From Clostridia bacterium (lineage in GTDB: Bacteria > Bacillota > Clostridia > Oscillospirales > CAG-272), in assembly GCA_017508195.1 (NCBI GenBank), contig JAFVZL010000043.1:1-33656 (forward strand): a DNA stretch of 33,656 nt, in the 5' to 3' direction. The position numbers and the translations under genes were made by a program. Positions 1 through 33,656 of the stretch are shown here, in pieces. Position 1 is the stretch's first letter. Every line of letters begins with the position of its first letter. The notes beneath the pieces were generated by a model. It was not told the DNA's origin. It saw only the letters and a program-made list of their open reading frames with translations, and did no database searches.

Positions 1-62
1 CAATGGTAGAATTCCAGCCTTCCAAGCTGGTCGCGTGGGTTCGATTCCCATCACTCGCTCCA
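1..62 (+). tRNA. tRNA-Gly (UCC), 5'-truncated by window edge
   Basis: The window opens inside the D-loop (AATGGTAGA). The anticodon stem CCAGC/GCTGG encloses the loop CTTCCAA, giving anticodon TCC. The T arm is GTGGG-TTCGATT-CCCAT, followed by the 3' acceptor strand CACTCGC, discriminator T and an encoded CCA at 60-62. The 5' acceptor strand and part of the D arm lie outside the window. Three bases separate it from the next tRNA, so the two are probably co-transcribed. Confidence 0.93.
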
Positions 63-65
63 AAT

Positions 66-141
66 GCGCCCTTAGCTCAGTGGATAGAGTGCCCGGCTAC
101 GAACCGGTAGGTCGAAGGTTCGAATCCTCCAGGGCGCGCCA
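66..141 (+). tRNA. tRNA-Arg (ACG)
   Basis: A complete cloverleaf is visible: acceptor GCGCCCT pairs with AGGGCGC, the anticodon stem CCCGG/CCGGT closes the loop CTACGAA (anticodon ACG), and the T arm is GAAGG-TTCGAAT-CCTCC. CCA is encoded at 139-141. This isoacceptor normally has A34 deaminated to inosine by TadA and reads CGU/CGC/CGA. An intrinsic terminator follows four bases after CCA. The last 22 nt (120-141) together with that terminator are repeated twice more downstream. Confidence 0.96.
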
Positions 142-267
142 TTTAAACGTCCGAACTTGATCGGGCGTTTTTTGTGTCATGGGGGATTCGAAGGGGAAGC
201 GGTACAGAACGATAGTCCAGTGGACTATCGTGACCGCGGAAGACCGAGCGCGTAGTTCGCGCGAGAA
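120..267 (+). repeat. tRNA-tail tandem repeat, unit 1 (148 bp)
   Basis: The unit starts at the second base of the tRNA-Arg T-loop. In order it holds the 3' 22 nt of the tRNA with CCA, the terminator hairpin (145-173), an inverted imperfect copy of the T-arm (GGGGGATTCGA at 181-191, pairing with 120-130), a 23-bp near-perfect palindrome (209-231) nested in a GCGGT/ACCGC stem (199-203 with 233-237), and a small GCGCG/CGCGC hairpin (248-262). Positions 120-255 match 268-403 with only two differences, both in the terminator loop (T to C at 156, A to C at 160). No coding capacity is credible. The repetition is directly visible, but its origin is unknown. Confidence 0.9.
145..173 (+). terminator. 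Intrinsic terminator of the tRNA-Gly/tRNA-Arg unit
   Basis: A 10-bp stem AAACGTCCGA/TCGGGCGTTT (one G-U pair) with loop ACTTGA, followed by a T-run. It lies directly after the encoded CCA of tRNA-Arg. Confidence 0.92.
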
Positions 268-292
268 TCGAATCCTCCAGGGCGCGCCATTT

Positions 293-321
293 AAACGTCC
301 GAACCTGCTCGGGCGTTTTTT
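293..321 (+). terminator. Duplicated terminator in repeat unit 2
   Basis: The same 10-bp stem as the tRNA-Arg terminator with loop ACCTGC, followed by the same T-run. It would catch read-through from the first terminator. Confidence 0.85.
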
Positions 322-403
322 GTGTCATGGGGGATTCGAAGGGGAAGCGGTACAGAACGATAGTCCAGTGGACTATCGTGACCGCGGAAGACCGAGCGCG
401 TAG

Positions 404-480
404 CGTTAACGGCACGAGGGTCTAAGAAAACAACACAGTGCGTTGTTTCCCCCCGAGTGTGACCGAGCCGCAGCGAGAAG
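404..480 (+). repeat. 77-bp insert specific to unit 2
   Basis: This stretch is absent from unit 1. It has its own inverted repeat (AACAAC/GTTGTT around ACAGTGC). It ends with GACCGAGCCGCAGCGAGAAG, an imperfect echo of the GACCGAGCGCGTAG that precedes it (390-403). That suggests it arose by duplication and divergence inside the spacer, or was inserted between two similar GACCGAGC sequences. No ORF or known element is recognised. Confidence 0.6.
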
Positions 481-492
481 TTCGCGCGAGAA

Positions 493-548
493 TCGAATCC
501 TCCAGGGCGCGCCATTTAAACGTCCGAACTTGATCGGGCGTTTTTTGT
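493..548 (+). repeat. tRNA-tail tandem repeat, unit 3 (partial, 56 bp)
   Basis: A third copy of the tRNA-Arg 3' end (493-514) and terminator (518-546). It is identical to the first copy, including the ACTTGA loop, and diverges at 549, just after the T-run. It has no downstream palindrome. The yqeG promoter begins 22 bases later. The array therefore ends in a tRNA-tail copy on both sides, as a set of direct repeats bounding two spacers would. Confidence 0.88.
518..546 (+). terminator. Duplicated terminator in repeat unit 3
   Basis: Identical to the first copy of the stem, loop ACTTGA and T-run. It isolates the tRNA unit from the yqeG promoter 25 bases downstream. Confidence 0.85.
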
Positions 549-570
549 TTTGTCTCGAAAAACGAGCATA

Positions 571-599
571 TTGACAAGATGACATATATTTGTTAAAAT
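571..599 (+). promoter_or_regulatory. Sigma-A type promoter of the yqeG operon
   Basis: TTGACA (571-576), 17-nt spacer, TAAAAT (594-599), with an extended -10 TGT at 591-593. The yqeG start codon is about 25 nt beyond the predicted transcription start. Confidence 0.85.
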
Positions 600-629
600 A
601 TATGCAGTAATTGATTATGTGAGGATATA

Positions 630-1139
630 ATGCTTAAACGATTTGTCCCCGACTATTATTTTCAAAAGTTTGATATGGCTGATGCTGAATTTCTCACATC
701 CATTGGAGTAAAAGGCGTCATTCTCGATGTAGACAATACCCTTGAGCCCTACGAGCATCCGCTCCCGGGTGAGCACGTTAAGGCTTGGCTTAATTCTTTA
801 GCCGATGTTGGAATTCGGTGCGCAATCGTATCCAACAATAACGCTGCTCGCATTGACCTATTTAATAAAGAGTTGGGCCTTCCGGCATATAGCAAAGCCG
901 GTAAACCGTTTAAGAAAAACGTACTTAAAGCCATGTCTGATCTCGGTACATCCAAAGAGGATACAATACTCATGGGCGATCAGATTTTCACTGATGTGTG
1001 GGCAGCCCACAATGCCGGCATCCGAGCTATTCTTGTACCGCCGATCAATGATAAAAGAGATTTTTTGACAAGATTCAAGCGATGGCTCGAGAAGCCCGTT
1101 CTCAAAGAATACCGAAGAAGAAACGAGGAAAAGAAATAA
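630..1139 (+). CDS. yqeG: YqeG family HAD-IIIA phosphatase
   Basis: 169-aa haloacid-dehalogenase-superfamily protein of the YqeG type, the usual length for this family. Motif I is DVDNT with the nucleophile and acid/base aspartates at D33 and D35; motif II is S68 in IVSNNN; the motif III lysine lies around K92 in GKPFKK; motif IV is GDQIFTD (D117, D122). The family is predicted to remove phosphate from a small or lipid-linked substrate, and the substrate here is unknown. A GAGG ribosome-binding site precedes the ATG and a strong promoter lies at 571-599. The stop codon overlaps the next start (TAATG), so the following gene is probably translationally coupled. The fold assignment is firm; the physiological role is not. 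Confidence 0.93.
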   Translation: MLKRFVPDYYFQKFDMADAEFLTSIGVKGVILDVDNTLEPYEHPLPGEHVKAWLNSLADVGIRCAIVSNNNAARIDLFNKELGLPAYSKAGKPFKKNVLKAMSDLGTSKEDTILMGDQIFTDVWAAHNAGIRAILVPPINDKRDFLTRFKRWLEKPVLKEYRRRNEEKK

Positions 1140-1984
1140 TGAGTGCATATTTTGGTCCCGGAGGCAACAGCGACGCTTTCAAGGCGTCAGGATTTTCATC
1201 TACGCTTGATGCACCGGCGTTCGTCAGTTCTATTGGACTTAACGCATATGAATACGAAGCAGGTAACGGTCTGTCTGCTAATCCAAAACTACTATTAGCT
1301 ATCGGAGAGGAAGCGAAGCGATATAATGTAAAGATGTCCTTCCATACACCCTACTTTATTTCACTGTCGGGTGTAATCCCTGAAAAGAGACTCAAAAGCA
1401 TTGAATATATCAGGCAAAGTCTTGATGCATCTAAGCTCCTTGGTTCAAATACTATCGTTGTACATACAGGCTCGGCAGCAAAGATAACAAGAGACGAGGC
1501 TATGCGTCTTGCCGCTGACACCTTGATTAAAACACTCGAGTCTGTCGATACTTACGGTATAAAGATAGGACTCGAGACCATGGGTAAGGTAAACCAGCTC
1601 GGTACCCTCGACGAAGTTCTTGAGCTCTGCAGAATTGACAGTACTTTTGTGCCTGTTATCGACTTTGGACACTTGAACGCACGCGATCTCGGTGGTGTTT
1701 TCAAAAACGAGGATGACTACCTCAGAATATTCGATAGGATCTCATCTGCGCTTGGTGCGCAAGTTGCCGAGAATCTTCACTGTCACTTCTCGAAGATAGA
1801 ATGGACTGGCTCGGGAGAAAAACGTCATCTGACTTTTGCCGATGATATATACGGTCCCGATTTTGAGCCGCTCATCAATGTTATTGCAAGGGAAGGACTT
1901 TCCCCGACGATAATCAGCGAGTCTGCAGGAACTCAGTCTGACGATGCTTTAACAATGAAAAAATATTACGAAAGCCTGATATAA
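1139..1984 (+). CDS. Endonuclease IV-like TIM-barrel protein (divergent Nfo family)
   Basis: 281-aa protein with the xylose-isomerase-like/endonuclease IV fold. The ATG at 1139 was chosen over an in-frame upstream ATG (1082) because it overlaps the yqeG stop and has GAGGAAAAG just upstream. Metal ligands of endonuclease IV can be placed: H69 (FHTPY), H109 (VVHTG), E146 (GLETMG), D175 and H178 (DFGHLN), H214 (HCHFSK), H230 and E261 (SESAG). The aspartate of the DRH motif is a lysine here (K228 in EKRH). The classical enzyme cuts DNA at abasic sites; this divergent branch may do so or act on another substrate. It ends 3 nt before the M24 peptidase gene. Confidence is high for the fold, moderate for DNA repair. 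Confidence 0.85.
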   Translation: MSAYFGPGGNSDAFKASGFSSTLDAPAFVSSIGLNAYEYEAGNGLSANPKLLLAIGEEAKRYNVKMSFHTPYFISLSGVIPEKRLKSIEYIRQSLDASKLLGSNTIVVHTGSAAKITRDEAMRLAADTLIKTLESVDTYGIKIGLETMGKVNQLGTLDEVLELCRIDSTFVPVIDFGHLNARDLGGVFKNEDDYLRIFDRISSALGAQVAENLHCHFSKIEWTGSGEKRHLTFADDIYGPDFEPLINVIAREGLSPTIISESAGTQSDDALTMKKYYESLI

Positions 1985-1987
1985 ATT

Positions 1988-3052
1988 ATGGATAAATTAA
2001 CTCAACTCAGAAGCAAGCTTGATACAATCGGTGCAAAGGCACTGATAATAACCGATGAAATAAATGTACGTTATCTCGTCGAATTTGAGGTTCAGGACGC
2101 ATCCATCCTTATAACACCCGATATGGCGTATCTTCTTACCGATTTCAGATATATCGAGGTAGCGACAAAAAGACTCCCGGATACATTCGAGGCTGTTACA
2201 CCAAAATCGCGCTTTGACTTCATCGAAGAAAAGATGAACGAAAAAGGAATTAACACTCTCGGCTTCGAGGGGGAAAAGATGACCTATGCGATGCATAAGT
2301 CGTTTAAGGAAAGGTTCCCGAATAGAGAGCTCATCGATATTGAAACTACGCTTGACGATATGCGTCTTATCAAAACCGAAGACGAAATAGCAAAAATACA
2401 GAAAGCGCAGGATATCGCTGACAATGCTTTTTCCGAGTTGCTTAAGGTCTTAACCCCGGACATGACTGAAATCGAGGTTGCGGCAGAACTCGAATATCTT
2501 ATGCGTAAGCTAGGCTCGGAAGGACCGTCCTTCTCAACAATTGCAGTATCCGGCGATGCTTCCGCTCTTCCACACGGTGAGCCTCGTAACGTCAAGTTGA
2601 GAAAGGGTTTCCTGACACTTGATTTCGGAGCTAAGTACGAGGGATACTGCTCGGATATGACAAGAACTGTTGTTATAGGTCATGCCGATGAGGATATGAA
2701 GAAGCTCTACGACACAGTTCTAAGAGCTCAGCTCTCAGCTATCGAATACCTCAAAGACGGAAGAGATGCAGGCGAAGCGGATGCGGTCGCCAGACGCATA
2801 ATCGATGAGGAATATAAAGGTGCATTTGGGCACTCGCTCGGACACGGCGTCGGTCTGCTCGTCCACGAAAGCCCCGCACTCACTCCAAGAGCAATGGGAA
2901 AAGTTTTAGTTCCCGGTAACGTAGTGACTGTTGAGCCCGGTATTTACATCTATGGAAAATACGGTTGCAGGATAGAGGATATGGTAGCAATTCGCGAAGT
3001 CGGTATCCATAATTTTACTCATTCTACCAAGGAACTTATCGAAATTCTTTAA
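1988..3052 (+). CDS. M24 family Xaa-Pro aminopeptidase
   Basis: 354-aa cytoplasmic metallopeptidase. It has an N-terminal creatinase-type domain (about 1-125) and a pita-bread catalytic domain (about 135-350). All five dinuclear metal ligands are visible: D212 (LDFGA), D223 (CSDMTRT), H286 (SLGHGVG), E316 (TVEPGIY) and E330 (RIEDM). It is expected to release N-terminal residues preceding proline, which helps recycle proline-containing peptides. The gene follows the previous one after 3 nt with no clear Shine-Dalgarno of its own, consistent with coupling in the yqeG operon. The arrangement with efp immediately downstream is common in Firmicutes. Whether it is the YqhT-like or PepQ-like member cannot be decided by eye. 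Confidence 0.93.
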   Translation: MDKLTQLRSKLDTIGAKALIITDEINVRYLVEFEVQDASILITPDMAYLLTDFRYIEVATKRLPDTFEAVTPKSRFDFIEEKMNEKGINTLGFEGEKMTYAMHKSFKERFPNRELIDIETTLDDMRLIKTEDEIAKIQKAQDIADNAFSELLKVLTPDMTEIEVAAELEYLMRKLGSEGPSFSTIAVSGDASALPHGEPRNVKLRKGFLTLDFGAKYEGYCSDMTRTVVIGHADEDMKKLYDTVLRAQLSAIEYLKDGRDAGEADAVARRIIDEEYKGAFGHSLGHGVGLLVHESPALTPRAMGKVLVPGNVVTVEPGIYIYGKYGCRIEDMVAIREVGIHNFTHSTKELIEIL

Positions 3053-3100
3053 TTTTCAGATAAAAATCACGCATTTTCGAAAAAATATTTATTTTACCTA

Positions 3101-3129
3101 TTGCAATATGCGCTAAAATTTGGTACAAT
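3101..3129 (+). promoter_or_regulatory. Sigma-A type promoter of efp
   Basis: TTGCAA (3101-3106), 17-nt spacer, TACAAT (3124-3129), preceded by TGG as an extended -10. The 5' leader is about 80 nt. No known riboswitch was recognised in it. Confidence 0.82.
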
Positions 3130-3217
3130 ATTTTTGTTAAAGTGGGTGTAAAGCAGTTGCGCCCAACACGGTAGATGACTTTTTTACCGAAATTATACGA
3201 GAAAAGGATGATATGCA

Positions 3218-3781
3218 ATGATTACAGCAGGCGATTTTAAGAACGGTCTTACTTTCGAGATGGACGGTAAGGTATATCAGGTAATTGAGTTCCAGCACGT
3301 TAAGCCCGGTAAGGGTGCAGCGTTCGTAAGAACCAAGTACAGAGATGTTGTTACCGGTGCTACCCGTGAGGCATCGTTCAACCCCACCGCAAAGTTCGAG
3401 AACGCTATTATCGAGCGTAGAGATCTCGAGTATCTTTACACCGACGGTGATCTTTATTACTTTATGGATCCCGAATCCTATGAGCAGATTCCTCTTAACG
3501 CTGACAAGCTTGGAGATAACTTCAGATTCGTTAAGGAGAACACCACTTGCCGTATCTGCTCCTGGAAGGGTAACGTATTCTCCGTTGAGCCTCCTACATT
3601 CGTAGAGCTTGAGGTTACCGACACCGAGCCCGGTGTACGCGGTGATACAGCTACCAACGTTACCAAGGAAGCAACCCTTGAGACCGGTGCAGTTGTTAAG
3701 GTTCCGATCTTCATCAACACCGGAGATAAGCTTAAGATTGATACCAGAACCGGCGATTACATCGAAAGAGTTCAGGGTTAA
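3218..3781 (+). CDS. efp: Elongation factor P
   Basis: 187-aa three-domain translation factor that relieves ribosome stalling at polyproline stretches. The N-terminal KOW-like domain carries the loop [10 protein letters not shown]. The tip lysine is K32, the position modified in Bacillus subtilis EF-P, so a Firmicutes-type modification rather than EpmA beta-lysylation is likely. The C-terminal OB domain ends with the signature GDYIERV. AAAGGATG precedes the ATG at good spacing. The gene has its own promoter, and a hairpin terminator follows directly. Codon use is strongly biased (AAG, GAG, GTT), as expected of a highly expressed gene. Confidence 0.98.
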
Positions 3782-3787
3782 TTCTAT

Positions 3788-3817
3788 ACACCCTCCCATT
3801 TTTGCGGAGGGTGTTTG
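3788..3817 (+). terminator. Terminator after efp
   Basis: A 9-bp perfect stem ACACCCTCC/GGAGGGTGT with a 9-nt loop. The T-tail is short and broken (TTTGATTATTT), so termination may be partial and let some transcription reach the next gene. Confidence 0.7.
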
Positions 3818-3842
3818 ATTATTTATTTAAAGGAGTAGTATT

Positions 3843-4298
3843 ATGAGAGTTACTGAAAGTGCAGCTTACCTTAAAGGACTTGCCGAGGGTATGGATCTCG
3901 GCGAAAATACAAAAGAATCTAAGATCATTTCCAAGATGCTCGATGTTATCGAGGAGATGGCAGCGAGAATTGATGCTCTGGAGGAAGAAAACAACGAGCT
4001 TTACGCTTGTGTAGAGGAGATAAGCTCCGATCTCGCCGGTCTCGAGGATGATTTCTACGGACTCGATGGCGAAGCAGAGTATGATGAACTGGATGACCTT
4101 CTTGATGATGAGGAAATCGATGCAGACGAATACTATGAGCTCGAGTGTCCCTCTTGCGGTGAGGTAATTTGCTTCGCAGGAGATATTGATCTTGACAGCC
4201 TCACCTGTCCTGCTTGCGGAGAGCTTGTTGGAGATATTGAGCTTTGCGACGGTGAGTGCGAGGGTTGTGCCGAGAAGGACAGCTGCGATCAAAAGTAA
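3843..4298 (+). CDS. CD1247-type zinc-ribbon protein
   Basis: 151-aa acidic protein matching what I recall of the 'CD1247 N-terminal domain' family of Clostridia. Residues 1-60 form the conserved helical part (AAYLKGLAEGMDL, then an E/D/L-rich coiled-coil-like segment). A very acidic stretch (about 60-98) follows. A zinc ribbon with two CxxC pairs (CPSCGE and CPACGE) comes next, then a cysteine-rich tail. The function is unknown; the ribbon suggests nucleic-acid or protein binding. AAAGGAGTAGT precedes the ATG. Its place directly after efp is a recurrent clostridial arrangement, and it probably relies on efp read-through. Confidence 0.85.
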   Translation: MRVTESAAYLKGLAEGMDLGENTKESKIISKMLDVIEEMAARIDALEEENNELYACVEEISSDLAGLEDDFYGLDGEAEYDELDDLLDDEEIDADEYYELECPSCGEVICFAGDIDLDSLTCPACGELVGDIELCDGECEGCAEKDSCDQK

Positions 4299-4343
4299 TG
4301 TTGTTTAATTACCAAATTATATCATGAAATTTATAAAAAACTA

Positions 4344-4372
4344 TTGACAAGCTATCCTTAAAATGATATAAT
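4344..4372 (+). promoter_or_regulatory. Strong promoter of the rplU-prp-rpmA operon
   Basis: Perfect consensus: TTGACA (4344-4349), 17-nt spacer, TATAAT (4367-4372), with TGA as an extended -10 at 4364-4366. It fits ribosomal protein expression. Confidence 0.92.
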
Positions 4373-4379
4373 TAAACGA

Positions 4380-4452
4380 CGCTTATTGATAGGCTCTGAA
4401 AGAATGCATATATGCATCGCCTATGATAGCGATTTTACACGAAAGTGAGGTG
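4380..4452 (+). ncRNA. Structured 5' leader, L21-leader type
   Basis: The leader between promoter and rplU folds into nested stems: CGCT (4380-4383) with AGCG (4428-4431), ATAGGC (4389-4394) with GCCTAT (4419-4424), and the palindrome ATGCATATATGCAT (4404-4417) at the tip. Low-GC Gram-positives carry an L21 autoregulatory leader in this position. I assign it by position and structure rather than by a model match. It probably binds L21 or another product of the operon to control translation. Confidence 0.6.
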
Positions 4453-4459
4453 CTTTTAC

Positions 4460-4768
4460 ATGTTCGCAATTTTCGTAACAGGTGGAAAGCAGTACAAGGT
4501 TTCCGAGGGAGATGTTATCTTCGTTGAGAAGCTTGGCGTGAATGAAGGCGAGAAGGTTACCTTTGACCAGGTTCTTTGCGTAGCAGGCGATTCGCTTACT
4601 GTTGGTACTCCCTATGTAGCAGGCGCAACTGTTGTTGCAACTGTTGTCAAGAATGGCAAGTCTAAGAAGATCGATGTCATTAAGTATAAGGCAAAGAAGA
4701 ACGAAAAGAAGAAGATCGGTCATCGTCAGGATTACACCAAGATCCAGATCGAGAAGATCGAGGGTTAA
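4460..4768 (+). CDS. rplU: 50S ribosomal protein L21
   Basis: 102-aa L21, which binds 23S rRNA and contacts L20. The start [14 protein letters not shown] was chosen over an in-frame ATG 15 nt upstream because GTGAGGTG (4444-4451) lies 8 nt before it and family members begin this way. The C-terminal part holds the conserved [13 protein letters not shown]. First gene of rplU-prp-rpmA, with a strong promoter and structured leader. Confidence 0.97.
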
Positions 4769-4776
4769 TTCGCAAA

Positions 4777-5133
4777 ATGACAACGGTTGTTTTTTACAAG
4801 ACTGACGGTTGCTTTTACGGATTCGAGGAGCAGGGCCATACAGGCTATGCTGAGTCGGGTGACGATATACTTTGCTCAGCGCTATCAGCTATGACGATGC
4901 TCATTATCAACGCAATTGAGGTTTCTTACGATGCTGTCGCTGATTATACGATAGATGAGGAAACCACAAACATTCGTTTAATAGCAAAATCCGCACTCCC
5001 GAAGTATGAGAGTGATGAAAAAAAGAGATTTGCTATTTCCGGTCTTATACAGGCTTATTTCTATCAGCTCATGGATCTTGTTGAGGATTATTATGAATTC
5101 CTCGACGTTAAGGAAATTGAAAGAGAAATATGA
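4777..5133 (+). CDS. prp: Ribosomal-processing cysteine protease Prp
   Basis: 118-aa Prp (YsxB family). The catalytic pair is visible: H21 in GHTGYAESGDD and C33 in DILCSALS, close to the positions described for the Staphylococcus aureus enzyme. Prp removes the N-terminal extension of ribosomal protein L27 before it enters the 50S subunit. The target is encoded next door and carries the matching site. It begins 8 nt after the rplU stop, so it is co-transcribed. Confidence 0.95.
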   Translation: MTTVVFYKTDGCFYGFEEQGHTGYAESGDDILCSALSAMTMLIINAIEVSYDAVADYTIDEETTNIRLIAKSALPKYESDEKKRFAISGLIQAYFYQLMDLVEDYYEFLDVKEIEREI

Positions 5134-5175
5134 CCTACATCAGACTGCCACAGAAAAAATATGGAGGTAACAGAA

Positions 5176-5454
5176 ATGATTAAGCTTAGTTTACAATTCT
5201 TCGCTCATAAGAAGGGCGTTGGTTCTACTAAAAACGGTCGTGACTCCGAGTCCAAGCGTCTCGGCGTTAAGAAGGCTGACGGCCAGGCTGTTCTCGCAGG
5301 TAACATTCTTGTAAGACAGCGCGGCACTAAGATTCATCCCGGTAACAACGTTGGTATCGGTACAGATGATACTCTTTTTGCACTTATTGACGGAACCGTT
5401 AGATTCGAGCCCATTTCCGGCGGTAGAAAACAGGTTAGCGTTTACGCTGACTAA
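5176..5454 (+). CDS. rpmA: 50S ribosomal protein L27 with Prp-cleavable N-terminus
   Basis: 92-aa L27 whose N-terminal tail reaches the peptidyl-transferase centre. GGAGG at 5163-5167 places the start at 5176, not at the ATG 15 nt upstream. The protein begins [14 protein letters not shown]. The LxLQFF segment is the known Firmicutes extension, cut after the second Phe (F9) by Prp to expose Ala10. The rest ([21 protein letters not shown]) is typical. Last gene of the operon; a terminator follows 24 nt later. No obgE follows, unlike in many Firmicutes. Confidence 0.97.
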
Positions 5455-5478
5455 TATAATAGGCTTTTAGCCGATTGC

Positions 5479-5513
5479 AAAAAAGAGTAGTACACGCTGC
5501 TCTTTTTTGTTTT
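5479..5513 (+). terminator. Terminator of the rplU-prp-rpmA operon
   Basis: A 12-bp stem AAAAAAGAGTAG/CTGCTCTTTTTT (one G-U pair) with loop TACACG, then GTTTT. A strong intrinsic terminator. Confidence 0.93.
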
Positions 5514-5538
5514 AACAATCACAATCAGGAGGAGAATT

Positions 5539-6555
5539 ATGTCTATCCTTGTAACAGGCGGTACCGGTTATATCGGTTCGCACACCGTTGTCCAGCTTAT
5601 GGAGGCCGGATATGAAGTTGTCATCATTGACAACCTTTCAAATAGCAAGCTTTGCGTTCTCGACAGAATCGAGGCTATAACCGGGAAAAGACCGAAGTTT
5701 ATCAAATGTGATCTTTGCGACAAGCAGCTGCTTAGTGAGGTATTCAGATCTCACCCCGAGATCGATTCAGTTATTCATTTTGCGGGACTTAAAGCCGTAG
5801 GTGAATCATGTGCTTACCCCCTTATGTATTATAATAACAACCTTATGAGCACCATTAATCTCCTTGAGTGCATGGTAGAGTATAAAGTATACAGAATTGT
5901 ATTCAGCTCCTCGGCTACAGTCTACGGACTTCCTAAGACCGTTCCGATAAAGGAGGATTTTCCCCTCTTTACAACAAACCCTTACGGTGAAACAAAGCTC
6001 ATGATCGAGCGCATTCTCAAGGATCTTACCGTAAGTAATCCCGATTTCTCGGTCTGTGTTCTCAGATATTTCAATCCGATAGGTGCTCACGAAAGCGGAA
6101 CTATTGGAGAGGATCCTCGCGGTATACCGAACAACCTTCTTCCTTACGTTGCTAAGGTTGCAGCCGGCAAGCTCGAGTGCCTGAGCGTATTCGGTGACGA
6201 CTACGATACTCACGACGGCACCGGCGTAAGAGATTATATCCACGTAGTAGACCTTGCCGATGCTCACCTAAAGGCTATCGATTACACCGCCAGAATGAAG
6301 GGAATCGATTATATCAACGTTGGTACCGGTAACGGATACTCGGTTCTTGATATCGTTAAAGCGTTTGGTGATGTATGGGGCTCTCCGGTTAAGTATAAGA
6401 TCGCTCCAAGACGTCCCGGTGATATTGCTGAGTGCTACGCAGATCCTACAAAGGCATATGAGGTTCTCGGTTGGTCTGCAAAGCGCGACCTCGTTAAAAT
6501 GTGCGAGGACTCCGCGCGTTGGCAGAAGCAGAATCCCGACGGATACCCCGATTAA
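5539..6555 (+). CDS. galE: UDP-glucose 4-epimerase
   Basis: 338-aa extended short-chain dehydrogenase, close to the usual GalE length, interconverting UDP-glucose and UDP-galactose with bound NAD. The Rossmann motif GGTGYIG spans residues 7-13. The SSSATVYG block contains S124, and the catalytic YxxxK is Y149/K153 (YGETK), the same numbering as E. coli GalE. An AGGAGGAG ribosome-binding site precedes the ATG. It stands between two terminators, so it forms its own unit; I could not identify a clear promoter in the short gap. It likely supplies UDP-galactose for cell-surface glycans or the Leloir pathway. Confidence 0.97.
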   Translation: MSILVTGGTGYIGSHTVVQLMEAGYEVVIIDNLSNSKLCVLDRIEAITGKRPKFIKCDLCDKQLLSEVFRSHPEIDSVIHFAGLKAVGESCAYPLMYYNNNLMSTINLLECMVEYKVYRIVFSSSATVYGLPKTVPIKEDFPLFTTNPYGETKLMIERILKDLTVSNPDFSVCVLRYFNPIGAHESGTIGEDPRGIPNNLLPYVAKVAAGKLECLSVFGDDYDTHDGTGVRDYIHVVDLADAHLKAIDYTARMKGIDYINVGTGNGYSVLDIVKAFGDVWGSPVKYKIAPRRPGDIAECYADPTKAYEVLGWSAKRDLVKMCEDSARWQKQNPDGYPD

Positions 6556-6561
6556 TAAAAT

Positions 6562-6599
6562 AAAGAAACTACGTAATATATCGGTTATGTAGTTTCTTT
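6562..6599 (+). terminator. Terminator after galE
   Basis: A 15-bp stem AAAGAAACTACGTAA/TTATGTAGTTTCTTT (one G-U pair), loop TATATCGG. The T-rich end of the stem is followed by C and then non-T bases, so the tail is short. Confidence 0.8.
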
Positions 6600-6617
6600 C
6601 TATGTATGGAGATTATT

Positions 6618-7406
6618 ATGGCTCTTTCATCAAAAAGACTGTTCTTGCTCGATATGGACGGTACTATTTATTTAGATAGCACACTATTTGATGGCACTCT
6701 CGACTTTCTGCGCAAGGTCAAAGAGATGGGCGGCAGATATTTGTTTCTCACCAATAACTCATCTAAAAGCTCGGAAAAATACGTAGAAAAGCTCGCACGA
6801 ATCGGCATAGAGTCAACCGTTGACGATTTTCTAACTTCAACCGATGTGACGATAGAATATATATTGAATAATTACCACGGCAAGAAGTTCTATATTGTCG
6901 GCACCGAGTCTTTCAGAGAGCAATTGAACAATAGTGGTATTATCACCACCACCGAACCTGATGATGACGTATTCGGTATTGTAATATCAAATGATCAGGA
7001 GCTCACCTTCAAGAAGCTCGACGATGCATCAAAACTGCTTACCGAAAGAGAACTCGTATATTTAGCAACCAACCCCGATTGGGTGTGTCCCACGGCTTAC
7101 GGATACGTTCCCGACTGCGGATCATTCTGCGAGATGCTTATAAGAGCCACGGGTAAAACGCCCATCTTTATCGGAAAGCCCGAGCCCGAAATGATATACG
7201 CAGCAATGAAGAAATTCGGATACAAAAAAGAAGAAACTCTGATGATAGGTGACAGACTCTATACTGATATAGCATCCGGGTATAACGCGGGGGTCGATAC
7301 CGTTTTTGTACTCTCGGGCGAGGGAACTCTCAATGATCTCGAAAGCTCCGATGTCAAGCCTACCTATGTAATGACTAACATCAGAGAGATATACAACAAT
7401 CTATAA
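6618..7406 (+). CDS. HAD-IIA family sugar-phosphatase-like hydrolase
   Basis: 262-aa HAD hydrolase of subclass IIA (NagD/pNPPase type). The start MALSSKRLFLLD was chosen because GGAG at 6608-6611 lies at ideal spacing; an in-frame ATG 12 nt upstream overlaps that site. Motif I is DMDGT (D12, D14), motif II TNNSS, then the C2a cap, the lysine in GKPEPEM, and GDRLYTDI as motif IV. Family members dephosphorylate phosphosugars or nucleotides; the substrate here is not known. It starts just after the galE terminator and 36 nt before the ABC-F gene, with which it may be co-transcribed. Confidence 0.92.
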   Translation: MALSSKRLFLLDMDGTIYLDSTLFDGTLDFLRKVKEMGGRYLFLTNNSSKSSEKYVEKLARIGIESTVDDFLTSTDVTIEYILNNYHGKKFYIVGTESFREQLNNSGIITTTEPDDDVFGIVISNDQELTFKKLDDASKLLTERELVYLATNPDWVCPTAYGYVPDCGSFCEMLIRATGKTPIFIGKPEPEMIYAAMKKFGYKKEETLMIGDRLYTDIASGYNAGVDTVFVLSGEGTLNDLESSDVKPTYVMTNIREIYNNL

Positions 7407-7442
7407 TCGATATTTAATATCAAGCAGAACAAGGAATATATA

Positions 7443-9041
7443 ATGATTACAGTTTCAAATTTATCCTTCCAATTTGGCGGTCAGCTTCTGTTTAAGGACG
7501 TTGATCTGAAGTTTACTCCCGGTAATTGTTATGGCATTATTGGTGCGAACGGTGCTGGAAAGTCTACCTTTTTAAGGCTGCTATGCGGAGAGCTTGAGCC
7601 AACTCGCGGCAGTGTTTCCATTCCCGAAAACGTAAGGATGTCTGTTCTTAAGCAGGATCACTTCGCTTACGAAAAATATACGGTTCTCGATACCGTTATA
7701 ATGGGTAACAAGCGCCTTTATGACGTAATGAAGGAGAAGGATGCCCTATATGCGAAGGATGATTTCACCGACGAGGATGGCATCAAGGCGGCAGAGCTAG
7801 AGGGTGAGTTCGCTGAGCTCAACGGATGGGAAGCCGAATCTGATGCGTCAAAGCTTATCCAGGGCCTCGGCCTTACAGATGATTATCTTTACATGGATAT
7901 GTCCACTCTTAAGGAAAGCGAAAAAGTCAAGGTTCTTTTGGCTCAGGCACTTTTTGGAAATCCCGATATTGTTCTTCTCGACGAGCCGACCAACGGCCTT
8001 GATATTGATGCTGTAATGTGGCTCGAGGACTTTTTATCAGATTACTTCGGTACGGTTCTGGTAGTATCACACGACAGACACTTCTTGAATGACGTATGCA
8101 CCAATATAGTTGATATCGACTACAATGAGATTAAAATGTATGTCGGAAACTATGAATTCTGGTACGAGTCGAGCCAGCTTATTCAGCGAATGATAAAAAT
8201 GCAGAATAAACGTAACGAGGAAAAGATTGCTGAGCTGCAAAGCTTCATCTCCAGGTTCTCTGCAAACAAATCCAAATCACGCCAGGCCACAGCACGCAGA
8301 AAGCTTCTTGATAAGCTTACCGTTGAAGAGCTTCCTGCATCAAGCAGAAGATATCCCTTCATCGGATTCGATATGGACAGGGAAGCGGGGAAAGAGATTC
8401 TGCATGTAGAAGGACTCACAAAATCCATAGGCGGAAATGTTCTCTTTAAGGATCTAACCTTCCATGTCTTCAAGGAAGATAAGATCGCGTTTGTCGGTAA
8501 CGAGCTTGCGATTACCGCACTCTTTAAAATACTTATGGAAGAGGACACCGCTGATGCGGGAGATTTCAAGTTTGGAGTATCAATTACAACCTCTTACTTC
8601 CCACACGATAACACCGCCTTTTTTGAGGGACACACCGAATCGATTCTCGACTGGATGAGACAATATTCCAAGGATCAGACCGAGACCTATCTTCGCGGCT
8701 TCCTCGGAAAGATGCTGTTCTCAAACGAGTCGGTATTCAAGCCCGTAAATGTGCTTTCAGGTGGAGAGAAGGTAAGATGCATGTTCTCAAGAATGATGAT
8801 GTTCGGATCAAATATGCTTATTATCGATCAGCCTACCGACCATCTTGATCTTGAATCTATCACCGCGGTAAACAACGGTATGAAATCCTTTAAGGGTAAC
8901 ATACTCTTCTCATCGCACGACTACGAGATAATCAATACCGTTGCGAACAGAATCATCGAGATAACTCCTGACGGCTTCATCGACAGAAGCGGTACCTATG
9001 AGGAATTCCTCGAATACAAGCGTTCGCTTGAAGAAAAATAA
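7443..9041 (+). CDS. ABC-F ATPase (YbiT/YkpA-like), one degenerate ATP site
   Basis: 532-aa soluble protein with two ABC domains and no membrane segments, of the ribosome-associated ABC-F class. NBD1 (about 1-230) has Walker A GANGAGKST (34-42), Walker B LLDE (D180, E181) and H210, but its signature is LKESE (156-160) instead of LSGGE. NBD2 (about 318-525) has an intact signature LSGGE (438-442) and H492. Its P-loop is GNELAITAL (352-360), without the lysine, and Walker B reads IIDQ, with Gln463 replacing the catalytic Glu. Thus one composite site (A1/B1 plus signature 2) is complete and the other is degenerate at all three motifs. The inter-domain linker is basic (about 245-295). The role is probably translational; the exact one is unknown. 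Confidence 0.9.
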   Translation: MITVSNLSFQFGGQLLFKDVDLKFTPGNCYGIIGANGAGKSTFLRLLCGELEPTRGSVSIPENVRMSVLKQDHFAYEKYTVLDTVIMGNKRLYDVMKEKDALYAKDDFTDEDGIKAAELEGEFAELNGWEAESDASKLIQGLGLTDDYLYMDMSTLKESEKVKVLLAQALFGNPDIVLLDEPTNGLDIDAVMWLEDFLSDYFGTVLVVSHDRHFLNDVCTNIVDIDYNEIKMYVGNYEFWYESSQLIQRMIKMQNKRNEEKIAELQSFISRFSANKSKSRQATARRKLLDKLTVEELPASSRRYPFIGFDMDREAGKEILHVEGLTKSIGGNVLFKDLTFHVFKEDKIAFVGNELAITALFKILMEEDTADAGDFKFGVSITTSYFPHDNTAFFEGHTESILDWMRQYSKDQTETYLRGFLGKMLFSNESVFKPVNVLSGGEKVRCMFSRMMMFGSNMLIIDQPTDHLDLESITAVNNGMKSFKGNILFSSHDYEIINTVANRIIEITPDGFIDRSGTYEEFLEYKRSLEEK

Positions 9042-9046
9042 AAAGC

Positions 9047-9095
9047 CCCGCTGATATGAGCTTTATGCCTCGTATCAGCGGGATTTTCTTTTTTA
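9047..9095. terminator. Bidirectional terminator between convergent genes
   Basis: A 14-bp stem CCCGCTGATATGAG/CTCGTATCAGCGGG (one G-U pair) with an 8-nt loop. The plus strand continues ATTTTCTTTTTT and the minus strand GCTTTTTATTTTT, so it serves both the ABC-F gene and the minus-strand ispH-rpsA operon. Confidence 0.9.
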
Positions 9096-9097
9096 TA

Positions 9098-11149
9098 TTA
9101 GATAGAGCCTACGATGTAGGGAGCCATATCAGCTCTCTCTTCCTCGAGTCTCTTAGCCTCAGCAGCGGCCTCAGCCTCCTGCTGTGCCTTCTCCTCTGCA
9201 GCTGCAGCCTCTCTCTCGGCCTTCTGCTCAGCCTCAAGAAGAGCGCGGATGGAAAGAGCAAGCTTTCTGTTCTCGTTATCGATCTCAGTGATCTTAACGT
9301 CAACTACCTGACCAACGGAAAGAACGTCAGCAGGGGAGTTGATTCTCTCGGTGGAGATTCTCGAAATATGGATGAGACCGTCAACGTCCTCAAATACCTC
9401 AGCGAAAGCACCGAAGGGCATAATAGAAACGATCTTTGCAGAAACTACGTCGCCAACCTTGTACTGCTGGGTGAACTTGAACCAGGAATCCATATCCTCA
9501 GTCTTGTATCCAAGAGAGATGCGCTTCTTCTCCTCGTCAAGCTCCTTAATGTAAACGTTGATCTTCTGACCAACACTTACAACCTGAGAGGGGTGCTTGA
9601 TTCTCTTCCAAGAGAGCTCAGTGTTGTGAACCATACCGTCAACACCACCGATGTCAACAAACGCACCGTAAGGAGTAAGGTTCTTAACGGTACCCTCATA
9701 GTACTTACCAACCTCGAGAGTAGCCCATGCAGCCTCTTCCATAGCCTTCTTCTCTTCGTTAAGAACGACCTTGATGGAGCCGAGCGCCTTTTTACGAGTG
9801 GTATCGAACTCAAGAAGCTTAATTCTCTGAACGGTGCCAACGAGAACGGAAAGATCTCCGCCCTTAGCAATACCCGTCTGAGAAGCGGGTACAAAAACAG
9901 TGTTGCCCTCAACGCTTACAAGCACACCGCCCTTAATGACGGATACTACCTTACCCTCGAGAATAGCAGCGTTATCATAAGCATCCTTAAGAACAACCCA
10001 GCTGTTGTCTCTGTCGACACGAGTCTTAGAAACGGTGGCAATGCCCTTACCGTCCTCAACTCTGATTACGAATACCTCGATCTCGTCTCCGACCTTGAAC
10101 ATCTCGGAGAGCTTAGCAGAGGGATCGTCAGTTATCTGATCTTTAGTAAGAATGCCGGTGAACTTAGCACCAAGGTCAAGCTTGATCTCATCTTTACCGA
10201 TAGTAAATACGGTACCGACCACTGTTTCTCCTGTATGTAAAGATTTGAGCGAGCCTTCCAGCATCTCATTAAAGTTTTCCATTGTTTTACAAACCTCCGT
10301 TATAATGCCGTCAGGCGTGGAAGCGCCTGCGGTAATTCCTGTCTTTATGTCACTTGGTGGAAGAATATTACTTAGATCGTCAACAGTTTCGATGAAATAG
10401 GTCATAGGGCAAAGTCTTAACGAAAGATCGTAAAGCCTTCTCGTGTTTGAGCTATCCCTGCTTCCGATTACAAGCATACAGTCGGATTCGGCCGCCAGCT
10501 TCATAGCTTCATTCTGTCTATTTTCAGTGACACTACATATTGTATCAAAAAAAATTGAATTTGTATATAGCTTTTTTAAAAATTTTTTTATTTTTTTGAA
10601 TTCTACTAAATTCTCGGTTGTTTGAGAGCACAAAATAGGTGTTTTTCCCTTAAAATCGACTCCTTCAAGCTCTTCAAGCGAAGAAAAAGCAAGCTTATCA
10701 CCATGAGCATAGCTCATTATTCCGAGAGCCTCAGGATGAGTAGGATTACAAAAGAGAAGGAAGAAGGTATTGTCTGAGGTCTCATTATCAGCTATGCGAT
10801 GAATCTTTTTGACGTAAGCACAAGTAGCATCATGAACCTTAAATAAAGGATGTGTTCTCTCAAATGAACGAAGACGTTCTTCAACTTCCCTAGTAACGCC
10901 ATGTGTTCTTATAACAACACTCATAGGAACATCGGGAAGGGAATTATAGACGACTTCGACCTCATCGAGCGATATCACTTTGACACCAAGTCTCTCAAGC
11001 GCATCGTTATATACCTTGTTGTGAATCAGACTGCCAAGGGTGTAAATCCGCTCTCCGTCGCATCTCTCGGCTATCAGCCTTCGTATAAGCTCATCGGCTC
11101 TCCTGACTCCGGGACAAAAGCCTGCAAAACGAGAAACCGTTATACTCAT
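9098..11149 (-). CDS. ispH: IspH-S1 fusion: HMBPP reductase / ribosomal protein S1
   Basis: 683-aa bifunctional protein known from Clostridia. Residues 1-290 are IspH (LytB), the last enzyme of the MEP pathway, making IPP and DMAPP with a [4Fe-4S] cluster held by C12 (GFCPGV), C110 (DATCAYVKK) and C205 (TICSVTENRQ). H43, H83, and H138 with E140 in THPEALG are further active-site candidates. Residues about 306-635 hold four S1 RNA-binding repeats (starting near 306, 397, 481 and 566). An Ala/Glu-rich charged tail (about 636-675) follows. The second S1 repeat is the most diverged. Its start overlaps the cmk-plsC stop (ATGA), so translation is probably coupled. The operon ends at the terminator at 9047-9095. 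Confidence 0.96.
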   Translation of the reverse strand: MSITVSRFAGFCPGVRRADELIRRLIAERCDGERIYTLGSLIHNKVYNDALERLGVKVISLDEVEVVYNSLPDVPMSVVIRTHGVTREVEERLRSFERTHPLFKVHDATCAYVKKIHRIADNETSDNTFFLLFCNPTHPEALGIMSYAHGDKLAFSSLEELEGVDFKGKTPILCSQTTENLVEFKKIKKFLKKLYTNSIFFDTICSVTENRQNEAMKLAAESDCMLVIGSRDSSNTRRLYDLSLRLCPMTYFIETVDDLSNILPPSDIKTGITAGASTPDGIITEVCKTMENFNEMLEGSLKSLHTGETVVGTVFTIGKDEIKLDLGAKFTGILTKDQITDDPSAKLSEMFKVGDEIEVFVIRVEDGKGIATVSKTRVDRDNSWVVLKDAYDNAAILEGKVVSVIKGGVLVSVEGNTVFVPASQTGIAKGGDLSVLVGTVQRIKLLEFDTTRKKALGSIKVVLNEEKKAMEEAAWATLEVGKYYEGTVKNLTPYGAFVDIGGVDGMVHNTELSWKRIKHPSQVVSVGQKINVYIKELDEEKKRISLGYKTEDMDSWFKFTQQYKVGDVVSAKIVSIMPFGAFAEVFEDVDGLIHISRISTERINSPADVLSVGQVVDVKITEIDNENRKLALSIRALLEAEQKAEREAAAAEEKAQQEAEAAAEAKRLEEERADMAPYIVGSI

Positions 11150-12465
11150 TCCGCACCGCCGTCAGTTGAGGGCTCATTCTTTGATGGAAGCGAGTATCCG
11201 CCAAGCTCAACAACTTTACCAAAGATGTGCTCTGTGGCAGCCATATACTCGTTGTTGCCGCCATTTTCAAAGCCAAGCTCATCGTTAGATATGGGCTTAC
11301 CGAAAATAACCTCCACCTGCTTAAATAACCTGTATTTATTACCCTCCGTTTTTATAAATACAGGGATAACGTCTGCACCCGATCGGTATGCAATAAGACC
11401 CGCACCGTTCCTGACGGGCGTTGTTGCAGGATCTACCTTGGGATACCTATGACCCTGGGGGAAAATTGCAACAATATTACCATCGGTAATAATGTCGATA
11501 GATTTTCTTATCGCGCCGATATCGTTGCCGCCTCTGTCGATTCCGATTGCTCCGAGAGCCTTGAAAAGCGAACTGAGAATCGGAATCATCATCAGTTCTT
11601 TTTTAGCAATAAACTTAATGGGTCTTGGACAGCAGGCGCCGATAAGAACGACGTCGCGCTTTGCTATATGATTTGAGCAGAGAAGGAAACCGCCATCGGT
11701 GGGTATGTTTTCAACTCCGACAACCTTTATTTTAAATAAAAATCTGAGGAAAGGAGCAAGGAGCCTATGGAAAAACATATAAACTCCGCTGCCGCTCTTT
11801 TTCTTCCGGACTTTTCTGATAATGGAAAGTACCTTCTTCAAAGTCTTTTCCTCAGTCAGCTTTGAGTTATCGAGAAGGATAGCATCCTTAGCGGGTACGC
11901 AAGGAGCAAGCTCGCGCGTAGAATCGTTTTTATCGCGCTCTACCATCTCTCGGTAGACTTGTTCATAAGTAGTTTCAACGCCCTTTAGAGTAAGCTCGGC
12001 GAATCTGCGCTTAGCCCTTGCTTCAGCAGATGCGGTAAGAAATATCTTCACCTCGGCATCGGGGATAATTACAGTACCGATGTCTCTGCCATCCATAATT
12101 ACACTGCTCGTCCTTGCGATATTGCGCTGTGTGTTAAGCAGATATTCACGAACAGATCCGATAGCACTGACCGCTGAAGCCGCCATAGATACCTCGGGTG
12201 TACGGATGGTATCACCTACGTCAACGCCGTCAAGAAGAATGTGCTGCTTGCCATCAGTAAAGGTAAGCTTAAGATCTAGTTCGGGAAGCTTCGCCGTAAC
12301 TGCAACCTCATCCTTAGGATCTATGCCCGAGTTAAGCATATAAAGTCCAATAGTTCTGTATAGTGCGCCGGTATCGAGATAAACAATACCAAGCTCCTTT
12401 GCAACAGCCTTAGCAAGGCTGGATTTTCCGGCACCGCCGGGGCCGTCAATTGCAATTCTGATCAT
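11146..12465 (-). CDS. cmk: Cmk-PlsC fusion: cytidylate kinase / acylglycerophosphate acyltransferase
   Basis: 439-aa fusion. Residues 1-220 are (d)CMP kinase: P-loop GPGGAGKSS (8-16), DTGALYR (31-37), and DGRDIGTV (125-132). After a basic linker (RKVRKKKSGSG), residues 229-425 form a PlsC-type 1-acyl-glycerol-3-phosphate acyltransferase. That part has the catalytic NHxxxxD (H266, D271), GAIGIDR (306-311), and a variant of the FPEGTR block reading FPQGHR (335-340). The first half makes CDP/dCDP; the second acylates lysophosphatidate on the membrane. AGGTGATT precedes the ATG. The reading frame is unbroken through the linker, and the separate genes are neighbours in many Clostridia, which argues for a true gene fusion. 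Confidence 0.94.
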   Translation of the reverse strand: MIRIAIDGPGGAGKSSLAKAVAKELGIVYLDTGALYRTIGLYMLNSGIDPKDEVAVTAKLPELDLKLTFTDGKQHILLDGVDVGDTIRTPEVSMAASAVSAIGSVREYLLNTQRNIARTSSVIMDGRDIGTVIIPDAEVKIFLTASAEARAKRRFAELTLKGVETTYEQVYREMVERDKNDSTRELAPCVPAKDAILLDNSKLTEEKTLKKVLSIIRKVRKKKSGSGVYMFFHRLLAPFLRFLFKIKVVGVENIPTDGGFLLCSNHIAKRDVVLIGACCPRPIKFIAKKELMMIPILSSLFKALGAIGIDRGGNDIGAIRKSIDIITDGNIVAIFPQGHRYPKVDPATTPVRNGAGLIAYRSGADVIPVFIKTEGNKYRLFKQVEVIFGKPISNDELGFENGGNNEYMAATEHIFGKVVELGGYSLPSKNEPSTDGGAE

Positions 12466-12492
12466 ATTTAATCACCTGCATTAAAAATTGAA

Positions 12493-13728
12493 TTAGTATT
12501 CTGCCGCAGATTTTCCTGCTAAATATCCGGTTGAAAAGGCAATCTGCAAATTAAATCCTCCGGTATATGCATCTACGTCGATCACTTCACCCGCGAAGTA
12601 AAGTCCTGGGACCAGTTTCGACTCCATCGTACCTGGTCTGATCTCCTTCGTGTCTACGCCGCCCGATGTAACGATGGCCTCTTCGATGGAACAAAAGCCT
12701 TCGAGAGGAATTCTCATGCCCTTCAGAATCGATACCATCCTTTTACGTTCCTCTTTAGTGACGGAGTTAACCTTTCTCCTCGGATCGATGCCTGTAAGCG
12801 ATACAAACGGTTCTATCATCTTAAGCGGCAAAAGACCGCCTAGTGCATTAATAAAATCTTTATTCGCATTAGCCTTAAAATCAGATAGCAGACGCGCATC
12901 GAGCTGTTTTTCATCGAGAGCGGGCTTAAGATCTATTGTAAGAGTAAGTTCACTTATATCAACACCGCGCAGATGACAGGATGCAGAGAGGATAACGGGG
13001 CCCGTCACTCCAAAATGAGCAAACATCATCTCTCCGAAATCGGTGTACAAATTTTTCCCCGATCGATCGGTAATACTTATTCCAACATTCTTAAGCGATA
13101 ACCCCTGCATCCTTGTGCAAAGGTCTGATGAAGAACGAAGTGGGATAAGCGAAGGTATAAGCTCGGTCACGGTATGGCCCAGCTTCTGTGCGAGCCGATA
13201 CCCCGAGCCGTCTGAGCCTGTAAGCGGATATGATTTACCGCCGGTGGCGATAATTACCGCATCGTAGCAAAGATCCGGCTCTCCGTTTATTACAAAGGTT
13301 CCGTCCTCTGTGCGAGATAGCTTCTTTACCTTATCATGTTTTATCAAAGCCGCCTCTGAATAACGTCGCATAGCATCAACTATGGTCTTTGCCTTATCAT
13401 CCGATGGATAAACACGCTTGCCACGCTCGGTCTTAAGCTCAACGCCAAGCCCTTCAAAGAGCTGCATAGTATCAGCGGGGGAGAGTGCTCTCAGAGCACT
13501 GTATAAAAAACGCGGATTCTTCGTTACGTTTTCGAGAAATTCCTCGGTAGTGCAATTGTTAGTTACGTTGCAGCGCCCCTTGCCCGTAATTGCAAGTTTT
13601 TTCCCGAGGAAGGGCATATGCTCATAAATCGTAACATCAGCACCGTACATAACCGCTGTGCCGGCTGCCATCATACCTGCCGCGCCGCCGCCTATAACGG
13701 CAATTCTTTTTCCGTATTCCATGCTCAT
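12493..13728 (-). CDS. HI0933/BaiN-type NAD(P)/FAD-dependent oxidoreductase
   Basis: 411-aa flavoprotein. The dinucleotide-binding motif GGGAAG lies at 13-18, followed by the family block LGKKLAITGKGRCNVTNN. The C-terminal FAD segment is GLYFAGEVIDVDAYTGGFNLQ. The family (HI0933, also called BaiN-like or, formerly, aminoacetone oxidase) has no settled physiological substrate. The start overlaps the stop of the upstream regulator gene (ATGA); an alternative ATG exists two codons in. It is 27 nt upstream of cmk-plsC, in the same minus-strand operon, an arrangement seen in other Clostridia. Confidence 0.92.
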   Translation of the reverse strand: MSMEYGKRIAVIGGGAAGMMAAGTAVMYGADVTIYEHMPFLGKKLAITGKGRCNVTNNCTTEEFLENVTKNPRFLYSALRALSPADTMQLFEGLGVELKTERGKRVYPSDDKAKTIVDAMRRYSEAALIKHDKVKKLSRTEDGTFVINGEPDLCYDAVIIATGGKSYPLTGSDGSGYRLAQKLGHTVTELIPSLIPLRSSSDLCTRMQGLSLKNVGISITDRSGKNLYTDFGEMMFAHFGVTGPVILSASCHLRGVDISELTLTIDLKPALDEKQLDARLLSDFKANANKDFINALGGLLPLKMIEPFVSLTGIDPRRKVNSVTKEERKRMVSILKGMRIPLEGFCSIEEAIVTSGGVDTKEIRPGTMESKLVPGLYFAGEVIDVDAYTGGFNLQIAFSTGYLAGKSAAEY

Positions 13729-14582
13729 TTACCGGTATAAACGTCGAAGTCGTCCCAAAGACGCTCCAGCTTCTCGAATCTGTCGAGGATCATACCCTCA
13801 CGCCTGTGAGTGATTTCGATAATCAGTGCATTTATTATACTAATAGGTGCAACGACCGAATCCATAAAGGAAGCCATATCTGTGTCAGCTATGAGAGAAT
13901 AATCCGCGTGAGCAACAAGCGGTGAATGTTTGGAATCCGTTACTACTACGACCTTTGCACACTTCGAGCTGGCAAATTTGACTGCATTTACAACCTTTGA
14001 AGAATATCTCGGGAATGAAAAAGCGATCAGAACGTCTTTTTCATCGATTGTAAACATTTGTTCGAAGATCTCAGCGGTCGATGAAACCTGGACAAGCTTA
14101 ACGTTATCGTATATCAAAGAAAGGTTGTACGACAAAAGGTGCGCAACAGGCTGCGTGCTTCTTGCCCCGATAACGTATATGCGCTTTGCGTGGAGAATCG
14201 ACTCAACAGAATTATAAAAGTCATCACGGCTTAAATTTTCAAGCGTATTTCGCAACTTGTTAATATCAGCCATGACAACATTTTCGATGATATCTCTGCA
14301 TCCTATCCTTTGCTTGGTGATTGCAATCCTCTGGGTCGGAGTGAGCTTCGTCTTTGCAAGCTGCTGAACTGCAACCTGAAAATCGCCGTATCCGTCGTAT
14401 CCAAGAACGGATGCGAATCTTACTACCGTTGACTCGGAAAGACCCACAAGCTCGCCAAGACGTGCAGCGGTCAGATCTACGACCTGAGTACAGTCACGCA
14501 TTATTAGAGTTGCAAGTCGCTTTTGCCCCTTTGAAAAATGGCTGTATTGACTTTTTATTCTTTGAGCTAGATCGAGCACCAT
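13725..14582 (-). CDS. MurR/RpiR family transcriptional regulator
   Basis: 285-aa regulator. It has an N-terminal RpiR helix-turn-helix domain (about 1-75, with LGELVGLSESTVVRFASVLGY) and a C-terminal SIS phosphosugar-binding domain (about 105-240, including VIGARSTQPVAHLL). The start MVLDLAQR was chosen because TTGAGG lies 8 nt upstream and a promoter with TATAAT (14619-14624) falls inside the longer reading frame. RpiR regulators usually respond to sugar phosphates such as MurNAc-6-P or GlcN-6-P; the ligand is unknown here. It heads an operon of flavoprotein, Cmk-PlsC and IspH-S1 genes, which contains no sugar catabolic gene. Confidence 0.92.
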   Translation of the reverse strand: MVLDLAQRIKSQYSHFSKGQKRLATLIMRDCTQVVDLTAARLGELVGLSESTVVRFASVLGYDGYGDFQVAVQQLAKTKLTPTQRIAITKQRIGCRDIIENVVMADINKLRNTLENLSRDDFYNSVESILHAKRIYVIGARSTQPVAHLLSYNLSLIYDNVKLVQVSSTAEIFEQMFTIDEKDVLIAFSFPRYSSKVVNAVKFASSKCAKVVVVTDSKHSPLVAHADYSLIADTDMASFMDSVVAPISIINALIIEITHRREGMILDRFEKLERLWDDFDVYTGK

Positions 14583-14618
14583 GGCATAAACCTCAAGCTT
14601 GTTTATTTTAACGTCTCT

Positions 14619-14647
14619 ATTATAACACATGCGCGCCCACATTACAA
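14619..14647 (-). promoter_or_regulatory. Promoter of the rpiR operon (minus strand)
   Basis: On the minus strand: TTGTAA (14647-14642), 17-nt spacer, TATAAT (14624-14619). Transcription would start about 30 nt upstream of the chosen ATG. Confidence 0.8.
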
Positions 14648-14654
14648 TAGTTAA

Positions 14655-14695
14655 AAAGCAACAAAAATCGAGGACTGTATTTTACAATCCTCGAT
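14655..14695 (-). terminator. Terminator of the crp-ABC importer operon (minus strand)
   Basis: Minus-strand stem ATCGAGGA/TCCTCGAT extended by TGTA/TACA across one mismatch, then TTTTTGTTGCTTTTT. It lies 7 nt after the ATPase stop and just before the rpiR promoter. Confidence 0.87.
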
Positions 14696-14701
14696 ATAAA
14701 G

Positions 14702-15289
14702 CTATATCCTTGAAAGCCTGATCAGATCGTCAACTTCAACAGTATCTAAAAGGGGATCATGCGAAACAAAGATTATCAATCTTCTGTTGCTCTCCTCTCG
14801 GATAATATCCACAACTGTAGATACCAGTGAGCTGTCAAGCTCCTTCGTAGGCTCATCCAGCAAAAGGATATCGGATTTACGTGCCAAAGCACGAGCAAGC
14901 GCAATCCTTTGCTTCATCCCACCGGAGAGCTTTGAAGGCTTACGCAAAAGCTCATTATCACTAAATCCAAGCCTATATAACAAAGCGCGAACGGACTCTT
15001 TATCATTCTCGTCAGCATCATTAAAAGACGCTACAATAACATTATCAAGCGCGCTAAGCCAGGGGAGAAGCCTATGCTCTTGGAATAGGTAAGATATATC
15101 TCCGTCGCGATCGACAGATCCGCTAAAATCCTTGTCGATACCTGCAATAATTCTGAGAAGAGTGGTCTTACCAACTCCGCTGGGTCCCGTTATACGCACA
15201 AGTCCTGTGTCACCCAAAGCGAATGACAGGTTAGAGAATAGCGTTTTATCATCGAAAGTCTTGGTTAGATCAGTAACTACTATTCCCAT
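14702..15289 (-). CDS. ABC importer ATP-binding protein (NitT/TauT-like family)
   Basis: 195-aa ATPase, shorter than the usual 240-260 for this family. Walker A is GPSGVGKTT (35-43), the Q-loop is FQEHRLLPWLSALDNV (Q70), the signature LSGGMKQRIALARAL (121-135), Walker B LLLDEP (D145, E146) and the H-loop SHD. The PWLSALDNV block is typical of the nitrate/sulfonate/taurine/thiamine-precursor importers. Its start overlaps the permease stop by 10 nt. It should energise the adjacent permease and lipoprotein. The C-terminus stops soon after the H-loop region, so no extra regulatory domain is present. Confidence 0.93.
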   Translation of the reverse strand: MGIVVTDLTKTFDDKTLFSNLSFALGDTGLVRITGPSGVGKTTLLRIIAGIDKDFSGSVDRDGDISYLFQEHRLLPWLSALDNVIVASFNDADENDKESVRALLYRLGFSDNELLRKPSKLSGGMKQRIALARALARKSDILLLDEPTKELDSSLVSTVVDIIREESNRRLIIFVSHDPLLDTVEVDDLIRLSRI

Positions 15290-16032
15290 ATCTTTGCCGC
15301 CTTTCGAAGTAAGAGTTTTATTAGTATTTCAACGATAAAGCTGAGCAGAACTACAACGAAAGTCCACGCCAGCAATTCTTCTCCCATCAAAAAGAACTTA
15401 GCATTCGCAATTTCTCTGCCTATGGAATGTTTTGTATAAGTTATAATTTCTGCTGCAATACCGGACTTCCAAGCAAGACCGGATGCCGTAATTATTGCCG
15501 GAAGAACGCCCTTGATCATGGTAGGAACCGTGAGATACCAAAGCTTTTTTGATGGAGTAAAATTATAGATTTCGACCATCTCGAGAAGCTCTTTATCAGG
15601 CTCATGCATAGCATCATGTGCGCTTTGCCAAACAACAGGGAAGACGATAAGCACTGCTATGAGAGAAGGTATAACAGCCTCGGATAAAAGAAGCCAGAGT
15701 ATCATGATAAAGGATGCAACGGGCGTGCACCTTATTACAGTTACGATAGGTGTTAGAAGATATTCAAGAGGCTTGAAGAAGTGCGCACAGATTGCAAGAG
15801 CAAGCGAGAGCACGACACCTATAACGAATCCCATGGTTATCCTGAGGAGCGACAAAAAAATCGAAGTCCAGAAATGTGCCGTGAACACAAGTCCGAATAG
15901 AACAGCAAATATTTCGGAAAGCGGCGGCACAATGAATGATACATTAACAGTTCTCGCTAAAACTTCCCAAACAAGGAGCAGCAGTGTCACCGCTATCGCA
16001 TAAGGTAATAGGCTTCTCAGCTTATTTTTCAT
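15280..16032 (-). CDS. ABC importer permease (BPD_transp_1)
   Basis: About 250-aa inner-membrane permease with roughly six hydrophobic segments. The EAA loop region is recognisable (ELLEMVEIYNFTPSKKLWYLTVP), followed by TASGLAWKSGIAAEI, as in SsuC/TauC/ThiX-like permeases. The start MKNKLRSLLPYAIAV was preferred; upstream in-frame starts at 16044 or 16086 would overlap the substrate-binding protein gene more deeply and have no better ribosome-binding site. It is part of the four-gene crp-SBP-permease-ATPase operon. The substrate cannot be read from the sequence. Confidence 0.9.
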   Translation of the reverse strand: MKNKLRSLLPYAIAVTLLLLVWEVLARTVNVSFIVPPLSEIFAVLFGLVFTAHFWTSIFLSLLRITMGFVIGVVLSLALAICAHFFKPLEYLLTPIVTVIRCTPVASFIMILWLLLSEAVIPSLIAVLIVFPVVWQSAHDAMHEPDKELLEMVEIYNFTPSKKLWYLTVPTMIKGVLPAIITASGLAWKSGIAAEIITYTKHSIGREIANAKFFLMGEELLAWTFVVVLLSFIVEILIKLLLRKAAKIWE

Positions 16033-16966
16033 AATAGAAGTCATCTTTTGGAAGTGCCTGACCGATGGCGTTATAGAAGCCAACAAGCGTAGTCTTCATA
16101 TCATCTCCGTCAATATATACAATTGAGCCATAGAGATTAGCGAGCGCGCTTTTTGCAAGTGCTTCTTTAGGAGTAATACCTGCTTTAACGATCATATCGA
16201 CCGCACTTTCAAAGTTATCCTTGTTATTAATATACTCGATAGAATCCTTGTAATCGTTAAGGAAGCTATCAACAACGCTCTTATGCTCGGCAAGGAAGCT
16301 GTTTTTAACAACGATGCATCCCATAGCAAGCGGGGTGTCAGATACCTTATCCCACTCTTGCGATATGTTAAGATCAATTGTATATGTGTTGCCCTTAGCC
16401 TGTGCGTTGGTAATTGCAGTAGAAGCCATCGGCTCAGGAAGCACCGCAATAGAAACCTCGTTGTTAGCAACCGCGGCTGCAAGTGCAGGGTGATCTGCCA
16501 TAACCTCGATCTTAACATCGATATCGACGGAATCAAAGATGTAATTCAGGATCGGTACCGTAGTAGAATTAGCCACAGAGGTATAGATCGTCTTACCGTC
16601 AAGGTCCTCAATAGAGCTTACCGTTGTTTTTGAATCAGTAAGAAGATAAAGCGAACCAAGGCAATTGATTGCGATAACAGAAACATCGAGCTTTTCAGCT
16701 TGAAGAGCGGCAACATTTGTGGGAAGACAAAGCATATCGAGCTCCCCCTTCATCAAAAGCGGAATAGCAAGATCGGGAGAGGCGTAATTTGTGAAGATAT
16801 ACTTATCTTCGTTGTCCTTGTTTTCATCGATCAGCTGAGCCATACCCATACCGGTAGGACCGTTCAGAACACCGATCTTAATTGCGGTAGTATCGACGGG
16901 ACCGCATGATACGGCAAGGAGAACAACTGTTGCAAATACGAGTAGAATTGAGATGATTTTTTTCAT
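16022..16966 (-). CDS. ABC importer substrate-binding lipoprotein (NMT1/SsuA-like)
   Basis: 314-aa secreted lipoprotein. A positively charged start (MKK), a hydrophobic core and LLAVSC place the lipid-modified cysteine at C21. The mature part is a type II periplasmic-binding fold of the NMT1/SsuA/ThiY group (IKIGVLNGPTGMGMAQLIDE; LMKGELDMLCLP; VLPEPMASTAI). Candidate ligands in this group are sulfonates, nitrate, and thiamine or riboflavin precursors; nothing here distinguishes them. No TPP or FMN riboswitch is visible at the operon start. The ATG overlaps the regulator stop (ATGA), with AAAGGAT as ribosome-binding site inside the regulator gene. Confidence 0.92.
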   Translation of the reverse strand: MKKIISILLVFATVVLLAVSCGPVDTTAIKIGVLNGPTGMGMAQLIDENKDNEDKYIFTNYASPDLAIPLLMKGELDMLCLPTNVAALQAEKLDVSVIAINCLGSLYLLTDSKTTVSSIEDLDGKTIYTSVANSTTVPILNYIFDSVDIDVKIEVMADHPALAAAVANNEVSIAVLPEPMASTAITNAQAKGNTYTIDLNISQEWDKVSDTPLAMGCIVVKNSFLAEHKSVVDSFLNDYKDSIEYINNKDNFESAVDMIVKAGITPKEALAKSALANLYGSIVYIDGDDMKTTLVGFYNAIGQALPKDDFYYEK

Positions 16967-17637
16967 TTTATTATCCTTTCGAGACCTTCTCGGTCAATAA
17001 TATGTAAAATTTTGTTATCATATTGAATAAATTTGGACGCCGATAAGGACCCTAAAGCCCTATACAGCGACGCTCTTCCAACGCCAAGCGTCTGAGCAGT
17101 CTTTTGCTTATTAAACGGAAAGCTTACGTTTCCGACCTCACGGCACTGTCGCAAAAGATAATGTGCGAGTTTTTCTTCAACTGTACCCTCGGAGAAGGTG
17201 GCAATGCGCTCGTTAAGGAATCTTATCCGTTCTGCAAAGAATTCTATAATGTTTCTTGTAACGGAAGGATATTTCCCCATAAGCAGATATAGATCCTGTC
17301 CATCAACAAAAAGAATCGTAGATGCTACCTTAGCACGGACAATAGTAGGGAACTCCTCGTGATCGGATAGAGCACCGACGATTCCGAAGGTTCCCCCGAC
17401 TCCAATCGAATTAATTCTCACGTCCAAAGTGTTTCCGCACGCCTTAAAAACGTCACACTCGCCTTTGATGACAAAACCGACCTTCTTTTCAAAAGTATCG
17501 GGAGAAAAAATTATTTCACCCCTTGAGTAATCCGCGGTAACGTATCTCAGACTTGATATAATATCGTCAAACAGTTCATCCGAGGTACTTTCCAGCAAGA
17601 ATGAGTGACGAAGTATTTCAACATATTCTTTTCTCAT
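16963..17637 (-). CDS. Crp/Fnr family transcriptional regulator
   Basis: 224-aa regulator with an N-terminal cyclic-nucleotide-binding-type beta-barrel (about 10-125, with GEIIFSPDTFEKKVGFVIKG), a dimerisation helix, and a C-terminal winged helix (NKQKTAQTLGVGRASLYRALGSL). There is no N-terminal cysteine cluster of the FNR type. The ATG at 17637 follows GGGGGGT closely; a TTG four codons upstream is possible. It leads the importer operon and is transcribed away from cdaA. Dyads around its promoter (TTGA-N8-TCAA at 17685-17700, TCAATATTGA at 17697-17706) suggest autoregulation. The effector is unknown. Confidence 0.92.
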   Translation of the reverse strand: MRKEYVEILRHSFLLESTSDELFDDIISSLRYVTADYSRGEIIFSPDTFEKKVGFVIKGECDVFKACGNTLDVRINSIGVGGTFGIVGALSDHEEFPTIVRAKVASTILFVDGQDLYLLMGKYPSVTRNIIEFFAERIRFLNERIATFSEGTVEEKLAHYLLRQCREVGNVSFPFNKQKTAQTLGVGRASLYRALGSLSASKFIQYDNKILHIIDREGLERIIK

Positions 17638-17671
17638 CGAACCCCCCAATAAAGTGTCTTATCTGATACAG

Positions 17672-17700
17672 ATTATATCATTATTTGAATAATTTGTCAA
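17672..17700 (-). promoter_or_regulatory. Promoter of the crp-ABC importer operon (minus strand)
   Basis: On the minus strand a perfect TTGACA (17700-17695), 17-nt spacer and TATAAT (17677-17672) with TGA as an extended -10. Confidence 0.92.
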
Positions 17701-17735
17701 TATTGAAAATAAAAAAACAGTGTTAAATAATTAAC
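17685..17735. promoter_or_regulatory. Candidate operator dyads between crp and cdaA
   Basis: Three inverted repeats lie between the divergent promoters: TTGA-N8-TCAA (17685-17700), TCAATATTGA (17697-17706), and GTTAA-ATAA-TTAAC (17722-17735). The first two overlap the -35 of the regulator promoter. They are plausible Crp/Fnr-type sites, but the region is AT-rich and chance dyads are likely. Confidence 0.4.
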
Positions 17736-17759
17736 TTTTATAAAAAAAAGAAATATTTG

Positions 17760-17788
17760 TTGCAATTTTTTCACCCGTGTGCTATACT
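17760..17788 (+). promoter_or_regulatory. Promoter of the cdaA operon
   Basis: TTGCAA (17760-17765), 17-nt spacer, TATACT (17783-17788), with TGC as an extended -10. Confidence 0.85.
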
Positions 17789-17837
17789 TTAATATGTTAT
17801 TTTATATTATTTTTATATATCTTGCATGAGGTACTCT

Positions 17838-18680
17838 ATGTATACAGATATTCCAATAAAAAATTTTGATTTTTCTACGTTCTGGCAATCGCTTTGCGAG
17901 GTCGTATGCAACTTCGATCTCTTTGATGCCATTGAAATATTCATACTTACGTTTATATTTTTCTTTACGTTCAGATTTTTGAAGGCAAGAAAATCCCTGA
18001 CGCTTTTTATCGGCATTCTGCTTTGTCTTGGTTTGCTTGCCGTATCTGCTCATTTTGAATTCAAGGTTCTCGAATCCATACTGACCGGCATTGCTTCATC
18101 GGGAGTAATCGTAATTTTGATTATTTTCCAGCCTGAGATCAGAGAAGCTCTCGACAGAGTGGTAAACGGCTCATTAACCGATATAATGTCATTTGGTGAC
18201 AGGAAGAAAAAACGAGAGCTTTATCACAACGTTATTGAAAACGTATGTGCTGCTGTGAAAGAGCTTTCCGCTGAATCCACCGGTGCGCTCATCGTTATCG
18301 AGAGAACAACAGAGCTATCCGATATTGCACAGACCGGTATCACTATCAACGCAGATTGCAACGCGTTGCTCTTGCGTAATTTGTTTTACAACAAAGCCCC
18401 ATTACATGACGGCGCTATCGTTATTATTGAGGGAAAAATCGCCTCAGCAGGCTGTTTTCTTCCGCTCACCAGACGCTCGGATATCGATCCCGACCTAGGT
18501 ACAAGACACAGAGCCGCTCTTGGTATGTCTGAGTCCAGCGATGCCATCATTATCGTTGTTTCAGAGGAAACGGGCAATATTTCCGTAGCGCACGACTTCA
18601 ACCTTAATCGTAACATCACTGTTGAGGAGCTTCATAACTACCTTACAGAGAAGATTATCCGCACAAGCGGAAATAATTGA
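17838..18680 (+). CDS. cdaA: Diadenylate cyclase CdaA
   Basis: 280-aa membrane-anchored DisA_N-domain enzyme that condenses two ATP to c-di-AMP, which controls potassium and osmolyte homeostasis. Three N-terminal hydrophobic segments (about 29-48, 52-70, 83-98) precede the catalytic domain, with DGA at 191-193 and RHR at 223-225. The ATG at 17838 was chosen because GAGG (17828-17831) sits 6 nt upstream and overlaps the alternative upstream ATG at 17826. The usual partner gene cdaR (ybbR) is missing; a 34-codon membrane ORF lies 10 nt downstream in its place. No glmM follows either. Confidence 0.97.
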   Translation: MYTDIPIKNFDFSTFWQSLCEVVCNFDLFDAIEIFILTFIFFFTFRFLKARKSLTLFIGILLCLGLLAVSAHFEFKVLESILTGIASSGVIVILIIFQPEIREALDRVVNGSLTDIMSFGDRKKKRELYHNVIENVCAAVKELSAESTGALIVIERTTELSDIAQTGITINADCNALLLRNLFYNKAPLHDGAIVIIEGKIASAGCFLPLTRRSDIDPDLGTRHRAALGMSESSDAIIIVVSEETGNISVAHDFNLNRNITVEELHNYLTEKIIRTSGNN

Positions 18681-18690
18681 GAGGTGTACC

Positions 18691-18795
18691 GTGAACAAAA
18701 AAATATTAGGCGTGAAAATCGGCACAATTCTCGTGTTTATACTTAGTATAGCAGCCGCATTCATCACATGGCTGCTCGTCAACATAGTTGTATGA
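18691..18795 (+). CDS. 34-aa single-pass membrane peptide, possible minimal YbbR/CdaR remnant
   Basis: A short ORF with a GTG start and GAGAGGT at good spacing. It lies 10 nt after cdaA and its stop overlaps the next start (ATGA). That tight packing on both sides supports real translation. The product starts MNKKILGVKIG and continues with one hydrophobic helix containing ILSIAAAFITWLLVN. This resembles the N-terminal transmembrane segment of YbbR/CdaR proteins (pattern ILSLLLAFxLWLxVN), which normally follow cdaA; the extracytoplasmic YbbR repeats are absent. It could be a reduced CdaR still touching the CdaA membrane helices, a degenerate relic, or an unrelated peptide. Homology is inferred from pattern and position only. 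Confidence 0.6.
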   Translation: MNKKILGVKIGTILVFILSIAAAFITWLLVNIVV

Positions 18796-20402
18796 TCTCA
18801 TACGCACTTTACGTTGTCAGCAATATTGCACTCCCGTTTCGCGCCTCTATCAAAGAGGCGCTTTCGGTTGCTTCACGCAAGCTGAATTCGGCAGGTATAT
18901 TACATTCCCCCCTAGACCTGTATGTATATCGCAGAAGTATAGATGCCAGAAACAAATCGGACATCAAATTTGTTTATTCCATAGCATTAAGATCACCCGA
19001 GGTCCCACCGGCACACGAAAAGCTTGCTAAGCTCGGAATTACCAGAGTAGAGTATTCCTCGCCCGTGTTTGAGGTTGGCGAAAAAAAAGCAACGGCGCCA
19101 ATCGTAGTTGTAGGTAGCGGTCCCGCCGGGCTTTTTGCCTCGCTTATTCTTGCGGAGGCAGGTTTCAAGGTCAGGCTTATTGAGCGCGGCGGATGTGTGG
19201 ATGAGAGAAAATCGGCCGTAGAATTCTTTAAGAAAACGAGAATCCTCGATCCGAATACAAATATTCAGTTTGGAGCAGGCGGGGCGGGTACTTTCTCAGA
19301 TGGTAAGCTCGTTACGAGAATCAACGATCCAATGTGCTCATACGTTCTCGAGCGTTTTGTTGAATTTGGCGCTCCCGAGGAAATTCTTTATCTGGCAAAG
19401 CCACATATTGGTACCGATATACTTTCTTCGGTTGTAGATAACATACTGAAACGTATCGAGGAGCTCGGATCATCCGTCCATTACCACACGACTATGCTCG
19501 ACTTCAAAGATACCTGTGGAACGATCAAGAATGTAGTCACAGATAAAGGTGAGATCGAATGCTCGGCGGTGATCCTTGCAATCGGACATAGCGCGCGGGA
19601 TACCTATAAATGTCTCTTAGATCACTCAATGGATATTTCCTCTAAAGACTTTTCGGTCGGAATGAGGATAGAACACAAGCGGCGTATGATAGACGAGGCG
19701 CTTTACGGAGATAACGCGCAGGATCCTCTTTTACCAAGCGGAGAATATAACCTCTCACATAACACCAAGGTGCGAGGAGTTTATACTTTTTGTATGTGCC
19801 CGGGCGGCGAGGTTGTAGCAGCCACAAGTGAAACAGACGGTGTCGTGGTAAACGGTATGAGCGAGCACGCAAGATCCGGGGAGAACTCCAACTGCGCTGT
19901 CTGTTGCAGCGTTTTCCGTGCGGATTACGGCTCTACACCCGAGAGTGCAATAGAATTCCAGAGAAAGATCGAAAGAGCAGCCTTTCACTCTGCGGGTAAA
20001 AACTATAACGCACCAATAATTACCGTAGGAGATTTTCTTCGAGGTGAATGTAAGCGAGATCCTTACGACGTAATCCCCACATATATGAATGGCTCGGGAG
20101 TTACTCTCACTTCTCCCGAAAGATATCTTCCAAGCTTCGTTACCGAAGCAATAAAGGGAGCTCTCTTGAGCTTCGATAAAAAAATTCAAGGATTCGCATC
20201 TTTCGGTTCAGTCCTTACAGGTCCGGAGACCAGGACAAGTTCTCCGATAAGAATTCAACGTTCACAAGATACGCGACTTGCGACGGGTTACAATAATCTT
20301 TTTCCTTCCGGAGAAGGAGCAGGATATGCCGGCGGTATTTCCAGCGCGGCAATAGACGGTGTCAAGTGCGCCCTTGCACTGATGAAAATATACAGACCAT
20401 AA
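18792..20402 (+). CDS. COG2509-type FAD-dependent dehydrogenase
   Basis: 536-aa flavoprotein of the uncharacterised COG2509 family. An N-terminal domain (about 1-95) precedes the FAD-binding Rossmann motif VVGSGPAGLFA (GSGPAG about 108-113). The next conserved block is FGAGGAGTFSDGKL, and the C-terminal FAD segment is FPSGEGAGYAGGISSAAIDG. The substrate is unknown. The start at 18792 was chosen because its ATG overlaps the stop of the small membrane ORF; an in-frame upstream ATG at 18768 would lie inside that ORF. It belongs to the cdaA transcription unit. Confidence 0.9.
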   Translation: MISYALYVVSNIALPFRASIKEALSVASRKLNSAGILHSPLDLYVYRRSIDARNKSDIKFVYSIALRSPEVPPAHEKLAKLGITRVEYSSPVFEVGEKKATAPIVVVGSGPAGLFASLILAEAGFKVRLIERGGCVDERKSAVEFFKKTRILDPNTNIQFGAGGAGTFSDGKLVTRINDPMCSYVLERFVEFGAPEEILYLAKPHIGTDILSSVVDNILKRIEELGSSVHYHTTMLDFKDTCGTIKNVVTDKGEIECSAVILAIGHSARDTYKCLLDHSMDISSKDFSVGMRIEHKRRMIDEALYGDNAQDPLLPSGEYNLSHNTKVRGVYTFCMCPGGEVVAATSETDGVVVNGMSEHARSGENSNCAVCCSVFRADYGSTPESAIEFQRKIERAAFHSAGKNYNAPIITVGDFLRGECKRDPYDVIPTYMNGSGVTLTSPERYLPSFVTEAIKGALLSFDKKIQGFASFGSVLTGPETRTSSPIRIQRSQDTRLATGYNNLFPSGEGAGYAGGISSAAIDGVKCALALMKIYRP

Positions 20403-20487
20403 TTGCGGGTGAAATCAAGACCGCACCCCTCGCAGAGGGTAGCTGCGCTTAATTTGTTATTAAATTGAAAGGCGGGTCCGTGACCCG
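20403..20487 (+). other. Intergenic hairpins upstream of and across the recJ start
   Basis: The gap between the flavoprotein and recJ contains a small stem CCCTC-GCA-GAGGG and, across the proposed recJ start, CGGGTC (20473-20478)/GACCCG (20482-20487) with loop CGT. The second hairpin would bury the GTG codon (20480-20482) and lies directly after AAAGG. No known RNA family was recognised. Confidence 0.4.
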
Positions 20488-22693
20488 ACTAACGGTAAAA
20501 ATGAATATAAAAGAAAAAAACAGGGAGAAGATCTGGCTGTCAAAGCAGGACACCTCACCCGAGGCTCTTGAATCCCAGGATCTTATTGCCCGCAAGCTGA
20601 GGGTTGATCCCATAGTCGCAAAGCTACTTTATATCCGCGGCTATACCAACCCGTCTTCCGCTATGTCTTTTTTACGCATGGAGGATGAAATTTTCATTAA
20701 TCCCTTCAGGATGAAGGATATGGAAAAGGCGGTCGCAAGAATACGTAAGGCCGTTGAATCCAAAGAGAAGATTACTATCTACGGAGATTATGACGTAGAC
20801 GGAGTAACGTCGGTATGTACACTTTATCTTTATCTTCAATCCAAGGGGGCAAACGTTGACTATTACATACCCAACCGCTCCGGTGAAGGATACGGTGTTT
20901 CCTGTTCTGCAATCGATGCTATAAAAGAAAACGGCACGACACTGATCATCACCGTTGACACGGGTGTTACCGCAACAGAGGAGGTTCTCTACGCTAAAAG
21001 CATCGGTGTCGATTTTGTAGTAACAGATCACCACGAGTGCCGTTCCGATCTTCCTTTAGCTGAGGCGGTCATTAACCCACACAGGCCTGACTGCGAGTAT
21101 CCATTCAAGGAGCTCGCCGGAGTAGGCGTAGTTTTCAAGCTTCTTTGTGCATATGAGGAAAGTACATACGGTGTTAATAGGAGAACCGCAACCTACAACG
21201 TTATTAAGGAATACGCAGACCTTGTTTGTATTGGAACGATTGCCGATGTTATGCCCATCAAGGAGGAAAACAGGATAATCGTAAAGTACGGTCTCGGAAT
21301 GATCGACACAACCGACCGTCCCGGACTTCTGGCACTCATCGATGCGGCAAGCGGAAGAGATGCACGCAGAAACGATCGCTCGATGAAAAGAAAGAAAAAA
21401 GCAAAAATAACTTCGAGCTTCATAGGCTTTACTCTGGCGCCGAGAATAAATGCAGCAGGAAGAGTCAGAAGTGCAACAGTAGCCGTTGAGCTATTTCTGT
21501 CTGACAATTATGATGACGCTATGGAAATTGCAACCGAGTTATGCAACGCAAACAAGGAGCGCCAGGCAGAGGAAAATACCATAATGCTCGAAGCCTATAA
21601 GAAGATCGATGCGCTTGATATCGACCGTTATCCCGTTATCGTGCTTGATGCAAATGATTGGCACCACGGAGTAATAGGTATAGTATCATCCAGAATCACC
21701 GAAAAATATTCTCGCCCATCAATACTTGTTTCCTTCGAGGGTAACGAGGGTATACCATCAAACGAGGACATCGGTAAGGGTTCCGGAAGAAGCATAAAAG
21801 GACTCAATATGGTCGATGCTCTATGCCACTGCTCCGACCTTCTTGTAAAATTCGGCGGACACGAGCTTGCCGCCGGACTTTCGGTTACCCGAGAAAACCT
21901 TCCTCTCTTCAGAGAAAAGATTAATGAATATGCAAGAGAACAGCTTACTGACAGTGATATGGTTCACGTTATTGAGGCTGATATGGAAATCCCATTCTCA
22001 AGTATATCTTTAGCTCTTGCCGAGTCTATATCTCAGCTTGAGCCCTTCGGTGTTGGTAACCCCGTCCCATTATTTATTGTCAAGGGAGTGCATTTGTTTG
22101 AGCTTTCCGGAATCAGCGACGGGAAGCACTCGAAAATGGTTCTCGGAGACGGTGAAAAAACTATATCTGCTATGTGCTTTTCAAACTCTCCCGATTCTCT
22201 TGGAGTTTATGTAGGTGACAAGGTGGATTGCCTGTTTTCGCTTGATATCAACGAATGGCAGGATAGAAGAAATGTACAGCTTGTTGTAAGAGATATCAAG
22301 GCATCCGAGTCTCAACTTAACGCTCACGGCAAAGAGGTAGACCGTTTTATAGAAATTAAGAACGGTGATCCGATCAGAGCCGAAGAGGATGTTATCCCGT
22401 CAAGAGAGGACTTTGTTCTGACATACAGATTTATTCAGAATGCACTGCATCAGGGGCAGGACACATTTTCACACAGAGACCTTGTATCCAAGCTTTCTCA
22501 TGGTCACACCGCAAAGGGGATCAATTACGTCAAGCTGAAATTTATTTTTATGATATTCACAGAAATGAATATCGTTTCAATAGAGGAGATAGAGAGCGAC
22601 GTTTATAAGTTCAACCTGCATTTCTCGTCATCCAAAAAGGACCTCGAGAAATCGGGAATACTCAAGAAATTACGCTCTCAGCTCAGAGTATAA
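20480..22693 (+). CDS. recJ: Single-stranded-DNA-specific exonuclease RecJ
   Basis: About 737-aa RecJ, a 5'-3' ssDNA exonuclease of recombination and repair. DHH phosphoesterase motifs are present: GDYDVDGVTS, VDTGVTA and TDHHE. Later blocks are WHHGVIGIVSSRI, GSGRS and GGHELAAG (DHHA1), and an OB-type region follows. A lysine/arginine-rich insertion lies between the DHH and DHHA1 parts (SMKRKKKAK). The GTG start at 20480 was chosen because AAAGG lies 7 nt upstream; the ATG at 20501 is the alternative and has a weaker site. The gene is followed by rel after 11 nt. Confidence 0.94.
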   Translation: MTRLTVKMNIKEKNREKIWLSKQDTSPEALESQDLIARKLRVDPIVAKLLYIRGYTNPSSAMSFLRMEDEIFINPFRMKDMEKAVARIRKAVESKEKITIYGDYDVDGVTSVCTLYLYLQSKGANVDYYIPNRSGEGYGVSCSAIDAIKENGTTLIITVDTGVTATEEVLYAKSIGVDFVVTDHHECRSDLPLAEAVINPHRPDCEYPFKELAGVGVVFKLLCAYEESTYGVNRRTATYNVIKEYADLVCIGTIADVMPIKEENRIIVKYGLGMIDTTDRPGLLALIDAASGRDARRNDRSMKRKKKAKITSSFIGFTLAPRINAAGRVRSATVAVELFLSDNYDDAMEIATELCNANKERQAEENTIMLEAYKKIDALDIDRYPVIVLDANDWHHGVIGIVSSRITEKYSRPSILVSFEGNEGIPSNEDIGKGSGRSIKGLNMVDALCHCSDLLVKFGGHELAAGLSVTRENLPLFREKINEYAREQLTDSDMVHVIEADMEIPFSSISLALAESISQLEPFGVGNPVPLFIVKGVHLFELSGISDGKHSKMVLGDGEKTISAMCFSNSPDSLGVYVGDKVDCLFSLDINEWQDRRNVQLVVRDIKASESQLNAHGKEVDRFIEIKNGDPIRAEEDVIPSREDFVLTYRFIQNALHQGQDTFSHRDLVSKLSHGHTAKGINYVKLKFIFMIFTEMNIVSIEEIESDVYKFNLHFSSSKKDLEKSGILKKLRSQLRV

Positions 22694-22704
22694 TTGGTGA
22701 TATT

Positions 22705-24912
22705 ATGTTTCAACTGTTAAGACCGTTGTTAGAGGTCATTGAAAAAAACGAAAAAAATTACGACACAGACAAAATAAAAAACGCATTTTTGTATGCATCC
22801 GAGCTTCACGCAGGACAGTTCAGACAGAGCGGAGAGCCGTATATATCTCATCCGGTCGAGGTATCGAGGATTGTTGCTGAGCTGGGACTTGATACAGATT
22901 CCATATGTGCCGCACTTCTTCACGACGTAGTAGAGGACTGCTCTGACAGGACCAACCTTGACACTATCAAGAAAATGTTCGGCACCGAGGTTGCGATGCT
23001 TGTCGACGGTCTCACAAAGATAATACAGGTGCAGGTCGCCGACAAGGAAGAGGCACACATCGAGAACATTCGCAAGATGCTTCTTGCTATGAACAAGGAT
23101 ATCCGCGTTATCTTCATAAAGCTATGCGACAGACTGCATAACATGCGTACTCTCGGCGCAAAAAAAGAAGATCGTCAAAGAGCTATTGCACTCGAGACAA
23201 TGTATATCTACGCACCGCTTGCTCACCGTCTCGGTATTCAAAGGATCAAGCAGGAGCTGGAAAATCTCAGCCTTTTCTATCTTGACCCGATAGGATATGA
23301 AGAGGTAGAGGCTTCAATTGAAAAGAAATTCGGTCAGAACAGAGACTTCTTAAACTATTCAAGAGATTATATCTCTGAAAAGCTCAGAGAAAACGGAATA
23401 GATGCGCATATAGAAGGAAGGGTAAAATCGGTATACAGCCTTTACCGTAAAATGTACTCATTTAATAAATCCTTCGATGAGATATACGACTTCTATGCAC
23501 TCCGAATAATCGTTGACACCGAGCTCGAATGTTATACAGCGCTTGGTCTCGTTCACGAGATGTTCCATTCTATCCCCGGCAGATTCAAGGACTATATATC
23601 AACGCCCAAGCCTAACCTATACCGTTCGCTCCATACTACCGTTATAGGCAGAAGCGGAACACCGTTTGAGGTTCAGATAAGAACGAAGCAGATGCACGCA
23701 GAAGCCGAGTACGGTATCGCAGCGCATTGGAAGTACAAGACGGGAGAGAAGTCAAGAGCTGAAATTGACGAAAAACTAAGATGGATAGCTAGACTTCTTG
23801 AATCAGATGAGAACACACGCGATCCCGATGAGTTCATTCATTCCTTTAAGACCGATATATTCCATGACGAAACCTTCGTATTTACACCCAAAGGTGACGT
23901 TATATCACTTCCGCAGGGTTCGACCGTAATCGACTTTGCCTATGCAATTCATTCTGCGGTAGGAAACAAAATGACCGGTGCAAAAGTTAACGGAGTTATC
24001 GTTCCGATCGACAGAAAGCCGCAAAACGGTGATATTATCGAAATCATCACCTCGAATGCATCAAAGGGACCAAGCCGTGACTGGCTGAAAATCGTAAAGA
24101 CGGGTGAAGCAAGAAGTAAAATCCGTCAATGGTTCAAAAAAGAGAAGCGCGTTGAAAACATTGCACTTGGCAGACTTGAGGTCGAGCGCGAGGTAAAGCG
24201 CTACGTCAAAAGTATCACTGACGATAAGCTTGATGAGGTTATTGCAACCGTTGCAAAAAGAGTTGGAATCGCTACTGCCGATGATTTCTATAACACGCTT
24301 GGATTCGGCGGCCTTTCACTTTCTCGATTTGTAAACAGAATCAAGGAAGAGCTGGAAAAGGTTGGACTTAAGGATGCCCCCGTGCAAGAGCAGGACGAGA
24401 TCTCACAAGTTAAGATCACCGAAACGCCCAAGAAGAGACGCGCATCAGGCGGAATTATTATCGACGGCGAGCCCGGATGTCAGGTAAAATTCGCTAAATG
24501 CTGCAACCCCTTGCCCGGAGATAAGATCGTCGGATTCGTTACCCGTGGCTTCGGTGTCTCGATACACAAATCAGACTGCCCCAACGTTTCGCTCTCACGC
24601 AAGAACGAAGAAAACCTTTCTCGCTGGGTCAGAGCAGAATGGGAAAAGACCGAGGCGAGCCCCAACTCCAGCTATGAGGCGGTTCTGCAAATCATGGTCG
24701 AAGACAGGATAGGTGTTATAGCATCTATATCAATGGCTCTTGCAGATATGCGCGTGTCTATCAGTCAGATCAACACTCAGACGATGAAGAATGGAGAAGT
24801 GGCAATAAACATCCACGTTGGATGCAAGAGCACCTCACATTATGAGTCTATTGTATCAAGACTACGATCAATACCTTCGATCATCTCTGTCTCGAGAGGA
24901 CTTTCTAATTAA
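22705..24912 (+). CDS. rel: Bifunctional (p)ppGpp synthetase/hydrolase (RSH)
   Basis: 735-aa Rel of the long bifunctional type. The N-terminal HD hydrolase domain has H49, H73-D74 and the HDVVED block, so hydrolysis should be active. The synthetase domain follows (YDFYALRII, RSLHTTVIG, EVQIRTKQMHAEAEYG). Next come the TGS domain (about 385-450, with FVFTPKGDVISLPQGSTVIDFAY), a helical/zinc-finger-like region with CCNPLPGDKIVGFV, and a C-terminal ACT domain (about 660-735). It makes and degrades the stringent-response alarmone in response to deacylated tRNA on the ribosome. GGTGAT precedes the ATG. The arrangement recJ-rel-dtd is common in Firmicutes. Confidence 0.97.
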   Translation: MFQLLRPLLEVIEKNEKNYDTDKIKNAFLYASELHAGQFRQSGEPYISHPVEVSRIVAELGLDTDSICAALLHDVVEDCSDRTNLDTIKKMFGTEVAMLVDGLTKIIQVQVADKEEAHIENIRKMLLAMNKDIRVIFIKLCDRLHNMRTLGAKKEDRQRAIALETMYIYAPLAHRLGIQRIKQELENLSLFYLDPIGYEEVEASIEKKFGQNRDFLNYSRDYISEKLRENGIDAHIEGRVKSVYSLYRKMYSFNKSFDEIYDFYALRIIVDTELECYTALGLVHEMFHSIPGRFKDYISTPKPNLYRSLHTTVIGRSGTPFEVQIRTKQMHAEAEYGIAAHWKYKTGEKSRAEIDEKLRWIARLLESDENTRDPDEFIHSFKTDIFHDETFVFTPKGDVISLPQGSTVIDFAYAIHSAVGNKMTGAKVNGVIVPIDRKPQNGDIIEIITSNASKGPSRDWLKIVKTGEARSKIRQWFKKEKRVENIALGRLEVEREVKRYVKSITDDKLDEVIATVAKRVGIATADDFYNTLGFGGLSLSRFVNRIKEELEKVGLKDAPVQEQDEISQVKITETPKKRRASGGIIIDGEPGCQVKFAKCCNPLPGDKIVGFVTRGFGVSIHKSDCPNVSLSRKNEENLSRWVRAEWEKTEASPNSSYEAVLQIMVEDRIGVIASISMALADMRVSISQINTQTMKNGEVAINIHVGCKSTSHYESIVSRLRSIPSIISVSRGLSN

Positions 24913-24927
24913 CGGAGACTCATTTTT

Positions 24928-25389
24928 ATGATTGCTGTTATACAACGAATAAACTCTGCTACCGTCTATGCTGACGGCGTGGAATCGGGCAGTGTCGGCA
25001 AAGGGCTTTATATTCTCCTCGGAGTCGAAAAGGGTGACACCGAAGAGGATGCAATGCTTTTAGCTTCAAAAATATCAAAGCTCAGAATTTTTTCGGATAT
25101 TAATGGTAAAATGAACCTTTCTGTCAACGATGTTGATGGAGAGGTGCTCGTTGTATCAAACTTCACACTGAACGCAAACTATGCGCACGGCAACAGACCC
25201 GATTATCTCGCACCCGCAGCCCCTGACGAAGCCAATAGGCTCTACGAGCATTTTAAGGTTCTTATGAGATCGCTCACAAGGCGCTGTGAAAGCGGAGTAT
25301 TTGGAGCAGATATGCGTACAGAACTGTCCACGGACGGTCCCGTCACCATCGTTATGCACTCATCGGTTTTGCGAGGAGGGAAGAGATGA
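24928..25389 (+). CDS. dtd: D-aminoacyl-tRNA deacylase with variant active-site motifs
   Basis: 153-aa DTD, which removes D-amino acids (and mischarged glycine) from tRNA. Overall length and blocks match the family (MIAVIQRINSATV at the start; GVEKGD; RIFSDINGKMN). Two signature motifs differ: the canonical SQFTL reads SNFTL, and the cis-proline motif NxGPVT reads TDGPVT. The Gly-Pro pair that proofreads chirality is kept. GGAG lies upstream of the ATG. Its stop overlaps the hemZ start (ATGA). Placement after rel is the standard Firmicutes order. Confidence 0.95.
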   Translation: MIAVIQRINSATVYADGVESGSVGKGLYILLGVEKGDTEEDAMLLASKISKLRIFSDINGKMNLSVNDVDGEVLVVSNFTLNANYAHGNRPDYLAPAAPDEANRLYEHFKVLMRSLTRRCESGVFGADMRTELSTDGPVTIVMHSSVLRGGKR

Positions 25390-26900
25390 TACTGAAAATC
25401 AAAGGTGATATCAGCAGATATTACGTTGAAACTCTTTGCCTCGTATTTTTCCCCGGAGAAACATTTGGCGAAAACGAGGTGGCAGGCGAAGGAGTACCCG
25501 AGATGTCGGTCACGGTCGTTGATGACGGTCCGTCTCATACCGCCTACGTCTCTATCAAGCTGAATGACCGTATATCAGAGGCAACCGAAACGGTATCGAA
25601 GGACGAGGAAATATCCATCGCCACCCATGCCACAGTTGCCGTTGGCAGAGCTGTATTTTCAGCAGGCAAAGCTCTGCTGGATCATACACCACCGTGGGGA
25701 ATATTAACCGGTGTCCGCCCTGCTAAAATAGCACAAAATATTATAAGAGCAGGGAACGGAGTACGAAAGACTAAAAGCATACTGAGAGACGAGTACTTTC
25801 TAAATCCGCAAAAAGCACAACTTGCAGTCTCCGTAGCGCAAAATGAACGAAAAACTATCAGACGTCTACCGAAAAACAGTTGTTCGATCTATGTTTCCAT
25901 TCCGTTTTGCCCATCTAGGTGCGCGTACTGCAGCTTTGTATCTTATACTACTCCGCGACTGCTCGGGATGATAGACGAGTATATCGATGCATTAATGCTG
26001 GATCTGGATGAAACGCTAAGTACCATAAAATCTTTAGGCTTGAAAATCACTACGGTATACATAGGCGGCGGAACCCCCACAACGCTATCAGCAACACAAC
26101 TCAGAAAGCTTTTATCTTACATTAACGAGAAAATCGACGTTAAGAGTCTCGACGAATATACTCTTGAAGCAGGCAGACCGGATACGATCACGGCTGAGAA
26201 GCTTAAGATAGCACAAGCTTACGGTGTTACGAGAGTAAGTGTAAATCCGCAGACGCTCAATGACGATATCCTCGTTGATATTGGAAGAAAGCATACATCT
26301 GAAGACTTTTTCAGAGCATTTAAACTGGCAAAAGAAAGCGGAATCAGGGATATCAATGTAGATCTGATCGCCGGATTGCCGGGTGATGATTTTAAAAGCT
26401 TTTCACATACGCTTGATAGAATTATCAAGCTTGAGCCTACAAACATCACAGTGCATACCTTCTGTGTCAAGAAAGCGGCAGATGTACTTCGCGACAACGG
26501 AGATGTGTATTCAATAAACGGAGGAGATGCTGCAAAAAGCGTTTCATACGCACAGATAAACACAAAGTTTGCAGGATATAAGCCTTATTATATGTACCGT
26601 CAGAAAAACACGGTCGGAAACCTCGAGAACGTCGGCTTCGCTCTCGAGGGTCACGAAGGGTTATATAATATATATATGATGGAAGAAATCCAGACGATAT
26701 TTGCAGTCGGTGCGGGAGCAGTTACCAAGCTCGTTGATTATGACACGCGTAGCGGTAAATCAAGAATACAGCGAATATTCAAGCCAAAATATCCGTATGA
26801 ATATCTCAGGGATGAAAAAGAACGTTTCTCTAAAGACTCCCCGAAGCGACCGCTTATTGATATCGCCGAAGATTTTTTCAGCACAAGCCAACAGACATAA
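25386..26900 (+). CDS. hemZ: HemZ, coproporphyrinogen dehydrogenase-like radical SAM protein
   Basis: 504-aa radical SAM protein of the HemZ type. The cluster motif CPSRCAYC gives C175, C179 and C182, and IGGGTPT and SVNPQTLNDDIL follow as in HemN-like proteins. The N-terminal 165 residues are characteristic of HemZ and absent in HemN. HemZ is annotated as an oxygen-independent coproporphyrinogen oxidase, but direct activity is weakly supported and other functions are possible. No other haem gene is present here. It overlaps dtd by 4 nt and closes the unit; a strong terminator follows. Confidence 0.93.
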   Translation: MILKIKGDISRYYVETLCLVFFPGETFGENEVAGEGVPEMSVTVVDDGPSHTAYVSIKLNDRISEATETVSKDEEISIATHATVAVGRAVFSAGKALLDHTPPWGILTGVRPAKIAQNIIRAGNGVRKTKSILRDEYFLNPQKAQLAVSVAQNERKTIRRLPKNSCSIYVSIPFCPSRCAYCSFVSYTTPRLLGMIDEYIDALMLDLDETLSTIKSLGLKITTVYIGGGTPTTLSATQLRKLLSYINEKIDVKSLDEYTLEAGRPDTITAEKLKIAQAYGVTRVSVNPQTLNDDILVDIGRKHTSEDFFRAFKLAKESGIRDINVDLIAGLPGDDFKSFSHTLDRIIKLEPTNITVHTFCVKKAADVLRDNGDVYSINGGDAAKSVSYAQINTKFAGYKPYYMYRQKNTVGNLENVGFALEGHEGLYNIYMMEEIQTIFAVGAGAVTKLVDYDTRSGKSRIQRIFKPKYPYEYLRDEKERFSKDSPKRPLIDIAEDFFSTSQQT

Positions 26901-26901
26901 T

Positions 26902-26939
26902 AAAAAAGATCCACTAATATCATTAAGTGGATCTTTTTT
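26902..26939 (+). terminator. Terminator after hemZ
   Basis: A perfect 14-bp stem AAAAAAGATCCACT/AGTGGATCTTTTTT with a 10-nt loop. It ends the recJ-rel-dtd-hemZ unit. Confidence 0.93.
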
Positions 26940-26955
26940 CATAAAAGGGGAAATT

Positions 26956-28506
26956 ATGTCAGGGCAGAGAAATGCAGTTGTAAGCGGTGCTATCGCAATG
27001 ACTTTGGCGATATTCGTGGTTAAGGTCATAGGAGTCTTATACAAAATACCTTTATCATACCTGCTTGGTGACGAAGGTATGGGATACTTTAACGCTGCTT
27101 ACACAGTCTACGGATTCTTTTATATCATCTCGTCGGCCGGTGTGCCAAAGGCGGTTACAATGGTCATTGCCTCGGGTAACTCTGTATCTGAATCCAATGC
27201 ACAAAGCTTTACAAAAAAGCTGCTTATTTCATTTGGATTTATCGGTGTCGCCGTTACACTCATCTTTATAGTACTATCCTCTCCAATATCCGCACTTATC
27301 GGAAATTCTAAAGCAGCGGCAACCATGTTGGGAATAGCTCCTTCGATATTCTTTGTTGCAGAGGCGGGTGTGCTGAGAGGATATCTGAATGGAGAAAGCA
27401 AGCTACTTCCAATTGCTGTATCTCAGGTTATCGAGGCACTTTCAAAGCTAATACTTGGCTTGATCTTTGCATATCTTGGCTTACAACTTGGGCTCACGTT
27501 ATCTATGATCTCTGCTCTTACGGTCCTCGGGATTACACTTGGCTCATTCTTCTCATTGCTGTATTTATATTTAACCGTATTCAGAAAGAAAAACTGCGTT
27601 GAAAAATGCACCGATCATAGTTATAAGGGCAAGTTTAAGCAGGTAATTAAAATAGCAATACCTATAACCCTCTCATCATCAATTATTGCTATCTCAAATG
27701 TGTTAGATATCGGGATGATACAGAACGGTCTTACCGCCTCAGGTTACACCGCAGGTGAAGCGACCGCATTATACGGAAGTTACTCGACTCTTGCCCTACC
27801 TATGCTGACACTTATAACGTCCCTGCTCACCCCTGTAACAGCCGCACTGTTACCAAAGCTGGTTTCTGCCCATAACTTGAATGACACCGAAGCTTTTAAC
27901 ACCTCACTGAACACTGCATGGAAGATAACCGTACTGATCGCCATCCCGGCAGCACTGATTTATTATTTGTACGCCTTTGAGTTGCTGGATCTGCTTTTCG
28001 CCTCATCATCAACGGTAAACGCCTTTGAATGTCTTATTTTGCTTGCTCCATCAGCAATACTTCTACCTCTTCTCAATATCGTTAATACAGCGCTCGAATC
28101 AAAAGGAAAGCTTTTCGAATCCCTGATTTCACTACTTTTCGGAATTGCGGTAAAAATAATAGTGAGTATAATTCTTGTCGGTAAATCCGGTATCGGCATA
28201 ATCGGAGCAGCAATAGGAACGTCTTTCTCCTATCTATTTTCTCTATGCATGTCACTTATATTCATGAGCAGCGATAAAAGTGTAAAGCTGAATGTGCTGG
28301 AAGCCTTGCCCGACCTTGTCATTTCACTTATTCTATACGTTCCGCCGTTTGTATTAATCTACGCGGTAAACCTTTGCTCAAACAGTGTATTATCATTATT
28401 GCTAGCACTTTTCCTGCCAACAGCAATTTACCTACCGATAGCCTATAGATCCTTGAAGCACAAGGGAATTATCCTTTCAAAACATCATAATGCACAAAAA
28501 AAGTGA
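26956..28506 (+). CDS. SpoVB/MurJ-like polysaccharide (lipid) flippase
   Basis: 516-aa integral membrane protein of the MOP superfamily with about 14 hydrophobic segments. The start MSGQRNAVVSGAIAM was chosen because AAAGGGG lies just upstream and the gene begins after the hemZ terminator; the frame stays open far upstream but overlaps hemZ. Features such as KVIGVLYKIPLSYLLGDEGMGYFNAAY and SSAGVPKAVT are typical of SpoVB/YtgP-type proteins, which include lipid II flippases (MurJ-like) and sporulation cortex flippases. With yabP and yabQ nearby a spore-envelope role is possible; a vegetative peptidoglycan role is equally so. Confidence 0.9.
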   Translation: MSGQRNAVVSGAIAMTLAIFVVKVIGVLYKIPLSYLLGDEGMGYFNAAYTVYGFFYIISSAGVPKAVTMVIASGNSVSESNAQSFTKKLLISFGFIGVAVTLIFIVLSSPISALIGNSKAAATMLGIAPSIFFVAEAGVLRGYLNGESKLLPIAVSQVIEALSKLILGLIFAYLGLQLGLTLSMISALTVLGITLGSFFSLLYLYLTVFRKKNCVEKCTDHSYKGKFKQVIKIAIPITLSSSIIAISNVLDIGMIQNGLTASGYTAGEATALYGSYSTLALPMLTLITSLLTPVTAALLPKLVSAHNLNDTEAFNTSLNTAWKITVLIAIPAALIYYLYAFELLDLLFASSSTVNAFECLILLAPSAILLPLLNIVNTALESKGKLFESLISLLFGIAVKIIVSIILVGKSGIGIIGAAIGTSFSYLFSLCMSLIFMSSDKSVKLNVLEALPDLVISLILYVPPFVLIYAVNLCSNSVLSLLLALFLPTAIYLPIAYRSLKHKGIILSKHHNAQKK

Positions 28507-28576
28507 ACGTACACAGCTGAGATTACAGAAAAAATTAGCACTAAATACCAAATGTGCTAAATAAATCTACAAATAC

Positions 28577-28605
28577 TTGAAAAAATGAACAAAAATTGAT
28601 ATAAT
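28577..28605 (+). promoter_or_regulatory. Promoter of hup
   Basis: TTGAAA (28577-28582), 17-nt spacer, TATAAT (28600-28605), TGA as an extended -10. An inverted repeat TTAGCAC/GTGCTAA (28535-28560) lies just upstream, without a T-tail; it could be an operator or a weak terminator. Confidence 0.88.
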
Positions 28606-28663
28606 AAAAATAGTTTTGGATAGAATTCAAAATGAATTTTAAAACTTGAAAGGAATTACAAAC

Positions 28664-28939
28664 ATGACTAAGACCGATCTCGTAAATGTTGTTGCCGCTG
28701 AGGCTCAGATTTCAAAGAAGGATGCAGATGCTGCAGTTGCAGCTACTCTTGCTGCCATCGCAAATGCTCTCAAGGAGGGTGACAAGGTTCAGCTTATCGG
28801 CTTCGGTACCTTTGAGGTAAAGGCCGTGGCTGAAAGAGAGGGTCGTAACCCCAAGACCGGCGAGACCATCAAGATCGCTGCTGCGAAAAAGCCTGTATTC
28901 AGCGCATCCAAGGTTCTTAAGGACGAGGTTAACGCATAA
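28664..28939 (+). CDS. hup: HU family DNA-binding protein
   Basis: 91-aa HU, a nucleoid-associated dimer that bends DNA. The signature GFGTFEVKAVAEREGRNPKTGE is present in pieces: the core GFGTF, the beta-arm and the intercalating proline in RNPKTG (P63). AAAGGAA precedes the ATG; the TTG further upstream is not the start. It has its own strong promoter and is followed after 5 nt by rqcP, an order known in Firmicutes (hup/yabO). Confidence 0.97.
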   Translation: MTKTDLVNVVAAEAQISKKDADAAVAATLAAIANALKEGDKVQLIGFGTFEVKAVAEREGRNPKTGETIKIAAAKKPVFSASKVLKDEVNA

Positions 28940-28944
28940 GTTCA

Positions 28945-29199
28945 ATGCGTTTAGACAAATATCTTAAGGTCTCTCGACTTATCAAGAGAAGAAGCGTTGC
29001 TAACGATGCGTGCGATGCATCGCGCGTCGCCGTAAACGGCAAAACAGTCAAGGCATCATATGACGTGAAGATCGGAGATCTTATCTCTATATCGTTTGGT
29101 TCAAAGACTGTTACTGTAAGAGTTCTTGATATTCGCGAAACGACCAAGAAATCGGAAAGTCTCGGTATGTATGAGGTTGTCTCCGAAACAACTGCATAA
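28945..29199 (+). CDS. rqcP: RqcP (YabO), S4-domain protein of ribosome quality control
   Basis: 84-aa protein made almost entirely of one S4 RNA-binding domain (MRLDKYLKVSRLIKRR, then ASRVAVNGKTVKASYDVKIGD). In Bacillus subtilis RqcP (YabO) works with RqcH on 50S subunits carrying stalled peptidyl-tRNA to add alanine tails. The order hup, rqcP, yabP, yabQ matches the yab region of sporulating Firmicutes, which supports orthology over the heat-shock protein Hsp15. It starts 5 nt after hup, and a terminator follows its stop. Confidence 0.9.
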   Translation: MRLDKYLKVSRLIKRRSVANDACDASRVAVNGKTVKASYDVKIGDLISISFGSKTVTVRVLDIRETTKKSESLGMYEVVSETTA

Positions 29200-29207
29200 T
29201 CATTTTG

Positions 29208-29246
29208 GGTACTGCATATCCTTTATCGGATATACAGTACCTTTTT
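29208..29246 (+). terminator. Terminator after hup-rqcP
   Basis: A 14-bp stem GGTACTGCATATCC/GGATATACAGTACC with one mismatch, loop TTTATC, followed by TTTTTATAT. It separates highly expressed hup-rqcP from the sporulation genes yabP-yabQ. Confidence 0.88.
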
Positions 29247-29265
29247 ATATAAATAAGGAGGAAAA

Positions 29266-29532
29266 ATGAGCGAGCAATCAAAAATGAAAAAAGAGATTTT
29301 GAACGTAACCGACAGAGACTCTGTTGAGATATCAGGGGTAGATGCAATATTATCTTTTGAAGATGATTACATAGACATATCCACCACTCTCGGTAAAGTT
29401 TCTGTTGAGGGAAGTGAGCTAAAGGTTCTCGACCTTTCAAAGGAAACATGCAGCCTCTCGGTCAAGGGAAAAATCAAAGCCGTGCTTTTCAGTGATATAA
29501 GCACAAAGAAAAAGAGGGGACTATTCGGTTGA
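29266..29532 (+). CDS. yabP: Sporulation protein YabP
   Basis: 88-aa YabP/YqfC-family protein (LNVTDRDSVEISGVDAILSFEDDYIDIST, here seen as two adjoining blocks, then LGKVSVEGSELKVLDLS). YabP is needed for spore coat or cortex assembly in Bacillus. AAGGAGG lies 5-6 nt before the ATG. It sits after the hup-rqcP terminator, and I see no clear sigma-A promoter, as expected if a sporulation sigma factor drives it. Its stop overlaps the yabQ start. Confidence 0.87.
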   Translation: MSEQSKMKKEILNVTDRDSVEISGVDAILSFEDDYIDISTTLGKVSVEGSELKVLDLSKETCSLSVKGKIKAVLFSDISTKKKRGLFG

Positions 29533-30011
29533 CAGGCTTATCAAACGAGCTGCTGATAGCTTCAGTTTTATCATCGTGCACAATCGGAATCGCAACTTCT
29601 GCTCTGTATTATTTCCTGTATTTTACAGTTTTGATAATTTCATTTCATCATGATAAGTCTAGCACAAAATTAACCGATACACATGAAAGTATATCATCTT
29701 TAGTAGGGAAATTGTTGCACGAGAAGCACGAATGGCATGACCGAATTAACGTACTTGATGTTATTTTTATAATCATCTTCGGACTGTGTTATTCCACATT
29801 CACATACGTCTACCTGGATGGCATAATAAGATTATATCCGCTTCTGATATCTGCTTTATTTTTCATAATATTTTCTTGGATTTTCAAAAGACCATCAGCC
29901 TACCTTTGTGTCTTGTTTTTCAAGTCGATTTGTATATTGCTGGATTGCGTGTCAAACGTAATACGCTTTATATCGCTTCCTGTAGTATTATTTAAGCAAA
30001 AAAAGCATTAA
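29529..30011 (+). CDS. yabQ: YabQ-like spore cortex biosynthesis protein
   Basis: 160-aa membrane protein with about four hydrophobic segments (roughly 8-38, 74-96, 100-116, 124-155), the topology expected for YabQ. YabQ in Bacillus localises to the forespore membrane and is needed for cortex formation. The start is TTG at 29529, overlapping the yabP stop (TTGA), with AGAGGGGA upstream. Sequence similarity is weak by eye, so the call rests on size, topology and the rqcP-yabP-yabQ order. divIC, the usual next gene, is absent. Confidence 0.75.
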   Translation: MTGLSNELLIASVLSSCTIGIATSALYYFLYFTVLIISFHHDKSSTKLTDTHESISSLVGKLLHEKHEWHDRINVLDVIFIIIFGLCYSTFTYVYLDGIIRLYPLLISALFFIIFSWIFKRPSAYLCVLFFKSICILLDCVSNVIRFISLPVVLFKQKKH

Positions 30012-30049
30012 TTTTTTCATAAATATTCCATTTCTTCCTTTTACTCACC

Positions 30050-30078
30050 TTGACATATATATATAAAATGTTTATAAT
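30050..30078 (+). promoter_or_regulatory. Promoter of the glg operon
   Basis: Perfect TTGACA (30050-30055), 17-nt spacer, TATAAT (30073-30078). Confidence 0.92.
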
Positions 30079-30090
30079 TATATTATGAGG

Positions 30091-30129
30091 CGCATACTAT
30101 GCTAAAATCCGACAGAGATGCGATAGTAT
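30091..30129 (+). other. Inverted repeats in the glgB leader
   Basis: The roughly 80-nt leader holds ATACTAT (30094-30100) pairing with ATAGTAT (30123-30129). A competing pairing is CGCAT (30091-30095) with ATGCG (30118-30122). The two share bases and cannot form together. No known riboswitch class was recognised; the pairings may be incidental. Confidence 0.4.
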
Positions 30130-30163
30130 AATTATTCCGAGGTAACGAAAGGAGTTTTTTCCT

Positions 30164-32038
30164 ATGAACGATCTGGCACCTTACCTGTTTCACCAAGGTA
30201 CTAACTTTAGCGCATATGATTACCTTGGATGTACATTAAGTAAAGAAGGGAAAAAGTTTGTCTACACCTTCCGCACATGGGCGCCCAATGCTTATGCGGT
30301 AGGGCTCATATCTGATTTTTCAGGATGGGACGATCCTGTGCCGTTTGAACGCAAGACGGAGAACGGTATATGGGAGCTTATATGGCGCTCAGATTTTTCG
30401 CTTGAAAAAAAAGCATACAAATTCAGAATTACATCAGCGACGGGAACTGTTAATAAGGGAGATCCCTACGCGCGGTTTTCTCGCGGTCTTGACGACGGTG
30501 CTTCGCTGATATTCACTTCCAACAAATTCAAGTGGAGTGACGGGCTCTGGCGCAGATCACGAAAAAAACAATCCAAGGGGGAGGCGTATCTTTCCGTTCC
30601 GATAAATATTTATGAGGTACACGCAGGGAGCTTTATGCGCCACGATGACGGATCAGTACTGAGTTATCGAGAGCTTGCAGATTCGCTCGCACCATATGTA
30701 AAGGTGATGGGATACACTCATGTTGAGCTGCTTCCGATAATGGAACACCCCTATGATGGATCATGGGGATATCAGGTTTGCGGTTTTTACGCACCCACCT
30801 CAAGATACGGAGATCCCGACGACTTCAGATATTTTGTGAACAAGCTTCATAAAACCGGAATAGGCGTTATACTCGATTGGGTTCCCGCCCATTTCCCCAA
30901 AGATGAATGGGGCTTATATGAGTTTGACGGACGTCCGTTATATGAATATCAAGGAAAGGACAGGCAGGAGTCCTCGTCCTGGGGAACCAGATTCTTCGAC
31001 CTCGGCAGAGAAGAGGTTCAATCATTTTTGATATCCAATGCTCTATATTACCTCAGAGAATTCCATGTTGATGGCTTACGAGTCGATGCTGTTGCATCAA
31101 TGCTCTATCTTGATTATGACAGACTTCCTGGTGAGTGGATACCCAACAGAGACGGTACTAACATCTCGCTTGAGGCGCTGGCATTTTTCAAGAAGCTCAA
31201 CACAGCGGTATTTGCGGAATTTCCGGAAGCACTCATGATCGCCGAGGAATCCGGAGATTATGGAAATCTTACGCGCCCGGTTTACGACATGGGACTAGGC
31301 TTTAACCTCAAGTGGAACATGGGATGGGCTAATGACTTTTATGAATATCTTTCATCCGATCCCGTATACAGAAAATATAATCATAAGGCACTGAATTTTC
31401 CGCTGATGTATGCTTTTACCGAGAACTATTGCCTCCCTATCTCGCATGACGAAGTAGTTCACGGAAAGAGATCACTGATCAACAAGATGCATGGCAGCTA
31501 CGAGGATAAGTTTGACCAGATGCGAACTGCACTTCTGCTTATGATGACCTATCCCGGAAAAAAGCTGATGTTCATGGGTACTGAGTTTGCTCAGTTCCGC
31601 GAGTGGAACTATGCCGATGAGCTTGAGTGGTTCATGCTCGATTATCAAAAGCATACCGAGATGAGAGATTACGTTCGCGCTCTCAATCACTTTTATCTCT
31701 CATCGCACGAGCTTTGGTCTTTAGATTTTGATCCATCGGGATTCAGTTGGCTTCTCGCAAACGAGGCGGAGAAGAACTGCGTGGCATTCCGTCGCATCGC
31801 GAAGGACAAGTCCTCGGTAATAGTTCTCATCAACTTTTCGGGTGCTGACCAGGAGTTGACATTTAAGGTATCCGAATGCGACATGCTTAAGCTAAGCTTC
31901 GCAACAGCTCCGGGCAAATATGATAATATGTATTTCCCCTTCAAAGAAGGCGAGAATTATTATGCAACAGTCAAATTACCGCGTTTCTCAGGAGTTATTT
32001 TAAAAGAAGCATCAAATACAAAAGTAATTAAGATATAA
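30164..32038 (+). CDS. glgB: 1,4-alpha-glucan branching enzyme
   Basis: 624-aa GH13 branching enzyme that forms alpha-1,6 branches in glycogen. It has an N-terminal CBM48 module (about 20-110, [17 protein letters not shown]), a catalytic barrel ([38 protein letters not shown] with the nucleophile Asp; MIAEES with the acid/base Glu; [10 protein letters not shown] with the third Asp), and a C-terminal all-beta domain. It lacks the extra N-terminal module of some longer GlgB proteins. AAAGGAG precedes the ATG at a slightly long spacing. First gene of glgB-glgC-glgD. Confidence 0.97.
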
Positions 32039-32049
32039 GGAGAGCAGTC

Positions 32050-33216
32050 ATGTATTGTAAAAAAGAGTGTATCGCAATGCTGCTTGCGGGAGGTCAGGGA
32101 TCCCGACTTTACGACCTTACTACGCAAACGGCAAAACCCGCAGTAACCTTCGGAGGCAAATACAAGATTATCGATTTCCCACTATCCAATTGCATCAACT
32201 CCGGCATTGACACCGTAGGCGTCCTTACTCAGTACCAGCCCCTCGCGCTTAATGAATATATCGGCAACGGCGCCCCCTGGGACCTTGACAGAATGAGAGG
32301 AGGACTTTCTGTACTCCCTCCTTATCAGGGAAACAAAGGCTCTGATTGGTACAAGGGCACCGCAAATGCTATTTATCAGAACATCAACTTCATTAAGCAG
32401 TATAATCCTGATTACGTACTCATTCTCTCGGGTGACCATATATACAGGATGGACTATCGCCTTATGCTCGATCAGCACAAGAAAACGGGCGCGGCGTGTA
32501 CCGTAGCCACCTTCACCGTTCCGATTGAGGAGGCCAGCAGATTCGGTATTTGTAACACTAATCCTGACAACTCTATATATGAATTTGAGGAGAAGCCCAA
32601 GAAGCCGAAAAACAACCAGGCATCTATGGGTATATACATCTTCAATACAAAGATCCTTCTTGAGTATCTCGAGGCCGACGAGGCTGACGAAAAATCCTCG
32701 AATGACTTCGGTAAAAATATTATTCCCAATCTTCTGAACAACGGTGAGAAGCTCTTTGCTTATCAGTTCAGCGGATACTGGAAAGACGTAGGAACCATCT
32801 CTTCGCTTTGGGAAGCAAACATGGATCTCATAGGAGATGACCCCGTTCTCAGCATGTCGGACGCCGATTTCCGCGTATTCTCGAGAAACATGGCGCGTCC
32901 TCCGCAGTATATCGGACCTAAGTCTAAGATCGTCAGCTCTCTCGTTTCCGAGGGATGCCGTATAAACGGCACGGTTATCAACTCCGTGCTTTCGGGCGGC
33001 GTTATAATCGAGGAGGGTGCTGTCGTTAAGGATTCTCTCATCATGGAAGACGTAGTAATAGGGAAGAATGCAAAGGTCTATACCTCCATCGTAGATGCGG
33101 ATACCGTCATCGATAAGGGCGCAACCGTAGGAATCGAGGATGCAGGCAAGGAAGACATTACCGTTATAGGAAAAGGAAAACACATTAAAGCCGACAAGGC
33201 TGAAGGGAGGGCATAA
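32050..33216 (+). CDS. glgC: Glucose-1-phosphate adenylyltransferase, catalytic subunit
   Basis: 388-aa GlgC, making ADP-glucose, the committed step of glycogen synthesis. It has the nucleotide-binding loop [10 protein letters not shown] (11-20), [19 protein letters not shown], the substrate-binding segments GTANAIYQN and [10 protein letters not shown], and a C-terminal left-handed beta-helix ([19 protein letters not shown] onward). AAGGAGAG precedes the ATG. In Firmicutes GlgC usually pairs with GlgD, encoded next. Confidence 0.97.
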
Positions 33217-33218
33217 TA

Positions 33219-33656
33219 ATGGCTATCAGCGCAGCAGGAATAATATTCTCAAGCTTAAACGATAATACGCTCTCGCGTCTCACAAACGACCGTACCGTTG
33301 CGGCCATCCCATTTGCCTGCAGGTACAGGCTCGTTGACTTCGCACTTTCCAATCTGGTTAACGCGAATATTTCAAATATCAGCATAGTTGCTAACTATAA
33401 CTACCGTTCTCTTGCCGAGCACGTCGGAAGCGGTAAGGACTGGGATCTTGCAAGAAGAGAAGGTGGCGTTAACTTTATATCCCCCTTCCAGACAGCATAC
33501 ATTTCAAACAACTCCATGTTCTCAACCCGTCTTGAGGCGCTCATAAATATGAAGGAGTACATCAGTGAATTCAAAGAGGACTACATAGTTCTTGTCGACT
33601 CCGACAGCGTTATGAACATCGACATTAAAGACGTAATCAGGGCGCACGAGGTCTCG
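33219..33656 (+). CDS. glgD: GlgD, regulatory subunit of ADP-glucose pyrophosphorylase (partial)
   Basis: The first 146 codons of GlgD; the gene runs off the window. It starts 2 nt after the glgC stop with GGGAGGG upstream. The product resembles GlgC (RTVAAIPFACRYRLVDFALSN; NISIVANYNYRSLAEHVGSG; DWDLARREGGVNF). The nucleotide-binding loop GGxGxRL is replaced by FSSLNDNTLSRLT, as is usual for this non-catalytic partner, which modulates GlgC in Firmicutes. glgA is expected downstream but cannot be seen. Confidence 0.93.
   Translation, partial: MAISAAGIIFSSLNDNTLSRLTNDRTVAAIPFACRYRLVDFALSNLVNANISNISIVANYNYRSLAEHVGSGKDWDLARREGGVNFISPFQTAYISNNSMFSTRLEALINMKEYISEFKEDYIVLVDSDSVMNIDIKDVIRAHEVS

Follow-up and report, generated by a model that had tools for sequence, protein, structure and literature searches.

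The window, a 33,656-nucleotide stretch of a Clostridia bacterium genome, carries behind its tRNA-Arg(ACG) gene a tandem array of repeats that probably consists of two palindromic cassettes that are anchored to the tRNA and belong to the tyrT/RtT kind, with REP-like cores and with ends tailored by template switching, and that is probably mainly selfish or near-neutral. Arrangements of the same grammar but with unrelated sequences stand behind most tRNA clusters of this one Clostridia genome, suggesting a general process at bacterial tRNA 3' ends. No description of such arrays in Clostridia was found in the literature covered by our search, which left most subscription papers outside.

The array lies at the very start of its contig (C33). 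Exact copies of the 22-mer TCGAATCCTCCAGGGCGCGCCA (hereafter x) begin at 120, 268 and 493, and the same terminator stands behind each of them, just as a first-pass annotation had noticed for the part of the tRNA gene from the T-loop to the CCA (120-141). Its inventory of repeats was sound for these direct copies and overlooked inverted copies of the T-arm side (TGGGGGATTCGA, hereafter x'), which follow the first two terminators at 180-191 and 328-339. The array thus reads x - terminator - x' - core A - x - terminator - x' - core A (with module B nested in it) - x - terminator (Table 1). Unit 1 (120-267) is 148 bases long and unit 2 (268-492) 225 bases; the two align over all 148 positions with two mismatches, both in the terminator loop, and unit 2 has in addition a single 77-base insert at 402-478. 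The third copy equals the first over 56 bases, counted from the T-loop onward, and TRF scores the array 554 with a period of 148 bases. The right edge of core A falls directly before tRNA position 55, and on its left x' ends at the matching base. The model R1 of the core, which was built with this copy included, scores the core A at 192..267 at 97.5 bits, and folding of 120-560 gave a z score of -7.3 against 100 shuffles. As the copies differ among themselves, simple assembly collapse does not explain the array, and we rejected it as a source. The first-pass statement that the spacer holds no ORF was nearly right: a minus-strand frame of 90 aa (143-415) runs across the repeats and has no Pfam match. 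The gene downstream of the array, at 630, has a Pfam HAD_2 match and belongs to the HAD family; we take it to be yqeG-like.

Table 1. Features of the array behind tRNA-Arg(ACG) in the window.
Feature	Position	Strand	Basis
tRNA-Arg(ACG), encoded CCA, host gene	66..141	+	ARAGORN; Rfam RF00005, 60.5 bits
x copy 1 (tRNA positions 55-76, within the tRNA gene)	120..141	+	exact 22-mer
terminator copy 1 with linkers	142..179	+	hairpin then T run; identity to the other copies
x', inverted tRNA T-arm side	180..191	+	inverted repeat; same spot across the family
core A, with arm 1 palindrome 209-231 and arm 2 hairpin 248-262	192..267	+	profile match; covariation
x copy 2	268..289	+	exact 22-mer
terminator copy 2, 2 mismatches to copy 1	290..327	+	alignment
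x', second copy	328..339	+	inverted repeat
core A of unit 2, split by module B	340..492	+	alignment
module B, 77-base palindromic repeat in the arm 2 loop	402..478	+	ends ambiguous by 2 bases (AG)
x copy 3	493..514	+	exact 22-mer
terminator copy 3	515..548	+	alignment

The repeat is part of a family. The first-pass annotation had held that a repeat occurring nowhere else would speak for a single local duplication; the family is present at other loci of the genome, in the genus and in the order. The window unit has relatives at several places of its own genome and matches at E 0.01 or better in 31/59 genomes, the source genome (G000) included, some of them matched by the tRNA-Arg tail or module B alone. 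The grammar common to the loci is x - terminator or linker - x' - palindromic core - x. Among loci fetched by similarity to the window, which are therefore no random sample, a profile of core A found 48 distinct matches at E 0.01 or better. A tRNA gene is present in the same fetched locus for 34 of these, always upstream and 21 to 418 bases off (Trp, Val, Lys, Arg, Met, Gly, Pro, Leu, Ser, Asp, Glu and Ala tRNAs), and the remaining 14 are found dispersed or at the ends of contigs. All 31 core A matches with E <1e-4 and at most 450 bases from a tRNA have the identical orientation.

The ends of the units mostly follow the tRNA beside which they stand. For the right end, x, the adjacent tRNA was the best of 214 tRNA ends in 18 of the 23 core-A units. 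Of the five exceptions, two have an altered or short end (L004, L002), two miss first place narrowly (L224, L008) and the fifth is L090. For the left end, x', which is shorter, the adjacent tRNA ranked first in 5/25 units and within the top nine of the 214 in 19/25, ties ignored. The x copies begin at tRNA position 55 in most A units; the right-hand breakpoint is T54|T55 in this clade and about A58/A59 in E. coli. Many units stand, by eye, behind a terminator, and the terminators flanking a unit are unequal in L005, L022, L024, L049 and L090. Two operon-internal units (L260, L032) have no terminator, x' being barely visible in L260, so that x'-core-x is the constant part.

Across the order, a covariance model of core A matched in 63/295 genomes and 35/148 genera, figures that take in tRNA-linked and dispersed forms alike and thus are no count of tRNA arrays. 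From these matches 29 loci were fetched and two (L326, L330) dropped as misplaced at contig ends; among the 27 judged, eight matches lie at most 75 bases downstream of a tRNA, 8/8 in the same orientation, and for many others the stretch that was fetched contains no tRNA. Core A belongs to a covarying palindromic family that is also present away from tRNA genes. All named records that match the core exactly are MAGs, 9/11 of them labelled ruminant gut Clostridia. Module B also occurs elsewhere without a nearby tRNA; it often starts with GTAGCG, and core A with AGGGG or AGTAGG. A GTAG-style consensus pattern of module B had 0 matches in the window, even with three mismatches, because the window's own copy departs from the consensus. 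At two tRNA-Leu loci (L121, L133) an extra palindromic module is seen by eye in the tip of core A arm 1, and hairpin tips may thus be favoured nesting places.

The frequency of such copies was measured with an own-end test, in which the last 23 bases of a tRNA were compared with the 400 bases downstream, direct or inverted, and a copy was called when it scored at least 12 and above every other tRNA end of the same genome. In the source genome, 19/28 cluster-final tRNAs had an own-end copy downstream (12 direct, 9 inverted, some both). The count was 7/24 in a genome of the same genus (G028), 6/27 in G117 (6/32 usable genes) and 0/21 in a complete genome of another family (G043). Upstream, the same test found none in any of them (0/33 in G000, 0/30 in G028, 0/29 in G117, 0/31 in G043). 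Among 29 loci sampled from 29 other Clostridia genomes, 2/31 were positive (2/100 usable genes; upstream 0/97); both are tRNA-Lys loci with terminator, x', core and x, and the repeated terminator is visible in one of the two.

Other repeats and breaks were seen around tRNA genes. In the source genome, a tRNA gene lies no more than ~330 bases from the end of contigs C23, C34, C37, C38, C47 and C54, which is what arrays that break assemblies would lead one to expect. Short-hairpin arrays of another repeat type, with spacer words such as TATATCATC, GATTCCATA or TTTCATC, stand at L119, L120, L124 and other tRNA flanks. The Gut-1 RNA model (RF01706; gathering score 50) matched several hundred bases behind the tRNA units in two loci, above that score in L040 (2198-2272, +, 55.3 bits) and below it in L005 (2121-2185, -, 46.6 bits); near the L005 match, short hairpins with the word ATTTCATC follow one another, and Gut-1 may therefore be such a repeat.

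At tRNA-Arg(ACG) itself, related genomes differ. In G007 no unit stands behind the tRNA, and the next gene downstream is the one found in the window, which makes this a true empty site; the other genomes lack that downstream gene there, and for these the comparison covers the tRNA alone. Within 480 bases of the tRNA, G003 and G014 have no copy. Three more partial x copies stand within 700 bases in G029, and G023 has two that are degenerate, with the terminator repeated each time and a degenerate x' (by eye); neither array has a core-A profile match. In G050, of another family, the tRNA is followed by one unit with an A-like core. Like arrangements with different cores thus occur at the same tRNA. 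The first-pass suggestion of small non-coding elements between tRNA-end direct repeats stands to this extent, that units vary among genomes and occupy many tRNA loci; its reading of the repeats as att-like integrase sites is not supported. At the tRNA-Arg(ACG) of G028 (L184), a terminator and x' are found with no core or second x in 480 bases, possibly a half-made or decayed unit.

Two cases bear on movement. The first is L090, where tRNA-Glu(CTC) is separated from its own terminator by a 156-base cassette with the ends of tRNA-Ser(CGA), and the orthologous site of the source genome (L119, same downstream gene) is without it. Compared with L119, this insertion (n=1) has CCA repeats at both flanks and runs from CCA to CCA, not from the T-loop; no donor copy was found in that partial genome, and it is the one example of whole-cassette movement between tRNA types. 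The second case is the A+B composite of window unit 2, which recurs with one difference at a tRNA-Lys locus (L002): the shared stretch begins in the middle of core A and stops just short of the first tRNA-specific base, and the left half and both ends differ. As judged from comparison of the sites, this precise cassette insertion and this shared core composite show apparent movement of cores and of whole cassettes between tRNA loci. Natural pairs of empty and occupied sites, pairs of E. coli strains among them, offer direct tests of the origin, movement and effect of the units.

We propose the following explanation. Each cassette would run from a terminator through x' and the core to x, the final 22 bases of the tRNA gene, and with x and a terminator on both sides it could be gained or lost at no cost to the tRNA. 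The length of the array would most likely change by recombination or slippage between the direct repeats of x plus terminator. Unequal recombination, an option already raised in the first-pass annotation, fits the steps of 0, 1 or 2 units at E. coli lysQ; unit-sized copy steps are shown there and inferred for the window array. The cores may belong to a family of REP-like palindromic repeats whose copies nest in the tips of hairpins. The match of x' and x to each new host tRNA would come from hairpin-mediated template switching at replication (a small inverted triplication, DUP-INV-DUP), probably followed by copying between x and x'. Background to such events includes the SbcCD argument and, reportedly, work on tandem-inversion duplications in Salmonella. 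The array would then be a by-product tolerated by tRNA loci, with a possible secondary use as RNA. Several findings stand against parts of this proposal. Template switching predicts equal flanking terminators, yet they are unequal at the five loci named above and missing from the two operon-internal units. The rank of x', first in only 5/25 units, the E. coli inverted copy that is visible by eye only and the single example of whole-cassette movement also count against it, and neutral insertion into a palindrome leaves the constant orientation (31/31) unexplained. Template switching alone explains neither the unequal terminators at single units nor the fixed orientation, and no mobilising enzyme was identified.

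A broader version of the proposal can be put forward only tentatively. Gene-less mobile cassettes might be widespread at tRNA 3' ends, the element re-tailoring x and x' to each host tRNA, folding shut and leaving the tRNA intact; RtT might then be a domesticated or relic branch, and the driver a trans-acting activity of the replication or HUH type.

The structure of the core bears on whether the unit is kept as RNA or as DNA. Statistics on the core helices were taken from 20 of the 23 full-length cores, three near-duplicates being left out. The helices are paired in 96.3% of 356 cells, and slid controls fall to 22-44%. Both sides changed in 11/18 pairs, with 40 cells carrying double changes; in 500 shuffles, four of five covariation measures were reached by 0/500 and the fifth by 1. 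In the same 20 cores, the closing stem of x' and x is paired in 162/180 cells, with two-sided changes, and since x' is a partial reverse complement of x, x'-core-x can close into a three-armed hairpin. Such strong covariation, together with the fixed orientation to the tRNA (31/31), would be accounted for by a selected RNA, with x'-core-x an RtT-like small RNA cut from the tRNA transcript and serving, for example, in the stringent response or to shield tRNA 3' ends; tRNA operons are indeed the source of the RtT sRNAs of E. coli and Pasteurellaceae, two of which Northern blots have shown (PMC4986893). We nevertheless consider this rather unlikely. Only 3 of the 343 paired core cells are G-U and 40 are double-changed, as in the upkeep of a DNA palindrome; this combination suggests upkeep at the DNA level, for example by hairpin-templated correction. 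Moreover, species differ in the core at the same tRNA, many units sit after a terminator (by eye) and, in E. coli, 23/40 spread rows have no RtT under the match and 3/7 fetched strains are empty. The only Rfam matches of the window at gathering score are two tRNAs, with nothing convincing at E up to 5, and a known RNA was set aside.

We likewise give a low probability to another alternative, in which a RAYT or other Y1 (HUH) transposase, by chance directed at the palindromes of tRNA T-arms, moves the unit as an element of the REP/REPIN type. The cores are dispersed too, palindromic and nested in hairpin tips, and module B often begins with GTAGCG, like GTAG-tagged REPs (PMC3733652). The same source reports GTAG REPs in Proteobacteria, Cyanobacteria, Chloroflexi and the PVC group, and its text contains neither the word Firmicutes nor the word Clostridi. 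This alternative leaves the tailored ends unexplained. Furthermore, none of 30 Y1 loci in 19/59 genomes (two of the loci in the source genome, itself about 88% complete) has core-like ends, the best blastn E being 0.31, and a Y1- or RAYT-driven element was rejected on these loci for want of shared ends. The source genome has two open Y1_Tnp transposase genes (L055, L070), presumably IS200-like, whose ends are unrelated to the cores.

Integration at the tRNA T-loop forms known classes, and the first-pass annotation had raised the possibility of very small elements between att-like repeats, taken here as satellite mini-elements integrated there by a tyrosine recombinase. This reading agrees with the right-hand boundary, which in most A units falls within the T-loop (position 55), with the restoration of a tRNA end by each unit, and with known T-loop attB sites such as that of phage Ms6 (PMC1762012). 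It is very improbable all the same. An integrase does not lead one to expect the inverted x', ends tailored to many different tRNAs or breakpoints that depend on the lineage, and the sole resolved insertion runs from CCA to CCA; on the insertion, the inverted copy and the tailored ends we rejected it as the best reading. Pfam gave no integrase among the ten window frames tested. The phage and plasmid rows listed (the best 20 of 533 phage and 20 of 237 plasmid records) match the tRNA gene plus at most ten bases, reaching at most query 1-86, and the exact pattern had 0 matches in viral contigs. A viral or plasmid origin was likewise rejected, as the query is not covered to 80% by any record. At tRNA genes, repeats and breaks in the assembly, like certain 'att' remnants, need not signal integrated elements. 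Finally, the window array by itself looks like one local tandem duplication affecting the 3' region of the tRNA and having no wider meaning, but this can hardly be the explanation, given own-end copies at 19/28 loci, cores common to different tRNAs and inverted copies.

Among known systems, integrative elements in tRNA genes also have direct repeats of the tRNA 3' end and regenerate the tRNA (PMC4383910). The units differ from them in being about 150 bases long and without a gene, and in having an inverted copy and ends that depend on the host tRNA. Small inverted triplications (SIT/ODIRA), described in cancer and yeast genomes and tested for elimination in E. coli, have the order DUP-INV-DUP with average lengths of 148/160/148 bp and a spacer (PMC13334657). 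Identical duplicated flanks of this form fit the window, L040, L122 and E. coli lysQ, and the five loci with unequal terminators differ; the units depart from SIT in having a conserved core at the centre of the inversion, and in that terminators around single units often differ. REP and REPIN sequences are, like the cores, small, non-coding, palindromic, dispersed and clustered, with variable stems (PMC3733652), and module B and the dispersed relatives of core A are dispersed short palindromes in many copies. What sets the cores apart is that they have tRNA-linked copies with tRNA-derived ends, that no link to a RAYT was found in the 30 Y1 loci, and that G-U pairs are few in them, GT pairing being often observed in GTAG REPs (PMC3733652).

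The closest comparison is with the tyrT/RtT repeats, a described family of similar anatomy, where the first-pass annotation knew of none that matched. These repeats, reportedly the subject of a 1978 paper, have long been a curiosity of enteric bacteria. Read in the same way, E. coli tyrT shows a tRNA end, a short inverted piece, a hairpin core and a tRNA end. In nine K-12 regions, direct own-end copies stand downstream of 11/39 tRNA genes (Tyr, Arg, Lys), which is no genome-wide rate as the operons were chosen by hand; the inverted copy was first-ranked in 0/39 genes by the own-end test and is visible by eye only. The own-end test used for the Clostridia genomes, run on 23 distinct E. coli genes, gave 3 positives downstream and 2/23 upstream, the latter being expected from tandem operons. 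The Rfam RtT model matches E. coli tyrT, lysQ and the lys spacers; its matches to the arg spacers stay below gathering score. At lysQ, seven strains picked from 40 spread rows (RtT under the match in 17, none in 23) complement K-12: the number of units is 0 in L216, L219 and L220 (3/7 empty), 1 in K-12, L217, L221 and L222, and 2 in L218. L217 and L216 differ by exactly 156 bases, and in L222 a small deletion takes out the inverted piece.

The RtT unit (RF00391), like that of the window, lies downstream of a tRNA and closes with a copy of the tRNA 3' end. The E. coli tyrT/RtT units consist of the last 18-19 bases of the tRNA and a hairpin-rich core in one orientation, as in the grammar of the window, with core motifs common to Tyr, Lys and Arg loci and, by eye, a short inverted piece before the core; lysQ in addition shares with the window a duplicated terminator. 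The RF00391 model has no match in the window at gathering score, nor at E up to 5 for 110-620. In the window's clade, the boundary is at tRNA position 55 and not at about 58-59, the inverted copy is longer and clearer, more tRNA loci are affected than in the K-12 sample, and different cores stand at the same tRNA in related species, cores being dispersed as well. Altogether, we judge the array to be a variant of the tyrT/RtT kind. The two are similar in anatomy and show no sequence relation that could be detected; the present kind is much more widespread in its genome, and there is evidence of movement.
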